A stretch of DNA of 64,000 bases from an uncultured Bacteroidia bacterium (GTDB lineage Bacteria; Bacteroidota; Bacteroidia; Bacteroidales; UBA932). The notes beneath the pieces are model-generated. The model was not told the DNA's origin and did not search any database. It saw only the letters and a list, made by a program, of their open reading frames with translations. A program made the translations under genes and the position numbers. Positions 1 to 64,000 of this stretch are shown in pieces (position 1 is the first letter of the stretch; every line of letters starts with the position of its first letter). The DNA lies in NCBI GenBank assembly GCA_902790635.1, contig CADASN010000013.1, positions 32,408 to 96,407 of the forward strand, read 5' to 3'.

Positions 1-23
1 ACCGAGTATACTAATTTTTTCAT
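1..23 (-). CDS. SusD/RagB-like lipoprotein, first codons only
   Basis: Reading leftward from position 23, an ATG opens 21 nt after the SusC stop codon and encodes MKKLVYS before the window ends. A lysine-rich then hydrophobic start placed directly downstream of a susC gene is the expected position and N-terminus of the partner SusD lipoprotein, which caps the SusC barrel at the cell surface and binds glycan. Only seven codons are visible, so the family call rests on gene order. Confidence 0.5.
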
Positions 24-43
24 ATTCCGTATTCTTTTAAGCA

Positions 44-3000
44 TTAGAACGTCAGGTTCACACCGAAGACGGCTTTCTTCATGGTCGGATACGAACCGGA
101 GTCAACGCCACGGGACGTGGAATTGTTGAGGGAAGCGGTCTCAGGATCGGCACCCGGGTACTTCGTGAAGGTAAAGTAGTCATCCAGGGAGACGAAGATG
201 CGGAGATCGTTGATCTTGACCCGCTGGGTCAGGGCGCGCGGGAAGGTGTAGCCGAGCTGGACCTGCTTGAGCTTGAAGAACGCACCGTTGAACACGGCGG
301 CGCTGGAGCTCCAGAAATCCCAGCTGGTGGAGACGATCTTCGAATCCGGGAACTTCTTGCTGACGGCGTTGGGGTTGCTGACAGAGTTCCTCCAGAAGTA
401 GTTCAGGCCGTTGGTCTTGGGACGGTCGGCGGAAACCATCAGGTTGTAGATCTCGTTGCCGGCGACACCGGTGCCGAAGATCACGAGGTCGAGGCCCTTC
501 CAGGCGAGGTTGACGGTCAGACCGTAGGTGAGGTTCGGAATACCCTCGCCGAGGTACTGCTTGTCGTTCTCTCCCGGGGTGAAGGTGTCGTTGCCATCCT
601 TATCAAGATAGACAGGAGCACCGGTGGCCTGGTCCACGCCTTTGTACTTGAAGCCGCGGAAGTACCAGATCGGGTAACCGGCCTTGAAGGAGGTGGTCAT
701 CTTCTCATTCAGACCGCTGACAGGATCCTGATCGAGGCGGTCGAGGAGCGCGTGGACCTCGAGGACCTGGTTCTTCAGGGTCGAGAGGTTGGCGTTGATG
801 CTGTAGTGGAAGTCGCCGATGCTGTCTTTCCAGCCGAGTTCGAACTCGAGACCGGTGTTGAGCACCTTACCGGCGTTGACCGTGGTGCTGGACACACCGA
901 TTTCCGGCAGCGGGGAGATGGAGATCAGCAGGTCGTTGGTGTACTTGCGGTACCAGTCGGCCGTGAAGGTCAGTCGGTTGTTCAGGAAACGGGCGTCGAT
1001 ACCGGCGTCATACTGCTCGGAGGTCTCCCACTTCAGGTTCGGGTTCGCCAGGCCGGAAGGCATGGAACCGTAGGTCGGGGTACCGTCGTTCTTGGACGGG
1101 TTGTACTGGTACCACTGGCCGTTCATGGCGATGGAGGTGGAGTAGCGGTATCCGTTCAGGACGTTGACGTTACCGTTGAGACCCCAGGATGCGCGGAGCT
1201 TCAGGAAGGAGACGGCGTCGCGGCTCACGTTGTCGCGGAAGAACGGCTCGTTGCTGATGGTCCAGCCGGCGGACACGGAGGGGAAGTAACCCCAGCGGGC
1301 CTGCTTGGACAGCTTGGAGGAGTCGTAGGCATCGGCACGGAAGTTGGCCTGGATGCTGTAGCGGTTGTCGAAGGAGTACATCAGACGGCCGAAGTAGGAC
1401 AGCTGGGCGCTCATGTTCGGAGCGTTGCCCACGTTCTTGGTGGCGTCGGAGGTCAGGTAGTCGATGTAGAGGAAGTTCGGCTCGTAACCTCTGAGGATGT
1501 CCTTACCGTTGGAGGAGATGCTCGCATTGTCGCTGTGGTCTTCGATATAGGACATACCGACCATGGCGCCGACACTGTGCTTGCCGAAGGTGCGGTTGTA
1601 GTTGGCGAAGTTCTCCCACTGGTAGTAGTAGCTCGTGTTGACGTTCGCGGAGATGTCATGGTTCGCGGACTGGGCCATGGAAGTCAGCCAGTAGGGCTTG
1701 GTGTAGCTGTGGCTGCTGTTCTGGGCGATGCGGTAGCCGAAGCGGGAAGTGATCGTCAGGCCCGTAATCGGGGTGAAGTTGGCAGCGAGGGCGCCGCGGA
1801 TGTTGATACCGCCGCTGTAGCTGTCGGACTTGTCACGCTGGAAGAGCGGGTTACCGGTGGCTTCCTCGAGGTACTTGGAAGTGCCGTAGAAGTCGTTGTT
1901 GTGGGTCGGATCCGTCGGGATCGGGTCGCCGGCAGCGTAGTGCTCCTGCATGCCGCCCGGGGTGTCCTTGAGGTCATGGATGTAGGCCGGGGTCAGCGGG
2001 TCGATGGAGACCACGGAGTTCAGCACGGAGCCGTAACCGTTGGAGACGGACCGGCGGTTCCACTTCTCGATGGAGTTGTTGGTCGAGACGTTCAACCACT
2101 TGAAGATCTGGTAGTCGGCGTTGATCTGCGCGGTCAGACGGTTGTACACGTCCTTCTTGCCCACCACGATACCGTCGTTGTTGACGTAGTTGAGGGAGGT
2201 GAAGAAGTGACCGTTCCTGTTGCCACCCTGGAAGGTGATACCGTGCTGCTGGCTCCAGCTGGGCTGGAAGGTGGAGTCGTACCAGTTGTTGTCGATGCCG
2301 TTGTAGCCATTGGCGTTCAGCAGCTCCTGGGAGAGGTTGCCGATGTAGGTCTGGTACTCGATGTATTCCTTGGCGGCGAAGATGTCAGCCTTCTTGCCGA
2401 GGGACTGCAGGGTGAAACGGCCGTTGTAGGTCACGGAAGCGTGACCGTCCTGGCCGCTCTTGGTGGTGATGAGCACGACGCCGTTACCAGCCTGCGCACC
2501 GTAGATGGCGGCGGAGGCGGCGTCCTTCAGGACCTCCATGGACTCGATCATGGAAGGATCGAGGTACTGGATATTGTCCACCTTCAGACCGTCGACGATG
2601 AGGAGCGGTCCGATGGAACCGGAGTTCGAGGAGTAACCGCGGACACGGATGGATGCACCTTCACCCGGAGCGCCGGAAGTGTTGATGATCTGCACACCGG
2701 CAGCCTTGCCCTGAACGGACAGATGCCACGGCACCGGTCAGGTCACTTTTCTTCTGGACACCGTAACCGATGACCACCGTCTCTTCGAGCATCTCGGTGT
2801 CATCCTCGAGCACGATGTTGAACGTGGTCTGGTTGCCGACGGCGAAAGTCTGGCTCTTGTAGCCGATGCTCTCGACGTTGCAGTTGGCACCGGCGGGAAC
2901 GGTCAGCGTGAAAGCACCGTTGATGTCGGTGGCGGCACCGATGCGGGTGTTGCCGACGACCGTCACGGCTGCGCCGATGACCGGCTGTCCGCCGGAGTCA

Positions 3001-3107
3001 ACGACTGTGCCGCTGATGGTGCGATTCTGTGCGGAAGCGTTGAAGCTTCCGAGCGAAGCGAGGAGTATCATCATGATACTCGACACTCTCATCAGATTTT
3101 TAAGCAT
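44..3107 (-). pseudogene. SusC/RagA TonB-linked outer membrane protein, frameshifted
   Basis: SusC-family transporters import oligosaccharides or peptides through the outer membrane with a SusD partner and TonB. The first frame (3107 to about 2716) has a signal peptide ending ASAQ, the carboxypeptidase-like domain starting RTISGTVVDSGGQPVIGA, and the TonB-box region EETVVIGYGVQKKSDLTGAVASV. It then runs out of frame. The second frame (about 2730 to 44) resumes at QGKAAGVQIINTSG, the usual plug sequence, and continues through the barrel to a terminal aromatic residue (VNLTF). Family members normally have about 20 residues between TGAVASV and QGKAAGV, so a short plug segment is missing and the frame shifts. 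Either the gene is inactivated in this strain or the assembly lost a few tens of bases; the remaining codons look intact, which favours a recent or artificial event. Confidence 0.85.
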
Positions 3108-3182
3108 TGCGCGTTTTGTTTAAGGATTAATTTATAGGGTTAAATATCTATAATAATTACTCGCTTGTTGTGTTTGGTAACC

Positions 3183-3214
3183 CAAATGTAAAGCAAAATA
3201 TCATACCCGGCAAT
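3183..3214 (-). promoter_or_regulatory. Bacteroidota-type promoter of the susC gene
   Basis: On the minus strand the -7 element TACATTTG (3190-3183) matches TAnnTTTG exactly. A -33-like ATTG (3214-3211) lies 20 nt upstream, the usual spacing. The start site would be near 3178, giving a leader of about 70 nt before the susC ATG, room for post-transcriptional control of the kind known for Sus loci. Confidence 0.7.
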
Positions 3215-3383
3215 CCTTTCCATTCGTTAATAAAAGGAATGATGCGATTTTGTAATATTTTGAACTTATTTCAAAAAATGACCCGATATTTAATAAATAA
3301 GTTGCATATATAAGAGGTATGGTGCTGAGATTGTGCCTACGGGAGTCGCATTCGGCCGGCCATGTATATTTCGCGAAACTGTT

Positions 3384-3415
3384 CTTGAAACTTTCGAGAA
3401 AAAGTTTCATCTTTA
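3384..3415 (+). promoter_or_regulatory. Candidate polA promoter, near-leaderless
   Basis: CTTG (3384-3387), a 20-nt spacer and CATCTTTA (3408-3415) resemble the -33/-7 pair with two mismatches in the -7 element. The ATG starts 4 nt after the element, so the transcript would have almost no leader. Confidence 0.4.
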
Positions 3416-3419
3416 CGGC

Positions 3420-6128
3420 ATGAAACTTTTCCTGATTGACGGCCACGCGCTCATCTTCAAGATGTATTACGCCTTTCTTGGGCGTCCGATGGTCAATTCC
3501 AAGGGGGTCGATACCTCCATCCTGTTCGGATTTACCAAATACCTGCTGGAACTCATTGACCGGGAGCACCCCACGCACATTGCGGTGAGTTTCGATCCGC
3601 CGGGGGGAACCTTCCGCAATGAACTCTATCCGGAATACAAGGCCAACCGGGGCGAGACGCCCCAGCTGGTCATCGATGCGCTTGAGCCGCTCACGCAGAT
3701 CGTCCTGGCCCTTGACATCCCGGTGCTGATGCTTCCCGGCTTCGAGGCGGACGACGTGATCGGTTCGGCCGCGCTCCGTTTTGCCCGGGAGGGCTTCGAA
3801 GTATATATGGTGACTCCGGACAAGGACTACGGCCAGCTGGTCGGGCCGCAGGTCTTCCAGCTCAAGCCGGGCAAGGCCGGGGGCGAAAACGAACTGCTCG
3901 GGGAGGCGGAGGTCTGCGACAAATGGAAGATCGCTTCCCCCGCGCAGGTGATCGACATCCTGGCGATCTGCGGCGATTCGTCCGATAACGTCCCGGGCGT
4001 GCAGGGGGTAGGGCCGGTCGGCGCCGCCAAGCTGCTGGGTAAATACGGGTCCGTGGAAGGGATCTACGCGCATCTCGGCGAGCTGACGGCGCGCCAGCAG
4101 GAGCAGTTCCGTGCCGCCGAGGGCCATATCGCCCTGTCGAAGCAGCTCGTCACCATCAAGACGGACATCCCGCTGGACGTGACGGCGGAGCAGCTGGTCT
4201 TTGATACGGTCGAAACGCCCGAACTGAACGCCCTGCTCGACCTTTACGAAATGCCCTCCCTGAAACGACTTGTTAAGAAGGTTTCCGTCGCCTCCGCTGC
4301 CGGTGGGGCTACTGCCCCCGGACAACTACGCGCTTCGCGCTATCCCTCCCAGCCTAACGGCTGGGCCCCTCCCGTTCACGAGCCACGGGCGGCTACGGTT
4401 GCCGGGGGCAGTACCCCACCGGACAACGCTCCGTCGACGGAAATCTATCATAATATAGTATCTACAAAAGATATTAAAGGTGACAGGATTGCGATCAACT
4501 TCCAGGGGGAGATGCTGTATGTGTCGGGCGACGCGGGCGTGGCGAGCGGGGATCCGGAGGAGTTCCGGGGGCTGCTGGAGAATGCTGGCGTGACGAAGGC
4601 CGGCACGGACATCAAGGCGCAGATGAACCGCCTGGCCACCCGCGGCATCACCGTCGAAGGGCGCCTGCTGGACATCGAACTGATGCACTACCTCCTGGGC
4701 CCCGAACGCAGCCACAAACTCGAGACCCTCGCCCGCAGCTACCTGGGCGTGGATTTGGAGGCCGCCGCGCCGCAGACGACCGGTTCCCTCTTCGACGAGG
4801 TCCCGGAGGAGACCGGCCCTGACCGGACGCTCGAGACGGCCGTCATCCTGCAACTCTCCGACTGCCTGGAGCGCGAGATCGCCGCGACCGAAGGCATGCA
4901 GCGGCTCTATGACGAGATCGAAGAGCCGCTGATCCACGTGCTTGCCCGGATGGAGCAGATCGGGGTCAAGGTGGACCTGGACTCGCTGCGCGAATACGCC
5001 GACGGCCTCCGCCGCAAGATGGTGGTCCGCGAAACGGAAGTGCGGCAGCTGGCGGACGAACCGACGCTCAACATCCTCTCTCCCAAGCAGGTGGGTGTCA
5101 TCCTCTTCGAGAAGCTCCAACTGGATCCGAAGGCCCGCAAGCCCAAGTCCGGCAACTGGCCCACGGACGAGCAGACCCTCCAGCATCTCGCCGACCGGAG
5201 TCCCATCATCGACGCCATCCTGGACTACCGCGGGCTGCGCAAGCTCCTTTCGACCTACATCGAGCCCTTTGCGGGCTACATCTCCCCGGTGGACGGGCGC
5301 GTCCATACGACCTTCAACCAGGCACTGACCGCGACCGGCCGCCTGTCGTCTTCGAACCCGAACCTCCAGAACATCCCCATCCGCACCGAGGAGGGCCGCG
5401 AGATCCGCAAGGCTTTCGTGCCCGGAGAACTGGGCTGGGTGATGATGTCGGCGGACTACTCCCAGATCGAACTGCGCCTGATGGCGCACCTGAGCGGCGA
5501 CGCCCACCTGGTGGAGTCTTTCCGGAACGGGGTGGACGTGCACGCCGCCACGGCGGCGAAAATCTTCCGCGTGCCCCTCGCGGACGTGACGGCCGACCAG
5601 CGCCGTTTCGCCAAAACGGCCAATTTCGGCATCATGTACGGGATCTCCTCCTTCGGGCTGGCGGAGCGCCTGCGCTGCTCCCGTTCCGAGGCGAAGCAGC
5701 TCATCGACGATTATTTCGCCTCGTTCCCCGCCATCCGCGGCTTCATCGACGCCACCATCGCCCAGGCACGCCGGCAGGGCTATGTGGAGACCCTTTTCGG
5801 CCGGCGCCGCTACATCGCCGACATCTCCGCCGGCAACGCCACCGTGCGTGCCCTGGCGGAGCGCAACGCCGTCAACGCCCCCATCCAGGGCACGGCGGCC
5901 GATATCATCAAGCTGGCCATGAATGCGGTGGACAGGCGCCTTCGCGAAGGCGGCTTCCGCGCGCGGATGGTCCTGCAGATCCACGACGAACTGCTGCTCG
6001 AGGTCCCGCAGGAAGAAATCGCCCCCGTGCGAGAGCTGCTGGTCAGCGAGATGGAGCATGTCATCCCCTTGTCTGTCCCCCTCACCGTAGAATGCAATGA
6101 TGGAAACACCTGGCTCGAAGCCCACTGA
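3420..6128 (+). CDS. polA: DNA polymerase I
   Basis: PolA fills repair gaps and replaces RNA primers. The 902-residue product starts at MKLFLIDGHALIF, the conserved start of the 5'-3' exonuclease domain; the frame is open 29 codons further upstream but without homology. The exonuclease domain covers about residues 1-290 (EADDVIGS, GDSSDNVPGVQGVG). The polymerase domain is complete: motif A DYSQIELRLMAHLSGD near 679, motif B RRFAKTANFGIMYGISSFGL, and motif C QIHDELLLEVP near 852. The middle 3'-5' exonuclease-like domain reads RIAINFQGE where proofreading enzymes have a DxE motif, so proofreading is probably absent, as in Taq and Bacillus PolA. Residues 294-334 are encoded by an in-frame 123-bp inverted-repeat element at the junction of the 5' nuclease and the rest. 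The last 32 nt overlap the sigma factor gene. Confidence 0.97.
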   Translation: MKLFLIDGHALIFKMYYAFLGRPMVNSKGVDTSILFGFTKYLLELIDREHPTHIAVSFDPPGGTFRNELYPEYKANRGETPQLVIDALEPLTQIVLALDIPVLMLPGFEADDVIGSAALRFAREGFEVYMVTPDKDYGQLVGPQVFQLKPGKAGGENELLGEAEVCDKWKIASPAQVIDILAICGDSSDNVPGVQGVGPVGAAKLLGKYGSVEGIYAHLGELTARQQEQFRAAEGHIALSKQLVTIKTDIPLDVTAEQLVFDTVETPELNALLDLYEMPSLKRLVKKVSVASAAGGATAPGQLRASRYPSQPNGWAPPVHEPRAATVAGGSTPPDNAPSTEIYHNIVSTKDIKGDRIAINFQGEMLYVSGDAGVASGDPEEFRGLLENAGVTKAGTDIKAQMNRLATRGITVEGRLLDIELMHYLLGPERSHKLETLARSYLGVDLEAAAPQTTGSLFDEVPEETGPDRTLETAVILQLSDCLEREIAATEGMQRLYDEIEEPLIHVLARMEQIGVKVDLDSLREYADGLRRKMVVRETEVRQLADEPTLNILSPKQVGVILFEKLQLDPKARKPKSGNWPTDEQTLQHLADRSPIIDAILDYRGLRKLLSTYIEPFAGYISPVDGRVHTTFNQALTATGRLSSSNPNLQNIPIRTEEGREIRKAFVPGELGWVMMSADYSQIELRLMAHLSGDAHLVESFRNGVDVHAATAAKIFRVPLADVTADQRRFAKTANFGIMYGISSFGLAERLRCSRSEAKQLIDDYFASFPAIRGFIDATIAQARRQGYVETLFGRRRYIADISAGNATVRALAERNAVNAPIQGTAADIIKLAMNAVDRRLREGGFRARMVLQIHDELLLEVPQEEIAPVRELLVSEMEHVIPLSVPLTVECNDGNTWLEAH
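4300..4422. repeat. MITE-like inverted-repeat element inserted in frame in polA
   Basis: The 22-nt left arm (4300-4321) and 21-nt right arm (4402-4422) are reverse complements apart from one extra C. The 80-nt interior carries two further hairpins, CCCAGCC-taac-GGCTGGG (4348-4365) and CCCGT...ACGGG (4371-4389), and GCGC-ttc-GCGC (4330-4340). The total is 123 nt, exactly 41 codons, with no stop in the polA frame. It encodes a low-complexity Pro/Ala/Gly-rich linker unlike any PolA sequence. No target-site duplication is obvious, and I see no second copy in the window. Confidence 0.8.
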
Positions 6129-6690
6129 CGAACTGATCCGCCGGGCGATCATCGGTGACGGCACGGCCTTCACCGAACTTTGGGATACCCACATCGGGTC
6201 CCTGCGCAGCTACCTCCGGAGTGCCATGAAGCATCTGGATGACTTCTATATCGACGACATCTGCTCGCGCAGCTTCGAGAAAGCCTTCCGGCAGATCCGG
6301 AGCTTCGATCCGGCGCGCAGCCAGTTCTCGACCTGGCTGCGGCGGATCGCGCACAACACGGCGCTCGATACCATCGACGCCGAGACCCGCTCGCAGAGCC
6401 GGCTGGTCTCGCTCGACAAGGAGAGCGCCGGCAGCGGACAGATCATCGACACGATCGGGGACGAATCCGCCACCCCGCTGGAACAGATTGTCGAAGAGGA
6501 AGATGCCGAGAAACTCGAAGGCTATGTCGAGGGCCTGCCGGATCTCTACCGGACCATCGCCCGGATGCGCCTGGTCGACGGGCTGCAGTACAAGGAGATT
6601 GCCGAAGAGCTCGGCATGGAGCTGAATACCGTCCGCACGCGCATCCGCCGCGCCAAGGCGATGGTAGAGACGATGAAAGCCGACGACTGA
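6097..6690 (+). CDS. ECF-type RNA polymerase sigma factor
   Basis: A 197-residue sigma-70 family regulator. The region-2 core is around residues 20-95 (LWDTHIGSLRSYL, then SFEKAFRQIRSFDPARSQFSTWLRRIAHNTALDTID). Region 4 is around 145-190 (LPDLYRTIARMRLVDGLQYKEIAEELGMELNTVRTRIRRAKAM), a clear HTH. The gene begins inside the end of polA (32-nt overlap), which suggests transcription with polA and translational coupling. No anti-sigma gene follows; radC is convergent with a 5-nt gap. The regulon cannot be told from the sequence. Confidence 0.9.
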   Translation: MMETPGSKPTDELIRRAIIGDGTAFTELWDTHIGSLRSYLRSAMKHLDDFYIDDICSRSFEKAFRQIRSFDPARSQFSTWLRRIAHNTALDTIDAETRSQSRLVSLDKESAGSGQIIDTIGDESATPLEQIVEEEDAEKLEGYVEGLPDLYRTIARMRLVDGLQYKEIAEELGMELNTVRTRIRRAKAMVETMKADD

Positions 6691-6695
6691 TGCCA

Positions 6696-7394
6696 TTATT
6701 CCCCTGATACGGCGGAATAACACCGTTCTTCAGCGAAGGAAAAGAAGGAATCGTTTGCGACGACGACATGATCCAGCAGGGTGAGTCCGACCGCGTTGAT
6801 CCCTTTGCGCAGGGCGTCTGTCTGTTTGATGTCCGCACGGCTGGGCGTCGGATTCCCCGTCGGGTGGTTGTGCACCAGGATCAAGGAAGAGGCTCCTTTG
6901 TCCAGCGCGATCCGGATGATCTGCCGTATGTCGATGACCGTAGAATTCCCGCCGCCGGAACTGAGCTGATGCATGCTTAAAAGGTAGTTGTGGTCATTGA
7001 GAAACAGGATCCAGCATTCTTCGTGCTGCAAGCCCTTGAGCTGGGGGATCATCCGGTCATAGACCTGGCGGGCGGTGAGCATCGGCGTCTTGACGGCCGA
7101 GGATTCCTCCTGCAGGAAACGCCGCCCCAATTCGAAAGCAGCGAGTACGCTGGAGGCCTTGCCCGGACCGATACCGGGCAGGGAGAACATTTTGTCCTGG
7201 GACAGATGGAACAAGGTACTTAAATGGCCGTCGGCCAGGGCGAGCAACGCCCGGGCGAGGTCCAGGGCGCTGGCTTCCCGGTTGCCGCTGCGCAACAGGA
7301 CGGCGAGCAGTTCGCCGTTGCTGAGGCTGCCCGCTCCGCGGGCGAGCATCTTTTCGCGCGGCCTTTCATCCGCGCTGAGATCTTTGATTTTCAT
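6696..7394 (-). CDS. radC: RadC/JAB-domain protein
   Basis: A 232-residue RadC-family protein. The N-terminal UPF0758 part contains a helix-hairpin-helix (SLPGIGPGKASSVLAAFELGRR). The C-terminal JAB1/MPN metalloprotease-like domain shows the metal ligands HNHPTGNPTPSRADIKQ (HxH, then S and D). The historical DNA-repair role is doubtful; the fold suggests an isopeptidase or nuclease. The gene is single and minus-strand, divergent from the Fur regulator. A degenerate -7 element TATCCTTG lies just upstream of its ATG. Confidence 0.93.
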   Translation of the reverse strand: MKIKDLSADERPREKMLARGAGSLSNGELLAVLLRSGNREASALDLARALLALADGHLSTLFHLSQDKMFSLPGIGPGKASSVLAAFELGRRFLQEESSAVKTPMLTARQVYDRMIPQLKGLQHEECWILFLNDHNYLLSMHQLSSGGGNSTVIDIRQIIRIALDKGASSLILVHNHPTGNPTPSRADIKQTDALRKGINAVGLTLLDHVVVANDSFFSFAEERCYSAVSGE

Positions 7395-7476
7395 AGCGGG
7401 GCAAGGATATGGACAAAAAACAACAATAACGATAAAAAACCGTTCCCGCGGACCGATTTTTACGATTATTAATGCC

Positions 7477-7484
7477 TAACTTTG
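7477..7484 (+). promoter_or_regulatory. -7 element of the fur-type gene, probably leaderless
   Basis: TAACTTTG matches TAnnTTTG exactly and ends 4 nt before the first ATG (7489). Start sites in this phylum fall about 4-6 nt after the element, so the mRNA should begin at or within the start codon. The -33 region is only TTTT (7457-7460). Confidence 0.65.
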
Positions 7485-7488
7485 CGGT

Positions 7489-7947
7489 ATGATGCATCGC
7501 GATGAAACCCCGGAAGGCCTGATGCTCGAGCATGGCATCAAGCCCACCGCCAACCGGATCCTGATCCTGCGTTCCTTGTTGGCCGCAGGCCGTCCGCTCT
7601 CTATGACAGAAATCGAAATCGGCCTGGAGTCCGTGGATAAATCCATCATTTCCAGGACTTTGTCCGTTTTTCGGAAGCATCGCTTACTGCATGCGCTTGC
7701 CGACGGGGAAAGCGTGCGGTATGAGGTCTGCCATTGTGCGGAAGAAGAGGAGGACAGCGACCGTCACGTCCATTTCCATTGCGAGCTGTGCGGACGGACG
7801 TTCTGCATCGAAGACTTGCCCGTCCCCGCGGTCCGGTATCCTGCCGGATTCGAGGTCGAGAGCGTGGAATACATGGCACATGGGGTGTGCCCGGAGTGCA
7901 GGGGATTCCGGTCTGGCCCGGGAAAGCCGGAAGGATCCGTCTGCTAG
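7489..7947 (+). CDS. Fur-family transcriptional regulator with structural zinc site
   Basis: A 152-residue Fur-superfamily repressor. The winged helix is at about residues 10-85 (GIKPTANRILILRSLLAAGRPLSMTEIE, SIISRTLSVFRKHRLLHAL). The dimerisation domain has HVHFHCELCGRTFCIEDL and GVCPECRG, two CxxC pairs that usually bind structural zinc. The sensing ligand (Fe, Zn, Mn or peroxide) cannot be fixed from sequence. Two ATG codons in tandem (7489, 7492) are possible starts. The stop codon overlaps that of convergent miaB by 3 nt, with no terminator between them. Confidence 0.9.
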   Translation: MMHRDETPEGLMLEHGIKPTANRILILRSLLAAGRPLSMTEIEIGLESVDKSIISRTLSVFRKHRLLHALADGESVRYEVCHCAEEEEDSDRHVHFHCELCGRTFCIEDLPVPAVRYPAGFEVESVEYMAHGVCPECRGFRSGPGKPEGSVC

Positions 7948-9248
7948 GCGGGTTCGCAAAGCAACGTAGCCTGGGTGCAATCCTTTACGGTCACATCCAC
8001 GAGATCCCCGGCCCGGTGCTCCGTATCGGGCCAGACGCACATCTTGTTCTGGCTGTTGCGGCCGCAGAGTTCGGCCGGGTTGCGCTTGGAGGGGCCTTCG
8101 ACCAGCACCTGGAAGGTCTTGCCGAGGTCGCGGCGGTTGCTCTCGAGCGAGAGGCGGTTCTGCAGTGCGATGATTTCCTCGAGGCGGCGGGTCTTGGTCT
8201 GCAGGTCCACGTCGTCGGGATATTTCTTTGCCGCGAGGGTTCCGGGCCGCTCGGAGTAGTAGAACATGAATGCGGCGTCGAATCCCACTTCTTCGAAGAG
8301 CGAGAGCGTATCCCGGTGGTCTTCTTCGGTCTCGGAGCAGAAGCCGGCAATCACGTCCGTGGTGACGGCGCAGCCGGGCATCAACTCCCGGATCCGGGCG
8401 ACGCGCGAGAGGTACCATTCGCGCGTGTAGCGGCGGCGCATCTTCTCGAGGATGCGGTTCGAGCCGGACTGGACCGGCAGGTGGATGTGCTTGCAGATAT
8501 TGTCATGCGCGGCCATGGTCTCCAGCACGGCGTCCGAGATGTCCTGCGGATTGGAGGTGGAGAAGCGTACCCGCAGGCCGGGGACCGTCGTCGCCACCCG
8601 GTCTAGCAGGCCGGCGAAATCCAGTTCGCCGAAATGGTAGGAATCCACGTTCTGCCCCAGCAGGGTGATCTCCTTGTAGCCTTGGGCGGCGCAGTCGCAG
8701 GCTTCGCGTACGATGGTCCGCCAGTCCCGGCTGCGCTCGGCGCCCCGGGTGTAGGGGACCACGCAGTAGGAACAGACGTTGTTGCACCCGCGCATGATGG
8801 AGATGAAGGCGGAGACGCCGTTCTTGTCCACGCGCACCGGGGCGATGTCGCCGTAGGTCTCCTCGCGGGAGAGCAGCACGTCGATCTGCGGGTGCCCCTG
8901 GGAGGCGGCTGCGATGAGGCGGGGGAGGCTCCGGTAGGCGTCCGGCCCGGCGACGATGTCCACCTTGCCCGACTCCAGGAGGGCTTCCTTGAGCCGTTCG
9001 GCCATGCAGCCTAGGATGCCGGTCACGACCCCCGGACGGGTCTTGCGCTGGTAATGGAACTGCTCGATCCGTCCCCAGATGCGCTGCTCGGCGTTGTCCC
9101 GCACGGAGCAGGTGTTCGCCAGGATCACGTCCGCTTCCTGCATCTCTTCCGTCCGGACATAGCCTTCGCCGGCGAGGATGGAGAAAACGATCTCCGTGTC
9201 CGCGACGTTCATCTGGCAGCCATAGGTCTCTATATATACCTTTTTCAT
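7944..9248 (-). CDS. miaB: tRNA-2-methylthio-N6-dimethylallyladenosine synthase MiaB
   Basis: MiaB is a radical-SAM methylthiotransferase that modifies A37 of tRNAs reading UNN codons. The 434-residue product starts at MKKVYIETYGCQMNVADTE. The N-terminal UPF0004 domain has the three cluster cysteines (YGCQMN, ANTCSV, GCMAER). The radical-SAM motif is RGCNNVCSYCVVPYTRG (CxxxCxxC). A C-terminal TRAM domain follows (about 370-432). The frame stays open 109 codons upstream without homology, so I chose the MKK start, which lies 8 nt behind a consensus -7 element. Confidence 0.96.
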   Translation of the reverse strand: MKKVYIETYGCQMNVADTEIVFSILAGEGYVRTEEMQEADVILANTCSVRDNAEQRIWGRIEQFHYQRKTRPGVVTGILGCMAERLKEALLESGKVDIVAGPDAYRSLPRLIAAASQGHPQIDVLLSREETYGDIAPVRVDKNGVSAFISIMRGCNNVCSYCVVPYTRGAERSRDWRTIVREACDCAAQGYKEITLLGQNVDSYHFGELDFAGLLDRVATTVPGLRVRFSTSNPQDISDAVLETMAAHDNICKHIHLPVQSGSNRILEKMRRRYTREWYLSRVARIRELMPGCAVTTDVIAGFCSETEEDHRDTLSLFEEVGFDAAFMFYYSERPGTLAAKKYPDDVDLQTKTRRLEEIIALQNRLSLESNRRDLGKTFQVLVEGPSKRNPAELCGRNSQNKMCVWPDTEHRAGDLVDVTVKDCTQATLLCEPA

Positions 9249-9256
9249 ACGTTTCG

Positions 9257-9283
9257 CAAAGATAGAGATTTTTCTTATCTTTG
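9257..9283. promoter_or_regulatory. Divergent -7 elements for miaB and the 9309 lipoprotein gene
   Basis: TATCTTTG occurs on the minus strand at 9264-9257 (toward miaB) and on the plus strand at 9276-9283 (toward 9309), separated by 11 nt. On the plus strand TTTC at 9252-9255 lies 20 nt upstream as a -33 element. The two promoters overlap so closely that the two start sites should compete for polymerase. Confidence 0.75.
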
Positions 9284-9308
9284 TAGGATAGATTAGTGCA
9301 AGAATCCC

Positions 9309-9809
9309 ATGAAGAGAACCTATCTTCTCATCCTGCTGGTCCTGTCCCTGCTGTTTGCCGGGTGCAAGGGCGAGGGCATCAAGGACATCTCGGTCACCTC
9401 GGCCCGGATCGTCTCGATCGTGCCCGAAGGGCTGACCGGCCTCGCTGCGCTCGTGGAAGTGGAGATCCACAACCCGGCCATGGCCTTCGAGGTCACCGAC
9501 CTGCACGGCCTGGCGAAGTACTGCGGGGAGGATGCCTTCACGGCCGACGCCGACCAGCTGATCGTGGCCGGCCACGCGGACAAGGTCTACCGAATCCCGG
9601 TCCGCGGCAAGATCGCCGACGGCTTCAACCCCTTCCAGCTGCTGCGCCTGATCGGCAACGAATCCTCCTACGACGACGTGACCTTCACCGTCCAGGGGAA
9701 AGTGTCGCTCCGCGGCGGGATTGGCAAGAATATTGAACTCAAGGATATTCCACTGAGTAGTATCCTCAAAAAACCCGAACAGAATGAACTACCGACCGAC
9801 ATGGAATAA
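9309..9809 (+). CDS. Lipoprotein of LEA-14-like type
   Basis: A 166-residue lipoprotein: the signal LLILLVLSLLFAGC has a lipobox with Cys near residue 19. The mature part (DISVTSARIVSIVPEGLTGLAALVEVEIHNPAMAFEVTDLHG) has the alternating beta pattern and 'NP' turn of LEA-14/WHy-type domains, which are of unknown function in Bacteroidota. It overlaps the next gene by 26 nt, so the two are probably cotranscribed and translationally coupled, with rpoN following. Confidence 0.7.
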   Translation: MKRTYLLILLVLSLLFAGCKGEGIKDISVTSARIVSIVPEGLTGLAALVEVEIHNPAMAFEVTDLHGLAKYCGEDAFTADADQLIVAGHADKVYRIPVRGKIADGFNPFQLLRLIGNESSYDDVTFTVQGKVSLRGGIGKNIELKDIPLSSILKKPEQNELPTDME

Positions 9810-10332
9810 GGCGATCCTGATGCTCGTCCTGCTCTGCTTCGCGGCTCCGCTCCTGAAGGCGCAGAACCTCGAAGAGGGGACGGGTGAAATCGAACACACC
9901 GGCGAAGAAGTCCAGCTGGACAGCACCCTGTTCGGCCGGGACATTTTCTCGGCCCTGCCCGAGCAGGTGGTGGTACGGCAAAGCAATGAGATCCGCTCCG
10001 CCCTGAACAGGCAGGTGGCATCGCACGCCGGCCGCGACTACAACGGCTTCCGCATCCGGCTGTACTTCGCCAGTACGCGTACGGCGCGGGAGGAGTCGGC
10101 TTCGATCATCCGCCGCTTCAACACGATGTATCCCCATGTCCAGGCATACCGTACCTACGCTTCGCCGAATTTCAAGGTGACCGTCGGCAATTTCCGGACG
10201 CGCCTGGACGCGGAAGCCTTCCTGCGCAAGATCAAGGGGGATTTCCCGGATGCGTTCATCGTCCGGGAGCGTTTCAAGTATCCGTCCATCGGGCAGCCGG
10301 GTGCTGCCTCCCTGGCCGTCGTAGAACCTTAA
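9784..10332 (+). CDS. Exported SPOR-like protein
   Basis: A 182-residue protein with a signal peptide (KAILMLVLLCFAAPLLKAQ). The C-terminal 80 residues (YNGFRIRLYFASTRTAREESASIIRRFNTMYPHVQAYRTYASPNFKVTVGNFRTRLDAEAFLRKIKGDFPDAFIV) show the SPOR pattern: paired beta strands, VTVGNFRTRLDAEAFL and a final DAFIV. SPOR domains bind denuded peptidoglycan at septa. The start chosen overlaps the preceding lipoprotein gene; no later ATG preserves the signal peptide except an internal Met. rpoN starts 13 nt downstream. Confidence 0.75.
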   Translation: MNYRPTWNKAILMLVLLCFAAPLLKAQNLEEGTGEIEHTGEEVQLDSTLFGRDIFSALPEQVVVRQSNEIRSALNRQVASHAGRDYNGFRIRLYFASTRTAREESASIIRRFNTMYPHVQAYRTYASPNFKVTVGNFRTRLDAEAFLRKIKGDFPDAFIVRERFKYPSIGQPGAASLAVVEP

Positions 10333-10345
10333 CCGCAGACCCGAG

Positions 10346-11752
10346 ATGATCAAGCAAGGCCTGGAAATCAAACAGCAGCAGAAGCTCTCCCCGCTGCAGA
10401 TCCAGACGATCAAGCTGATCGAACTCCCGATCCAGGAGCTCGAGCAGCGGATCCGTACGGAACTGGAGGAGAATCCCGTGCTGGATGATTCGCCGGACCC
10501 CGAGAAGCCCGAAGAGACGAAGGACGTGTCCCTGGACGAGATCACGGACGAGGGCGATATCCCTGCCTACAAGACCCGCGTCAACAACTGGGGCAAGGAT
10601 CCGCGTCCGGAGTACAATACCTTCTCCGTGCGGCAGAGCTTCACGCAGAGCCTGATGGACCAGCTCGGTTACCGCAATCTCACGCCCGAGGAGTACAACA
10701 TCGCCGCGTTCATCATCGGTTCCCTGGACGAGGACGGCTACCTGCGCCGCGACGTCGAGTCGCTGGTGGACGACATGGCCTTCCGCGCCGGGATCCAGAC
10801 GGATGCCGGACAGGTCCTGAAGATGCTCTCGGTCATCCAGGAATTCGATCCGGCCGGCGTGGGCGCCCGCGACCTGCGGGAGTGCCTGCTGATCCAGCTC
10901 CGCGGGATGAAGCAGAGCCGGGACGTGGTCAACGCCGAGCGCATCCTGGAGGATTATTTTCCCGAGTTCTCCAACAAGCATTTCCAGAAGATCCTGTCCC
11001 GGCTGGGCATGACCGAGGAGGAACTGAAGCGGGCGATGGCCCGTATTGTCAAGCTCAATCCGGCGCCCGGCGGGGAAGTGGATTATACCTATACCGACCA
11101 GGCCCAGCAGATTGTCCCGGACTTCGTGCTGGAGGAGTATGGCGACGGGAGACTCGGATTCTCCATGCCGCGCTTCTCCGTGCCGGAACTGCGGGTCAAC
11201 AAGAAATATGCGGACCTGCTGATCGAGGCCAAGGGCTCCTCGGAGCGCGCCCAGAAGGAGGCGGCGACCTTCGTCCGCCAGAAGCTGGACTCCGCCAAAT
11301 GGTTCGTGGAGGCGCTCAAGCAGCGCCAGAACACGCTCAACAAGACGATGTCCGCCATCCTCGAGTACCAGCACGATTATTTCGTGTCCGGGGACGAGGC
11401 GGATCTCAAGCCCATGGTTCTCAAGGATATCGCCGAGAAGACGGGATTCGACATCTCGACCATCTCGCGCGTGGTCAACAGCAAGTACATCGAGACCCAT
11501 TTCGGCATCTTCCCGCTCAAGTATTTCTTCTCCGAAGGAATGGAGAACAAAGAAGGGGAGGAGGTATCTACCCGCGAACTCAAGAAGGTGCTCCAGGAGT
11601 GCGTGGACGCCGAGGACAAGAAGAAACCGCTCACCGACGAGCAGCTGGTGGAGCAGATGAGCAAGCGCGGCTACAAGGTGGCCCGCCGGACCATCGCCAA
11701 ATACCGCGACCAGCTCGGCATCCCGCTGGCTCGTTGGCGCAAGGAACTGTAA
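10346..11752 (+). CDS. rpoN: RNA polymerase sigma-54 factor
   Basis: A 468-residue sigma-54. Region I is the Gln/Leu-rich activator-binding segment (LEIKQQQKLSPLQIQTIKLIELPIQELEQRI). An acidic region II follows. The core-binding and HTH parts are present (KPMVLKDIAEKTGFDISTISRVVNSKYIETHFGIFPLKYFFSEG). The C-terminal RpoN box is ARRTIAKYRDQLGIP, which reads the -24 promoter element. Sigma-54 needs AAA+ activators, none of which lie in the window. Downstream is a Fur-like regulator 4 nt away, so the two are probably in one operon. Confidence 0.97.
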   Translation: MIKQGLEIKQQQKLSPLQIQTIKLIELPIQELEQRIRTELEENPVLDDSPDPEKPEETKDVSLDEITDEGDIPAYKTRVNNWGKDPRPEYNTFSVRQSFTQSLMDQLGYRNLTPEEYNIAAFIIGSLDEDGYLRRDVESLVDDMAFRAGIQTDAGQVLKMLSVIQEFDPAGVGARDLRECLLIQLRGMKQSRDVVNAERILEDYFPEFSNKHFQKILSRLGMTEEELKRAMARIVKLNPAPGGEVDYTYTDQAQQIVPDFVLEEYGDGRLGFSMPRFSVPELRVNKKYADLLIEAKGSSERAQKEAATFVRQKLDSAKWFVEALKQRQNTLNKTMSAILEYQHDYFVSGDEADLKPMVLKDIAEKTGFDISTISRVVNSKYIETHFGIFPLKYFFSEGMENKEGEEVSTRELKKVLQECVDAEDKKKPLTDEQLVEQMSKRGYKVARRTIAKYRDQLGIPLARWRKEL

Positions 11753-11756
11753 GCAG

Positions 11757-12218
11757 ATGAAAGCCAGGAACCCCGGCATACCGGACATCATCCAGTTCAA
11801 ACGCCTGCTCAGGGACAAGGGGCTCAAGGCCACTCCCCAGCGGGTGGCTGTGCATGAGGCGATGCGCGCACTCGGCCACGCTTCCGCGGACGCGGTGGCC
11901 GACTACCTGGCAGGGCAGGAGGGGCCGACCGTCTCTGCGGCGTCGGTCTACAACATCCTGTCGGTCCTGGCGGACCTGCGGATCTACGGACGCCGCTCCA
12001 GCCAGGGAGGCAAGATGGTTTTCGACGTCCGGACCGGAGAGCACCTGCACCTGTACGACACCCGCAACCAGACCTGGCGGGACCTGGAGGACGAGGAACT
12101 CCTGTCCTGGATGGAGACGCACTTCAAGGGCCGCCGTTTCCGGGGCTACAAGCTGGACGGTTTCGAGATCCAGCTGCTCTGCCACCCGACCCGGAAGGCG
12201 CCGGTCAAAAAGATTTAA
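11757..12218 (+). CDS. Fur/PerR-like regulator lacking the structural zinc cysteines
   Basis: A 153-residue Fur-superfamily protein. The winged helix is at residues 12-90 (KRLLRDKGLKATPQRVAVHEAMRAL, SAASVYNILSVLADLRIYGR). The dimerisation domain keeps GEHLHLYDTRNQTW with histidines but has no CxxC pair; the only cysteine is in LLCHP near the end. It could be a PerR-type sensor or have lost metal-dependent stability. It sits between rpoN and trxB, which suggests a redox role by context only. Confidence 0.8.
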   Translation: MKARNPGIPDIIQFKRLLRDKGLKATPQRVAVHEAMRALGHASADAVADYLAGQEGPTVSAASVYNILSVLADLRIYGRRSSQGGKMVFDVRTGEHLHLYDTRNQTWRDLEDEELLSWMETHFKGRRFRGYKLDGFEIQLLCHPTRKAPVKKI

Positions 12219-12231
12219 GACACAAAAAGAT

Positions 12232-13152
12232 ATGGAACACATCAAATGTTTGATCATCGGCGGCGGCCCTGCGGGCTATACGGCTGCCATCTATGCCTCC
12301 CGGGCGGCCCTGGAGCCGGTTCTGTACGAGGGAATGACCCCCGGCGGCCAGCTGACCACGACGACCGTCGTGGAGAATTATCCCGGTTTCCCGAAGGGCG
12401 TGGACGCCAACCAGCTGATGAGTGACATGCGCGAGCAGGCGGTGAACCTGGGCGCGGACGTGCGGCGCGGCGCCGTGACGGCGGTGGACCTGGGCGTCCG
12501 TCCGTTCCGCCTGACCGTGGACGGCTCCGTGGAACTGGAGGCGGACAGCATCATCATTGCCACGGGCGCGACCGCCAAGTATCTCGGCCTGCCTTCCGAG
12601 GAGAAATTCCGCGGCCTCGGCGTGTCCGCCTGCGCGACCTGCGACGGCTTCTTCTACCGCAAGAAGGACGTGGCTGTGGTGGGCGGCGGCGACACGGCCT
12701 GCGAGGAGGCGAGCTATCTGGCCGGGCTCTGCCGCAAGGTCTATATGATTGTCCGCCGCGACGTGCTGCGCGCCTCCGTGGCGATGCAGCAGCGCGTGAT
12801 GAATACCCCCAACATCGAGATCCTCTGGAACTGCAATACCCAGGAAGTGCTCGGCGACGCCTCCGGCGTGACCGGTGCCCGGCTCCTTCGCAAGAATGGC
12901 GAGGTTTTTGATATCCCTGTGGACGGTTTCTTCCTGGCCATCGGCCATCATCCGGCCTCCGAGCTGTTCGCCCCCTGGGTGGCGACCGACGAGGCGGGGT
13001 ACATCCTCACGGAGGGCGGCAGCAGCCGGACCAATGTCGAGGGTGTCTTCGCGGCCGGGGACGTGCAGGATCCGCATTACCGCCAGGCGGTCAACGCCGC
13101 AGCTTCCGGCTGCCGGGCTGCCCTGGACGCTGAAAAATATTTGAAACAATGA
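12232..13152 (+). CDS. trxB: Thioredoxin-disulfide reductase
   Basis: A 306-residue FAD/NADPH flavoprotein that reduces thioredoxin. It starts at MEHIKCLIIGGGPAGYTAAIYAS (FAD-binding GxGxxG); the longer open frame upstream is non-homologous. The redox-active CATC is in SACATCDGFFY near residue 133. The NADPH site is VAVVGGGDTACEEASYL, and the C-terminal FAD motif is GVFAAGDVQDPHYRQAVNAAASGC. Its stop overlaps the bamD start (ATGA). Confidence 0.96.
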   Translation: MEHIKCLIIGGGPAGYTAAIYASRAALEPVLYEGMTPGGQLTTTTVVENYPGFPKGVDANQLMSDMREQAVNLGADVRRGAVTAVDLGVRPFRLTVDGSVELEADSIIIATGATAKYLGLPSEEKFRGLGVSACATCDGFFYRKKDVAVVGGGDTACEEASYLAGLCRKVYMIVRRDVLRASVAMQQRVMNTPNIEILWNCNTQEVLGDASGVTGARLLRKNGEVFDIPVDGFFLAIGHHPASELFAPWVATDEAGYILTEGGSSRTNVEGVFAAGDVQDPHYRQAVNAAASGCRAALDAEKYLKQ

Positions 13153-13940
13153 GAAAATCCACCTTCCTGACAGCAGCGGTCCTGCTGCTCGTGCTGGCTG
13201 TTCCTGCCTGCAAGTCGCAGTATGACAAGATTCTGGAGAGCAACGACACCGACGCCAAGTACGAGGCGGCGTTCGCCTATTTCAATGCCGGCAAATATAA
13301 CCGGGCCGCCCAGCTCTTCGAGTCGCTCACCATGCTCACCAACGGCACGGAGCGCTACGACACGGTGATGTATTACCTGGGCCTGAGCAATTATTCCTAT
13401 AAGGATTACTATACGGCGGAGACCAACTTCCAGCAGTACCTGACCTATTTCCCGCAGGGGGACTTCTCGGACATGGCCGCCTTCCTCCGGATTGACTGCC
13501 TCTACCGGGCCACGCTCCGTTACGAGCTGGACCAGACGGCGACCTATACGGCCATCAACGCCATCGGCGAGTACCTCGAGAGCCATCCTTCCGGGGCGAA
13601 TGCCGACATCTGCCGCCACTATATCCAGGAGCTCGGCGAGCGCCTGGACCGCAAGGCCTTCGAGAACGCCCGGCTGTATTATAAGATGGAAGACTACCTG
13701 GCCGCGCGCGTGGCGCTCAAGAACGTCCTGAAGGACGATGCCGACAATGTCTTCCGCGAGGAGATCCTCTATTATTCGGCGATGTCGTCCTACAAGTATG
13801 CCGAGATGAGCGTCCGCGAGAAGCAGAAGGAGCGCTTCCTGGTGTTCCAGGACGACTATCTCAACTTCATCGGCGAATATCCGGAGTCCGAGCACCGCAA
13901 GGAACTGGATGCCCTCTATGCGAAAGTGAAAGAAAATTAA
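13149..13940 (+). CDS. bamD: Outer membrane assembly lipoprotein BamD
   Basis: A 263-residue lipoprotein (signal LLLVLAVPAC, lipobox Cys near 18) with the tandem TPR layout of BamD: AKYEAAFAYFNAGKYNRAAQLFESL, then TVMYYLGLSNYSYKDYYTAETNFQQYLTYFP. BamD and BamA form the essential core of the outer membrane beta-barrel insertase. bamA is also in this window (21.4 kb) but in a different operon. The coupling to trxB and the following rpoZ and recN is typical of this phylum. Confidence 0.93.
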   Translation: MRKSTFLTAAVLLLVLAVPACKSQYDKILESNDTDAKYEAAFAYFNAGKYNRAAQLFESLTMLTNGTERYDTVMYYLGLSNYSYKDYYTAETNFQQYLTYFPQGDFSDMAAFLRIDCLYRATLRYELDQTATYTAINAIGEYLESHPSGANADICRHYIQELGERLDRKAFENARLYYKMEDYLAARVALKNVLKDDADNVFREEILYYSAMSSYKYAEMSVREKQKERFLVFQDDYLNFIGEYPESEHRKELDALYAKVKEN

Positions 13941-13976
13941 TGAAACTTCTGCACGGCCGCCTATCGTATTCTTGAT

Positions 13977-14297
13977 ATGGAAAAGAAAATACCTACCAAT
14001 ACCATCACGCGGGACATCAAGGATCTCGCCGCCCCGACGGGCAACATCTATGAGACTGTCGTCATCCTCGCCAAGCGCGCCAACCAGATCGCCCTGGCCG
14101 AGAAGAAAGAACTGGCCAAGAAGCTGGAGGATTTCCGCGGCGAGCGGGACACGATGGACGAAGTCTTCGAGAACAAGGAGCAGATCGAAATCTCCAAGTA
14201 TTATGAGCGCCAGCCCAAGCCGGACCTCGTGGCCATCTCCGAGTTCGAGGACGGCGAGCTCTACTATCGCGTAGCGCAGGAAGACGGTGCTGCGTAG
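13977..14297 (+). CDS. rpoZ: RNA polymerase omega-like subunit
   Basis: A 106-residue protein with the Bacteroidota omega/Rpb6 pattern: TNTITRDIKDLAAPTGNIYETVVILAKRANQIALAEKKELAKKLEDF. Omega helps fold the beta' subunit. The C-terminal part (YYERQPKPDLVAISEFEDGELYYRV) is the lineage-specific extension. Its last 11 nt overlap the GTG start of recN. Confidence 0.85.
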   Translation: MEKKIPTNTITRDIKDLAAPTGNIYETVVILAKRANQIALAEKKELAKKLEDFRGERDTMDEVFENKEQIEISKYYERQPKPDLVAISEFEDGELYYRVAQEDGAA

Positions 14298-15948
14298 CCT
14301 GCATATCCGCAACTACATCCTGATCGACTCTCTGGATATCTCATTTCCGGAGGGTCTGGTCATTATTACGGGCCAGACCGGCGCCGGCAAGTCCATTCTG
14401 CTCGGCGCCCTGTCCCTGCTGGCAGGTGCCCGGGCGGATGCGTCCCTGATATCGGAAGGCGCCGACTCCTGCGTCGTGGAGGCCGAATTCTCCGGGCGGG
14501 ACGAGGCGCTGGGTGCGCTGCTGGCCGCGGCGGACGTGGAAGAAGACGGTGACCGGCTGCTGATCCGGCGCGTCGTGTCGGCTTCCGGGCGCTCGCGCAG
14601 TTTCATCAACGACTGCCCCGTGCAGGTCGGCCTGCTGCAGCAGGTGGCGGAGCGCCTGGTGGATATCCATTCGCAGCACAAGAGCCTGCTGCTGACCGAT
14701 CCGCATTTCCAGCTCTCGGTGCTGGACCATTTCGCCGGCAACGGCGGACGGGTGGGGACGTGCCGCGAGGCCTGGCGTTCGCTGCAGGACCTCCGCGCCC
14801 GGCTGGAGTCTGCGCGTGCGGACCTGGCCCGGATGCAGGCGGACCGCGACTACAACGAAGCCCAGTGGCGCCAGCTGGACGAAGCCCGGCTTAAGCCGGG
14901 CGAATGGGAGGAACTGGAGGAGGAACAGCGCAGCCTCGCCAATGCGGAGCAGATCAAGGAGGGCATCGGCCATGCCCTGTCCCTGCTCGCGCCCGGGGGA
15001 GAGATCCCCGGCATGTCGGCTTCGATCAAGGAAGCCTCCCGTCAGCTCGAGCATGTGTCCCGCTTTCTCCCGGCGCTGGAGGGACTGCAGTCCCGGCTGG
15101 ACTCCGTGCGGATCGAGCTGGACGACATCCAGTCCGAACTGGAGACGCTGGACGGCCGCGTGGACTTGTCGCCCGGGCGGTTGGAGGCGGTGGAAGAGCG
15201 CATGTCCACCCTGTATGGGCTGCTCAAGAAGCACCATTGCACCACGATAGACGAATTGATCGCCGTCCGCGACCGCTATAGCGAGATGCTTTTCGATGCG
15301 ACGGCTGCCGGCGACCGCATCCGGGAGCTGGAGCAGGCCGTGGAAGCCGCGGAAGGCCGTTACCACGCCGTGTGCGCGGAGTTGACGGCGTCTCGCTGCC
15401 AGGCAGCACCCGGCTTTGCCGCCGCCATCACGGAGTCGCTCCGCTTCCTGGAGCTGGAGCGCGCCGTTTTCGACGTGGCGGTCAGCGCCGCCCCGGAAAG
15501 CGCGACGGGCAGCGACCGGGTGACCTACCTCTTCTCCTCCACCGGACGGGATCCCGTGGATGTCTCCAAATGTGCTTCGGGGGGTGAACTCTCCCGCATC
15601 ATGCTCAGTCTCAAGGCGATGATGGCCCGCTTCGTGGGCATGCCGACCCTGATCTTCGACGAGATCGATGCTGGGGTCAGCGGCAGTGTCGCCGACAAGA
15701 TGGGGCGCATGATCTGTGAGATGGGCCGCGATATGCAGGTTTTCTCCATCACGCATCTGCCGCAGGTCGCCGCGAAGGGCGATGCCCACTACGTGGTCTC
15801 GAAGTCCGTCTCCGCCGACGGCAGGACCGTTTCTTCCATCCGGGAAGTACAGGGCGAAGCGCGCACGATGGAGATCGCGCGCCTGCTCTCAGGCGCCACC
15901 ATCACGCCGGCGGCGGTGGCCAATGCGCGTGAGTTGCTGTCCGCTTGA
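14287..15948 (+). CDS. recN: DNA repair ATPase RecN
   Basis: A 553-residue SMC-like protein for double-strand break repair. The start is GTG at 14287, inside the end of rpoZ, giving MLRSLHIRNYILIDSLDISFPEG. Walker A is ITGQTGAGKSILLGALSLLAG. The signature motif is SKCASGGELSRIMLSLKAMMA, and Walker B is PTLIFDEIDAGVSGSVADKMG. The middle (about 150-380) is coiled coil. The end is convergent with the 15962 gene, 13 nt apart. Confidence 0.96.
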   Translation: MLRSLHIRNYILIDSLDISFPEGLVIITGQTGAGKSILLGALSLLAGARADASLISEGADSCVVEAEFSGRDEALGALLAAADVEEDGDRLLIRRVVSASGRSRSFINDCPVQVGLLQQVAERLVDIHSQHKSLLLTDPHFQLSVLDHFAGNGGRVGTCREAWRSLQDLRARLESARADLARMQADRDYNEAQWRQLDEARLKPGEWEELEEEQRSLANAEQIKEGIGHALSLLAPGGEIPGMSASIKEASRQLEHVSRFLPALEGLQSRLDSVRIELDDIQSELETLDGRVDLSPGRLEAVEERMSTLYGLLKKHHCTTIDELIAVRDRYSEMLFDATAAGDRIRELEQAVEAAEGRYHAVCAELTASRCQAAPGFAAAITESLRFLELERAVFDVAVSAAPESATGSDRVTYLFSSTGRDPVDVSKCASGGELSRIMLSLKAMMARFVGMPTLIFDEIDAGVSGSVADKMGRMICEMGRDMQVFSITHLPQVAAKGDAHYVVSKSVSADGRTVSSIREVQGEARTMEIARLLSGATITPAAVANARELLSA

Positions 15949-15961
15949 CGGATGATTTTCT

Positions 15962-17212
15962 TTACTGACGCGTCAGGGTCAGATCGGGATTATAGATGAT
16001 GCGGCGGACCGCCTGGTTGATGCGCCCGCTCTCTTCGCGGAAGCGGAAATCCGCCTGCAGGCCCTTCTCGTCGTACTCCGGCAGTTTCTTGAACCACTGG
16101 CGGCCATACTGCTGGCAGATCGAGACGAAATAATGCATCGTGTCATAGCCCTGGAACGCGAAGGACCCGGGCTCGTCCTGAAAGAGCGCCCGGTACGCCA
16201 GGATGAAGCGCTTCACGGCCGGATCGTCATAGTCGATATAGTAGGAAGCGGTCACATGGGCGTTGGTATTGTGCAGGTCTGTCTGGCTGGTGCCGCTGGT
16301 GCGGATGCGGGAGGTGCCGTACAGGACGACATTGCTGTTGCGTGCCCCCTCGATGCTGAGATTGCGGACGATGCCGGTGATGAAGTTGTCCCGGTCGGAG
16401 GCGATCAGCACATGGACGGGCTGGTCTTTGCGGAACGGGATGTCCCGCACGGACAGGACGCTGTGGTACGGGATGCTTTGCTCCTGGAGTTTCGTGATCA
16501 GCCGGGCGGCCTGGTCGGTGGGGACGAGGGCGGCGGTATCCCGGATCACATAGAGTTCCGGCCCCAGCAGGCGGTCTTGAGCGACCCAGCGGACGAGTTC
16601 ATCGATCTGGGCCGTCCAGGGAGACGGGGACTGGACCACCGGTCCGGACTCGGCCAGCTCGACGGCCTTCGGATCCAGCGGGGATACCAGGACCTTGTCT
16701 TTGCCGCAGAACGGGATCGTCGCCCGGATGGATTCGGGCGTGACCGGGCCCAGGATGACATCGCTCTCCTCGATCAGGGCGGCCGGGACGGCCGTGTTCC
16801 CCTGGGCGGAGTCGAACACCTGCAGGTTCACCCGGACGCCGCCGGCTCCCAGCTCCCGGAGCGCCAGGAGGGCGCCGCTGTAGAAGTCCAGGAAATTCTC
16901 GCTGGGTTTCTTGTCGGAGGCCTGCAGGGGCAGGACCAGTCCGACGTGGATGACGGAGGGGATATCGAGGACAAAGACGTCCGGGACCTCCAGGCTGTCT
17001 TGGCCGGCGAGGGAGTCGGCCCGAGCCGTTAGTTGCGGGTCGGTGCCGGGCCGCAGCAGGACGCTGTCCGGACGGTCGCGGCGCACCGTGTCCTGCACGG
17101 TGGTCGTCTGCTTGGGGTCTTGCTTCTTCTTGCCCGGGAACAGGTACCACTGGGCCGACGCACAGACAGGCAGTGCGCAGAAGAGAAGGAGCAGGAGACA
17201 ATATTTCTTCAT
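15962..17212 (-). CDS. Exported periplasmic-binding-protein-fold protein (LpoA/ABC receptor-like)
   Basis: A 416-residue exported protein with signal peptide LLLLLFCALPVCASAQ. After a disordered Asp/Thr-rich linker (residues 25-75), residues 80-400 look like a type-1 periplasmic binding fold: IPSVIHVGLVLPLQAS, FLDFYSGALLALRELGAGGVRVNLQVFDSAQ, DVILGPVTPES. This fold is shared by amino-acid ABC receptors and LpoA-type peptidoglycan regulators. Bacteroidota often carry stand-alone copies without ABC genes, as here. It is last of three minus-strand genes (OmpH, glycosyltransferase, this one) spaced by 3-4 nt. Confidence 0.7.
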   Translation of the reverse strand: MKKYCLLLLLFCALPVCASAQWYLFPGKKKQDPKQTTTVQDTVRRDRPDSVLLRPGTDPQLTARADSLAGQDSLEVPDVFVLDIPSVIHVGLVLPLQASDKKPSENFLDFYSGALLALRELGAGGVRVNLQVFDSAQGNTAVPAALIEESDVILGPVTPESIRATIPFCGKDKVLVSPLDPKAVELAESGPVVQSPSPWTAQIDELVRWVAQDRLLGPELYVIRDTAALVPTDQAARLITKLQEQSIPYHSVLSVRDIPFRKDQPVHVLIASDRDNFITGIVRNLSIEGARNSNVVLYGTSRIRTSGTSQTDLHNTNAHVTASYYIDYDDPAVKRFILAYRALFQDEPGSFAFQGYDTMHYFVSICQQYGRQWFKKLPEYDEKGLQADFRFREESGRINQAVRRIIYNPDLTLTRQ

Positions 17213-17216
17213 GGTA

Positions 17217-18341
17217 CTAGGATATTCTATCGATAAATCCGGTCAAATCGTGGCTGAAACGGCTCCATGAGAGCCTTTCCTTTTCGGCACGCATCCCTTC
17301 GCGCAGGCACTCCTGCAGCGCCGGGGCGCTGAAATACCGGCGGATGGCGGCGGCTACGCATTCGGGTGTGCCTTCTTCGCAGACAATTCCCGTGCCGCGG
17401 TCGCCGACGGTCTCCTTCAGGCCGCCCACATCCGTGACCACCATCGGCACTTCGAAGTGGTTGGAGACGGAGCTGATCCCGCTCTGGGTGGCGCTGCGGT
17501 AGGGAAGGACGGTCAGGTCCGCCGCGGAGAAATAGCGCTTGACTTCCGAATCCCGGATAAACTCCGGGAAAACATGGATGCTGCCGGGATCCCGCCCGGC
17601 GTCGATAAGTTTCTGGTAAGGCTCGAAGGAACCGTAGGGTTCCCCGGCGATGATCAGCTGGTAGCTGTCATCCAGCAGGTCGAAAGCCTGGAGCAGGATG
17701 TCCAGCCCCTTGTATTTCCGGATCAGGCCGAAAAAGAGCAGGGTCTTGCGGTCGGGCTGCAGGCCGAGCAGTTGCCGGGCTTGCTCGCGGGGAAGCTTTT
17801 CCCCGAAATGGGTGTAGATCGGATGCGGCAGGACGGTGAAGGGGATGTCGGGGCGCAGGGCCTTCAGGTCGTGGGACACCTCCTCGCAGAGGGTCACGGC
17901 CCCGTCCAGACCCCGGAGGAACCATCGGGTGAGCGGGGCGTCGAACCAGTGCCGCTCATGCGGGATGACGTTGTCCAGGATGCCGACGGTCCGGCAGTCC
18001 CTGCCGACGTGGCGGGCCACCCAGCCCAGGGAGGGGGCGAACCAGGACATCCAGTAGCGGACGATCAGTACGTCGGGGCCCCAGCTGCGGATGGCGCGGG
18101 CCGTACGGCCCCAGGAGAAAGGATTTGCCGTATCCAGCAAGGCTTCCGCCTCGATGGATACGGCTTCATCTTCAGGGGTAACGTATTGGGTCTTGCCCGG
18201 GAACAGGAGATCGGGATACTGCCTGCTGAAATTGAACGCACGTACGTCGTGCTCTTTGCCCAGCTCTTCATAAAGGTTGGCGTTGAACTGGGCGATACCC
18301 CCGCGATAAGGGTGGAAGCAGGACAGGATGGCGATCTTCAA
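17217..18341 (-). CDS. Glycosyltransferase family 4
   Basis: A 374-residue GT-B glycosyltransferase. The N-terminal half begins MKIAILSCFHPYRGGIAQFNANL, the GT4 acceptor-side glycine loop. The C-terminal half has LLFFGLIRKYKGLDILLQAFDLL, then DLTVLPYRSATQSGISSVSNHFEVPMVVTDVGGLKETV, with the nucleotide-sugar binding pattern in place of the usual EGFGL. The substrate sugar is unknown. It sits between an OmpH and a binding-protein gene in a tight operon. Confidence 0.87.
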   Translation of the reverse strand: MKIAILSCFHPYRGGIAQFNANLYEELGKEHDVRAFNFSRQYPDLLFPGKTQYVTPEDEAVSIEAEALLDTANPFSWGRTARAIRSWGPDVLIVRYWMSWFAPSLGWVARHVGRDCRTVGILDNVIPHERHWFDAPLTRWFLRGLDGAVTLCEEVSHDLKALRPDIPFTVLPHPIYTHFGEKLPREQARQLLGLQPDRKTLLFFGLIRKYKGLDILLQAFDLLDDSYQLIIAGEPYGSFEPYQKLIDAGRDPGSIHVFPEFIRDSEVKRYFSAADLTVLPYRSATQSGISSVSNHFEVPMVVTDVGGLKETVGDRGTGIVCEEGTPECVAAAIRRYFSAPALQECLREGMRAEKERLSWSRFSHDLTGFIDRIS

Positions 18342-18344
18342 TCC

Positions 18345-18974
18345 TTATTCCGTTTTGCCTTTTTCCGCGACGTAGTTGGCGTTGAGGCCTTCGATCAGGG
18401 CATCGGTGATGTCGAGCTCGGCGGAGCCGGTCACGACCGGGTTCGGGAAGATGTCGCCCGAAATGATGGCGGAGGAGCCGGTGGCGATGACCATGGCGTA
18501 GCCCTGCGTCTCATTGAAAGTGTCGATGAAGGACTTGATGGCGTCGTAGATCTGGTTCAGCATCACCTGCTGCTCCTCGAGGATCTCCTGCTGCTTCTGG
18601 TTGGCGTAGCTCTCCACGCTGGCCTGCTGCTCCTGGAGCTTCTGGCTCTGCACCTGGGCGGTGGACTGGGTCATCAGGCCCTTGTTGATCTTGTCGTTGA
18701 AAGAGTTGAGGTCTTTCTGGAACTTGTTCACGCGGCGCTGGACTTCCTGGTTGATGCTGTTGGCCTTGGTCTCGAAAACGCTGCGCAGGTCGTTGGCCAT
18801 GTCATATTCGGCCAGGACGCGGTCGAGATCGAAATAGACGATGGCGCCCTCGAGGTTGGTGGCTTCTGTCTGGACGGGGGCCGGCTTCTTGCTGCCTTTG
18901 GTGAGGTCGATGACGGCCAGGGCAATCACGCCGGCGAGGGCGATGATGCTGAGGATAAGCGGTAATTTCTTCAT
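18345..18974 (-). CDS. OmpH/Skp-family protein, possibly membrane-anchored
   Basis: A 209-residue protein with a hydrophobic N-terminus (PLILSIIALAGVIALAVI) but no clear cleavage site, so it may be an inner-membrane anchor. Residues 45-150 match the Skp/OmpH layout: IVYFDLDRVLAEYDMA, a long Gln/Glu-rich coiled coil, then YAMVIATGSSAIISG. Skp chaperones unfolded outer membrane proteins. A second, classically secreted paralogue lies after bamA at 24015. Its promoter lies in the 3' end of pdxJ. Confidence 0.82.
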   Translation of the reverse strand: MKKLPLILSIIALAGVIALAVIDLTKGSKKPAPVQTEATNLEGAIVYFDLDRVLAEYDMANDLRSVFETKANSINQEVQRRVNKFQKDLNSFNDKINKGLMTQSTAQVQSQKLQEQQASVESYANQKQQEILEEQQVMLNQIYDAIKSFIDTFNETQGYAMVIATGSSAIISGDIFPNPVVTGSAELDITDALIEGLNANYVAEKGKTE

Positions 18975-19024
18975 TGTTATTTTGTGTTGTTTATTGCCGT
19001 TTTACGCGAAACTCTTCAAGTTTG

Positions 19025-19058
19025 CAAAAGTAGTCAAAAATTCTGAATCTGCGACAAA
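19025..19058 (-). promoter_or_regulatory. Promoter of the OmpH-glycosyltransferase operon
   Basis: On the minus strand TACTTTTG (19032-19025) is an exact TAnnTTTG match, with TTTG (19058-19055) 22 nt upstream. It overlaps the end of pdxJ, so the operon can be transcribed independently of pdxJ. The leader would be about 45 nt. Confidence 0.65.
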
Positions 19059-19753
19059 TATTGACGGATAGTTGTCTCCAACCCCATATACAGCGCGTCG
19101 CAGACCAGGGCATGGCCGATGCTGACCTCGTCGGTCCAGGGAATCGTGCGGATGAACCAGGCTAGGTTCTCCAGCGAGAGGTCATGTCCGGCGTTCAGGC
19201 CGAGTCCCAGGTCGCGTGCGGCCCGGGCGGTCTCCAGGTACGGAGCGATGGCCGCCTCGCGGTCGTCGGCGTAGGCGGCGGCATAACCGGCCGTGTAGAG
19301 CTCGACCCGGTCGGCGCCGCACTTGAAGGCGCCTTCCGCCATCTTCGGGTCGGGATCGATGAAAATGGAGGTGCGGATGCCGCGCTCCTTGAAACTGCTG
19401 CAGATGCGCTTGAGGAAGGCGTGGTTGCGGATGGTGTCCCAGCCGGCATTGGACGTCAGGGCGTCCGGCGCATCGGGTACCAGGGTTACCTGGTCGGGGA
19501 CCACCTCGCAGACCAGGGCGGTGAAGCTGCCGGTCGGATTGCCTTCGATATTGAATTCCGTCCGCAGGGCGGGACGCAGGGTGCGGACGTCGCTGTAGCG
19601 GATGTGCCGCTCGTCCGGACGGGGATGGACCGTGATGCCCTGCGCGCCGAAACCTTCGATATCGAGGGCGGCTTTCAGGACGTCGGGCATGTTGCCTCCG
19701 CGCGCATTGCGCAGGAGGGCGATCTTATTGATATTTACACTTAACCGGGTCAT
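19034..19753 (-). CDS. pdxJ: Pyridoxine 5'-phosphate synthase
   Basis: PdxJ condenses 1-deoxyxylulose 5-phosphate with 3-amino-2-oxopropyl phosphate in vitamin B6 synthesis. The 239-residue product starts [20 protein letters not shown] (the family's conserved N-terminus); an upstream ATG would add 8 unrelated residues. Conserved motifs include [31 protein letters not shown] and [14 protein letters not shown]. It is transcribed away from nadK. Confidence 0.96.
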
Positions 19754-19774
19754 TTCAGTGATGATTAAAACGCA

Positions 19775-19823
19775 CAAAAGTAAGCATTTCTATACAATTA
19801 TTATAAATTAAGTGCTAAATTTG
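19775..19823. promoter_or_regulatory. Divergent -7 elements for pdxJ and nadK
   Basis: Minus-strand TACTTTTG (19782-19775) lies 21 nt before the pdxJ ATG. Plus-strand TAAATTTG (19816-19823) lies 9 nt before the nadK ATG. Neither has a convincing -33 TTTG. The AT-rich stretch between them contains nothing else I can recognise. Confidence 0.65.
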
Positions 19824-19832
19824 AGGTCCGAA

Positions 19833-20657
19833 ATGAAATTGGCCTATTATATCAAGAAAGTCCGGCTCAAGAGCGATTCCCGCGTGGAAGCGCTTCTGGA
19901 CCGTTTCCGCGGGGCGGGGCACGTCCTGTATCCTGTCGGACAGACTTCCGATTTCCAGCCGGGGACGGATGCGCTGCTCAGCCTGGGCGGCGACGGGACT
20001 TTCCTGTCGGCCGCCAGCCTGGCCGCTCCGGTGGGCGTACCGGTGCTCGGGGTCAATTTCGGCCGTCTCGGTTTCCTGTCCGAGAGCGACCCGGACGAGA
20101 TTCTGGATGCGCTCGCCGGCGGGGACTATACCGTGGAGGAGCGGGAGCTCCTGCAGGTCTGCTGCGATGCACTGCCGGCCGGGGAGAACTGCTCTTTCGC
20201 CCTCAACGAGATGAGTGTCATGCGGATGGGCGCCTCGATGCTTGGCGTGGAGGTGGAGGTGGACGGTTCCGCCCTGCCTACATACTGGGCGGACGGGCTG
20301 CTGGTGGCCACCAGTTCCGGCTCCACGGCCTATTCGCTGAGCGTGGGCGGGCCGATCTGCCTGCCCGAGACCAAGGTGTTCATCGTCGCCCCGATTTCCC
20401 CGCACAACCTCAATGTCCGGCCTCTGATCGTGCCGGAGAGCTCCCGCCTGCGGATCTCGCTCCATTCCCGCGACGACCGGGCGGTGCTCACGATCGACAA
20501 CCGCAATTATACGGTCCCGGCGGACTGCCGGATCGAAGTCTGTGCCGCGCCCGTACGCTTGAAGCGCCTGCGTCCCGGCCATTCCAATTTTATCAATGCG
20601 CTGCGCTCCCGCCTGTTGTGGGGCAAGGATGTCCGGAACGGCAGCGACCCAGAGTAA
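19833..20657 (+). CDS. nadK: NAD kinase
   Basis: A 274-residue ATP-NAD kinase that makes NADP. The start MKLAYYIKK is 9 nt after a -7 element; an in-frame ATG 7 codons upstream overlaps the promoter and is unlikely. Diagnostic motifs are LLSLGGDGTFLSAA (GGDG), VLGVNFGRLGFLSE, the active-site ALNEMSV and LVATSSGSTAYSLSVGGP. uppS starts 4 nt after the stop, so the two form an operon. Confidence 0.96.
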   Translation: MKLAYYIKKVRLKSDSRVEALLDRFRGAGHVLYPVGQTSDFQPGTDALLSLGGDGTFLSAASLAAPVGVPVLGVNFGRLGFLSESDPDEILDALAGGDYTVEERELLQVCCDALPAGENCSFALNEMSVMRMGASMLGVEVEVDGSALPTYWADGLLVATSSGSTAYSLSVGGPICLPETKVFIVAPISPHNLNVRPLIVPESSRLRISLHSRDDRAVLTIDNRNYTVPADCRIEVCAAPVRLKRLRPGHSNFINALRSRLLWGKDVRNGSDPE

Positions 20658-20661
20658 GAAC

Positions 20662-21369
<708 letters not shown>

Positions 21370-21394
21370 TTGGGTATATTTGCACATTTATCGA

Positions 21395-23974
21395 ATGGAC
21401 ATGAGAATAGGACGGATTCTGACCCTTCTGGCTCTGCTTCTTGCACCGGTCGTGCTCCGGGCGCAGGGGACGGATGTCGAAGTGGACTACACCCATCCCC
21501 AGAAATATATCATCGCGGGCGTCAAGGTCGAGGGGAACACGTATTTCGGATCGCAGCAGATCATCAACCAGACCGGTCTGCACCCGGGCATGGAAGTGAC
21601 CGTGCCCAGTGACGAGCTGTCCAACGTGGTCCGCCGCCTGTGGCTGCAGCGTTTCTTCGAGGATGTCGCCCTGGAGATCGACAGCCTCAGCACCTCGCGG
21701 GATTCCGCCTGGTTCCGCATCCGGATCAAGGAGCGCCCGCGCGTGTCCCGCTGGTCTTTCTCCGGTGTCAAGTCCGGTGAGCGCAAGGATATCGAGGAAC
21801 GCCTGAACCTCCGCCGCGGCGGCGAGTTCTCCGAATATGTGGAGAAGACTTCTTCGGATATCATCAAGCGCTATTTCGCCGAGAAGGGCTACCTGCTCTG
21901 CGACGTCAAGGCCGAAGTGCAGCGCGACTCCGTCGTCAAGAACGCCATCCGCGTCAACTTCGCCATCGACAAGGGGGAGAAGGTCCGCATCAAGGAGATC
22001 AACTTCATCGGCAACGACCATGTGGGTGAGTTCAAGATCGCCCGGGCGATGAAGAAGACGAAGTCTCCCAAGATCTATAACTTCTTCCACAGCAAGAAAT
22101 TTGACCAGAAGGAGTACCTCAACGACAAGAAGGCTGCCGTGACCGCTTTCAACGAAGCCGGCTACCGCGACGCCCGTCTCGTCCGGGATTCCGTCTATTT
22201 CATCGAGCCGGGCAAGCTCGGGATCGACCTCGTGTTCGAAGAGGGCGACAAGTATTACTTCCGCAACCTGACCTGGACCGGCAACGCCGTCTATGGCACG
22301 GATGCCCTCAACGAGGTGCTCGGCATCAAGAAGGGCGACGTCTATGACATGATCACGATGGAGAAGCGCCTCTACGGCGGCGGCAAGCAGAACGAACTGG
22401 ACATCACCAAGCTGTACCGGGACAACGGCTTCCTCTTCTTCGGCATCACCCCGGTCGAGACCAACATCCAGAACGACTCCGTCGATGTCGAATTCCGGAT
22501 CACCGAGGGCAAGCAGGCCACGCTCAACAACATCATCATCAACGGCAACGACCTCACCAACGAGAAGGTGGTCCGCCGCCAGATCTTCACCCGTCCGGGC
22601 TACCTCTTCAGCCAGAGCGACTTCGAGCGGTCCATCCGCGAGATCGCCTCGCTGGGCCAGTTCGACCCGGAAGCGATCATGAAGGAAGGCGGTTATTCGG
22701 TCATCCCCAACGCCCTGGACAATACCGTGGACCTGGTGTACAACGTCACGGAGAAGCCTTCCTCCCAGCTGGAGGTCTCCGGCGGCTGGGGCGGCCGTAC
22801 CTTCGTGGCCACGGTCGGCGTGTCCTTCAACAATTTCTCCACGCACCGGATGTTCGAGAAGGGGGCCTGGCGCCCCGTCCCGCTCGGCGACGCGCAGAAC
22901 CTCGCCTTCCGCTTCCAGACCAACGGTACCTACTACACGGCCCTCACCGCCAGCTTCACGGAGCCCTGGCTTTTCGGCAAGAAACCGACCGCGCTCAACC
23001 TCAGCGCCTACTATACGCGCCAGACCAATTCCTACCTGGCCCTCAACATCCTGAGCCACGACCGCGAGATGGAGGTCTTCGGCTTCTCCGCCTCGCTGGG
23101 CAACCGCCTGAAGTGGCCGGACAACTACTTCGTGCTGTACAACGGTTTCAACTGGCAGACCTACAAGCTGACCAACTGGTACGCAGGCTACTTCATCTTC
23201 GATGACGGCATCGCCAACAACATCAACTACACGCTGAACCTCGTGCGCAACTCCACCGACCAGCAGATCTATCCGCGTGCCGGTTCCGAGTTCAACTTCT
23301 CGCTGCAGCTGACCCCGCCCTTCTCCCTGTTCCGCAAGTATGACTTCGACGACAAGGGCAACCGTTTCCCCGTCGCCAGCTACAAGGATGTCAACTACGA
23401 CAACTGGTCCGGACGCGACCGTTACCGCTGGATCGAATACCACAAGTGGAAATTCTCCGCGACGAACTATACCAAGCTGATCGGCGACCTCGTCCTGATG
23501 ACCAGCGCCAAGTTCGGCTACCTCGGCTACTACAACCGCAAGTGGGGCTACTCCCCGTTCGAAGGCTTCCTCGTCGGCGGTGACGGCATGTCGGGCTACT
23601 ATTCCTACGGTACGGAGGTCGTCTCCCTGCGCGGCTACGAGAACTACTCGCTGACGCCGTACGAGCCTTCCCGCTACAACACCAACGGCTATGCCTATGC
23701 CGGCAACGTTTACGACAAGTTCACCGTCGAACTGCGTTACCCGATCATCCTGCAGCCTTCGTCCACGATCTTCGCGCTCGTGTTCGCGGAAGGCGGTAAC
23801 TGCTGGTCCGACATCAAGAAATTCAATCCTTTCCAGATGAAACGCAGCGCCGGCGTCGGTGTTCGCATCTTCTTACCGATGGTAGGTCTGCTCGGTGTGG
23901 ACTGGGGATACGGATTCGACGGCCCGGCCGGACAGAAGAGCCAGTTCCACTTCGTGATCGGACAACAATTTTAA
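21395..23974 (+). CDS. bamA: Outer membrane protein assembly factor BamA
   Basis: BamA is the beta-barrel insertase core. It starts MDMRIGRILTLLALLLAPVVLRAQ (signal peptide), or at the second Met 6 nt later. About residues 30-430 carry five POTRA domains, visible as repeated V-x-G-N-x-x-x motifs: GVKVEGNTYFGSQQI, EINFIGNDHVGEFKI, NLTWTGNAVYGTDAL, NIIINGNDLTNEKVVRRQI. The C-terminal half is the 16-stranded barrel (surface antigen family), ending in a Phe (FHFVIGQQF). Length 859 is usual for Bacteroidota. An ompH gene follows 40 nt downstream, the conserved bamA-skp order. Confidence 0.96.
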   Translation: MDMRIGRILTLLALLLAPVVLRAQGTDVEVDYTHPQKYIIAGVKVEGNTYFGSQQIINQTGLHPGMEVTVPSDELSNVVRRLWLQRFFEDVALEIDSLSTSRDSAWFRIRIKERPRVSRWSFSGVKSGERKDIEERLNLRRGGEFSEYVEKTSSDIIKRYFAEKGYLLCDVKAEVQRDSVVKNAIRVNFAIDKGEKVRIKEINFIGNDHVGEFKIARAMKKTKSPKIYNFFHSKKFDQKEYLNDKKAAVTAFNEAGYRDARLVRDSVYFIEPGKLGIDLVFEEGDKYYFRNLTWTGNAVYGTDALNEVLGIKKGDVYDMITMEKRLYGGGKQNELDITKLYRDNGFLFFGITPVETNIQNDSVDVEFRITEGKQATLNNIIINGNDLTNEKVVRRQIFTRPGYLFSQSDFERSIREIASLGQFDPEAIMKEGGYSVIPNALDNTVDLVYNVTEKPSSQLEVSGGWGGRTFVATVGVSFNNFSTHRMFEKGAWRPVPLGDAQNLAFRFQTNGTYYTALTASFTEPWLFGKKPTALNLSAYYTRQTNSYLALNILSHDREMEVFGFSASLGNRLKWPDNYFVLYNGFNWQTYKLTNWYAGYFIFDDGIANNINYTLNLVRNSTDQQIYPRAGSEFNFSLQLTPPFSLFRKYDFDDKGNRFPVASYKDVNYDNWSGRDRYRWIEYHKWKFSATNYTKLIGDLVLMTSAKFGYLGYYNRKWGYSPFEGFLVGGDGMSGYYSYGTEVVSLRGYENYSLTPYEPSRYNTNGYAYAGNVYDKFTVELRYPIILQPSSTIFALVFAEGGNCWSDIKKFNPFQMKRSAGVGVRIFLPMVGLLGVDWGYGFDGPAGQKSQFHFVIGQQF

Positions 23975-24014
23975 CTGATAACAGACAGATAATAACTTTA
24001 AAATCCAGAACAAT

Positions 24015-24578
24015 ATGAAAAAGATCCTTTTGATCGCCGTTACGGCATTTGCTGCGGTTTCCGCTTTCGCCCAGCCGAAGTTTGCCCATGTGAATACTAC
24101 CGAGCTCGTCCAGCTCTGCCCGGAGATGGACAAGGCGCGTGAGACGATGAACGCCGCCAGCCAGGAGGCCCAGGAGACCTTCAACGACATGCAGACGGAG
24201 TTCAACACCAAGCTCCAGGCCTATCAGTCCAAGGGCAGCACCTGGACCGCCGCGACCCGTGAGAGCAAGGAGAAAGAGCTGACCGAGATCCAGCAGCGCA
24301 TCCAGGAGTTCTCCCAGACCGTGCAGGCCGAGCTCCAGGCCCAGCAGGAGCAGCTCATGCAGCCGATCTACCAGAAGGTCAACGAGACCATCCAGGACCT
24401 TGCCAAGAAGGGCGGCTACATCTATGTCTTCGACACCCAGGCTGTCCTCTATGTCGATCCTGCCCAGAGCATCGACCTGACGCCGGACGCCCGCAAGGCG
24501 ATGAACATCCCGGCTGACAGGACCCTCGAGGCCCTCGCCGCTGAGCTCCAGGCCCAGCAGGCGGCTGCCCAGCAGTAA
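24015..24578 (+). CDS. Periplasmic chaperone OmpH/Skp
   Basis: A 187-residue secreted protein: signal peptide ILLIAVTAFAAVSAFAQ, then FAHVNTTELVQLCPEMDKA, a Gln/Glu-rich coiled coil (about 45-125) and YIYVFDTQAVLYVDPAQSIDLT. It is the classical Skp relative next to bamA and probably escorts nascent outer membrane proteins to BamA. A degenerate -7 element TAACTTTA (23993-24000) may give it some independent transcription. A strong terminator follows. Confidence 0.9.
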   Translation: MKKILLIAVTAFAAVSAFAQPKFAHVNTTELVQLCPEMDKARETMNAASQEAQETFNDMQTEFNTKLQAYQSKGSTWTAATRESKEKELTEIQQRIQEFSQTVQAELQAQQEQLMQPIYQKVNETIQDLAKKGGYIYVFDTQAVLYVDPAQSIDLTPDARKAMNIPADRTLEALAAELQAQQAAAQQ

Positions 24579-24589
24579 GCGGGAAGGAT

Positions 24590-24650
24590 AAGCTGGCCGG
24601 CTGCCATTCTGAGCGAAGCTTAGGATCTTCCGGCCAGCTTCCCCTTTTTC
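24590..24650 (+). terminator. Terminator hairpin whose loop contains a dispersed repeat
   Basis: A perfect 11-bp stem AAGCTGGCCGG (24590-24600) / CCGGCCAGCTT (24630-24640) is followed by CCCCTTTTTC, a rho-independent layout for the bamA-ompH unit. The 29-nt loop is unusually long and consists of a copy of the 'CATTCTGAGCGAAG...GGATCT' repeat. Confidence 0.75.
24604..24630 (+). repeat. Dispersed 'CTGAGCGAAGC' repeat, copy A
   Basis: CCATTCTGAGCGAAGC followed by TTAGGATCTTC is a copy of a short repeat also found at 30452-30478 and 54063-54090. This copy forms the terminator loop after ompH. From memory, sequences of this type occur in many unrelated bacterial genomes and show up in proteins as ILRxAQDD. 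Confidence 0.65.
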
Positions 24651-24688
24651 TAACCTGAACCACAATTATTCAACACTAAACATACGCG

Positions 24689-26527
24689 ATGCAACACAAA
24701 GTCATTGACGCCAAAGATGTTGTAATCAGATTCGCAGGAGATTCGGGTGACGGTATGCAGCTCACCGGATCTCTTTTTGCGGATATGTCAGCCATCTACG
24801 GCAACGGTCTTTCCACTTTCCCGGACTATCCGGCCGAGATCCGCGCCCCGCATGGGACCGTCTCCGGCGTGTCCGGTTTCCAGGTACATATCGGCAGCGA
24901 CAAGGTCAACACGCCCGGCGACTTCTGCGACCTGCTGGTAGCCATGAACCCCGCAGCTCTCAAGGCGAACGCCAAATGGTGCAAGCGCCATGCGATGATC
25001 CTCGTGGACGAGGACGCCTTCGACGAGACGGGGATGAAAAAAGCCGGTTTCACCACCGACAACCCCTTCGAGGAACTCGGGGTCGAGGACCGCACGCTGA
25101 TCATCTCCCCGATCTCCACGCTTACCTATGAGAGCCTCAAGGACAGCGGGATGGACAACAAGGCGATCCACAAGTGCAAGAACATGTTCACCCTCGGGAT
25201 GGCCTGCTACATCTACAACCGCCCGCTGGAGTACATCTATGCCTATCTGGAGAAACGTTTCGCCAAGAAGCACCCCGAGGTGATCGAGCCCAACAAGAAG
25301 GTGCTGAACGACGGTTACAACTATGCCGCGAACATCCAGGCGGTTCCCAATACCTACACGGTCGCTCCTGTCGGCAACCTCGCGAAGGGGACCTACCGGA
25401 ATATCACGGGCAACCAGGCGACGGCCTGGGGCCTGCTGGCCGCATCCGAGAAGTCCGGCCTGGCGCTCTTCTGCGGCTCCTATCCGATCACGCCCGCCAC
25501 GGCTATCCTGGAGGAGCTCGCCCTGCACAAGAGCCTGGGTGCCAAGACCCTGCAGGCGGAGGACGAGATCGCCGGCATCTGCACGGCCATCGGTGCCGCC
25601 TATGCCGGCAACCTGGCCGTGACCACGACTTCCGGTCCCGGACTTTCCCTGAAGTCCGAAGCGCTGGGACTTGCCGTGATGGCCGAGCTTCCGCTCGTCG
25701 TCGTGGATGTCCAGCGCGGCGGCCCTTCCACGGGCCTGCCGACCAAGACGGAGCAGTCCGACCTCAACCAGGCACTCTACGGCCGCAACGGCGAGTGCCC
25801 GATGGCGGTCATCGCCGCCCATTCCCCGGCTCACTGCTTCGACGCCGCCTTCCAGGCCGCCAAGATCGCCCTGGAGCACATGACCCCGGTCATGCTGCTT
25901 TCCGAGGGCTTCTTGGGCAACGGCTCCGAGCCCTGGCGCATCCCTTCGATGAAGGATTATCCCGAGATCAAGCCGCCGTTCGTGCGGGGGGTTCTGCCGG
26001 ATGGCGAGAAATTCAAACCTTTCGAGCGCGACCCCGAGACGCTGGTGCGCAAGTGGGCCCTGCCCGGCCAGAAAGGCTTCGAGCACCGCGTCGGCGGCCT
26101 CGAGAAGAACCATGCCGGCGTGCTCTCGACGGATCCGGCCAACCATGCCCAGATGGTCGAGGAGCGCGCGGAGAAGGTGGCGCGGATCGCCCGGGATCTC
26201 CCGGCGCTCGAGCTGCTGAACGGCCCCGACTCCGGCAAACTGCTGGTCGTGGGTTGGGGCGGCACCTATGGTCACATCCTCAGTGCCGTGCACGAGATCG
26301 GGGACGTGTCCTATGTCCATTTCGACTACATCAACCCGCTTCCCGCGAACACGGAGGAGGTCTTCTCGCGCTTTGAGAAGATCCTCGTCTGCGAGCTCAA
26401 CAGCGGGCAGTTCGCCGATTACCTGCGTGCCAGGTTCCCCGGCAGGGACATTCGTAAGTTCAACAAGGTCCAGGGACAGCCGTTCCTCGTGAGCGAGCTG
26501 GTCGCGGCCATCCAGAAGGAGATGTAG
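24689..26527 (+). CDS. korA: 2-oxoacid:acceptor oxidoreductase, alpha (fused gamma-alpha) subunit
   Basis: A 612-residue subunit of a ferredoxin-dependent 2-oxoacid oxidoreductase (2-oxoglutarate type by similarity), which decarboxylates the acid to acyl-CoA and reduces ferredoxin. The N-terminal gamma domain starts VVIRFAGDSGDGMQLTGSLFADMSA. The alpha domain starts near residue 235 (GNQATAWGLLAASEKSGLALFCGSYPITPATAILEEL) and carries ETTS-like GNLAVTTTSGPGLSLKSEALGLA and DVQRGGPSTGLPTKTEQSDL. The beta subunit follows 3 nt downstream. Confidence 0.92.
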   Translation: MQHKVIDAKDVVIRFAGDSGDGMQLTGSLFADMSAIYGNGLSTFPDYPAEIRAPHGTVSGVSGFQVHIGSDKVNTPGDFCDLLVAMNPAALKANAKWCKRHAMILVDEDAFDETGMKKAGFTTDNPFEELGVEDRTLIISPISTLTYESLKDSGMDNKAIHKCKNMFTLGMACYIYNRPLEYIYAYLEKRFAKKHPEVIEPNKKVLNDGYNYAANIQAVPNTYTVAPVGNLAKGTYRNITGNQATAWGLLAASEKSGLALFCGSYPITPATAILEELALHKSLGAKTLQAEDEIAGICTAIGAAYAGNLAVTTTSGPGLSLKSEALGLAVMAELPLVVVDVQRGGPSTGLPTKTEQSDLNQALYGRNGECPMAVIAAHSPAHCFDAAFQAAKIALEHMTPVMLLSEGFLGNGSEPWRIPSMKDYPEIKPPFVRGVLPDGEKFKPFERDPETLVRKWALPGQKGFEHRVGGLEKNHAGVLSTDPANHAQMVEERAEKVARIARDLPALELLNGPDSGKLLVVGWGGTYGHILSAVHEIGDVSYVHFDYINPLPANTEEVFSRFEKILVCELNSGQFADYLRARFPGRDIRKFNKVQGQPFLVSELVAAIQKEM

Positions 26528-26530
26528 ATT

Positions 26531-27501
26531 ATGGCAACACTGACATTCAAAGATTTCAAGAGCGACCAGGAAGTCCGCTGGTGCCCGGGTTGCGGCGACC
26601 GCTCAATTATGACAAGGAGCGCTACGTGGTGGTGTCCGGCATCGGCTGCTCATCCCGGCTTCCTTATTATATGGATACCTACGGGTTCCACAGCATCCAC
26701 GGCCGCGCCACGGCGGTCTCCACCGGCATCAAGGTGGCGAATCCCTGGCTGACGGTCTGGCAGGCCTGTGGCGACGGCGACGCCCTCGCCATCGGCGGCA
26801 ACCATTTCATTCACGCCATCCGGCGCAATATCGACATCAACATCATCCTCTTCAACAACCGCATCTACGGCTTGACGAAGGGACAGTATTCCCCGACCTC
26901 CAAGTTCGGCGCAATCACGAAGACCTCGCCGTACGGCACGGTCGAGCACCCGTTCAATCCGGGTTCGCTGGTGCTGGGCGCCAAGGGTACTTTCTTCGCC
27001 CGCTCGCTGGACGTGGAGCTGAAGCTCAATGAAGAGATCATGACGGCGGCCGCCCTGCATGACGGCTGCTCCGTGATGGAGATGCTGACCAACTGCGTCA
27101 TCTTCAACGACGGTGCCCACAAGGACCTGTCCGATCCGGCGGTCAAGGCTGACCATACGATCATCCTGCGCCACGGCGAGAAGATGATCTACGGCAAGAA
27201 CCGCGACAAGGGCCTCATCTACGACGGCAAGAAGATCCGTGCCGTGCGCATCGGCGAGGGCAGTTTCACCGAAGAGGACGTGCTGGTGCACGACGCCCAC
27301 ACCGACAACATCGGCATCCACATGGCCCTGGCTGACATGAAGGGTCCGCTCTATCCGGTCGCCCTCGGTGTGATCCGCGACGTCAAGGACATCACCTACG
27401 ACGACGGCGTGCGCGACCAGGTCAAGGACGTGATGGCCAGCTCGAAGATCCACAGCGTGGACGAGCTGCTGCACAGCGGCTCCACCTGGGAAGTTGAATA
27501 A
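26531..27501 (+). pseudogene. korB: 2-oxoacid:acceptor oxidoreductase beta subunit, frameshifted
   Basis: The beta subunit binds thiamine diphosphate and an iron-sulfur cluster. The frame opened at 26531 encodes a normal start, MATLTFKDFKSDQEVRWCPGCGD, then goes out of register at about 26600. The homologous frame continues in another register as NYDKERYVVVSGIGCSSRLPYYMDTYGF to 27501, including the TPP site GDGDALAIGG...NRIYGLTKGQ. Relatives have about 20 residues between CGD and YVVVSG; here about eight remain, so a short segment is lost. An apparently intact gene could start at 26581 only by discarding the CPGC cluster ligands. A real mutation would inactivate the enzyme beside an intact korA, so an assembly deletion is plausible. 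Confidence 0.8.
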
Positions 27502-27538
27502 CCACTTAACACAAAACCTATAACACAGTTCTTTCGGA

Positions 27539-28882
27539 ATGAAGACAAACGACATCATGGCCCGACTCCGGGCCAAGTATCCCGGCGAGAGCGAGTATCT
27601 CCAGGCGGTACAGGAGGTCCTCGAGTCCATCGAGGAGGTCTATAACCAGCACCCTGAATTCGAGAAGGCGAAGATCGTCGAGCGGATGGTCGAGCCGGAC
27701 CGCATTTTCTCCTTCCGGGTCACCTGGGTGGATGACAAGGGCGAGGTCCAGACCAATACCGGCTACCGCGTGCAGTTCAACAGCGCCATCGGCCCCTACA
27801 AGGGCGGCCTGCGCTTCCACCGTGCCGTGACCCCTTCGATGCTGAAGTTCCTCGGCTTCGAGCAGACGTTCAAGAATGCCCTCACGACCCTGCCGATGGG
27901 CGGCGCCAAGGGCGGCAGCGACTTTGATCCCAAGGGCAAGACCGATGAGGAGATCATGCGCTTCTGCCAGGCCTTCATGTGGGAGCTCTGGCAGTGCATC
28001 GGTCCCGACCAGGACGTCCCGGCCGGCGACGTGGGCGTGGGCGGCCGCGAGATCGGCTACCTCTACGGCATGTACAAGAAACTCGCCCGCCAGTACAACA
28101 CCGGCGTGCTGACCGGCAAGGGTGCCACCTGGGGCGGCTCCATCCTGCGTCCGGAAGCCACCGGCTTCGGCGCGCTCTATTTCACCCAGGACCTCCTGCA
28201 TCATGCAGGCAAGGACATCAAGGGCTGCAAGGTCGCACTCTCCGGCTTCGGCAACGTGGCCTGGGGCGCGAGCACCAAAGCCCTCGAACTGGGCGCGAAG
28301 GTGGTGGCCATCTCGGGCCCGGACGGCGTCTGCGAGATCCCGGACGGCATCACCCCGGAGATGATCGACTACATGCTCGTCATGCGCGCCTCCAACCGCG
28401 ACCGCGTGGAGGACATGGCGACCCGTTTCCCGGGCAAGGCCCGCTTCACCCCCGGCAAGAAGGCCTGGAGCGTCCCGTGTGACATCGCCCTGCCTTGCGC
28501 CTTCCAGAACGAGCTGTCCGAGGATGATGCCAAGGAGCTCAAGGCCAACGGTTGCTGGTGCTGCTGCGAGGTGTCCAACATGGGCTGCCAGCCCGGCGCC
28601 ATCCACTTCTTCCAGCACAACGGCATCCTTTTCGCCCCGGGCAAGGCGGTCAATGCCGGCGGCGTGGCCACTTCCGGCCTGGAAATGACCCAGAACGCCG
28701 AGCACATCAGCTGGAGCGGCAAGGAGGTCGACGAGAAGCTGCACTTCATCATGGATAACATCCACGCCCAGTGCGTCAAGTTCGGCACCCAGCCGGACGG
28801 CAGCGTAGACTACGTGAAGGGCGCCAACATCGCCGGCTTCATGAAAGTCGCGCAGGCGATGCTGGAGCAGGGAATTGTCTAG
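27539..28882 (+). CDS. gdhA: NADP-type glutamate dehydrogenase
   Basis: A 447-residue hexameric-type GDH interconverting 2-oxoglutarate plus ammonia and glutamate. It has the conserved GYRVQFNSAIGPYKGGLRFH, LPMGGAKGGSDFDPKGK (catalytic Lys region) and the NAD(P) fold GCKVALSGFGNVAWGASTKALELGAKVVA. The Ala/Gly-rich CEVSNMGCQPGA block follows. It lies 37 nt after korB, linking 2-oxoglutarate metabolism to ammonia assimilation; I see no clear promoter in that gap. Confidence 0.96.
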   Translation: MKTNDIMARLRAKYPGESEYLQAVQEVLESIEEVYNQHPEFEKAKIVERMVEPDRIFSFRVTWVDDKGEVQTNTGYRVQFNSAIGPYKGGLRFHRAVTPSMLKFLGFEQTFKNALTTLPMGGAKGGSDFDPKGKTDEEIMRFCQAFMWELWQCIGPDQDVPAGDVGVGGREIGYLYGMYKKLARQYNTGVLTGKGATWGGSILRPEATGFGALYFTQDLLHHAGKDIKGCKVALSGFGNVAWGASTKALELGAKVVAISGPDGVCEIPDGITPEMIDYMLVMRASNRDRVEDMATRFPGKARFTPGKKAWSVPCDIALPCAFQNELSEDDAKELKANGCWCCCEVSNMGCQPGAIHFFQHNGILFAPGKAVNAGGVATSGLEMTQNAEHISWSGKEVDEKLHFIMDNIHAQCVKFGTQPDGSVDYVKGANIAGFMKVAQAMLEQGIV

Positions 28883-28903
28883 CTAAAACAGAAACAATGC
28901 TTG

Positions 28904-28938
28904 TTTAAGCCGCCTTCTGCTGCAGGAGGCGGCTTAAA
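28904..28938. terminator. Hairpin between convergent gdhA and pncB
   Basis: A perfect 12-bp stem TTTAAGCCGCCT (28904-28915) / AGGCGGCTTAAA (28927-28938) has an 11-nt loop. It includes the pncB stop codon and lies 22 nt after gdhA. Neither side has a long T run beyond the stem's own AAA/TTT, so it is a possible bidirectional terminator, not a textbook one. Confidence 0.55.
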
Positions 28939-30113
28939 TATGCACATTTCTCGGGGTTGCCGAGGGTCTTGCCGAGGTTGCAGGAGAGCTTGACGCAGTC
29001 GTGCCATTCGCGCAGCTCGGTGATGCGGCCGCGGGTGAGCTTGACCACGATGTTCATCGGGTCCGCGCCCGTCACGTCGCAGGTCAGGTGCGTGCCCACG
29101 CCGTAGGAGTCCTGCACGCGGCCGTCGACGTACTTGTGGATCTCGATGGCCTTGTCGATGTCCAGGCCGTTGGAGAAGCAGACCTGCTTGGTGGCGGGGT
29201 CGATCCCCAGGGACTTGTACTTGGCGATGATCTTCTCCGTCTGCTCGAATTCGTCGCCGCTGTCCACGCGCAGGCCCTTGTACATCATGGCCATGCGCTT
29301 GGAGAGATTGGAGAAGAAGACCTCGTCGCCGAAGCAGTCATAGAGGTAGATCCCGTTGTCGCCGTCATAGACGTCGCTGAACTTCTTCATCACGTTGAAG
29401 TTGCACTCGAACACGCCGCTGACGTTCTCCTCGAAGCTGATGAGCTGGTGGGACATGGTACCCAGCGGCACGCAATTGTATTTCATCGCCAGATAGACGT
29501 TGGAAGTGCCGGTGAACTTGCCCGGCCAGTCGGGGCGGGAGTCATAGACCTCCTTCATCACGCGCACCACCATGTCATGGTGGGCGAAGCTGAAGCGGCG
29601 CCGGGTGCCCATGTCGCCGAGCACCAGGCCGCTGCCGAAGATGCGCTCCGTCTTGGCGCGCGCCTTCGCCTCCTCATGGGCGGCGTCGTAGCGCTCGAAG
29701 TCGCCCCGCAGCCCGTGCATCAATTCGCTGATACACGAAAGGATGGGCATCTCCCACATGATGGTGGAGAACCATTTCCCGCGGACCTTGATCTCCAGGT
29801 GTCCTTCTTCGTCCTGCTTGATGTCCACCTCCCAGGGGCGGAAACGGTAGCCGCGCAGGTAGGTGAAGTACCACAGCGGCAGGAAGACGCAGCGGGTCTT
29901 CATGTATTCGATCTCCTCGTCGGTGATATGCACCTCGGCCATGTGGTCGAGCTGCTCGCGCAGCAGTTTGTCGAAACCTTTGGGATAGACCTGGTGGTTG
30001 CGGTCGAAGAAGGTGTACTCGACCTCGGCACGCGGGTAGGTCTCCAGGATGTAGTACTGGCAGGTGAAGGTGTAGAGGTCGTTGTCGGTGAAGTGGGTGA
30101 TGATCGGTTTCAT
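28905..30113 (-). CDS. pncB: Nicotinate phosphoribosyltransferase
   Basis: PncB makes nicotinate mononucleotide for NAD salvage. The 402-residue product starts MKPIITHFTDNDLYTFTCQYYI; the open frame continues upstream through the M3 peptidase gene without homology. Motifs include VEYTFFDRN, GTSNVYLAMKYNCVPLGTMSHQLIS (phosphorylated-His region), RVDSGDEFEQTEKII and YGVGTHLTCDVTG. It starts 5 nt after the upstream peptidase gene, so the two are probably cotranscribed. Confidence 0.95.
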   Translation of the reverse strand: MKPIITHFTDNDLYTFTCQYYILETYPRAEVEYTFFDRNHQVYPKGFDKLLREQLDHMAEVHITDEEIEYMKTRCVFLPLWYFTYLRGYRFRPWEVDIKQDEEGHLEIKVRGKWFSTIMWEMPILSCISELMHGLRGDFERYDAAHEEAKARAKTERIFGSGLVLGDMGTRRRFSFAHHDMVVRVMKEVYDSRPDWPGKFTGTSNVYLAMKYNCVPLGTMSHQLISFEENVSGVFECNFNVMKKFSDVYDGDNGIYLYDCFGDEVFFSNLSKRMAMMYKGLRVDSGDEFEQTEKIIAKYKSLGIDPATKQVCFSNGLDIDKAIEIHKYVDGRVQDSYGVGTHLTCDVTGADPMNIVVKLTRGRITELREWHDCVKLSCNLGKTLGNPEKCAYLSRLLQQKAA

Positions 30114-30118
30114 GATAT

Positions 30119-32170
30119 CTATATGATTTCCAGTTTCTTGAGAAGTGCGTCCGGGTCGGGGTCGTGCCCGCGGAAGCGGCGGTAGAGGACGGCTTCGTCC
30201 TCGCTGCCCCCCTTGGACAGGATATGGTCGCGGAAGGCGGCGGCTGCCTCGCGGCTGAAGATGCCTTTCTCCCGGAAGAGGGAGAAGGCGTCGGCCTCGA
30301 GGACTTCCGCCCATTTGTAAGAGTAGTATCCGGCGGAGTAGCCGCCGTCGAAGATGTGGTGGAAGGCCGTGGAGATGCAGCTGCCCGGGATGTCGGGCAG
30401 CACGGCGCAGTCCGCGAGCGCCCGCCGCTCCAGCTTCTCCGCCTGCTCCTTGTCGTCCTGCGCTTGTCGAAGGATCTCCTCCCGCAGGGTATGCCACGCC
30501 AGGTCGAGGATTCCGAAACGCAGCTGGCGCACCTGGAAATAGGCCGCGTGGTAGTTGCGTGCGGCGACCAGCCGCTCCACGAGGGCTTCCGGGATCGGCT
30601 CGCCCGTTTGCCAGTGGCGGGCGAAAGTCTGCAGCCAGGCCGGCTCGAAGCCCCAGTTCTCCATCAGCTGCGAGGGCAACTCGACGAAGTCCCGGGCCAC
30701 GTTGGTGCCGGTCAGCGAAGGATAGCGCCCTTCGGCCAGCATCCCGTGCAGGGCGTGCCCGAACTCGTGCAGGAAGGTGGTCAGCTCGTCATGGGTCAGC
30801 AGCGAGGGCGAGTCCGGGCCGGGCTTGCTGAAGTTGGTCACGATGCTCACCAGCGGACGCTGCTCCACGCCGCCCGGGGCGGACAGTTCGCGGAAATTGG
30901 TCATCCAGGCGCCGCCGCGCTTGCCCGGACGCGGGAAGAAATCGGCGTAGAAGAGCGCCAGGTGCCGTCCGTCCGCATCCTGCACGTCGTACACACGTAC
31001 GTCCGGATGGTACTTGGGCAGCTCCGGCTGCGGGACGAACTGCACGCCGTAGAGGCGTGTGGCCAGGCCGAACACGGCCTCGATGCAGTCCTCCAGCCGG
31101 AAATAAGGTTTGAGCTGCTCCTCGCTGAGCGTGAAATGCTCCGCCCGGTAGCGCTCGGACCAGTAGCTGAAATCCCACGGCTGCATCTGCGCTTCCGCAT
31201 AGCCGTGCGCGCGGGCGTAATCCAGCAGAGTTGCGACTTCACGCCGGGCGGCCGGGAGCGAAGGCGCCATCAGGCGGTCCAGCAGGGACCGCACGGCGGG
31301 AATGCCTTTCGCCATGCGGTCTTCCAGGGCGTAGTCGGCCCAGGTCGCATAGCCGAGCAACTGCGCGATGCGGCGGCGCAGGTCAGTGATTTTCAGGCAG
31401 ATATCTCGATTGTCGAAAGGGCCTCCGAGCGCGCGGGAATTGTACGCCCGCCAGAGCCGCTCCCGCAGGTCCGCACGGGCGCTGAACTGCAGGAAAGGGA
31501 CATAGCTGGGGTGCGAAAGGTCGAAGCGCCAGCCCGCCGTGCCCTTCTCGCGGGCGGCCTGCGCGGCAGCGTCGCGGACATACTGCGGCAGCCCCTCCAA
31601 CTCGGCCTCGTCGGTAATCTCCAGGGAAAAGGCGTTGGTGGCATCCAGGACGTTCTTGCCGAACTTCAACTCCAGCAGCGAGAGCTCTTCCTCCAGGGCC
31701 GCATAGCTCTTCTTGTCCGCGGGGGAGAGCAGCGCGCCGCTTCGCACGAAGCCCTTGTAGCTGTCCTCCAGCAGTTTGCGCTGGTCCGGAGCCAGGCTGA
31801 GCCGGTCCCGTTCTTCATAGACCGCCCGGACGCGGGCGAAGAGCCGCTCGTTGAGCGAGACGGACATTTCGTATTCGGTCAGCAGCGGCGAGACCTCCTC
31901 GGCGATCTGCTGCATCCGGTCGTCGCTTTCCGCTTCCAGCAAATTGAAAAAGATGCCGCTGACGCGGTCCAGGGCGCTCCCGGCGAACTCGAGGGCCTCG
32001 ACGGTGTTCGCGAAAGTCGGAGCGTCCGGGTTGGCGGTGATGGCATCGACTTCCGCCTTGCCTTCGGCAATGGCCGCCCGGAAGGCAGGCAGGTAGTGCT
32101 CCGCGCGGATCCGGTCGAAATGCGGCGCGCCGAACGGAAGGGAGGATATAGTCAGCAGCGGATTGTCCAT
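30119..32170 (-). CDS. M3-family oligopeptidase / dipeptidyl carboxypeptidase
   Basis: A 683-residue zinc metallopeptidase of the Dcp/oligopeptidase A group, probably intracellular since no signal peptide is present (MDNPLLTISSLPFGAPHFDRI). The zinc motif is TTFLHEFGHALHGML, followed by YPSLTGTNVARDFVELPSQLMENW and GGYSAGYYSYKWAEVLEADAF. Between WHTLREE and EKLERRALAD the protein contains ILRQAQDDKEQ, which has no place in the family and is encoded by a dispersed repeat (30452-30478). A -7 element ends 4 nt before the ATG, suggesting a leaderless message. Confidence 0.95.
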   Translation of the reverse strand: MDNPLLTISSLPFGAPHFDRIRAEHYLPAFRAAIAEGKAEVDAITANPDAPTFANTVEALEFAGSALDRVSGIFFNLLEAESDDRMQQIAEEVSPLLTEYEMSVSLNERLFARVRAVYEERDRLSLAPDQRKLLEDSYKGFVRSGALLSPADKKSYAALEEELSLLELKFGKNVLDATNAFSLEITDEAELEGLPQYVRDAAAQAAREKGTAGWRFDLSHPSYVPFLQFSARADLRERLWRAYNSRALGGPFDNRDICLKITDLRRRIAQLLGYATWADYALEDRMAKGIPAVRSLLDRLMAPSLPAARREVATLLDYARAHGYAEAQMQPWDFSYWSERYRAEHFTLSEEQLKPYFRLEDCIEAVFGLATRLYGVQFVPQPELPKYHPDVRVYDVQDADGRHLALFYADFFPRPGKRGGAWMTNFRELSAPGGVEQRPLVSIVTNFSKPGPDSPSLLTHDELTTFLHEFGHALHGMLAEGRYPSLTGTNVARDFVELPSQLMENWGFEPAWLQTFARHWQTGEPIPEALVERLVAARNYHAAYFQVRQLRFGILDLAWHTLREEILRQAQDDKEQAEKLERRALADCAVLPDIPGSCISTAFHHIFDGGYSAGYYSYKWAEVLEADAFSLFREKGIFSREAAAAFRDHILSKGGSEDEAVLYRRFRGHDPDPDALLKKLEII
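30452..30478 (+). repeat. Dispersed 'CTGAGCGAAGC' repeat, copy C, inside the M3 peptidase gene
   Basis: GTCGTCCTGCGC followed by TTGTCGAAGGATCTC on the plus strand reads as EILRQAQDD in the peptidase. The insertion keeps the frame and falls in a surface-loop position near the C-terminus. Copies A and B are at 24604 and 54063. Confidence 0.65.
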
Positions 32171-32174
32171 AACG

Positions 32175-32182
32175 CAAAAATA
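32175..32182 (-). promoter_or_regulatory. -7 element of the M3 peptidase gene, probably leaderless
   Basis: Minus-strand TATTTTTG (32182-32175) is an exact TAnnTTTG match ending 4 nt before the ATG at 32170. No clear -33 TTTG is seen. Confidence 0.6.
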
Positions 32183-32219
32183 ACCATAAATGGGGATTTT
32201 CCGTTCACTCGGGATATGC

Positions 32220-32227
32220 TATTTTTG
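32220..32227 (+). promoter_or_regulatory. -7 element upstream of a structured RNA candidate
   Basis: TATTTTTG on the plus strand, with TTTT at 32197-32200 (19-nt spacer). The predicted start is near 32232, immediately before the nested helices at 32233-32298, and not near any coding start. Confidence 0.5.
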
Positions 32228-32231
32228 CATT

Positions 32232-32300
32232 CGGATAAAAGTTAGTGTGTTTAAGTTCGCGGCTCCGGTCCTTTCCGGGGTCGCGACCTCTTTTATCCTT
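32232..32300 (+). ncRNA. Structured RNA candidate upstream of the SLC13 gene
   Basis: The outer helix GGATAAAAG (32233-32241) pairs perfectly with CTTTTATCC (32290-32298). Inside it, about 32255-32268 pairs with about 32275-32286 as a long GC-rich helix with one bulge, two or three G-U pairs and a six-base loop (tccttt). Nothing codes here. It has its own -7 element just upstream, and a second, better promoter for the transporter begins directly after it (32309). It could be a small RNA or a leader of a longer SLC13 transcript. No match to a known RNA family was recognised. Confidence 0.5.
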
Positions 32301-32308
32301 CCGAGAAC

Positions 32309-32339
32309 TTTGCAATTATCTATTTATTGCCTAAATTTG
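32309..32339 (+). promoter_or_regulatory. SLC13 transporter promoter, full consensus
   Basis: TTTG (32309-32312), a 19-nt spacer and TAAATTTG (32332-32339), both elements perfect. The start would be near 32344, about 37 nt before the ATG. Confidence 0.8.
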
Positions 32340-32380
32340 CGCCGCTTTTTCGTGATAAGTAAGATAAGTATTCAGATCAT

Positions 32381-33835
32381 ATGTCTGGCAGTAAATTTTC
32401 TCTTAAGCTTTGTGTGGTCCTGCCGATCGTGCTGATCCTCACAATCCTTCTGTGGGCTCTCCCCGTTGAATCATTCGGCATCGCCGGGCTGACCGTCGTG
32501 CAGCAGCGCATGATCGCCATCTTCGTGTTCGCCGCCCTCATGTGGATGTTCGAGATCATCCCGAACTGGACCACCTCCCTGCTGGTCATCGTCGTGATGC
32601 TGCTGAGCGTCTCCGACAAGGGCCTGGGCTTCTTCTGCAAGCCGGAGTTCGGGACCCTGGTGGACTACAAGAGCATCATGGCCTCCTTCGCGGATCCGGT
32701 GGTGATGCTGTTCCTCGGCGGTTTCGTGCTGGCCATCATCGCCTCCAAATACGGCATGGACGCCGCCATCGCGAAAGTCCTCCTCGGCATTTTCGGCAAG
32801 AAGCCGAAAATGGTCCTGCTGGGCTTCCTGATCGTGATTGCCCTCTTCTCGATGTTCATGAGCAACACGGCTACGGCCGCGATGATGCTCGCCTTCCTGG
32901 CCCCGGTGCTCAAGTCCCTCCCGGAGAATGAGACCGGCAAGGTGGGCCTGGCGCTGGCCATTCCGGTGTCCGCCAACCTCGGCGGTATCGGCACGCCGAT
33001 CGGCACCCCGCCGAACGCCATCGCCCTCGGTGCATTGGAGAATGCCGGCTACCAGATCAGTTTCGTGACCTGGATGACCCGCATGGTCCCGTACGTGATC
33101 ATCATGATCGCCATCGCCTGGGTCCTCCTGCAGCTGTTCTTCCCCTTCAAGAGCGAGAGGATCGAGCTCAAGATCGAGGTCAAGGAGCGCAAGAAAGACT
33201 GGCGGACCTACGTGGCCTGGATCACCTTCTTCCTGACCATCTTCCTCTGGGTGACGGAGACCTGGACCAAGATCAACTCCAATGTCGTGGCCCTCATCCC
33301 GCTGGCCGTCTATACCGCCACCGGGGTCTTCGACAAGTCCGACATCAAGGAGATCAACTGGAGTGTCCTCTGGCTCGTCGCGGGCGGCTTCGCCCTCGGT
33401 ACGGGCCTCAACAAGACCGGACTCGCCGCGACGCTCATCAATGCCATCCCGTTCAGCACGATGAACGTGGTGATCGTGATGATCATCGCCGGCCTGATCT
33501 GCTACCTGCTCTCCAACTTCATCAGCAACTCTGCGACGGCCGCCCTGCTTGTCCCGATCCTCGTGGTCGTGGGCACGGCCATGGCCGACCCGACTGCTGC
33601 CAACAACGCCCAGTTCCTCGCCCTCGGCGGCATGAATGCGATGATCCCGTTCATCGCGGTCTGCGCCTCCATCGCGATGCTCTTCCCGATCTCTACGCCG
33701 CCGAACGCCATCGCGTCCTCCACCGGTCTGGTCCAGACCAAGGACATGACCAAGGTCGGTATCATCATCGGCGTAATCGGATTCGTGCTCGGTTATTTCC
33801 TGTTGACCGCCATCTATCCGTTCCCGACCGTATAA
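32381..33835 (+). CDS. SLC13/DASS-family sodium:dicarboxylate or anion transporter
   Basis: A 484-residue inner-membrane transporter with about 11-12 hydrophobic segments. Two repeated Ser-Asn-Thr hairpin motifs mark the family: FMSNTATAAMMLAFLAPVL near 165 and FISNSATAALLVPILVVVG near 385. Each is followed by the second repeat element (IGTPPNAIAL; ISTPPNAIAS), which forms the sodium and carboxylate sites. Succinate, malate, citrate or sulfate are possible substrates. The porin-like gene 65 nt downstream may supply the outer membrane step. Confidence 0.92.
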   Translation: MSGSKFSLKLCVVLPIVLILTILLWALPVESFGIAGLTVVQQRMIAIFVFAALMWMFEIIPNWTTSLLVIVVMLLSVSDKGLGFFCKPEFGTLVDYKSIMASFADPVVMLFLGGFVLAIIASKYGMDAAIAKVLLGIFGKKPKMVLLGFLIVIALFSMFMSNTATAAMMLAFLAPVLKSLPENETGKVGLALAIPVSANLGGIGTPIGTPPNAIALGALENAGYQISFVTWMTRMVPYVIIMIAIAWVLLQLFFPFKSERIELKIEVKERKKDWRTYVAWITFFLTIFLWVTETWTKINSNVVALIPLAVYTATGVFDKSDIKEINWSVLWLVAGGFALGTGLNKTGLAATLINAIPFSTMNVVIVMIIAGLICYLLSNFISNSATAALLVPILVVVGTAMADPTAANNAQFLALGGMNAMIPFIAVCASIAMLFPISTPPNAIASSTGLVQTKDMTKVGIIIGVIGFVLGYFLLTAIYPFPTV

Positions 33836-33900
33836 ATTGACATTCCCGATCTGGTGGCTCCGAAGCCGGGACCACCAGATTTTCATCTATCAGATACAAA

Positions 33901-35142
33901 ATGACCAAGAAAATCTTTGCAGCCGCGCTGCTGGCCGTCACCCTGTCGGGCGGCCTTTTCGCCCAGGAGGTGAACGCCCTCAAGTTCAAGCCGTACGGCT
34001 TCATCCGCAACTATGCCGTGATGGACACCCGCGAGAGTGTCTGGGGCATCGAGGACTTCTTCTACTGGGTCCCGAAGGACACGAAGATCGTGAACGGGCA
34101 GGACCTCAACGCGCAGAACACCTTCACGTTTGCGGCCCTCTCCTCCCGTCTCGGCCTCGATGTCTCCGGCTACCAGATCAATGGCTGGAACGTGACTGCC
34201 AAGTTCGAAGCGGACTTCTATGCCGGCGTGACCGGCGTGACGGGCACGGCACTCCTCCGCCTGCGCCAGGCCTACGTCGCCCTGGCCAAGGAATCCTTCT
34301 CCGTCAAGGTCGGCCAGGGCTGGCACCCGATGGCTGCTGACATGCCGCATGTCATCGCGATCAATACGGGCGCTCCCTTCGGCCCGTTCAGCCGGACCCC
34401 CGAAATCGTGATGGACGGCAAGTTCTCGGACAACGTGACCCTGACCACCGCTATCCTCTGGCAGATGCAGTACACGTCTGCCGGCCCGAACGGCGCCTCC
34501 GGTGAGTACATGAAGTACAGCGGCATCCCGGAGCTGTACCTTGGCCTGAGCCTAAAGCAGGGCGGGTTTACCGGACGCGTGGGCGTGGACATGCTCTCCA
34601 TCCGGCCGCGTCACCTGGATGCTACCGGCACCCGGAAAGTCTCTGACCGCATCACCACCTTCAGCCCGTTCGCATACGCCGAGTACAGCAAGGGTCTGCT
34701 CTCCATCAAGGCCAAAACCATCTTCGCCCAGGCGGGCGAGCACATGAGCCTCAACGGCGGCTACGGCGTCAGCGCCATCAACAGCGACGGCAGCTGGTCC
34801 TACAGCCCGACGCGCAACAGTTCTTCCTGGCTGAGCATGTCCTACGGCAAGAAGGTGCAGGTGGTCCTCTTCGGCGGCTATGTGCGCAACTTCGGCACGA
34901 AGGACGTCCTGGTCGGCGACCTCTATTTCAGCAAGAACAGTTTCTCCAACATGAACCGCCTGTTCCGCGTCAGCCCCGAACTCATCTTCAACTGGGGCAA
35001 GGTCGCGCTGGGCATCGAATATGAGCTGACCGGCATCCAGTACGGCAGCTTCGGTGCGTTTGACAAGTACGGCCTCGCCACGGAGAACCTGCACTGGGTG
35101 CGCAACAACCGCATCCAGCTCATGCTCAAATACACGCTTTAA
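33901..35142 (+). CDS. Outer membrane porin-like beta-barrel protein
   Basis: A 413-residue protein with signal peptide IFAAALLAVTLSGGLFAQ, then alternating amphipathic strands from FKPYGFIRNYAVMDTRES to a C-terminal IQLMLKYTL. It resembles the Bacteroidota porin/DcaP-like group by pattern: FTFAALSSRLGLDVSG, FEADFYAG, LRLRQAYVALAKESFSVKVGQGWHP. The substrate is unknown; position after the SLC13 gene suggests an organic anion. Confidence 0.7.
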   Translation: MTKKIFAAALLAVTLSGGLFAQEVNALKFKPYGFIRNYAVMDTRESVWGIEDFFYWVPKDTKIVNGQDLNAQNTFTFAALSSRLGLDVSGYQINGWNVTAKFEADFYAGVTGVTGTALLRLRQAYVALAKESFSVKVGQGWHPMAADMPHVIAINTGAPFGPFSRTPEIVMDGKFSDNVTLTTAILWQMQYTSAGPNGASGEYMKYSGIPELYLGLSLKQGGFTGRVGVDMLSIRPRHLDATGTRKVSDRITTFSPFAYAEYSKGLLSIKAKTIFAQAGEHMSLNGGYGVSAINSDGSWSYSPTRNSSSWLSMSYGKKVQVVLFGGYVRNFGTKDVLVGDLYFSKNSFSNMNRLFRVSPELIFNWGKVALGIEYELTGIQYGSFGAFDKYGLATENLHWVRNNRIQLMLKYTL

Positions 35143-35154
35143 CAGGTTTCCGGC

Positions 35155-36207
35155 ATGGCTCTCCTGCTGACCTTCCTGCTGGGGGCGATGGTCATCTCGT
35201 TCGTCTGTTCCATCCTGGAGGCGACGCTGATGTCCACCCCGATCTCCTACATCACGATGCGGGAGGAGGAAGGCTACAAGCCTGCCGCGCGCTTCAAGGA
35301 ATACAAGCAGGACTCTTCCCGGCCGATCGCCGCCATCCTGTCGCTCAACACCATCGCGAACACCCTCGGCGCCGCCGGGGTGGGCGGCCAGGTCACGGCC
35401 CTCTTCGGCTCGCAGTGGCTCGGCCTGGCCAGCGCCGTGATGACCATCCTGATCCTCCTCTTCTCGGAGATCATCCCCAAGACCCTCGGTACCACCCGCT
35501 GGCGCTCCCTGATGGGCTTTGCCACGGCTGGCATCCGCTGCCTGATCTTCATCATGTATCCGCTGGTGCTGCTCATCGAGCTGCTCTCCCGGCTGATCAC
35601 GCCCGAGGATGCCGCGGAGGCGGTCGTGTCCCGCGACGAGGTGAGTGCAATGGCCAATGTGGCGGAGGAGGAGGGCGACCTCGAAGAGGATGAGAACACG
35701 ATCATCCAGAACCTCATCAGCATGGACGAGATCAAGGCTTTCGACGTGATGACCCCGCGGGTCGTCTGCGAGATCGCGCCGGAGTCGATGACGCTCAAAT
35801 CCTTCTACAAGAACAAGCGATTCCGCCACCACAGCCGCATCCCGGTCTATGCCGACAACGACGAATACATCACAGGCTATATCCTCCGGATGGAGGCCCT
35901 GCAGCTGATGGCGGAGGACAAGTTCGACCTGACGCTCGGCGAGATCCGCCGCGATGTGGCCACCTTCGACGAGGATACGACCCTCGACGTGATCTGGGAC
36001 GAGATGCTGAGTAAGGACGAGCAGATCGCCATCATCATCAACGAATACGGCAGTTTCCAGGGGATCCTGACCCTGGAGGACGTGATCGAGACCCTGCTCG
36101 GCAGCGAGATCGTGGACGAGAACGACACCGTCCGCGACATGCAGCAGCTGGCCCGGGAGAAATGGAAAAAGCGCGTCCGTCCTGTGAATCAGGCCCCCGG
36201 CAATTAG
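35155..36207 (+). CDS. CNNM/CorC-type (HlyC/CorC) membrane protein with CBS domains
   Basis: A 350-residue protein. The N-terminal DUF21 membrane domain has 3-4 segments (LLTFLLGAMVISFVCSILEATLM, then ILILLFSEIIPKTLGTTRW, a family signature). It is followed by a CBS pair at about 210-330 (DVMTPRVVCEIAPESMTLKSFY, HHSRIPVYADNDEYITGYILR, IAIIINEYGSFQGILTLEDVIETLLGSEI). Family members transport or sense Mg2+/Co2+. The C-terminal CorC_HlyC domain is missing or minimal, shorter than usual. It ends 4 nt into the convergent 36204 gene. Confidence 0.88.
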   Translation: MALLLTFLLGAMVISFVCSILEATLMSTPISYITMREEEGYKPAARFKEYKQDSSRPIAAILSLNTIANTLGAAGVGGQVTALFGSQWLGLASAVMTILILLFSEIIPKTLGTTRWRSLMGFATAGIRCLIFIMYPLVLLIELLSRLITPEDAAEAVVSRDEVSAMANVAEEEGDLEEDENTIIQNLISMDEIKAFDVMTPRVVCEIAPESMTLKSFYKNKRFRHHSRIPVYADNDEYITGYILRMEALQLMAEDKFDLTLGEIRRDVATFDEDTTLDVIWDEMLSKDEQIAIIINEYGSFQGILTLEDVIETLLGSEIVDENDTVRDMQQLAREKWKKRVRPVNQAPGN

Positions 36208-36764
36208 CCGGCGTTCAATACAATCTTCTTATATCCCAGACGGTGGAGTTCGATCGCCGCACCGATCCGGTAGAGGACCGTGTAGGCGCGGGCGAGCAGG
36301 TAGAATCCGCGGGCGGTCTGGGTCTCCACCCCCTCGTGCTGCAGCAGGCCCAGTACGGCGAGGGAGCAGCTCTGCAGGGTATCACTGAGTTTTTTGGCTT
36401 CCGCTCCGTCCAGGGGCAGTCCCAGCACGTCCCGCAGGATGTGCTCGTCCATGTCGTCCCAGCCGCGCGGGCCGTACCAGCGCCGGTAGGGGAGATCCCG
36501 GTAACGGTGCCAGTCGGCATCCCAGCCCCAGGCAACGCCCATGCCGAGGAATCCGGCCCAGGCGATCGCCGCTTCGGGGTAGTCGTTGAAATTGACCACA
36601 GCGTCGGCGATGTAGTCCTTGATATAGCGGTCCCAGACGCCGTCGATATCGGGGTTGCGGACCAGTTCGGCCGGGAGCAGACCAGCGCCGCTGCAGACTT
36701 TCACGAGGCCGTCTTCGAGCGTCTGCTCGAAGCGGTCGAGGTCGCGGGTATCTTCTTCTTGCAT
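36204..36764 (-). CDS. Conserved hypothetical protein downstream of rel
   Basis: I do not recognise a named domain in this 186-residue protein. It has no signal peptide, is rich in Trp and Tyr (WAGFLGMGVAWGWDADWHRYRDLPYRRWYG), and is probably cytosolic and mostly helical. Its start codon shares a base with the end of rel, so it is cotranscribed with it and may be translationally coupled. The strong conservation pattern of aromatic residues suggests a folded protein, not a spurious frame. Confidence 0.75.
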   Translation of the reverse strand: MQEEDTRDLDRFEQTLEDGLVKVCSGAGLLPAELVRNPDIDGVWDRYIKDYIADAVVNFNDYPEAAIAWAGFLGMGVAWGWDADWHRYRDLPYRRWYGPRGWDDMDEHILRDVLGLPLDGAEAKKLSDTLQSCSLAVLGLLQHEGVETQTARGFYLLARAYTVLYRIGAAIELHRLGYKKIVLNAG

Positions 36765-38863
36765 CAGTTTCTGCGGATTTTGATGACCTGCTTGAGGCTG
36801 CCGACCTGCGAGAGGACTTTGTCCAGCTCGGCGCTGGACGGCACCAGCAGGCGGATGGTGATCTCATAGGTCCCGGCGCGCAGGTTTTCCTTGACATTGA
36901 AGGAACGCATCGAGACCTTGAACTGGCCGATGACATTCATGATGGCGCTGAGCACCGGATGGTCCAGTTCGGTCGTGACCGTGAGGGTGCACTGGAAGTC
37001 GCCGGTATTGGGATTGTCCTGCCAGACGACCTTCTGGATGCGGTAGGGGTAGCGCTCGATGAGCCGGGCGGCGTTGGGACAGGAGATGCGGTGGATCTTG
37101 ATGCCCTCGGTGCGGGTCACGAAGCCGAATACGTCGTCGCCGAAGACCGGATTGCAGCACTTGGACATCTTGTATTCCAAGCCCTTGACATTCTTGGCAT
37201 TGATCACGAGGATATCGTCGGCGGAGGACCCGGAATATCCCTTCGGCGCGGCGCTCTCCACGGCTCTCTCCTCCGGCTGGGCGGGACGCTCCTGCGCGGC
37301 GGACTGCTTCTGCTGGATGAACAGCTTGATGTCGTTGACGTCCACTTCCTCGCGGGAGAGGGCGGCCATGAACGGGAGGATGGAAGGGTATTTGCGCGCT
37401 TTGAGGAACTCCATGAGCCACTCGTCGGGCAGTTCGAGTTTCCAGTTGCGCAGGCGGCGTTCGAGGATTTCGCGGCCGGCCACGGCCGCTTTGCGCTCGT
37501 CGGCGTCGAGTTCCTGCTTGATCTTGGTGCGGGCCTTGGAGGTCACGACCCAGCCCAGCCAGTCGCGGCTGGGGCGCTGGTCCTTGCGGGTCAGGATCTC
37601 CACGACGTCGCCGGTCTTGAGCTTTTCGCGGATCGGGACGCCCCGTCCGCCGACACGGCCCCCGATGCAGCGGCAGCCCAGGCCGGAGTGGATGTTGAAC
37701 GCGAAGTCCAGCACGGAAGCGCCCGCCGGCAGGATGCGGAGCTCGCCGCTGGGCGTGAAGACGAAAATCTCCTTGTCCGGCGGTGCCGGCATCTCTTCCG
37801 GCGAGGCGTCCATCGGATGCTCCAGGGCGTCGCGGACGGACTGGAGCCAGCGGTCCAGAGTGGCTTCGTGGCGGATGCCCTTGTAGGCCCAGTGCGCGGC
37901 ATTGCCGCTCTCGGCCTCGATGTCCATCCGTTTGGTGCGGATCTGGACTTCGAGGGCCTTGCCTCTGCGGTTCTTGACCGTGATATGCAGGGATTCGTAG
38001 CCGTTGGGACGCGGGGTGGTGAGCCAGTCGCGCAGGCGCTTCGTGTCCGATTCGTACTCTTCGGTCACGTAGGAGAAAACCTTCCAGCAGAGGTCCTTCT
38101 CGACTTTGGGATCGTCCTCGCAGTCGATGATGAAACGGATGGCGAAGACGTCATAGACCCCTTCGAAGGGGACCTTCTGCACCTGCATCTTGCGGTAGAT
38201 GGAGTAGGCGCTCTTGGTGCGGATCTTCAGTTTATAGACGATGCCGGCGTCGGAGAGCTTCTTCTTGAGGGGCTCGATGAACTCCGCCATGATCTGCTCG
38301 CGGTCCTTCTCCGTAGCCTTGAGTTTGTTGGTGATGGCCCGGAACTGCTCCGGATCGGAATAGCGGAACCAGATGTCGCCGAGCTCCCGGTTGACTTTGC
38401 TCAGGCCGAGCTGGTGGGCCAGCGGCATGTAGAGCATCAGGGTCTCCAGGAGTTTCTGGTCGCGGGAAGTCTTGGGAAACATCTGCAGCTGGCGCATCAC
38501 TTCCAGCCGGTCCGCAATCTTGATCACGGTCACGCGGGGATCGGTCGAATACTGGACGATGAGGCGCTTGTAGTTCTCCGCTTCCAGGCGGGTATCTTTG
38601 GGCTTGATGGTCGAGATCTTGTTGAGGCCGTCCACGAGGGTAAGGACGTCCTGCGGGAAGGCGCTGAGGTCGACGTCCGGGTGGAGACGGGCGGCTTCGT
38701 GCAGGTAGACCGCGGCTACGCAGGCATCCGGGAGGCCGATTTCGTCCTCCACGATATGGGCCACGTTGTCCGGGTGTCCGAAAAACGGCGTGCCGTCGTG
38801 GCGGACGTCGTCCTTGAGCGTCTCAAACGCCAGGGCGCGGGCCTGTTCGATCAGATTTTCCAT
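36764..38863 (-). CDS. RelA/SpoT-family (p)ppGpp synthetase with degenerate hydrolase motif
   Basis: A 699-residue long RSH protein, starting MENLIEQARALAFETLKDD. The N-terminal HD domain keeps FFGHPDNVAHIV but reads VYLHEAARLHPD where hydrolases have LLHDxVEDT, so hydrolysis is probably lost or weak. The synthetase domain is intact (SAYSIYRKMQ, GVYDVFAIRFIID, PRPNGYESLHITV). TGS (about 395-455), the zinc-finger block SKCCNPVFGDDVFGF and a C-terminal ACT domain follow. It therefore looks RelA-like, needing a separate hydrolase elsewhere. A -7 element TATATTTG precedes the start by 21 nt. The frame upstream of 38863 overlaps the promoter and recombinase gene and is not used. Confidence 0.93.
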   Translation of the reverse strand: MENLIEQARALAFETLKDDVRHDGTPFFGHPDNVAHIVEDEIGLPDACVAAVYLHEAARLHPDVDLSAFPQDVLTLVDGLNKISTIKPKDTRLEAENYKRLIVQYSTDPRVTVIKIADRLEVMRQLQMFPKTSRDQKLLETLMLYMPLAHQLGLSKVNRELGDIWFRYSDPEQFRAITNKLKATEKDREQIMAEFIEPLKKKLSDAGIVYKLKIRTKSAYSIYRKMQVQKVPFEGVYDVFAIRFIIDCEDDPKVEKDLCWKVFSYVTEEYESDTKRLRDWLTTPRPNGYESLHITVKNRRGKALEVQIRTKRMDIEAESGNAAHWAYKGIRHEATLDRWLQSVRDALEHPMDASPEEMPAPPDKEIFVFTPSGELRILPAGASVLDFAFNIHSGLGCRCIGGRVGGRGVPIREKLKTGDVVEILTRKDQRPSRDWLGWVVTSKARTKIKQELDADERKAAVAGREILERRLRNWKLELPDEWLMEFLKARKYPSILPFMAALSREEVDVNDIKLFIQQKQSAAQERPAQPEERAVESAAPKGYSGSSADDILVINAKNVKGLEYKMSKCCNPVFGDDVFGFVTRTEGIKIHRISCPNAARLIERYPYRIQKVVWQDNPNTGDFQCTLTVTTELDHPVLSAIMNVIGQFKVSMRSFNVKENLRAGTYEITIRLLVPSSAELDKVLSQVGSLKQVIKIRRN

Positions 38864-38884
38864 ACTGTTTGGTCCTATCCGTAA

Positions 38885-38892
38885 CAAATATA
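38885..38892 (-). promoter_or_regulatory. -7 element of the rel gene
   Basis: Minus-strand TATATTTG (38892-38885), exact consensus, leader of about 17 nt. It overlaps an 11-nt sequence CGTAACAAATA (38880-38890) that recurs inverted at 39794-39804, on the far side of the invertase gene. Confidence 0.65.
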
Positions 38893-38977
38893 AGCATTTT
38901 TCCGTAACAGACCCATTTTGGATTTCCATCACATCGGGATGATTTACGATATTTACCCGGAAAAATACACCCCATTT

Positions 38978-39574
38978 ATGACGTATTGTTACATTCGGGT
39001 CAGCACAGACCGTCAGACGGTCGAGAACCAACACTACGAGATTGACCAGTTCTGCCGGCGGGAAGGCATCTCCGCCGACAGCTGGGTCAAGGAGACGATC
39101 TCGGGAAGCCGGGATTACGACAAACGCGAGCTGGGGCGGCTCCTGCAGGAAGTCCGCCGCGGCGACCTCATCATCTGCTCCGAACTCTCCCGGTTCGGGC
39201 GGAGTCTGTTCATGATCATGGAGATCCTGAGCATCTGCATGGAGCGCGGCTGCCGCGTGTGGACGGTCAAGGAAGGCTACCGGCTGGGCGATGACATCCA
39301 GTCCAAGGTTCTGGCTTTCGCCTTCGGCCTGTCGGCCGAGATCGAGCGCCAGCTGATCAGCCAGCGGACGAAAGAAGCGCTCGCGCGCAAAAAGGCGGAA
39401 GGAATGAAGCTCGGCAGGCCGCCGGGGGCCGGGAACCGGCGCTATAAACTGGACGAGAAGCGCGAGAAGATCTGCCAAATGGCCGCCGCCGGCACGTCCA
39501 AGGCCGAAATGGCCCGCCGTTGCGGGGTCACGAGAAGGACGCTCACGCGATGGCTGGGCCGCCAGTTAGAATAA
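38978..39574 (+). CDS. mpi: Mpi-family serine DNA invertase
   Basis: A 198-residue small serine recombinase. The start MTYCYIRVSTDRQTVENQ matches the length and N-terminus of Bacteroides Mpi; the frame opens 20 codons earlier without homology. The catalytic Ser is in YIRVSTDRQ. The resolvase core continues ETISGSRDYDKRELG, GDLIICSELSRFGRS, FAFGLSAEIERQLISQRTKEAL. The C-terminal HTH is about 160-195 (ICQMAAAGTSKAEMARRCGVTRRTLTRWL). Mpi inverts promoters of surface polysaccharide loci in B. fragilis. Here a fimbrial operon starts 260 nt downstream in the same direction, so phase variation of fimbriae is the natural hypothesis. Confidence 0.93.
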   Translation: MTYCYIRVSTDRQTVENQHYEIDQFCRREGISADSWVKETISGSRDYDKRELGRLLQEVRRGDLIICSELSRFGRSLFMIMEILSICMERGCRVWTVKEGYRLGDDIQSKVLAFAFGLSAEIERQLISQRTKEALARKKAEGMKLGRPPGAGNRRYKLDEKREKICQMAAAGTSKAEMARRCGVTRRTLTRWLGRQLE

Positions 39575-39639
39575 CTGAAGCTAAGGAGTGTATAAACGGG
39601 AGTTGGCTAAAGTGTTGATAAATCGAACGTTAAACAGTG

Positions 39640-39670
39640 CAAAGGTAGAAAACCTTTTTTCTTTTTCAAA
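39640..39670 (-). promoter_or_regulatory. Full-consensus promoter facing the invertase gene
   Basis: On the minus strand TTTG (39670-39667), a 19-nt spacer and TACCTTTG (39647-39640) match both elements exactly. Transcription would start near 39635 and run antisense into the invertase gene, with no open frame on the way. In inverted orientation it would point at the fimbrial operon. Confidence 0.7.
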
Positions 39671-39698
39671 GCAAAAATAGTAAAAAAACAACAAATTC

Positions 39699-39727
39699 TA
39701 CCGGGAGGGTCAAATCCCGGTATTTTT
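39699..39727 (+). terminator. Rho-independent terminator after the invertase
   Basis: An 8-bp perfect stem TACCGGGA (39699-39706) / TCCCGGTA (39715-39722) has an 8-nt loop and is followed by TTTTT, then AGG and seven more T. It stops rightward transcription before the fimbrial operon. Confidence 0.85.
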
Positions 39728-39833
39728 AGGTTTTTTTGATCCATTCTCGAGTGATACCCGGAGGCCTGAAAATAGGCTAATATATTGTTCCTTTATTTGT
39801 TACGCCTGGTCGCGCAACCGAGACGGGGACAAA

Positions 39834-41138
39834 ATGCAAACTTTTTCAGTGTTCTTTAAGGTAAGGGTTGAACTCATGTGTTTGCTGCCGCTGTTCTTCG
39901 GGACGGTGGCGGCAAACGCACAACCCCGGCAGTGCGACACCCTGGAGATGAAAATCTATTTCCGGCAGGGGGAGACGCAGGTGGATACGGCGTTTCGCGG
40001 GAACGGGGCGCGCCTGGCCGGCTTCCGTGCCGGCCTGCAGGCGCTGCTGGCTGATAGCAGCGCCGTCGTTCGCTGCGTGAACGTGCGCGCGTCCGCGTCT
40101 CCGGAAGGTGATGCCGCGCTGAACGGGCGGCTTGCGGAAGCCCGTGCGCGCAGCCTGGAGCATTTCCTGCGGGCGTCTCTCCCGCAGGAAACGCCGCTGC
40201 TGCGGGACGGGACCGTCGGCGAAGCCTGGGAGGAACTGGCCCGGATCGTCCGGACGCTGGACCAGCCCTGGCGGGACGAGGCCCTGGAGGTGATCGGCCA
40301 GGCCGCGGAAGGACGCAAGCGTCAGCTGAAGCTCCTGCACGGGGGCGAAGTATGGCGCTGGTTGGAGCCGGAAGTGTTCCCGGAGCTCCGCGCGGCCGGC
40401 GGACAGGTCCAATGCATCATCTATCATCCTGTCAGGCAGGCACCTGCGCGTACGGACACGGTCTATCTGGAACGTGTCGTCCCGGATACCGTCTATCTGG
40501 ACAGGCAGCTCGTTCCCCAGGCAAGGGAGCCGCAGGCCGGAGCCTCCGGGCGCCGCGGGTTCGACCCCGGCGGGCGGAAGATGCTGTTCGCCCTGCGCAC
40601 CAATGCGCTCGCCGTCCCGCTGGCCAATGTCGGCCTGGAACTCCCCCTGGGAGAACGCTGGTCGCTGGGGGCCGACTGGTATTATCCCTGGATCTGGCGG
40701 CCGCACCATGCCGAAGGCCGGGACTACAGCGGCATCTGCAACGAACTCCTGGCCCTGGACCTCGAACTCCGGCTGTGGTTCCCGGACGGGCGCCGCAGGA
40801 GCGGGCAGCGCCTGCTGGGGCACTCCGTCGGGCTCTATGCCGCCGCCGGGCATTTTGATTTCGAGCGGGACTGGAGCGGCTTCCAGGGAGAATTCGCCAG
40901 CGTCGGGGCGGACTACCTCTATGCCTGTCCCGTCTTCGGCGGCCGGATGCATCTCGAATTCGAACTGGGCGTCGGCTGTCTCTACGCCCCGGCGCGGCCT
41001 TATGACACCTTTATCGAGGGCGGGAAGGCTTTCCGGCGCAGCGGGGTCACCCGCTATACCCGGTGGTTCGGTCCCACACGCGCACAGATCTCGATTACCA
41101 TTCCCGTGTACGGCAGCAAGAGAGGAGGTGCCCGATGA
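39834..41138 (+). CDS. DUF3575 fimbrial-locus protein with OmpA-like N-terminal part
   Basis: A 434-residue exported protein; the signal is MCLLPLFFGTVAANAQ, so translation may start at 39876 instead of 39834. Residues 35-140 resemble an OmpA-type peptidoglycan-binding fold (IYFRQGETQVDTAF, VNVRASASPEGDAALNGRLAEARARSLEHFL). Residues 245-430 are a beta-barrel-like DUF3575 domain (ALRTNALAVPLANVGLELPLGERWSLGADWYYPWIW). Such proteins lead Bacteroidales fimbrial operons and may anchor the fimbria in the outer membrane. It overlaps the next gene by 4 nt (ATGA). Confidence 0.85.
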   Translation: MQTFSVFFKVRVELMCLLPLFFGTVAANAQPRQCDTLEMKIYFRQGETQVDTAFRGNGARLAGFRAGLQALLADSSAVVRCVNVRASASPEGDAALNGRLAEARARSLEHFLRASLPQETPLLRDGTVGEAWEELARIVRTLDQPWRDEALEVIGQAAEGRKRQLKLLHGGEVWRWLEPEVFPELRAAGGQVQCIIYHPVRQAPARTDTVYLERVVPDTVYLDRQLVPQAREPQAGASGRRGFDPGGRKMLFALRTNALAVPLANVGLELPLGERWSLGADWYYPWIWRPHHAEGRDYSGICNELLALDLELRLWFPDGRRRSGQRLLGHSVGLYAAAGHFDFERDWSGFQGEFASVGADYLYACPVFGGRMHLEFELGVGCLYAPARPYDTFIEGGKAFRRSGVTRYTRWFGPTRAQISITIPVYGSKRGGAR

Positions 41139-42145
41139 TTGTCTTGCCTCAGATACTCCGTCTGTTTCGTGGCGTTCTGCCCGCATTGGCCCTCCTCGTC
41201 CTTGCTCCTTGCTGCAGGCGCATCCCCTTGTATGATCCCTGTTCGGGCATCTTTCTCCAGCTGGACATCCGCCTCGCCGACGAGACGGGACTCAGCGCGG
41301 ACATCGATTACGATGCCGATCCGGGCCTTCTGGAGAAAGTCCGGGGCAGGATGCCCGAGCGCGTGCATGTCTGCTTCTACGATGCCGTGACTCACGCGCT
41401 GGCCGCGGAGGACTTCCTTCCGGCCGAAGGCGGCTTCGTCGACGTCCCGGCGGGCACGTATGACCTGCTGGTCTATTCGCTGGGCTGCGAGTCCACCCGG
41501 ATCTCGGACGGCGGCGGCCGGACGGGCGTCTATGCCTTCACCGGAGGGAACGAAAACGCCGTCATCCAGGAGCCGGACCACCTCTTCGCGGGCCGCATCC
41601 CCGGCGTGACCGTCCCCGTGCGGGCGGAAATGGACCGGACCGTCGTCATCAACTGCGAGCTGACCACCATCCTCGAGACCTACACCCTTGAAGTCAAACA
41701 CGTGGAAGGTGCCGGCCGCATCCGGGAAGCGGAGGTGTACGTCAGCGGGCAGGCGCCCGGCAAATACCTGTGGGACAGGCGCTTCCAGAACAAGCCCTGC
41801 GCCGTCTCCTTCCGCTGCCGGATCGATGCCGGCAAGGGCCATCTCTTCTCGGTCTTCAACACCTTCGGCAAGCTCCCCGGAGTCCGCAGCGACGTGTACC
41901 TCCAGGTCCTGGCCACTTCCGAGGACGGCGGCCGGTATCAGTGGACCTTCGACGTCACCGACCAGTTCGACAACCCCGACAACATCGGCCACGAGATCAT
42001 CATCGACGAGCCCGTCACGGTCCCGGAGAGCGGCACGGGCGGCCTGCTGCCCACCGTGGGCAACTGGAACGCCGAGGTCACCGAACTGCCCCTGTCCTGG
42101 GACAGACGGATGCACATCCCCAATCCATCCTATACTAACAACTAA
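41135..42145 (+). CDS. DUF5119 fimbrial lipoprotein
   Basis: A 336-residue putative lipoprotein starting MIVLPQILRLFRG, with a hydrophobic stretch ending LLVLAPCC. The family signature CRRIPLYDPCSGIFLQLDI follows. The rest (DVPAGTYDLLVYSLGCESTRIS, LFAGRIPGVTVP, CELTTILETYTLEVKHVEG) is the two-domain beta-sandwich pattern of FimB/Mfa2-type anchor subunits. The start is chosen for its ATGA overlap with the preceding stop; upstream residues have no signal-like character. It probably anchors or accessorises the shaft fimbrillin encoded next. Confidence 0.83.
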   Translation: MIVLPQILRLFRGVLPALALLVLAPCCRRIPLYDPCSGIFLQLDIRLADETGLSADIDYDADPGLLEKVRGRMPERVHVCFYDAVTHALAAEDFLPAEGGFVDVPAGTYDLLVYSLGCESTRISDGGGRTGVYAFTGGNENAVIQEPDHLFAGRIPGVTVPVRAEMDRTVVINCELTTILETYTLEVKHVEGAGRIREAEVYVSGQAPGKYLWDRRFQNKPCAVSFRCRIDAGKGHLFSVFNTFGKLPGVRSDVYLQVLATSEDGGRYQWTFDVTDQFDNPDNIGHEIIIDEPVTVPESGTGGLLPTVGNWNAEVTELPLSWDRRMHIPNPSYTNN

Positions 42146-42156
42146 TCTTTTTTATT

Positions 42157-43329
42157 ATGAAAAAAAACATCTTCCTGGCAGCAGCCGCCCTGTTGGCGCT
42201 GGCCGCCTGCAACAAATCCGGAACCACCGTCATCGGTACGCCGGACGAGATCGGATTCAAAACGGCCCTTCAGCGCGTGACGAAGGCCGGTGAGCTCAAC
42301 GGCACGAGCTTCAACGACGAAGGGTACGCCATCTATGCCTCCGCCTCCCAATATGCTGCCGACGGCAGCCTGGAGACGCCGAATTTCTTCAACAACCAGT
42401 TGTTCATGAACAAGGTTACCGCTGGCGGTGGCAGACCCGACTGGCATCACTATGACAACGAAGCCGCCACGGACCCGACGCCCATCTACTGGCCGGTCGG
42501 GGGCTCGAGCATGGATTTCCTGGCCTACGCCCTGCCGCGCGGGAAGCAGGCCACCATCCCCGCACCGGCTTTCGGCGCTACCGCGGCCGCGCGGGACTTC
42601 TCCATCCCTTCCTGGGATACCTACGCCACGCAGGTGGACCTGCTGTACGCGGCCGCCAACGGGCAGAATTCCCGGACGGCGCGCGCGACGCCCTACGTGA
42701 GCATGGAGTTCCGGCATGCCCAGGCCCTGCTGATTTTCAACGTCAAGATCAGCAAAGGAAGTACCGGGTTGAGGATTGAAGACATCTCTTTCGTCACCCC
42801 GGAGTACATTGCCGCGCGGATGGGTGAACTGACTGCAGCCACCCCGAAGGTGTATGCCGACTGCACCCCGCCGACCCTCGAACAAGTGACGCTGCAGACC
42901 AAAGGCACCTTCCGGGTGGACAACCAGCGCAACGACCTGGAGGCCCGCTGGACCTTCGATGCATACGGGGAAGGGGCGGTGGCCGCCAACTGGAAGATGC
43001 CATCCTTCGCCGGTACGCCGGCCGTCAGCCCGTGCAACATCGAATCGCCGGCGATCAGTGAGGCTGTGAATTACGGTGATGCCCTGACGAGCGAGCGTTA
43101 TGTCCAGCTCGGCGAGACCCTGCTCATCCCGCAGCAGCCGGCGCGGAACTTCTGCGTCACCTACACCGTCGGGGGCCATACCATGCAGTACTACTGCAAC
43201 GTGCCCCGCCAGGTCTGGCAGGCCGGCTGCAAGTATGTTTACAACCTCGATATCGACCTCAGCGAGATTACCGTCACGGAGACGGTCAAGGATTTCGAGC
43301 GCCTGGCTGAGAACCCGACCCTCGGATAA
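42157..43329 (+). CDS. Fimbrillin-family lipoprotein
   Basis: A 390-residue lipoprotein (signal AAALLALAAC, lipobox Cys near 19) of the Mfa1/FimA-like fimbrillin superfamily. IGFKTALQRVTKAGELNGTSFNDEGYAIYAS, YWPVGGSSMDFLAYALP, VSMEFRHAQALLIFNVKIS and the late YNLDIDLSEITVTETVKDFE are characteristic. In this family the lipidated precursor is cleaved by an Arg protease and donor-strand exchange builds the shaft. It is third in the fimbrial operon and is followed by a strong hairpin at 43346. Confidence 0.88.
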   Translation: MKKNIFLAAAALLALAACNKSGTTVIGTPDEIGFKTALQRVTKAGELNGTSFNDEGYAIYASASQYAADGSLETPNFFNNQLFMNKVTAGGGRPDWHHYDNEAATDPTPIYWPVGGSSMDFLAYALPRGKQATIPAPAFGATAAARDFSIPSWDTYATQVDLLYAAANGQNSRTARATPYVSMEFRHAQALLIFNVKISKGSTGLRIEDISFVTPEYIAARMGELTAATPKVYADCTPPTLEQVTLQTKGTFRVDNQRNDLEARWTFDAYGEGAVAANWKMPSFAGTPAVSPCNIESPAISEAVNYGDALTSERYVQLGETLLIPQQPARNFCVTYTVGGHTMQYYCNVPRQVWQAGCKYVYNLDIDLSEITVTETVKDFERLAENPTLG

Positions 43330-43345
43330 CGCCCACCCTTCCTAT

Positions 43346-43371
43346 CCCGGCGGGCCTGACCGCCCGCCGGG
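43346..43371 (+). terminator. GC-rich hairpin between fimbrillin and HTH genes
   Basis: A perfect 10-bp stem CCCGGCGGGC (43346-43355) / GCCCGCCGGG (43362-43371) with a 6-nt loop. It has no T run, so it is more likely an mRNA-stabilising or attenuating hairpin than a true terminator; it could raise fimbrillin transcript levels over the downstream gene. Confidence 0.55.
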
Positions 43372-43380
43372 GTACCAGCC

Positions 43381-44121
43381 ATGAGAAAGAACAGCATCCA
43401 TCCGGCTGCCGAAGCCGGCACATCCGGGCACGGAAAGGCGGCCCTGCCCCCGTCTTTCCCGCTATTCGGGCAGCGTCCGGGCACGTTCGAGAAGTACCAC
43501 GACGCCATCCTGGCCTGTTCGGCCATCAGTTACATCGGACTGACCGTGTCCGGGATTGCCCGGGAATTCGGGCTGAGCCCGGCAGGGCTGAACAACCAGC
43601 TGCGCCGGCATTTCCCCGAGGTCATCCAGGAGCGGGAGGCGCTCCGCCGCCGGCTGGGAATCGCGGACGGCAATTTCCGGGGCGCGACCCCGACGAGCAT
43701 CAACCAGTACGCCCGGGCGGTGCACCTGCTGCAGACGACGGACGTGACCGTCCTGGAAGCCGCCAGGCGGTGCAAGGTCTCCTATTCGGGTTTGCGGGAG
43801 CACATCCTGTATTACCACAAACGGATCGCCGAGGCGCGGCAGCTGGCGCGCGCGGCCGCTGCGGCGGAGCCGTTCCGCTACGGGAAGAAGACCGGCAACA
43901 ACCAGCGCCACCTGCCCCGGGCGGAGACGGTGAAGCGCTATGCGCCGGCCTTGGAAATGCTGCAGACCACCGCGATTCCGCTCTCGCAGATCTGCACCCT
44001 CTGCGGAATCCGGTGCGGTGCGTTCCGCAGCTACCTGTACAAGTGGCACCCGGACGATCTGCTGCGCCGGCGCGCGACGCCCGACCTTTCGGACGAGGCG
44101 CCGGTGGCATTGCAAAGATAG
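43381..44121 (+). CDS. Repeated-HTH DNA-binding protein of the fimbrial locus
   Basis: I do not recognise a named family. The 246-residue protein is basic and soluble, and contains three related segments, each with a helix-turn-helix look: SYIGLTVSGIAREFGLSPAGLNNQLRRHFP (about 50-80), LLQTTDVTVLEAARRCKVSYSGLREHILYYH (about 118-148) and MLQTTAIPLSQICTLCGIRCGAFRSYLYKWHP (about 195-226). The second and third share the LQTT...C.......L..++.+H pattern. It is codirectional with the fimbrial genes and likely regulates them, or was acquired with them. The last codons overlap a minus-strand promoter motif. Confidence 0.7.
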   Translation: MRKNSIHPAAEAGTSGHGKAALPPSFPLFGQRPGTFEKYHDAILACSAISYIGLTVSGIAREFGLSPAGLNNQLRRHFPEVIQEREALRRRLGIADGNFRGATPTSINQYARAVHLLQTTDVTVLEAARRCKVSYSGLREHILYYHKRIAEARQLARAAAAAEPFRYGKKTGNNQRHLPRAETVKRYAPALEMLQTTAIPLSQICTLCGIRCGAFRSYLYKWHPDDLLRRRATPDLSDEAPVALQR

Positions 44122-44140
44122 CGAGGAATCGTTATCTTTG
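44109..44140 (+). promoter_or_regulatory. uvrB promoter with mirrored minus-strand -7 element
   Basis: ATTG (44109-44112), a 20-nt spacer and TATCTTTG (44133-44140); the ATG follows 8 nt later. A second TATCTTTG on the minus strand (44120-44113) gives a CAAAGATA...TATCTTTG inverted repeat and would fire antisense into the HTH gene. Confidence 0.75.
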
Positions 44141-44148
44141 TGGGATTT

Positions 44149-46326
44149 ATGAAATTTCAGCTCGAGTCCGAATACAAACCCGCCGGCGACCAGCCGGAAG
44201 CGATCGCGCAGCTCTGTTCCGCCCTGGATGCCGGGGTGGGGGACGTGACGCTGCTCGGCGTCACGGGCTCGGGCAAGACTTTCACGATGGCGGGGGTGAT
44301 CGAACGCCTGCAGCGCCCGGCCCTGATCCTGAGCCACAACAAGACCCTTGCGGCCCAGCTCTACGGCGAATTCAAGTCCTTCTTCCCGCACAACGCGGTG
44401 GAGTATTTCGTCTCCTACTACGACTACTATCAGCCTGAGGCATACATCCCGACCACGGATACCTACATCGAGAAAGACCTCAGTATCAATGACCAGATCG
44501 AGAAGCTGCGCCTGAGCGCCGCCAGCGCCCTGCTGAGCGGGCGGCGCGACGTGATCGTGGTCTCGTCGGTGTCGTGCCTCTACGGCATCGGCAATCCGGA
44601 GGATTTCCATGCGCAGACCGTTCCGGTCCGGCGCGGGGAGACCCGCAGCCTCACCGGCCTGCTCTACCGCCTGGTGGATGCGCTCTACAACCGAACCGAG
44701 GTTGATTTCAAGCGGGGGACCTTCCGGGTCCGCGGCGATACGGTGGACGTCTATCTGGGCGGCTCCGACGACGCCGTGCGCATCGAGTTTTTCGGCGACG
44801 AGGTGGACGGGCTCAGCCTCATCGACCCCGTGACGGGCGCCAAGCGGGAGGAACTCGACGAGATCAACATCTATCCGGCCGGCAATTTCGTGACGACCAA
44901 GGAGCGGAGCATCGCCGCCGTGTCCCACATCCAGGATGACCTGGTCCGGCAGATGGAGTTTTTCGAGAGCATCGACAAGGGGCTGGAAGCCAAGCGCCTG
45001 AAGCAGCGGGTCGAGTACGACCTGGAGATGATCAAGGAGATGGGCTATTGCCCGGGCATCGAGAATTATTCCCGCTACTTCGACGGCCGCAAGGAGGGGC
45101 AGCGCCCTTTCTGCCTGATCGATTATTTCCCCCGGGACTTCATCACCTTCGTGGACGAGAGCCACGTGACGCTCCCGCAGGTGCATGCGATGTACGGCGG
45201 GGACCATTCGCGCAAGTCCGTGCTGATCGAGTACGGCTTCCGGCTCCCCGCGGCTGCGGACAACCGCCCCCTCAAATTCGAGGAATTCGAGGCCCTCACG
45301 GGCCAGAAGGTGTATGTCAGCGCCACGCCCGCGGATTACGAGCTGGAGAAGTCCGAAGGACTGGTCGTCGAGCAGGTGGTCCGCCCGACCGGCCTGCTGG
45401 ATCCGCCCATCCAGGTCCGCCCGACCAAGAACCAGGTGGACGACCTGGTGGAGGAGATCCGCGTCCGGGCCGAGCGCGACGAACGCACCCTCGTAACCAC
45501 GCTCACCAAACGGATGGCCGAGGAACTGGACGAATACCTGCGCCGCATCGGCATCCGCGTCCGCTATATCCATTCCGACGTGGACACGGCCGACCGCGTG
45601 GAGATCATCGAGGATTTCAAGAACGGGCTCTTCGACGTGCTGGTGGGTGTGAACCTGCTGCGCGAGGGGCTGGACATCCCCACCGTGTCGCTGGTGGCCA
45701 TCCTGGACGCCGACAAGGAGGGTTTCCTGCGCACCGCCCGCGCCCTGACGCAGACGGCCGGCCGCGCTGCGCGCAATGTCAACGGCCTCGTCATCATGTA
45801 CGCCGACGCGGTCACCCCGTCGATGGAGCAGACCATCCGGGAGACGGACCGGCGGCGCAAGAAGCAGATCGAATACAACAAGCTGCACCACATCACCCCG
45901 AAGCAGATCGAGGTGAAACAGAATATCCTCGCCGGGGAACTCACTTCCCACGGCAAGCCCGTCCGGGCCGGTCTGTCCAACGGTACGACCGGCCGGGTCA
46001 GCGCCGCCAATTCCTACGACGATCCGACCTACATCCCCAATCCTTCGGACCTGGGACGCGGCACGGTGAGCGTGGGCTTCGGGCACGACTCGCGGCGCGA
46101 GGCGGGCGACGCCTACCGGGACGGCTTCGTGACGGACGACCTGGCCGCCGTCCTCCAGGATCCGGTGATCCGCTCGATGTCCCGGGAACAGATAGAAAAG
46201 ATGGTCGAAGAGGACCGCCGCCGGATGAAGAAGGCGGCGGCCGAACTCGACTTCGCGCAGGCAGCCCGCTATCGCGACGAGATGTGGGCCCTGCAGGAAT
46301 ACCTCAAAGTTTGGAAAGAAAAATGA
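44149..46326 (+). CDS. uvrB: Excinuclease ABC subunit B
   Basis: UvrB is the damage-verifying helicase-like subunit of nucleotide excision repair. The 725-residue product starts [22 protein letters not shown]. Walker A is [16 protein letters not shown] (about 35-50), the beta-hairpin [15 protein letters not shown], and the helicase motifs include [18 protein letters not shown] and [19 protein letters not shown]. The C-terminal UVR motif is [22 protein letters not shown]. Its stop overlaps the start of the SGNH gene (ATGA), joining repair and O-acylation genes in one transcript. Confidence 0.97.
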
Positions 46327-47684
46327 AAAGATACCAGATCTCGCTCTTCATGTTCTCCGTGATCGCCGTGCTGGCGGTCCTGTGTGCCATTTTCCCGGAG
46401 GAAGGCTGGCTGGGCCTGCGTTTCCCGCAGCTCTCTTCCGTGCTGTCCGCCGCCGAACCGGACACCGGCCCCTCCCCGGAGGAGCTGCTCGAGCAGCGCA
46501 AGAAGTCGATCCTCGCCGCGGAGAAAGACCAGTACCAGACCTTTTTCCGGGAGGATCCGTCCCGCTTCTATCTACCGGACGGGGACATCCGTTTCTTCGA
46601 TCCGCTCTTCCAGGCGCTGGAACGGGCGGAGACGACGCCGCTGCGCATCGTGCACTACGGCGACTCCCAGATTGAGGAGGACCGCATCACCGGCACGATC
46701 CGGGAGGCCCTCCAGCAGCGCTTCGGCGGCAGCGGTCCGGGCATGATGCCGGCGCGCCGGCGCGGTACTCCGCGCGTAGGCGGGAGCAGTTCCGCGAGCC
46801 TGTCCCGCTTCTACAATTTCGGCGATGCGGAGCACCGGGCCGGGATCCGCAAGTACGGGCCTTTCGCCGATTTCACCCGGCTGGACACCATCAGCGTGGC
46901 GACCTTCTCCTTCTATCCGGTCAAAGGCAAGGACAAGGGGCAGAGCACCTTCGACCGGCTGACCCTGGTCGCCGGCAACCTGCGCAGCAAGCTGACGGTG
47001 ACGAACCAGGGCGAGAAGCAGGTCATCGAGCCGGGGGAGAGCATCTCCTTCGTCCGCTTCAACCTGCCGGACAGCTCCACGCGCGCTTCCGTGACCGTGT
47101 CCGGGTATGCCGACCTCTACGGCATCCTGCTGGACAGCAAGACGGGCGTGCGCATGGACAATGTCCCGATGCGCGGATGCTCCGGCACCATCTTCACCAC
47201 GATGGATGAGGAGCAGCTCCGCACCTACTACCGCCAGGAGAATGTCCGGCTGATCCTGCTGCAGTACGGCGGCAACAGCATGCCCTATCTCAAGACCGAC
47301 AAGGGCATCTCCACCTACGCGGAGTCGATCCGCAAGCAGATCCGCTTCCTGCAGGCGCTGGCCCCGAACGCGAAAATCATCTTCATGGGCCCGTCCGACA
47401 TGGCCACGGTGGTGAACGGCAAGCGCCAGACCTACCCGAAGCTGCCGGGCGTCGTGGATTCGCTGAGGCTGGCCGCGACGGAGTCCGGCGCCGCCTACTG
47501 GGACATCTACGGCGTGATGGGCGGCGAGAACTCGATGGTCAAATGGGTGCAGGCCCGCCCGGCCCTGGCCGGATCCGACTATGTGCATTTCACGCTGGCG
47601 GGCGCCCAGAAGGTGGGCGAGCTCTTCAGCGAGTCCCTGATGGTGTACTACGAGTACTACAGCTGGAGAAAGAAGAATGAATAG
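46323..47684 (+). CDS. SGNH/GDSL-family hydrolase with N-terminal membrane anchor
   Basis: A 453-residue protein with an N-terminal hydrophobic segment ([19 protein letters not shown]), so membrane-anchored or exported. The SGNH catalytic block I is [16 protein letters not shown] (Ser in GDSQ). [15 protein letters not shown] provides the Gly and Asn blocks. [19 protein letters not shown] provides the catalytic Asp-x-x-His. Paired with a second SGNH gene and an MBOAT gene, it is likely to acetylate or deacetylate a cell-surface polysaccharide. It overlaps the next gene by 8 nt. Confidence 0.85.
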
Positions 47685-48900
47685 GACGCGCCTGCTACTC
47701 CTGCTTCTGGCCTTGTGCCTGCCGGGGCTGCTCCCCGGGCAGGAGTTGCCTCCGTGTGCCCGTCCGGACCTCTCGGTCCTGACGTTCCCGGGCTCGCGGA
47801 TGGCGCAGGACGTGTTCTATGCCAAACTGGATGAGATGGTGGAGTCGGGAGAAGGCAACGTGAACATCTGGCACGTGGGCGGATCCCACGTCCAGGCGGC
47901 CACCCTGCCCAACCGGATCCGCGACAACATCGATTCGCTGACCCTGCGGGGCGACCGGGGCTTCCTCTTCCCGGTGCGCCTGACGGAGACCAATACCGAC
48001 CGCTCCTACCGGATCCGGACAACGGGTACGTGGGAGGCGCCCATCCTGACGAAGCCCTCCGACCTGCGGCGTCCCCGATACGGCATCACCGGTTTCGGCG
48101 CGCGGACGTCCAGTCCGGACGCGTCGGTTGGATTCAATCTCAATCCGGACGGCTCCGACCGCTGGAGCTGCGAGAGTCTCCGGGTGCTGGGCTATGGGAG
48201 TACGCGCCGGGCATACCCCTATATCATCTGCCTGGCGGACACGCTCCGCTTCGAGTACGAAGAGCACACCGGCACCTATCTGTTTGACCTGCCGGCCCCG
48301 ACCGACTCCGTGCTGGTGCAGTTCCACATCCCGGAGGGAGAGGAATTCGTGCTGAACGGGCTGGAGCCGCTCAGCTGGCGGCCGGGTGTCAACTATTTCG
48401 CCTCCGGCGTCAACGGGGCGGCGCTGACCCACTGGGTGGACCGCTGCGATGACCTCGAGCGCGACTTGAACCTGGTGCGGCCGGACATGGCCATCCTGGG
48501 CGTGGGGATCAATGACTCCGCCGTGAGCGCCAAGGATTTCAAGCCGGACCGCTTCAAGGAGCGGTACCGGCGGCTGATCGCCAAGGTGCGCCGGTCCAAC
48601 CCGGAATGCGCCTTCATCTTCATCACCAACAACGACAGCTACCGCTATGTGCGGCGCGGGATGACCTACAATGTCAATGCGGAAGCGGTCCGCAAGGCGA
48701 TGATGGAGCTGGCGGAAGAATACGGCGCCGGGGTCTGGGACCTCTACGCCGTGATGGGCGGCGCCCATACGGTGGAGGCCTGGCGGGATGCCGGACTGAT
48801 CAAGGCGGACCGCCTGCATTTCACGGAAGAAGGCTACGCGCTGCTGGGCGACCTGTTCGTCAAGGCGCTGATGGAAGATAAAGAAAACAGAGAAAAATAA
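47677..48900 (+). CDS. Second SGNH/GDSL-family hydrolase
   Basis: A 407-residue exported protein with signal LLLLLLALCLPGLLPGQ. The block I serine is in NIWHVGGSHVQAATL, replacing the usual GDS by GGS, a change also seen in such paired proteins. MAILGVGINDSAVSA gives blocks II-III, and ADRLHFTEEGYALLGDLF gives the Asp and His. It resembles the preceding protein in plan, so a duplication is likely. The MBOAT gene starts on the last base of its stop codon. Confidence 0.83.
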   Translation: MNRTRLLLLLLALCLPGLLPGQELPPCARPDLSVLTFPGSRMAQDVFYAKLDEMVESGEGNVNIWHVGGSHVQAATLPNRIRDNIDSLTLRGDRGFLFPVRLTETNTDRSYRIRTTGTWEAPILTKPSDLRRPRYGITGFGARTSSPDASVGFNLNPDGSDRWSCESLRVLGYGSTRRAYPYIICLADTLRFEYEEHTGTYLFDLPAPTDSVLVQFHIPEGEEFVLNGLEPLSWRPGVNYFASGVNGAALTHWVDRCDDLERDLNLVRPDMAILGVGINDSAVSAKDFKPDRFKERYRRLIAKVRRSNPECAFIFITNNDSYRYVRRGMTYNVNAEAVRKAMMELAEEYGAGVWDLYAVMGGAHTVEAWRDAGLIKADRLHFTEEGYALLGDLFVKALMEDKENREK

Positions 48901-50759
48901 TGGACTGGAGCGGCATATCGGGTTTTGCGCAGCGACTGTTCGGGTTTGACCCGAACTCGCCGCTGCTTTTCACGCAGTTCTATTTCTGGGCGTTCTTCGC
49001 CCTGGTGTTCGCCATCTTTGCCCTGATCGGCCGGAAACGACTGCAGCTGCGCAACGCCTTCCTGTTCCTGGTCAGCCTGTTCTTCTACTACAAGACCAGC
49101 GGCCTGTCGGTGCTGATCCTGATCTTCGTGACCTGTTCGGACTTCCTGATCGCCCGGCGGATCGCCGCCGCGACGCATCCCGGGCGCAAGCGGGCCTGGC
49201 TGATCCTGAGCGTGTGCATCGACCTGCTGATCCTGTGCTATTTCAAGTATTCTTACTTCTTCGCCGATTTCGTGCATTCGCTGACGGGCCTGGAACTGAA
49301 GGTGGTGAACGTGTTCGGGATGCTGGGCAACGTCCTGACCGGCGCGGAGCGGTTCAGCGTGGACAGCATCGTGCTGCCGGTGGGCATCTCCTTCTTCACC
49401 TTCCAGGTGATCAGCTACACCGTGGACGTGTACCGCGGACTGGTCAAGCCGGTGGACAATATCCTGGATTTCGGCTTCTATGTCAGCTTCTTCCCGCAGC
49501 TGGTGGCAGGTCCGATCGTGCGGGCGAGCACCTTCATCCCGCAGCTCTACAAGCCTTTCTTCCTGGGTCGGAAGCAGTTCGGAATCGCCGTGTTCTGGAT
49601 CCTGAACGGTCTGGCGAAGAAGCTCATCCTGAGCGACTACATCGCCGTCAACTTCATCGACCGCGTATTCGAGAATCCCCAGCTTTTCACGGGCTTCGAG
49701 AACTTCGCCGCGCTCTTCGGCTACTCCCTGCAGGTCTATGCCGACTTCTCCGGCTATACCGACATCGCCATCGGCGTGGCCATGTTGATGGGCTTCTACC
49801 TGCCGCAGAACTTCAACTCGCCCTACAAGGCCTCCAACCCCCAGGATTTCTGGCGGCGCTGGCACATGTCGCTGAGCAACTGGCTGAAGAACTATCTCTA
49901 CATCCCGCTGGGCGGCAACCGCAACGCCACCTTCGGGACCTATTTCTGGATCATCCTCTTCGCCGTGATCGCGGCGATCCTGTCCGGGAGCTGGGTGGTC
50001 TCGCTGGTCTTCGTGGTCCTGGCCGCGACGGTCGGCCTGGTGGCCTATTTCAATCCGGACCGGCGCAAGAAGATCCTTTCCAACATCAACCGCTTCATCA
50101 CCATGCTGCTGGGCGGCATGTGGCACGGTGCTTCGTGGAATTTCATCATCTGGGGCGGCTTGAACGGCATCGGCCTGGTGGTGTACCAGTTCTGGAAGGA
50201 GATGAAGTGGGGGGTGCGCTTCGGCGTCGTGACGGCCGTGTGCGCGTTCCTTGGAATCATGCACTGGACCGTCGGAGCGCCGGTGTGGAACCTGCTCTTC
50301 GTCTGGTCGCTGTTCATCTGGGCCGGGACGCTCATCCGCTTCATCTACCATCTCTGCGGCGGCAAGGGCTGCCAGCTGCTGGGCTACTACTGGGGTGTGA
50401 TCCAGACCTTTACCTTCATCACGTTCACGCGCCTGTTCTTCCGCAGCGGCAGTAACCTCGATCCTGCCACGGCCAATGAGGTCGCCTGGCAGACGGCCCG
50501 GCAGATGGTGACTCAGATCGGATCCGCCTGGAACTGGGCCCAGATCCCGGAGATCTGCGCGACCTACTGGAAGGTCTTCGCGCTGGTCATCGCCGGCATG
50601 GTCATCCACTGGCTGCCGACGCGCTGGAAGCGCTGGTACCGGATCAATTTCGCGATGCTCCCGCTGCCCGTCATGGCCCTGGTGGTCGTCGCCGTCGTCT
50701 TCGTGGTGTACCAGTTCATCACCGCGGATCTCCAGGCGTTCATCTACTTCCAGTTCTAG
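48900..50759 (+). CDS. MBOAT-family O-acyltransferase
   Basis: A 619-residue polytopic inner-membrane protein of the AlgI/DltB group that passes acyl groups across the membrane for transfer to extracytoplasmic polysaccharides. Family blocks: VLPVGISFFTFQVISYTVDVYRG (about 160-182), SFFPQLVAGPIVRA, YADFSGYTDIAIG, NFNSPYKASNPQDFWRRWHMSLSNWL, and the catalytic His in MLLGGMWHGASWNFIIWGGLNG. The C-terminal part has extra hydrophobic segments. With the two SGNH proteins it forms an O-acetylation module; the target glycan is not encoded nearby. Confidence 0.93.
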   Translation: MDWSGISGFAQRLFGFDPNSPLLFTQFYFWAFFALVFAIFALIGRKRLQLRNAFLFLVSLFFYYKTSGLSVLILIFVTCSDFLIARRIAAATHPGRKRAWLILSVCIDLLILCYFKYSYFFADFVHSLTGLELKVVNVFGMLGNVLTGAERFSVDSIVLPVGISFFTFQVISYTVDVYRGLVKPVDNILDFGFYVSFFPQLVAGPIVRASTFIPQLYKPFFLGRKQFGIAVFWILNGLAKKLILSDYIAVNFIDRVFENPQLFTGFENFAALFGYSLQVYADFSGYTDIAIGVAMLMGFYLPQNFNSPYKASNPQDFWRRWHMSLSNWLKNYLYIPLGGNRNATFGTYFWIILFAVIAAILSGSWVVSLVFVVLAATVGLVAYFNPDRRKKILSNINRFITMLLGGMWHGASWNFIIWGGLNGIGLVVYQFWKEMKWGVRFGVVTAVCAFLGIMHWTVGAPVWNLLFVWSLFIWAGTLIRFIYHLCGGKGCQLLGYYWGVIQTFTFITFTRLFFRSGSNLDPATANEVAWQTARQMVTQIGSAWNWAQIPEICATYWKVFALVIAGMVIHWLPTRWKRWYRINFAMLPLPVMALVVVAVVFVVYQFITADLQAFIYFQF

Positions 50760-50816
50760 CGGTACTCTTTTCCGTCTTTTTCCCTGGTTTTTATCTATTT
50801 CCGCTGGCGGAGAGGT

Positions 50817-50845
50817 TAAAACCACATAATCGTGTGGTGTTTTTC
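50817..50845 (+). terminator. Terminator after the O-acylation module
   Basis: The stem ACCACA (50821-50826) / TGTGGT (50833-50838), preceded by AAAA and followed by G and five T, is a compact rho-independent terminator. Confidence 0.75.
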
Positions 50846-50890
50846 TCCCGGGTAGTTGCGAATTTTGGGGAAGTTAAAGGTGGAAAAGCT

Positions 50891-51097
50891 ATGACGACAT
50901 TGAACGAGCCGCTGAACGGGCGGGAACTGGATATTCTGCGACGGATCGCCAAGGGACAGTCGTCCACCCAGATCGCGGAGGCGTTGCATCTGCGGCCCAA
51001 CACGATCCTGTGGTACCGCAAGCGCCTGCACCTCAAGTTCGACGTCCACAGCATCGCCGAACTGGTCGTCGCCGCCACCGAGCAGGGAATCCTCTAA
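50891..51097 (+). CDS. Stand-alone LuxR-type HTH protein
   Basis: A 68-residue DNA-binding domain with no sensor: LNGRELDILRRIAKGQSSTQIAEALHLRPNTILWYRKRLHLKFDVHSIAELV is a full GerE/LuxR HTH. It starts at MTTLNEPL; an ATG 19 codons earlier adds residues without similarity. Its recognition region is closely related to the C-terminal HTH of the regulator at 52008 (both contain NTxLWYRKRL and DVHS). The two flank a lipoprotein pair, which suggests a shared target and perhaps heterodimer or competitor action. Confidence 0.82.
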   Translation: MTTLNEPLNGRELDILRRIAKGQSSTQIAEALHLRPNTILWYRKRLHLKFDVHSIAELVVAATEQGIL

Positions 51098-51109
51098 TAC
51101 GAAACTGAT

Positions 51110-51832
51110 ATGAAAAAGACTGCTTTACTTTTCATTCTCGCTGCCATGCTGGCGATTGTTTCCTGCGGCGGCAATTCCGGCGGTACCAAGACGGAGGCTG
51201 ACTCTGCGAGTAAATCTGCGAAGGTCTCCGTCGAGGCCGTTGACCTCGGTCTGAGTGTCAAGTGGGCCTCCTGCAACCTGGGGGCCACGTCCGAATGGGA
51301 AATCGGCGACTATTTTGCCTGGGGTGAGGTTCAGCCGAAAGCAAGCTACCTTGCTGACAACTACAAGCACCGTGACGCAAACGGCAATTGGATCAAGTAT
51401 GCATTCAAGGCAGATGCGCTCGTTGATGCGGATGTGGCCCAGGCCGACAACAGGGATACGCTGCTTCCTGAGGATGACGCCGCGACCGCCATCCTCGGCG
51501 ACGGCTGGCGTATGCCCACCCCGGAGGAAGCCCAGGAACTGATGGACAAGTGCGAGATCAAGTATTGGGAGCAGGGTATCCAGTTGACCGGTCCCAACGG
51601 CAACAGCATCTGCATCCCGTACGGCGGCTCCAAACAAGGCGAGAAACTTCGTGGGGAGAAGACGACTTCCTACTGGACCAACCAGTTGTACTCCCAGAAG
51701 GGAACGAATTTCCTGGGTGGAGAGGAAATGGTCTATGTGGAGCAGTACGGCAGAAGGTTCGATGTCAAGGCCAGGACGGCCGGCATGGAGTATCGGTATA
51801 ACGGGCTTCCCATCCGTCCCGTCAAAAAGTAA
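51110..51832 (+). CDS. FISUMP-like lipoprotein
   Basis: A 240-residue lipoprotein (signal LLFILAAMLAIVSC, lipobox Cys near 20). Residues 45-235 match the Fibrobacter succinogenes major-paralogue/'DUF1566-like' pattern common in gut Bacteroidota: AVDLGLSVKWASCNLGATSEWEIGDYFAWGEV, LPEDDAATAILGDGWRMPTPEEAQELMDKC, and a C-terminal GLPIRPVK. The function is unknown; it is surface-exposed and C-type-lectin-like by fold prediction in relatives. It lies 12 nt after the stand-alone HTH gene, so they are probably cotranscribed. Confidence 0.75.
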   Translation: MKKTALLFILAAMLAIVSCGGNSGGTKTEADSASKSAKVSVEAVDLGLSVKWASCNLGATSEWEIGDYFAWGEVQPKASYLADNYKHRDANGNWIKYAFKADALVDADVAQADNRDTLLPEDDAATAILGDGWRMPTPEEAQELMDKCEIKYWEQGIQLTGPNGNSICIPYGGSKQGEKLRGEKTTSYWTNQLYSQKGTNFLGGEEMVYVEQYGRRFDVKARTAGMEYRYNGLPIRPVKK

Positions 51833-51838
51833 GCGTCC

Positions 51839-51973
51839 ATGAAGAAGCCGGCCCTCGCGTTGTTGTCCCTGTTGTGCCTCATGGCTGCTTGCAAACTGGG
51901 CGACGCCGGGGATCAGGTCGTCGTGCAGAACGAGGCGGGCGCCCAAGGGCAGGAAGAGCAAGACCTGCAGTGA
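51839..51973 (+). CDS. 44-residue small lipoprotein
   Basis: An ATG 6 nt after the FISUMP stop opens a 44-codon frame. It encodes a signal KKPALALLSLLCLMAAC with a good lipobox (LMAAC) followed by a short Gln/Glu-rich tail ending EEQDLQ. Its close spacing, clear lipoprotein signal and position inside the regulator pair make it credible despite its size. The role is unknown; the tail is too short to fold alone. Confidence 0.6.
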   Translation: MKKPALALLSLLCLMAACKLGDAGDQVVVQNEAGAQGQEEQDLQ

Positions 51974-51994
51974 TGCGCTTCATTAAAGAATGAT

Positions 51995-52002
51995 TATCTT
52001 TG
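51995..52002 (+). promoter_or_regulatory. -7 element of the TPR-LuxR regulator gene, probably leaderless
   Basis: TATCTTTG, exact consensus, ends 5 nt before the ATG at 52008. No convincing -33 TTTG. Confidence 0.65.
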
Positions 52003-52007
52003 CAGGT

Positions 52008-53204
52008 ATGAAGAGATCCCTGCTGCTTGCCCTGTTACTGCTTCCCGTTGCCGCCTGGGGTTACAGGGACCACCGGGGCCGTGACCTGGACTCCTTGGAG
52101 CGCAGCATCAGCCACTGGACGCCCGAAGCCCTGAAAGCGGCTCCCCGTGAGCAGCAGGACGCTTATTGCCAGACTTGCTACGACATCGCCTACGGCTACC
52201 TTCAGGTGGACAGCCCACGCACCATCTATTATGCGCAGCGGGCCATCCGGACCGCCGGTTTCTCCGGCGACAGCAAATCCATCTACAGGAATTCCATCCT
52301 GATCGGCCAGATTTTCTGGGCAAAAGAGCAGTTGGACAGTGCCCGGTTCTATTACACCCAGGCCTTCGATGCGCTGGCAAAGATGGAGGCAAGCTGGGCC
52401 AATCCCGACAGACACGACCTGGAGGCGATGCAGTCGCGGCTTTGGGGCACGCTGGGCAACTTCTACGCCGTGCAGGACTCTCTGGATAAGTTCGCATATT
52501 ACTACGCCAAGGCCGGAGAGGTCTTCGAGAAATGGGAATGGTGGGAAGATTGCTCCACGCTTCACCGGAACATCGGTGAAGTCTATACCGACAATGGAGA
52601 GCTGAAGAAGGCCAAGCCGGAGTACGAATTGGGCTTGCAGTATGCGAGGCAGTCCGGGGACTCCCTGATGATTGCGCACGCCCTCTACGGTCTCGGCCGC
52701 TGGTATCAGGAATCCGGGAAGACGACCAAGGCGCTGGAGTATCTGACCCAGGCTGAGGAATATTTCGGCAATCATCCCCGTGAGGAAGCGGAAGGCCGTG
52801 CGAATACGCTGGCCATTATGAACGCCGCCCGTGAGGACCTTTACCGCAACGCCCGGATGCTTGCCATCACTTCATTCCTGGTTTTGCTTCTCTCGCTGGG
52901 CGGAACGCTTCTGGTCCGTCGTCTCAGACTTACGAAGCAAGAACTTACGGAGACTTCTGCCGTGCTGGACGAGACCATCGAGGAGCTGCGGCCTGCGGCG
53001 CAGGATGACGAAATCGTCTTGACGGAGCAAGAGCGAAAAATCACCAGCCTGCTGGTGGAAGGATTGAGTACCAAGGAGATTGCAGACAAAGTCTGCCTCG
53101 GGGTCAATACCGTGCTTTGGTACCGCAAACGGCTTTACGCCAAGCTGGATGTCCACTCGGCCGCCGCTTTCACGAACGAAGCCCACCGCCGCGGGCTGGT
53201 GTAG
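52008..53204 (+). CDS. Membrane-anchored TPR regulator with LuxR-type HTH
   Basis: A 398-residue one-component-like regulator. A signal or anchor (LLLALLLLPVAAWG) is followed by about five TPR-like repeats (residues 40-270, such as ARFYYTQAFDALAKM, LHRNIGEVYTDNGELKKAKPEYELGLQYA, LYGLGRWYQESGKTTKALEYLTQAEEYF). A transmembrane helix lies near 285-305 (MLAITSFLVLLLSLGGTLLV), then a short coiled coil, then a cytoplasmic LuxR/GerE HTH at 335-395 (LTEQERKITSLLVEGLSTKEIADKVCLGVNTVLWYRKRLYAKLDVHS). The periplasmic TPR part would sense a signal and the HTH act from the membrane. The start at MKRS follows the promoter by 5 nt. Confidence 0.88.
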   Translation: MKRSLLLALLLLPVAAWGYRDHRGRDLDSLERSISHWTPEALKAAPREQQDAYCQTCYDIAYGYLQVDSPRTIYYAQRAIRTAGFSGDSKSIYRNSILIGQIFWAKEQLDSARFYYTQAFDALAKMEASWANPDRHDLEAMQSRLWGTLGNFYAVQDSLDKFAYYYAKAGEVFEKWEWWEDCSTLHRNIGEVYTDNGELKKAKPEYELGLQYARQSGDSLMIAHALYGLGRWYQESGKTTKALEYLTQAEEYFGNHPREEAEGRANTLAIMNAAREDLYRNARMLAITSFLVLLLSLGGTLLVRRLRLTKQELTETSAVLDETIEELRPAAQDDEIVLTEQERKITSLLVEGLSTKEIADKVCLGVNTVLWYRKRLYAKLDVHSAAAFTNEAHRRGLV

Positions 53205-53223
53205 GCACTTCGCCGGTGGCGCG

Positions 53224-53577
53224 TTAGCGCAGGAATCTGGTGGGGGAGATGCGGCGGGTGAGGAGCATCGGGCAGCCGACGGCAAGGAGGGTGCCGGCGA
53301 TGGCGACGGGCCAGAACCAGGGAGATTCGATGACGGTGGGGGCGTCCGGCATCCGGACCGGGTAGAGGATCAGGAAAGCGGCGAGCGCTCCGCCGAGCAG
53401 CAGGCCGGCAGCGAAAACGATAAGGAAGATCCGGCGCGTGCGGCGGATCTCCCGGTCGTGGTAGGCCTTGATTGTCTCTACGGCGGCGAGACGGGCGTTC
53501 AGCTCCAGGGTGAACGATGTGGGGTCCGCAGGCGTGGGGGCTGTCTGGCGGAAGAATTCTTTTATCTCGTTTTCCAT
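53224..53577 (-). CDS. Small two-helix membrane protein, putative anti-sigma factor
   Basis: A 117-residue protein with a cytosolic N-terminus (MENEIKEFFRQTAPTPADPTSFTLELNARLAAVETIKAYHD) and two transmembrane segments (IFLIVFAAGLLLGGALAAFLILY, WFWPVAIAGTLLAVGCPMLL). It overlaps the end of the ECF sigma gene by 16 nt. Genes in this position usually encode anti-sigma factors, and the charged N-terminus could bind the sigma factor, but there is no zinc anti-sigma motif. Confidence 0.6.
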   Translation of the reverse strand: MENEIKEFFRQTAPTPADPTSFTLELNARLAAVETIKAYHDREIRRTRRIFLIVFAAGLLLGGALAAFLILYPVRMPDAPTVIESPWFWPVAIAGTLLAVGCPMLLTRRISPTRFLR

Positions 53578-54056
53578 TTTTCCAGGTATTCTTTGACGTG
53601 TTGCCGGCCGCGGGTCAGGTAGGCCCTGACGCTGCCGGCGGGGATTTCGAGGATGGCGGCGACCTCCTTGACGGGCTTGTCCTCCATGTAGAAGAGCAGC
53701 AGGGCGGCGCGCTCCTTGTCGGGGAGCCGGCCGATGGCGCGGTGGAGGTCTTCGTGGTGGAATCGGCCGTCGGTGGCGTCCGGCCCGGGGACGGCCTGCG
53801 CGGCGGGCGTTTCCAAGGGGGATGTCTGCATTTTCCGGCCGCGGAGCCGGTCGATGAAGCAGTTGTAGGCGATGCGGAAGAGCCAGGTGCTGAAGCGCGC
53901 CGCGCCGCGGAAGGACCCTGAGGCGACGTAGGCGTTGACCAGCGCATCCTGCGCGATGTCGTCTGCCTCGGCCGGATCACCGCACAGCGAGAGCAGGAAT
54001 CTCCTCAGGGACTCCTGCTCGGCCGTGGCCAGTGATATGAATTCTTCCCGGGTCAA
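53562..54056 (-). CDS. ECF-type RNA polymerase sigma factor
   Basis: A 164-residue ECF sigma. Region 2 is residues 12-75 (ESLRRFLLSLCGDPAEADDIAQDALVNAYVASGSF, STWLFRIAYNCFIDRLRGRKM). Region 4 is 105-155 (AIGRLPDKERAALLLFYMEDKPVKEVAAILEIPAGSVRAYLTRGRQHVKEYL). It is the middle gene of an operon with DUF6249 upstream and a small membrane protein downstream, and is separated from DUF6249 by a 30-nt gap filled by a dispersed repeat. Confidence 0.92.
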   Translation of the reverse strand: MTREEFISLATAEQESLRRFLLSLCGDPAEADDIAQDALVNAYVASGSFRGAARFSTWLFRIAYNCFIDRLRGRKMQTSPLETPAAQAVPGPDATDGRFHHEDLHRAIGRLPDKERAALLLFYMEDKPVKEVAAILEIPAGSVRAYLTRGRQHVKEYLEKWKTR

Positions 54057-54062
54057 AGCGCT

Positions 54063-54090
54063 GTCATGCTGAGCGCAGCGAAGAATCTAC
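54063..54090 (+). repeat. Dispersed 'CTGAGCGAAGC' repeat, copy B
   Basis: GTCATGCTGAGCGCAGCGAA followed by GAATCTAC fills almost the whole gap between the sigma factor start and the DUF6249 stop, and includes that stop codon. It is the copy closest to the form I recall from other genomes. It could form a small hairpin in the operon mRNA. Confidence 0.7.
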
Positions 54091-54620
54091 TGCTGGTCAG
54101 CGGTTTCCTTTGCGTCCAGTTCCGCCAGCTCCTTCGCCCAGGTCTTTTTCCCGATGGCATACACGATGAAGAAGGCGATGCCGATGGCCAGCAGGATAAC
54201 GCATGGAACGATGCAGGTGATGGCGACGCCCACGTCATCTTTCCATAAACCTATGTTCGTGAACACGATCGTGAACACGATTCCCACGAGCAGGCCGAGC
54301 GCCGATGTAACACAGGCGGCGGTCAGGTAGCCCATCAGTTTGTCCTTGACGGTCTTCTCCTTGCAACCTACCTTGGCGGCGCTCTCGAAGAAAGCCGGAT
54401 CCAGCTGCGCGCCGTTCTCGATGGCCTTCATCATCACTTCCGTCTTCTTGTCAATCTCGTGGCGGCGGGTACGCATTGCCAGGGTGATCACGATGATCGG
54501 CAGGATCACGCAGATGCCGATCGGGATCAGAGCATCAAATAAATGACAGAAGATACGATCCACGGCATCCCAGGGAGCCGATCCGCCATACGCCAACAAC
54601 AACATCAAAGGGTTCATCAT
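54087..54620 (-). CDS. DUF6249-type membrane protein
   Basis: A 177-residue protein with an N-terminal helix (ALIPIGICVILPIIVITLAM), a cytoplasmic segment (RTRRHEIDKKTEVMMKAIENGAQLDP, the characteristic part) and two further helices (AACVTSALGLLVGIVFTIVF, AITCIVPCVILLAIGIAFFIVYAI). Such proteins recur beside ECF sigma genes in Bacteroidota; the role is unknown. It is the first gene of the minus-strand sigma operon. Confidence 0.75.
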   Translation of the reverse strand: MMNPLMLLLAYGGSAPWDAVDRIFCHLFDALIPIGICVILPIIVITLAMRTRRHEIDKKTEVMMKAIENGAQLDPAFFESAAKVGCKEKTVKDKLMGYLTAACVTSALGLLVGIVFTIVFTNIGLWKDDVGVAITCIVPCVILLAIGIAFFIVYAIGKKTWAKELAELDAKETADQQ

Positions 54621-54714
54621 AACAAATACATTTTTAAATTCAACTTCACCCGTTAGACGGCTCCCTGCCCCGAAAAGCTACAACTTTTTTCACTTTTTTC
54701 GCCACTCGCCGTTT

Positions 54715-54736
54715 CACTCCCGGCGCGCGGGGCGCT
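54715..54736 (+). repeat. Direct repeat, left copy
   Basis: CACTC then CCGGCGCGCGGGGCGCT; recurs at 55128-55149 with one difference (C to T at the fifth base), 413 bp away in the same orientation. Confidence 0.75.
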
Positions 54737-55127
54737 GGGAGGCTGTTTCGCCCCTGGCAGCGTCAATTTCTGCTTCCCGGGGGCAGGGAGGGGTCACTTT
54801 GCCCCTGGCAGCCGTTTCCCGCTTGCCAAGAGCTCCGGAAGGGCGGCCTTTTGCTCTTTCCGGGAGGCCCCGTTGCCGGAAGTTGCAGGCAACCGGGCTG
54901 ACGTCGGAGAAGGGCGGGACTTTCCGCCTCAGTTGCTGGACGGCTGACTCCTCCTTTTTGGCCAGGCCCTGCGGTCCTGCCCAACAGTCGTCGGACAGAC
55001 GCCGTCCTGCTCTTTCGTCGCCGGCGCCGGAGGATGCTGGGGCATCCATCCGCGCCGTCTCCTCATTCGCACCGCTGCCTTCGCCGGGTCCCGCTGTCCC
55101 TTCTCCTCCTGATCGCCCGGCCGCCTG

Positions 55128-55149
55128 CACTTCCGGCGCGCGGGGCGCT
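55128..55149 (+). repeat. Direct repeat, right copy
   Basis: CACTT then CCGGCGCGCGGGGCGCT, the partner of 54715-54736. Together they bracket about 390 bp, which could be the remnant of an inserted unit. Confidence 0.75.
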
Positions 55150-55184
55150 ACCCGGCACAAGGGATTGGGGAACAAGGCCAGGGA

Positions 55185-55240
55185 ATCGGAGCGAAGCGAC
55201 GCAGGGGAGTCTGAGGGGGAACGCCCCCTCAGTCATAGGC
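55185..55240 (-). repeat. GC-rich hairpin repeat, copy 2a (beside pyrB)
   Basis: Plus-strand sequence: ATCGGAGCGAAGCGACGCAG, then GGG, a hairpin CTGAGGGGG-aacg-CCCCCTCAG (55211-55232), then TCATAGGC. Copy 2b at 59066-59119 has the same blocks in the same order and orientation. Both copies end directly at a palindrome. Confidence 0.8.
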
Positions 55241-55286
55241 GTATTGCGATAGCAAAGTCCGTTAACGGACTTTGCTATCGCAATAC
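55241..55286. repeat. 46-bp perfect palindrome spanning the pyrB stop codon
   Basis: GTATTGCGATAGCAAAGTCC at the left end is matched exactly as a reverse complement at the right end, with no loop (centre GTTAAC, 55261-55266). The right arm encodes the last residues of PyrB (YCDSKVR). The left arm is an inverted copy outside the gene. The pyrB stop codon sits at the centre. No T run follows, so it is not a standard terminator. Confidence 0.85.
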
Positions 55287-56341
55287 CAGCAGCGGTAGAT
55301 GCCGTTCTCGGCCAGGCGGAAGCGGCGCTCGTGCTTCTCGTTGTTGCAGATACACTTGGCGTTGGTGCAGTGCAGCGACGGGTTGAGGACGGGAGCTTCG
55401 TGCTCGGGCATGGTGTGCGCCGGGTCGTTCTTCCACTCCATCAGACTGATGATGAGCGCCATACGGACGAGCTTTCCGTTCTCGACCTGACGGAAATAGG
55501 CCGCCCGCGGATCGTCATCGACCTCCGTGAGGATCTCGTTGACGCGGGGCAGCGGGTGCAGCACCGCCATCTTCTCCTTGGCCAGCGCCATGCGCCGGTT
55601 GTCCAGCACAAAGCTGTCCTTGACGCGGTCGAACTCGTCCTCATCCAGGAAGCGCTCCTTCTGCACGCGCGTCATATAGAGGACATCCAGCTCCGGGATC
55701 GCCTCGTCCAGCGAATCCGTCTCGCGGTACGCCACGCCCATCTTGTCGCAGACATCCTGCTTGATATAGTCCGGCAGGCGCAACTCATCCGGCGCGATCA
55801 GCACGACCTTGATGCCGCGGTAGCGGGACAGGGCCTTGATCAGGGAATGGACCGTGCGGCCGAAGCGGAGGTCGCCGCAGAAGCCGATGGTGATGTCGTC
55901 GATGTGGCCGAGCTCGCGCTTGATGGTGAGCAGGTCGGTGAGGGTCTGGGTCGGGTGGCTGTGGGAGCCGTCGCCGGCATTGATGATCGGCACCTGGGAC
56001 ACCTCGGAGGCGACCAGTGGCGCCCCTTCGATGGGGTGCCGCATGGCGATGATGTCGGCGAAGCAGCCGACCACGCGGACGGTGTCCTGCACCGTCTCGC
56101 CCTTGGCCGCGGAGGAATTCTGGGGATTGGAGAAGCCGAGGACCTGGCCGCCCAGCTCCATCATGGCCGCGGTGAAACTCAGCCGCGTGCGGGTGCTCGG
56201 CTCGTAGAACAGGGTAGCCAGCTTCTTGTGGGCCATGCTGCCCTGATAGCGCTCGCGGTGGGCGATGATGTCTTCGGCCAGGGCGATGATCTGGTCGATT
56301 TCTTCCTTGCTGAGGTCGGTGGGATCGATGAGGTGTTTCAT
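55262..56341 (-). CDS. pyrB: Aspartate carbamoyltransferase with C-terminal zinc-ribbon tail
   Basis: ATCase condenses carbamoyl phosphate and aspartate, the second step of UMP synthesis. The 359-residue product starts MKHLIDPTDLSKEEIDQI, overlapping the pyrE stop (ATGA). Catalytic motifs: LFYEPSTRTRLSFTAAMMELGG (carbamoyl-phosphate loop), RHPIEGAP, INAGDGSHSHPTQTLTDLLTI, HPLPRVNEI. The usual chain ends near residue 305. Here about 50 more residues contain CTNAKC...CWYC, matching the four-cysteine zinc domain of the regulatory chain PyrI, but without PyrI's nucleotide-binding domain. The 3' end lies in a 46-bp palindrome. It is last in the pyrimidine operon. Confidence 0.95.
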   Translation of the reverse strand: MKHLIDPTDLSKEEIDQIIALAEDIIAHRERYQGSMAHKKLATLFYEPSTRTRLSFTAAMMELGGQVLGFSNPQNSSAAKGETVQDTVRVVGCFADIIAMRHPIEGAPLVASEVSQVPIINAGDGSHSHPTQTLTDLLTIKRELGHIDDITIGFCGDLRFGRTVHSLIKALSRYRGIKVVLIAPDELRLPDYIKQDVCDKMGVAYRETDSLDEAIPELDVLYMTRVQKERFLDEDEFDRVKDSFVLDNRRMALAKEKMAVLHPLPRVNEILTEVDDDPRAAYFRQVENGKLVRMALIISLMEWKNDPAHTMPEHEAPVLNPSLHCTNAKCICNNEKHERRFRLAENGIYRCWYCDSKVR

Positions 56342-56946
56342 AATGAATTGCGGAAATCCAGGATCTGTTCTTTCTGTGCGGGGGTGATATAGTTGTTCTC
56401 GACGGCCACGTCCACGAGGGTGTCGAGGTTGCTCAGCGAATGATTGACGACCTGTGCGGCGGCGAGCCGGTCCAGGCCCTTGCGGATGCCGTAGGTGAAG
56501 ATGCTCACGATGCCGAGCACCTCGGCGCCTGCTTCGCGCAGCGCATTCACGACGTCGATGACGCTGCCGCCCGTGGAGATGAGGTCTTCGACCACGACGA
56601 CCTTCGTGCCGGGGTCCAGCCGGCCTTCGATGCGGTTGGTACGGCCGTGGCTCTTGGCCTCGCCGCGCACGTAGCCCATCGGCAGGCCGAGCAGGGTGGC
56701 GGTGATGGCGGCGTGGGCGATGCCGGCGGTGGAGGTGCCCATCAAGGCTTCGCACTGCGGGAAATGCTCCCGGACGAGGGAAGCGAGTCCGGCCTCGACC
56801 AGGTTGCGCACGGCGGGGGCGGACAGGGTGAGGCGGTTGTCGCAATAGATCGGACTCTGGATGCCGCTGGCCCAGGTGAACGGCTCCTCGGGACGGAGGA
56901 ACACGGCTCCGATCGAGAGGAGTTCTTTGGCGATGAGTTTCTGCAT
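56338..56946 (-). CDS. pyrE: Orotate phosphoribosyltransferase
   Basis: A 202-residue enzyme converting orotate and PRPP to OMP. Motifs: FTWASGIQSPIYCDNR, LMGTSTAGIAHAAI, GYVRGEAKSHGRTNRIEG and the PRPP loop VVVVEDLISTGGSVIDVV. It lies between pyrF (3-nt gap) and pyrB (4-nt overlap). Confidence 0.96.
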   Translation of the reverse strand: MQKLIAKELLSIGAVFLRPEEPFTWASGIQSPIYCDNRLTLSAPAVRNLVEAGLASLVREHFPQCEALMGTSTAGIAHAAITATLLGLPMGYVRGEAKSHGRTNRIEGRLDPGTKVVVVEDLISTGGSVIDVVNALREAGAEVLGIVSIFTYGIRKGLDRLAAAQVVNHSLSNLDTLVDVAVENNYITPAQKEQILDFRNSL

Positions 56947-56949
56947 ATC

Positions 56950-57654
56950 TTATGGATTCAAAAATTCTTGGAGGCACCTCTCATAGGCGGCCACCGGGTC
57001 GGCGGCTGCTGTCACCGGGCGGCCGACCACGATGTAGTCGGAACCGATCTCCCGGGCGCGTGCAGGGGTGGTGATGCGCACCTGGTCATCCTTGGACGCA
57101 TCCGCGAAACGGATGCCCGGCGTGATGGTGAGGAAGTCCGGACCGCAGGCCTGCTTGACCATGGCCGCTTCCAGCGGCGAGCAGACGACGCCGTCCAGGC
57201 CCGCCTCGCGGGCGTTCTGCGCGTATTTGACGATGGTCTCGTTGATGCCGGCTCCGATCAGCAGCTCCTGCTGCATGCGCTCCTCGCTGGTGGAGGTAAG
57301 CTGGGTGACGGCGATCAGCAGCGGCCGGGAGCCATCCTCCCGGGTCAGGCCTTCCAGCGCGGCGCGCATCATCTCGATGGTGCCGGCGGCGTGGACGTTG
57401 CAGATGTCCACGTCCAGGCTGGAAAGCACCCGCATCGCCTTTTTCACGGTGTTGGGGATGTCGTGGAGCTTGAGGTCCAGGAAAACGGGATGTCCGCGGC
57501 GCTTGAGCTCGCGGACGATCTCGGGCCCTTCCGCATAGAAGAGCTCCATGCCGATCTTGACGAAGGGCTTGCGCCGTCCCTCGAACGCGTCGAGGAAGCT
57601 GAGGGTCTGCTGCCTGCTGGCGAAGTCGCAGGCGATGATCACGTCTTTTGCCAT
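56950..57654 (-). CDS. pyrF: Orotidine-5'-phosphate decarboxylase
   Basis: A 234-residue TIM-barrel enzyme that makes UMP from OMP. Start [21 protein letters not shown]. The catalytic Lys-Asp-Lys block is [30 protein letters not shown] and the phosphate-binding [16 protein letters not shown] follow. It shares one base with the pyrD stop. Confidence 0.96.
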
Positions 57655-58571
57655 TATTGTACGATACCGATGATTTCTTGTAAACTATTGATTCCCAACT
57701 GATCCATCAGCGCCGGCAGGGCCTGGACGATCTCGGGGCAGGCCAGCGGGTTGCGGAGGTTTTCCGCGCCCACCTGCACGGCCGTGGCGCCTGCCATCAT
57801 CATCTCGATGACGTCCTCGGCGCGGGCCACGCCGCCGCATCCCATCACGGGGATGGCGCAGGCGTGGGCCACCTGGTACACCATCCGCAGGGCAAGCGGG
57901 AAGACCGCGGGTCCGGAGAAGCCACCCATCTTGTTGGCTATGATGGGCTTGCGCTTCCTGATATCGATGCGCATCCCCAGCAGGGTATTGATCAGCGTGA
58001 TGCCGTCCGCCCCGGCGTCTTCGCAGGCGCGGGCGATGGACACGATGTCCGTCACGTTGGGGCTGAGCTTGATGAAGACGGGCTTGCGGGTCACGGCCCT
58101 GACGGCCTGCGTGACGGCTGCGGCCGACTGCGGGTCGGTCCCGAAAGCCATCCCGCCGCCGTGCACGTTGGGGCAGGAGACATTGACCTCCAGGAGATCG
58201 ATGGCCGGGCATGCGTCCGCCCGGGCGCAGTTGAAGGCGTATTCCTCGACGCTGTAGCCGCTGATGTTGGCGATGATGACCCCGTCGTAGATGCGCCGCA
58301 GGGCGGGGGCCTTGTCGGTGACGAGCGCCTCGATGCCCGGGTTCTGCAGGCCCACGGAGTTGATCATCCCGGCGGTGCATTCGGCAATGCGCGGGGTGGG
58401 GTTGCCGAAGCGGGCCTCGCGGGTGGTCCCTTTCAGGGAAATGCCGCCCAGCACGTTGAGGTCCATCGTATCGGCGAGTTCGAGCCCGAAGCCGAAGGTG
58501 CCGCTGGCGGGTACGACGGGATTCTTCAGCGGCAGGCCGCAGAGGCTGACGGAAAGGTCTTTCGCTACCAT
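57654..58571 (-). CDS. pyrD: Dihydroorotate dehydrogenase, catalytic subunit (class 1B)
   Basis: A 305-residue FMN enzyme of the PyrDB type, which works with PyrK. Motifs: [33 protein letters not shown] with the active-site Cys of class 1, [35 protein letters not shown] and [29 protein letters not shown]. It overlaps pyrK by 7 nt. Confidence 0.96.
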
Positions 58572-59386
58572 AGTACTTCCTCCTTGTCGAAAACGGGGCC
58601 GTCGGCGCAGACGCGCCGGGGGCCGGATGCGGTCTGGACGGTGCAGCCGTAGCAGAAGCCGGCGCCGCAGCCCATCCGCTCCTCAAGGCTCACTTCGCCG
58701 GGAGCGTCCAGGGCGGCGCACACCGCCTTCATCATCGGCAGCGGGCCGCAGGTGTAGAAGCGGTCAAAGGCGGGCTTCACCGCCGCGACGGCGTCGGTCA
58801 CGAAGCCTTTCGTGCCTACGGAGCCGTCGAGCGTGGCGATGTGGACCGGCACGCCGAGCGCGCGCAGTTCCTGCTCCAGGCAGATTTCGTCCGCGCGGTT
58901 GAAGCCGAGCACGGCGGTCACTTGCCTGCCCAGCGCCAGCAACTCCCTGGCCAGCAGGTAGAGCGGAGCCGCACCGAGGCCGCCGCCGAGCAGCAGCGCC
59001 GCCTCGCGGCACTTCTCCGGATGGAACCCGGAGCCGAGGCCGGCCAGTCCCGTATCGGCGGGAGGATTCGGAGCGAAGCGACGCAGGGGGTCCGGGGGGA
59101 ACGCCTCCCGGTCATAAGCCGAGCTGCAAAGCAGCTCGAGTACCGAGCCTGGCGGCATCGCCGCCAAGGCTCGTGTGCCTTCGCCGACCACCTTATAATA
59201 GAGCACCACCCCGTCGGGCAGCGAGTCGCTGACCGAAATGGGACGGCGCAGGTAATAGCCGGGAATGGCGATGTCCACGAACTGTCCGCTGCGGATCGCG
59301 ACCGGCCCGTCCGTGCGCAGCACGAGGCGGAACGTGTCCCGGGCCACGAGGTCATTGCATTCGATCTTGAAAATGCGTTTCTGCAT
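58565..59386 (-). CDS. pyrK: Dihydroorotate dehydrogenase electron-transfer subunit
   Basis: PyrK carries FAD and a [2Fe-2S] cluster and passes electrons from PyrD to NAD. In 273 residues: FAD domain (YYLRRPISVSD near 48), NAD domain (AALLLGGGLGAAPLYLLARELL), and the cluster ligands CGAGFCYGCTV...CADGPVF at the C-terminus. About residues 83-107 (CSSAYDREAFPPDPLRRFAP...) are absent in relatives, which go from the LELL strand almost directly to GxLGxGF. This segment is encoded by repeat copy 2b and its hairpin. The frame is kept, so the protein is probably functional. Confidence 0.94.
   Translation of the reverse strand: MQKRIFKIECNDLVARDTFRLVLRTDGPVAIRSGQFVDIAIPGYYLRRPISVSDSLPDGVVLYYKVVGEGTRALAAMPPGSVLELLCSSAYDREAFPPDPLRRFAPNPPADTGLAGLGSGFHPEKCREAALLLGGGLGAAPLYLLARELLALGRQVTAVLGFNRADEICLEQELRALGVPVHIATLDGSVGTKGFVTDAVAAVKPAFDRFYTCGPLPMMKAVCAALDAPGEVSLEERMGCGAGFCYGCTVQTASGPRRVCADGPVFDKEEVLW
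59066..59119 (-). repeat. GC-rich hairpin repeat, copy 2b (inside pyrK)
   Basis: TTCGGAGCGAAGCGACGCAG, then GGGG, hairpin CCGGGGGG-aacg-CCTCCCGG (59092-59111, one G-T pair), then TCATAAGC. It differs from copy 2a by several changes that keep the hairpin paired. It is translated on the minus strand as AYDREAFPPDPLRRFAPN. Confidence 0.8.
59120..59138. repeat. Hairpin abutting repeat copy 2b
   Basis: CGAGCTGC-aaa-GCAGCTCG is a perfect 8-bp hairpin. The arm farther from the repeat encodes the pyrK residues LEL; the nearer arm is its inverted copy. It has the same position relative to the repeat as the 46-bp palindrome of copy 2a. Confidence 0.7.
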
Positions 59387-59389
59387 AGG

Positions 59390-60655
59390 CTATGCGGCTT
59401 GCCAGACGGGTTCTCCGTCCTTGAGGGTCAGTACGATGCGGCTGCGGACGGCCTTGCCTGCGAAGGGCGTGGCCTTGCCGAGCGACAGGAAGTCCGCCGG
59501 ATCCACGGTCCAGGCGGCGTCGGGATCGATCACCGTGAGGTCGGCGGCCTCGCCGGGGCGCAGGCCGCCGGAGAGCCGGAAAGCGTTGCAGGGGCCGGTG
59601 GTCAGGGCCTCGATGATGCGTTCCAGGCTGACCCGGCCGGTCAGGACGAGGTCGGTATAGAGCACCGCGAAGGCCGTCTCCAGCCCCACGATGCCCATGG
59701 CGCTGCCGGCGAGTCCGCGGGATTTCTCCTCGGCGCTGTGCGGCGCATGGTCGGTGGCGATGGCATCGATCGTGCCATCCTTGAGGCCTTCGATGAGGGC
59801 TTCGCGGTCCTCGGCGCGGCGCAGCGGGGGATTCATCTTGAAGCGTCCGTCCTCCTGCAAGTCGTCTTCGCAGAGGGTGAGATAGTGGGGGCCGGTCTCG
59901 CAGGTGACGCGCACGCCGCGGGCCTTGGCCCGGCGGATGAGTTCCACGCTCTCCGCGCAGGAAATGTGGCAGACGTGGTAGCGGCAGCCGGTCTGCTCCG
60001 CGAGGAGCAGGTCCCGCCGGATCTGGCCCCATTCGCTCTCCGAGCAAATGCCTTTGTGGCCGTGGGCGGCTGCGTAGCGACCGTCATGGATGTAGCCGCC
60101 GCGCAGCAGGCTGTTGTCCTCGCAGTGCGCCGCGATGATGACGTCTTCGCGGGCGGCGGCTTCCATGGCCCGGCGCATCATCGCTTCGTCCTGCACGCCG
60201 CTCCCGTCGTCGGAGAAAGCGGCGCAGCGCCCTTTCAGGGCTGCGAAATCCACCAGTTCCAGGCCCTTGCGGCCGCGGGTGATGGCTGCGTACGGGAGGA
60301 CGCGGATGCATGCGTCGCGGTCGATGATCTCCTGTTCGAGGGCCAGGGTGTCCGGACTGTCGGGCACCGGGTTGAGGTTGGGCATCGCGCAGACGGTGGT
60401 GTAGCCGCCGTGCGCCGCTGCCAGGGAGCCGGTGCGGATGGTTTCTTTATAGCTTTGTCCGGGTTCGCGGAAATGGACGTGGATGTCGGTGAAACCGGCG
60501 GATACGAAGCGGCCGCTGCAGTCGGTGACTTCGGTGCCGGAGGCGAAGATGATATCCGGTCCGATGGCGGCGATGCGGCCGTCCCGGATCAGGACATCCC
60601 CCCGCCGCTGTCCGCTGCCGTCGAGGAGGATGCCGCCTTTGAGGAGTCTGTCCAT
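59390..60655 (-). CDS. pyrC: Dihydroorotase
   Basis: A 421-residue class I amidohydrolase that closes carbamoyl-aspartate to dihydroorotate. The metal site is SAGFTDIHVHFREPGQSYKETI (HxH); AHCEDNSLLRGG, YHVCHISCAESV and IATDHAPHSAEEKSRGLAGSAMGIVGLETAF are the other ligands. It is the first gene of the pyrC-K-D-F-E-B operon and has its own consensus -7 element upstream. Confidence 0.95.
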   Translation of the reverse strand: MDRLLKGGILLDGSGQRRGDVLIRDGRIAAIGPDIIFASGTEVTDCSGRFVSAGFTDIHVHFREPGQSYKETIRTGSLAAAHGGYTTVCAMPNLNPVPDSPDTLALEQEIIDRDACIRVLPYAAITRGRKGLELVDFAALKGRCAAFSDDGSGVQDEAMMRRAMEAAAREDVIIAAHCEDNSLLRGGYIHDGRYAAAHGHKGICSESEWGQIRRDLLLAEQTGCRYHVCHISCAESVELIRRAKARGVRVTCETGPHYLTLCEDDLQEDGRFKMNPPLRRAEDREALIEGLKDGTIDAIATDHAPHSAEEKSRGLAGSAMGIVGLETAFAVLYTDLVLTGRVSLERIIEALTTGPCNAFRLSGGLRPGEAADLTVIDPDAAWTVDPADFLSLGKATPFAGKAVRSRIVLTLKDGEPVWQAA

Positions 60656-60675
60656 CTGTTTTGTTAAATCCTACA

Positions 60676-60683
60676 AAGATAAT
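60676..60683 (-). promoter_or_regulatory. -7 element of the pyrimidine operon
   Basis: Minus-strand TATCTTTG (60683-60676), exact match, 20 nt before the pyrC ATG and just after the def stop. No clear -33 TTTG and no attenuator or PyrR-type leader fits in the roughly 16-nt leader. Confidence 0.7.
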
Positions 60684-60689
60684 AAAAAA

Positions 60690-61385
60690 TCAGTACCCCG
60701 GGCCCCGGCGCCATTGCGGCTTGTCATAGGCGCCCTGGGCGGCATACGGAGCGCGCTCCGCTTCCCATTCCGGGTCATCCCAGACCTCCTCGGCCCGGTC
60801 AGTATAGAGGATGCCGTCCAGGTGGTCGATCTCGTGTTGGAAGATGATGGCGGTGAAACCGTGGACCTCCTCCGTGACGGTTTGCAGCGTCTGCGGATCG
60901 GTCCAGGAGACGACGACCCCTTCGCTGCGCGGGACCAGGCCGCGCTTGCCGGGGATGGACAGGCAGCCTTCCCGGCCCCGGACCGTATCTCCCAGATGCT
61001 TCTCGATGCGGAGGTTGGGGTACACGACAAAAGGCTCGCCCGGCTGGTCCAGGCGCTGGATGGCGGCGATGCGGCGCAGGATGCCTATCTGCGGCGCGGC
61101 GAGGCCTACGCCGCCCTGCTGGGGCGAACGGACGGTGCTGAGCATCTTGGCGGCCAGCATCGGATAGAGGTCGCTGCGGAGCTCCTCTTCGGAAAGGTCG
61201 CGGCAGGTGCCGCGCAGCTCGAGGCTGTCCATCATGTCCGTCACGACACTCACGTACATGACGCTGTCGGACATCGTGATGACGGTGCGCTCCCAGACTT
61301 CGAAGGGACCCTGCAGCTTGCGCGGGCTGGAACAGGCCGCCAGCGCACACAGGATCAGGCAGATGATGAGGGGGTTTCGTTTCAT
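60690..61385 (-). CDS. def: Lipoprotein-type peptide deformylase
   Basis: A 231-residue protein. It starts MKRNPLIICLILCALAAC, a lipoprotein signal with Cys near 18, followed by a linker and a complete peptide deformylase domain: GVGLAAPQIG, EGCLSIPG and the metal-binding QHEIDHLDGILY (HExxH). Deformylases normally act on nascent chains in the cytosol and have no signal. Either this paralogue works in the periplasm or outer membrane on another substrate, or the N-terminus is not processed. The frame runs 42 codons further upstream through the purC control region without homology. A consensus promoter ends 4 nt before the ATG. Confidence 0.88.
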   Translation of the reverse strand: MKRNPLIICLILCALAACSSPRKLQGPFEVWERTVITMSDSVMYVSVVTDMMDSLELRGTCRDLSEEELRSDLYPMLAAKMLSTVRSPQQGGVGLAAPQIGILRRIAAIQRLDQPGEPFVVYPNLRIEKHLGDTVRGREGCLSIPGKRGLVPRSEGVVVSWTDPQTLQTVTEEVHGFTAIIFQHEIDHLDGILYTDRAEEVWDDPEWEAERAPYAAQGAYDKPQWRRGPGY

Positions 61386-61389
61386 ATTG

Positions 61390-61422
61390 CAAATATAGTC
61401 ATTTGCCGGCAGCTTCGGCAAA
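61390..61422 (-). promoter_or_regulatory. def promoter, full consensus, probably leaderless
   Basis: On the minus strand TTTG (61422-61419), 21-nt spacer, TATATTTG (61397-61390); the ATG begins at 61385. Confidence 0.75.
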
Positions 61423-61424
61423 AG

Positions 61425-61460
61425 GTTATCAACAAAGGAAAACCGAAAATTGTCAATAAC
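61425..61460 (+). promoter_or_regulatory. Candidate purine operator upstream of purC
   Basis: GTTATCAACAA (61425-61435) and TTGTCAATAAC (61450-61460) form an imperfect inverted repeat (9 of 11 pair). They lie just upstream of the purC -33 element. The same two blocks precede purE at 63627-63661. Confidence 0.6.
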
Positions 61461-61464
61461 TTTC

Positions 61465-61496
61465 CTTGCAAGGAGTGCAGGATTGTTGTAAATTTG
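61465..61496 (+). promoter_or_regulatory. purC promoter
   Basis: CTTG (61465-61468, within the palindrome CCTTGCAAGG), a 20-nt spacer and TAAATTTG (61489-61496). The leader is about 37 nt. The spacer differs from that of the purE promoter at only two positions. Confidence 0.8.
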
Positions 61497-61538
61497 CACC
61501 TGGTTAGTCAAAGTTAGTAAGAGTTAAACCCCCGTTTT

Positions 61539-62261
61539 ATGACGAAAGGTGCGTTGATTTTCGAAGGTAACGAAAAGCAGGTTTTCGCTACTGACCATCC
61601 CGATCAGGTAATCTTCCGCTACAAGGATGTGACCGTAGCCTACAACAATGTCAAACGGGCCCGGTTCAAGGGCAAGGGCGCCCTGGACAACCAGATTTCC
61701 GCAATCCTGCTCAACTATCTGAATGAGAACGGCGTAGAGACCCATTTCATCCGCCTCCTGGGTCCGCAGGAGCAGCTCTGCCGCAAGATCGAGATCATCC
61801 CCCTGCAGGTGGTGGTGCACAACCGGATCGCCGGTTCGCTGGCAGCCCGCCTGGGTGTCGAAGAGGGTTTCCGCCATTCGAATACGATCGTGGATCTCCG
61901 CTACAACAACGACGAACTGGAGGACCCCTTCATCAACCGCGACCATGCTTTCGCCCTGGGCCTCGCCAGCTATCAGGAGCTGGACGAGATGTACAACATC
62001 GCCCGCCGGGTCAACGAACTGCTGGTGCCGCTCTTCCACAAGGCCGGCATCGAGCTCGTGGACATGAAGATCGAATTCGGCCGGGCGTCCGATACGGGGG
62101 CCATCATCATCTCCGACGAGATCAGTCCGGACACCTGCCGCCTGTGGGACGAAGCCACGGGCGAGCGCATGGACAAGGACCGCTTCCGGCTGGATCTCAG
62201 CCGCGTGGTGGAGAGCTACCGGAATGTCCTCGAACGTTTGACCAAAGTAATCAATTCATAA
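61539..62261 (+). CDS. purC: Phosphoribosylaminoimidazole-succinocarboxamide synthase
   Basis: SAICAR synthetase of purine synthesis, 240 residues, the short form. Motifs: FEGNEKQVFAT, VAYNNVKRARFKGKGALDNQIS, VVHNRIAGSLAARLGVEEGF, DMKIEFGRAS and IIISDEISPDTCRLWDEATGERMDKDRFR. purF follows after one base. Confidence 0.96.
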   Translation: MTKGALIFEGNEKQVFATDHPDQVIFRYKDVTVAYNNVKRARFKGKGALDNQISAILLNYLNENGVETHFIRLLGPQEQLCRKIEIIPLQVVVHNRIAGSLAARLGVEEGFRHSNTIVDLRYNNDELEDPFINRDHAFALGLASYQELDEMYNIARRVNELLVPLFHKAGIELVDMKIEFGRASDTGAIIISDEISPDTCRLWDEATGERMDKDRFRLDLSRVVESYRNVLERLTKVINS

Positions 62262-62262
62262 T

Positions 62263-63621
62263 ATGGGAGTACTGGCTGTATCCGGCGTGCCGGGCGCATC
62301 GACGTTTATCTATTACGGACTGCATAACCTCCAGCACAGGGGACAGGAAGGCGGCGGCATCATCACCTTCGACGAGAAGGGGGACTGCCATCGCTACCGC
62401 GGGCAGGGCCTGCTGAGCGAGATTTTCACCAACGGCGAACTGGACCACCTGCCGGGCAGCATCGGCATCGGCAGCGTCAAGTACGCCAATGCCTCCAAGA
62501 GCGGCCTGGACAACGTGGAGCCCTTGTTTTTCCGGCACCATACGGGCGATTTCGCCATCGCCGGGGAGGGGAACCTCATCAACGCCCGCCAGATCAGCGA
62601 GTACCTGGAGCGGCACGGCGCCCTCTTCCAGACCGATACGGACAGCGAGCTGCTGGCGTCCCTGATCAAGAAAGTCAAATCGGAGGACCGGATCGTCACG
62701 CTCGTCAAGGCCCTGAACATGATTGAAGGCGGTTTCACCTTCGTGATCATGACCCCGAACCGCATCTATGCCTGCCGCGACAAATACGGCATCAAGCCGC
62801 TGTGCATCGCCAAGCTGGGTGACGGCTACGCCGTGAGCAGCGAATCCTGCGCCTTCGAGATCATGGGGGCGGAGTTCATCCGCGACGTGCAGCCCGGGGA
62901 GATCGTCACCCTGGACCGGCACGGGATCCGCAGCACCCTGTATTCGCATTTCAACCGCCACCGGATGTGCGCGATGGAATATATCTATTTCGCCCGTCCG
63001 GACAGCGACATCGACGGCTGCAACGTCCACGCCTACCGCAAGGAAGCCGGACGGCGCCTCTACCGCGAATGCCCCGTCGAGGCCGACATGGTGGTGGGTG
63101 TGCCCGAATCGAGCCTCAGCGCCGCCATGGGCTACAGCGAGGAGAGCGGCATCCCCTTCGAAATGGGCCTGGTAAAGCACAAATACGTGGGACGTACCTT
63201 CATCCAGCCGGTGCAGTCGCTCCGGGAACTGGGCGTGAAGATGAAACTGTCCCCGGTGCGGAGCATCGTCCGGGGCAAGCGTATCGTGCTGGTGGACGAT
63301 TCCATCGTCCGCGGCACGACCTCGCTCAAGATCGTGGGGCTCCTGCGGGATGCCGGCGCCACGGAGGTGCACGTACGCATCGCCAGCCCCATGATGCGCT
63401 TCACCTGCCACTACGGGGTGGATACTTCTACGCCGGAGGAACTGCTCTGCTCGCACCGGACGCTGGAAGAGGCACGTCAGGCCATCGGGGCCGATTCGCT
63501 GGGCTACCTGAGCCCGGAATCGACGCGGGACTCCTGCTTCGGCTGCGCGGATCCCTGCCAGGCTTGTTTCACGGGCGAGTATCCGACCCTGCTGTATGAC
63601 GAGTCGGTCGAGAACGACTGA
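62263..63621 (+). CDS. purF: Amidophosphoribosyltransferase (PurF family) with degenerate glutaminase site
   Basis: The committed purine step transfers ammonia from glutamine to PRPP. The 452-residue protein has an intact phosphoribosyltransferase domain (IVLVDDSIVRGTTS PRPP loop near 345) and the family ending with cysteines (SCFGCADPCQACF). The N-terminal glutaminase domain is recognisable (YYGLHNLQHRGQEGGGIIT), but the start is MGVLAVSG where active enzymes have MCG with catalytic Cys. GSVKYAN stands for GHVRYST and GEGNLINA for HNGNLVNA. No upstream in-frame start restores the Cys. The enzyme may use free ammonia or be a PurF paralogue; position between purC and purE supports a purine role. 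Confidence 0.88.
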   Translation: MGVLAVSGVPGASTFIYYGLHNLQHRGQEGGGIITFDEKGDCHRYRGQGLLSEIFTNGELDHLPGSIGIGSVKYANASKSGLDNVEPLFFRHHTGDFAIAGEGNLINARQISEYLERHGALFQTDTDSELLASLIKKVKSEDRIVTLVKALNMIEGGFTFVIMTPNRIYACRDKYGIKPLCIAKLGDGYAVSSESCAFEIMGAEFIRDVQPGEIVTLDRHGIRSTLYSHFNRHRMCAMEYIYFARPDSDIDGCNVHAYRKEAGRRLYRECPVEADMVVGVPESSLSAAMGYSEESGIPFEMGLVKHKYVGRTFIQPVQSLRELGVKMKLSPVRSIVRGKRIVLVDDSIVRGTTSLKIVGLLRDAGATEVHVRIASPMMRFTCHYGVDTSTPEELLCSHRTLEEARQAIGADSLGYLSPESTRDSCFGCADPCQACFTGEYPTLLYDESVEND

Positions 63622-63626
63622 GAGAA

Positions 63627-63661
63627 GTTATCAACAATTTTCCCGAATAATTGTCAATAAA
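63627..63661 (+). promoter_or_regulatory. Candidate purine operator upstream of purE
   Basis: GTTATCAACAA (63627-63637) and TTGTCAATAA (63651-63660), the same blocks as before purC with nearly the same spacing, starting 6 nt after the purF stop. Confidence 0.6.
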
Positions 63662-63665
63662 TAAT

Positions 63666-63697
63666 CTTGCAAGGAGCGCAGGATTATTGTAAATTTG
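63666..63697 (+). promoter_or_regulatory. purE promoter
   Basis: CTTG (63666-63669), a 20-nt spacer starting CAAGGAGCGCAGGATT and TAAATTTG (63690-63697). purE therefore has its own promoter although it follows purF by only 99 nt. Confidence 0.8.
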
Positions 63698-63720
63698 TGC
63701 TTTGGTACGTCGTTCAAAGC

Positions 63721-64000
63721 ATGAAAGTCAGCATTATCATGGGATCCAAAAGCGACTGGGATGTGATGTCAGCCGCTTGTGAGACCCTCGACCAGTTCGG
63801 GGTCCCTTACGAGAAGAAAGTTATCAGTGCCCACCGCACGCCGCAGTTTTTCTGCGACTACATGGCCGGCGCCCGCGAACGCGGCGTGTCCGTCGTCATC
63901 GCAGGCGCGGGCGGTGCCGCGCACCTGCCCGGGATGGCCGCGGCCCTCACGACGCTCCCCGTGATCGGGATTCCGATCCGGAGCAAGGCGCTCAACGGCC
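63721..64000 (+). CDS. purE: 5-(carboxyamino)imidazole ribonucleotide mutase, cut by window end
   Basis: PurE moves the carboxyl group of N5-CAIR to make CAIR. The first 93 codons are visible: [16 protein letters not shown], the conserved [23 protein letters not shown] and [14 protein letters not shown]. All class I active-site blocks seen so far are intact. About 70 codons are missing to the right. Confidence 0.95.

Follow-up and report, generated by a model that had tools for sequence, protein, structure and literature searches.

The locus raises the question of how a short repeat comes to lie against an inverted copy of the gene beside it. Two copies of a GC-rich repeat, which we call E, are present in the window (the whole stretch of 64,000 nucleotides that was analysed, from an uncultured Bacteroidia bacterium), one at the end of a pyrB-like gene and the other inside a pyrK-like gene, and each runs on into a palindrome with its host gene. 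An earlier note on this DNA had described both copies and had suggested that the element enters by a snap-back process that copies the flank at its junction. We re-found both in the sequence at the same positions, with perfect arms of 23 bp and no loop at pyrB and arms of 8 bp around a 3-nt loop, AAA, at pyrK.

The two copies and the repeat family

In copy 1, which reads on the plus strand, the core GGAGCGAAGCGACGCAGGGG (55188..55207; conserved across 36 aligned copies) is followed by the main hairpin CTGAGGGGG-aacg-CCCCCTCAG (55211..55232) and by a tail, TCATAGGC (55233..55240), which separates the hairpin from the inverted copy. The left end is not fixed, and the copy possibly starts from a few to about 18 nt to the left of the core. 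The inner arm (55241..55263, plus strand) is a 23-nt inverted copy of the 3' end of pyrB, and the outer arm (55264..55286, minus strand) consists of the last pyrB codons. The host gene is on the minus strand at 55262..56340 with an approximate start (open reading frame 55262..56977), and its stop codon TAA (minus strand, 55262-55264) spans the centre of the palindrome.

Copy 2 lies in an 84-nt in-frame open insert (59045..59128, plus strand) that makes up residues 87-114 of the pyrK-like gene (58565..59386, minus strand; 273 aa including the 28-aa insert). Its core (59070..59089), main hairpin CCGGGGGG-aacg-CCTCCCGG with one G-T pair (59092..59111) and tail TCATAAGC (59112..59119) are all on the plus strand. 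The inner arm CGAGCTGC (59120..59127, plus strand) is pyrK coding sequence copied inverted, and the outer arm GCAGCTCG (59131..59138, minus strand) is pyrK coding sequence for LELL. We take the two genes to be pyrB and pyrK, the former from its protein sequence. The pyrB inner arm is missing at the orthologous sites L087, L088 and L089. Residues 87-114 of pyrK are missing in the congeners G008 and G015, where the protein match continues without them, and the pyrK DNA of G008 has the empty codons and no insert.

The window's genome (G000) is a Bacteroidales draft of 2.24 Mb in 39 contigs and is 83% complete. Where the earlier note could see only two copies, this genome holds 22 matches to the 20-nt core at up to 3 mismatches, 5 of them exact (the reversed control gave 1), and 31 matches to a covariance model, R1. 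With only 7 base pairs in its automatic structure, R1 works chiefly as a model of sequence. R1 matched E in 33/71 congeneric genomes, with 23 matches in G008 and 22 in G089. At up to 1 mismatch the core was found in 10/61 genomes, which are 10/37 of the same genus (our own included) and 0/24 of those in the order's other genera. Scanning the GTDB species genomes gave at least 117 stretches with the core. Among the matches listed (80 of at least 117), 50 were to all appearances from Bacteroidales or Bacteroidia, many of them from rumen, and 30 from others, mainly Pseudomonas and Burkholderiales.

The order within E is the core (TTC)GGAGCGAAGCGACNCAGGGG, the GC hairpin and a short tail of the form T-N-A-N-T, with a leftward extension, TTGAATCGAAGGACTTC, in some species. 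The compensating changes that had been noticed between the hairpins of the two window copies extend to the family, as the two sides of the stem vary in concert among copies (CTGAGGGGG/CCCCCTCAG, CCGGGGGG/CCCCCCGG, TTGGGGGA/TCCCCCAA). E holds this one main hairpin internally and has no terminal inverted repeats in 36 copies; the longest complementary word between the two ends was 2 to 5 nt, and 2 to 6 nt after shuffling. Neither E nor the palindromes matched an Rfam family at the gathering score in window positions 54900-59400 and 10 loci, where only tRNA and rRNA passed and the sub-threshold matches were to microRNA or plastid models. No larger parent element was evident when 600-nt flanks of 143 copies were compared all against all (best 40 of 135 left and 40 of 162 right matches), and we read these best matches as orthologous loci or tandem copies. 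Further repeats common to a group were seen in the left flanks of L005, L012 and L015. We read E as a mobile repeat of about 50-70 nt, short, non-coding and dispersed, that belongs to one Bacteroidales genus, many members of which are from rumen.

Several minor features of the family were also seen. Tandem E copies occur at L005, L018, L032, L124, L147, L201, L221 and L229, and at L032 the repeated unit is E plus its inner arm (E-X-E-X-X'). A second, variable small stem (GTCTGTCGAAGAC-like) whose two sides seem to covary comes right after the main hairpin in L042, L160, L161, L231 and others outside G000. Close to E, the left flanks of L004, L008 and L021 have a further dispersed motif resembling CCCGATCAAGTCGGGGATGAC or CCCGGGTCAAGCCCGGGGTGACG. 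The Burkholderiales loci (L128, L129, L132, L139 and others, with Acidovorax-like records) have a core GGAGCGNAGCGACNCAGGGG after GGGGGAA or similar, with no hairpin and no flank palindrome, and are perhaps another repeat family.

Inverted copies beside E and comparison with empty sites

To count palindromes we used a set retrieved by the core only, with identical sequences removed, and kept 96 copies with a hairpin of at least 5 bp. Orthologous copies were counted separately, copies with short flanks or N were dropped, and loci from L201 on were unsorted by taxon. We scored perfect inverted repeats starting 26-56 nt after the core. On the hairpin side there were 64/96 copies with at least 8 bp, 55/96 with at least 10 bp and 39/96 with at least 12 bp, compared with 14/96, 6/96 and 4/96 in the mirror test on the left side. 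Dinucleotide shuffles reached these lengths in 10/480, 2/480 and 0/480 cases, which bears out for the family the earlier judgement that a 23-bp match is beyond chance. The remaining 32/96 copies have no repeat of at least 8 bp on the hairpin side. Copies without a recognised hairpin gave 11/26 at 8 bp or more and 7/26 at 10 bp or more. With look-alike cores from other bacteria, the right side gave 0/25 at 8 bp or more and the left side 6/25 at 8 bp and 0/25 at 10 bp.

In the window's own genome, 13/22 core matches have a perfect inverted repeat of at least 8 bp starting 30-54 nt after the core. Most copies thus carry a palindrome, and it differs from site to site as the earlier note had predicted, with the exception of a tandem pair at L015 that has a common one. 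The 9/22 copies without an 8-bp repeat include L005, L014, L017, L021 and L010, the last of which has 14 bp with one mismatch. We also looked for a general direct repeat of the palindrome region to the left of E and rejected it; exact matches of at least 8 nt were found in 11/76 cases, compared with 1 in a control 200 nt away, and several of the 11 were in tandem E arrays.

We also compared sites with E and their orthologues without it. The 18 filled sites were 13 of the 15 genes where E lies beside a protein gene reading toward it, together with pyrK and four in-gene sites, the latter picked from copies with a palindrome; the other two genes, L006 and L032, yielded no empty orthologue and stayed outside the comparison. 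By automatic scoring, a repeat of at least 8 bp touching the conserved part of the gene was found in 14/18 filled and 3/59 empty sites (Fisher 2e-9). The filled sites without one are L010, L014, L021 and L040 (4/18), and the empty sites with one are L098 (10 bp), L118 and L092 (8 bp each). We left out of the empties L086 (pyrB of G015, which carries E with 2 mismatches), L038 (which carries E) and L081 (early stop in the frame read). Also left out was L085, the 3' end of pyrB in G008, which has a 15-bp palindrome and no visible E; counting it gives 4/60, and E has possibly been lost there later. No E core within 5 mismatches was found in the 59 empties except a 5-mismatch stretch in L107.

The individual pairs are clear. 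The aroG-like site L001 reads GAACTTTGGGTC-TAGC-GACCCAAAGTTC, 11 nt, E and TAGC, and its relative L091 has no inverted copy. At L036, AGGATAAGAAGTTCAGATGAACTTCTTATCCT precedes E between what we take to be rsgA and a MatE-like gene directly after it, and in the relatives L105, L106, L109 and L119 the rsgA stop runs straight to the next gene. Other clear filled and empty pairs are L008/L096, L010/L090, the SDR pair L033/L103 and rsgA L036/L105. As a side observation, L107 and L108 have a tract CAGATCCTTCGTCGC...CTCCTCAGGATGACA from rsgA to the next gene where G019 has E, and the tract in L107 is weakly like the E core.

Along the strand leading from the target into the element, the clear filled sites have the layout A-B-A'-E-(B)-D and the relatives A-B-D, where A stands for host sequence and A' for the inverted copy of it, B is the loop and (B) a direct repeat on the far side of E at a few sites. 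A' adjoins E on its hairpin side, changes with the host sequence from site to site and is absent in most empty orthologues. As few of the empty orthologues have the palindrome, the inner arm was newly copied from the target in inverted orientation, during the insertion or later, and this part of the earlier reading stands.

E could instead enter beside hairpins that were already there, such as terminators or cruciforms, and the palindrome would then belong to the target. The available excerpts on YPAL of Yersinia report it in or beside dyad symmetry (PMC2229807), tRNA terminators are frequent neighbours of E, and for L004, L015 and L025 the relatives already have a natural hairpin, shorter or imperfect, that E sites only extend or make perfect. 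At L004 the natural hairpin of 10 bp in the empty L098 becomes 13 bp with E; at L015 and L025 both arms are within coding sequence. However, with only 3/59 empty orthologues reaching 8 bp, and with arms that run into tRNA bodies and conserved coding sequence in the middle of genes, we consider this choice of target improbable as the source of the palindromes. The empty orthologues rule out its simple form for most coding sites, although it may still explain where a fold-back starts.

The palindromes could also be artefacts of assembly or amplification (fold-back chimeras), as G000 is a draft and many of the GTDB scan records are metagenome bins. But the same sites recur in different genomes with 81-94% flank identity (L158/L258, L029/L255, L154/L176), the palindrome is mostly at one end of E and open reading frames are kept, so we give an artefact hardly any credence.

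tRNA sites and copies inside genes

The outer arm is ordinary coding sequence at pyrB and pyrK, as the earlier note had said, but elsewhere it is often a tRNA end with its terminator. Around 120 E copies we counted the tRNA genes lying at up to 160 nt; 19 face the hairpin side by their 3' end and 0 by their 5' end, and one further gene is on the other side of E. In the fetched loci we surveyed 37 distinct tRNA genes with enough downstream sequence, 19 of them with E within 160 nt; only identical sequences were collapsed, so that orthologues are included (four tRNA-Leu and four tRNA-Arg). The outer arm enters the tRNA by at least 4 nt in 11/19 genes with E compared with 1/18 without, and the lone case without E, L024, ends in GTTTCACTCACTGGG, like the E tail. 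Where arms enter the tRNA, a natural terminator has thus been lengthened beyond its T run by sequence copied from the end of the tRNA. At L225 the T-arm is copied and the loop is the whole terminator. By inspection, a GC-rich stem with a T run is present at the gene end in many tRNA sites and not at pyrB, pyrK or the in-gene sites.

Frames stay open through E in tsaB (L185, L231), a methyltransferase (L158, L258, L265), tatD, mnmA, purL, ksgA-like genes (L154, L176, L193) and pyrK. This listing was mechanical and includes antisense and chance frames, and the gene names are those we presume from the translated sequences. In purL, mnmA, tatD and the methyltransferase, a single in-frame insert comprises E and the inverted copy of the adjacent codons, and a little of the target is lost. 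Five in-gene sites (pyrK, methyltransferase, mnmA, purL and tatD) were compared with their empty orthologues; for the tsaB copies L185 and L231 there was no empty orthologue among the matches listed.

Many copies lie at gene 3' ends, and the palindromes could accordingly be RNA hairpins kept by selection as terminators or 3'-end stabilisers, since an E that separates a gene from its old terminator would make a new hairpin necessary. The arms covary in some orthologues, as such selection would have it. Perfect copies of 10-23 bp of existing sequence are, however, unlikely to arise stepwise, and the in-frame copies in the middle of genes need no terminator. We therefore think it very unlikely that selection for hairpins made the palindromes.

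Proposed insertion, known elements and candidate enzymes

Direct duplications of about 4 to 36 nt are present at a few sites. Copies of the gene end lie directly past E at L010 (36 nt) and L008 (12 nt), and at L001 GCTA is on both sides of E by eye. The duplication at L036 is 5 nt against L105 and L109 but -10 and -72 against two other relatives, and elsewhere too the length varies with the empty reference (25 and -6 at L021; 7, -8 and -13 at purL). In-gene sites other than purL have small losses or no duplication, and L033 gives 0 or -42.

We think it probable that E inserts with a folded-back 3' end of its target as the primer. The target would be broken or nicked so as to leave the 3' end A-B, and this end would fold over where a natural hairpin (a terminator, for instance) or a short run of complementary bases allows it; at L036, for example, TTCAGATGAA offers a 4-bp fold, and at tRNA genes the terminator provides one. 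The folded end would be extended along A to make A', and the polymerase would then go on onto E, as RNA or single-stranded DNA, from its hairpin end. The cut would be staggered, with the opposite strand cut a few to some tens of nt away, and joining of the other end of E to the sequence beyond it would give direct duplications of variable length. The order of events, with the copying placed at the insertion rather than after it, is inferred, as is the enzyme. Unfavourable to this reading are the 4/18 filled sites and 32/96 copies that have no 8-bp repeat, the palindrome of L085 with no visible E, and the hairpins that L004, L015 and L025 owe in part to their targets. One-time copying alone does not account for the covarying arms, for a copy without a palindrome at L153, or for duplications of which few are clear and whose estimates change sign. 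Arms covary in orthologous filled sites (tsaB L185/L231, L022/L038, tRNA-Leu L023/L026, pyrB G000/G015), and this calls for a further process as well, be it arm correction by template switching, selection or re-insertion.

The copying could instead be a second step. E would insert in the ordinary way, and its GC hairpin would later stall replication so that a template switch copies the flank inverted, as in quasipalindrome-type mutation. Such mutations are known to arise when the template is switched between imperfect inverted repeats, which also keeps arms alike, according to the available parts of PMC7202029 and PMC8604942, and some orthologous sites have arms that covary. The same tRNA-Arg gene has E in both L153 and L232 and a palindrome only in L232; in L153, E directly abuts the tRNA end with neither palindrome nor terminator between, and the missing terminator hairpin suggests a deletion. 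Against two steps, the repeats are mostly on the hairpin side (64/96 against 14/96 on the left at 8 bp), and many copies have a short tail separating the hairpin from the inverted copy. At L001, L008, L010 and L036 the sequence of the loop or gene end is repeated directly past E, which links the palindrome to the insertion. We regard the two-step course as unlikely, while noting that it shares synthesis by fold-back or template switch at inverted repeats with what we propose. Compared with quasipalindrome mutations as these excerpts present them, E palindromes are tied to one repeat family and mostly to one end.

Each insertion seems to keep a readable trace in its inverted copy, its loop and in part a direct duplication, which makes a route primed by fold-back testable from sequence and at the bench. 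E also creates new hairpins where genes end and adds in-frame peptides to conserved enzymes.

For short bacterial repeats such as Rickettsia palindromic elements (RPE) and YPAL, the means of movement is, to our knowledge, unsettled. RPE reportedly have counterparts in Wolbachia, to go by the title of one study. As far as the available excerpts go, RPE are short dispersed repeats of 105-146 bp that occur between genes as well as within conserved genes, where they are in frame, and the model for them is a long stem-loop bounded by terminal inverted repeats (PMC2229807, PMC10969869). E resembles what is described there in lying in frame in conserved genes with the frame open (pyrK, methyltransferase, mnmA, purL, tatD), but it has no terminal inverted repeats and its long palindrome is specific to the target and made from host sequence. 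YPAL/RU-2 of Yersinia is given in the excerpt as a 168-bp element with internal inverted repeats and in-frame gene fusions, with target duplications that vary from 3 to 26 bp and targets that include or border on a dyad symmetry (PMC2229807). For E, a direct duplication is clear at L010, L008 and L036 and, by eye, present at L001, and elsewhere it is absent or depends on the reference. Dyad symmetry in YPAL is presented as a property of the target and the excerpt mentions no inverted copy of the flank, whereas for E prior symmetry reaches 8 bp in only 3/59 empty orthologues and is partly present at L004, L015 and L025.

Bacterial MITEs make a target site duplication of a set length. Unlike them, E has no terminal inverted repeats, and its duplications range from none or small losses to 36 nt with no set length. 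REP elements, which go with RAYT (Y1) transposases, follow a tetranucleotide rule, and E is like them in being a GC-rich hairpin repeat with a conserved end beginning GGAG; it differs in its inverted host copies and some target duplications, and in the lack of a Y1 match in G000. Palindromes in coding sequence are also described in mitochondria, with no mobile repeat in the part of the text available (PMC6649704). We could not match the mark of fold-back insertion to any described mobile element. In the open-licence literature, at the level of titles and the beginnings of abstracts, no element was described that leaves an inverted copy of its target, and with that scope the negative is weak evidence of novelty.

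For the enzyme, the earlier note had looked to a Y1-type (RAYT-like) transposase. The snap-back entry it proposed agrees with the missing inverted copy in most empty sites, but the RAYT/Y1 partner did not hold up. No Y1_Tnp (PF01797) match was found at E<=1e-3 in the window's genome (83% complete), and the weak matches in congeners, at about 20-42 bits and for the most part in frames of some 280-390 aa, extend to G007, G009, G010, G016 and G021, all of which have no E by R1. Both observations speak against such a partner.

A reverse transcriptase is the other candidate, and the findings may implicate a bacterial polymerase or reverse transcriptase capable of snap-back synthesis. It is conceivable, though we hold it only tentatively, that E is a minimal retroposon for which the folded-back 3' end of the target or of a transcript serves as primer, with a reverse transcriptase that would extend the hairpin and jump to E RNA at its 3' hairpin. 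If so, each copy of E would record its own priming event. The available text on G2L4 and group II intron-like reverse transcriptases describes snap-back DNA synthesis and microhomology end joining (PMC12337344), activity of the kind that E insertion would need. The enzyme of G000, however, is assigned to UG26 by PADLOC, and E also occurs without UG26. Comparison with target-primed, SINE-like retroposons meets the same facts: G000 has the UG26 reverse transcriptase, and 26 E-positive genomes have no close homologue of it.

The UG26 genes are on the minus strand at L244:2346-3608 (contig C23 of G000) and L245:1385-2656 (contig C13 of G008), and match the PADLOC model RT_UG26 at 1.3e-153 and 3.6e-152, respectively. 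The reverse transcriptase of G019, which is rich in E, falls outside UG26 (7e-20). The mean number of E copies is 10 in the 10/71 genomes with a UG26 homologue of at least 61% identity and 1.7 in the other 61 (p=0.007, uncorrected for kinship), with the weaker matches of G011, G074 and G030 counted as without UG26. No E core was found in the fetched flanks (about 0.15 to 1.5 kb) of 10 UG26 loci. As E is also found in genomes without UG26, we rejected it as a sure partner and treat it as a weak lead to E, not a link. Most of these 10 loci have a conserved upstream tract that starts with GAAAAAGGGGATGC and ends with CCCCTTTTTC, with complementary ends, and it resembles the non-coding RNA of other stand-alone reverse transcriptases.
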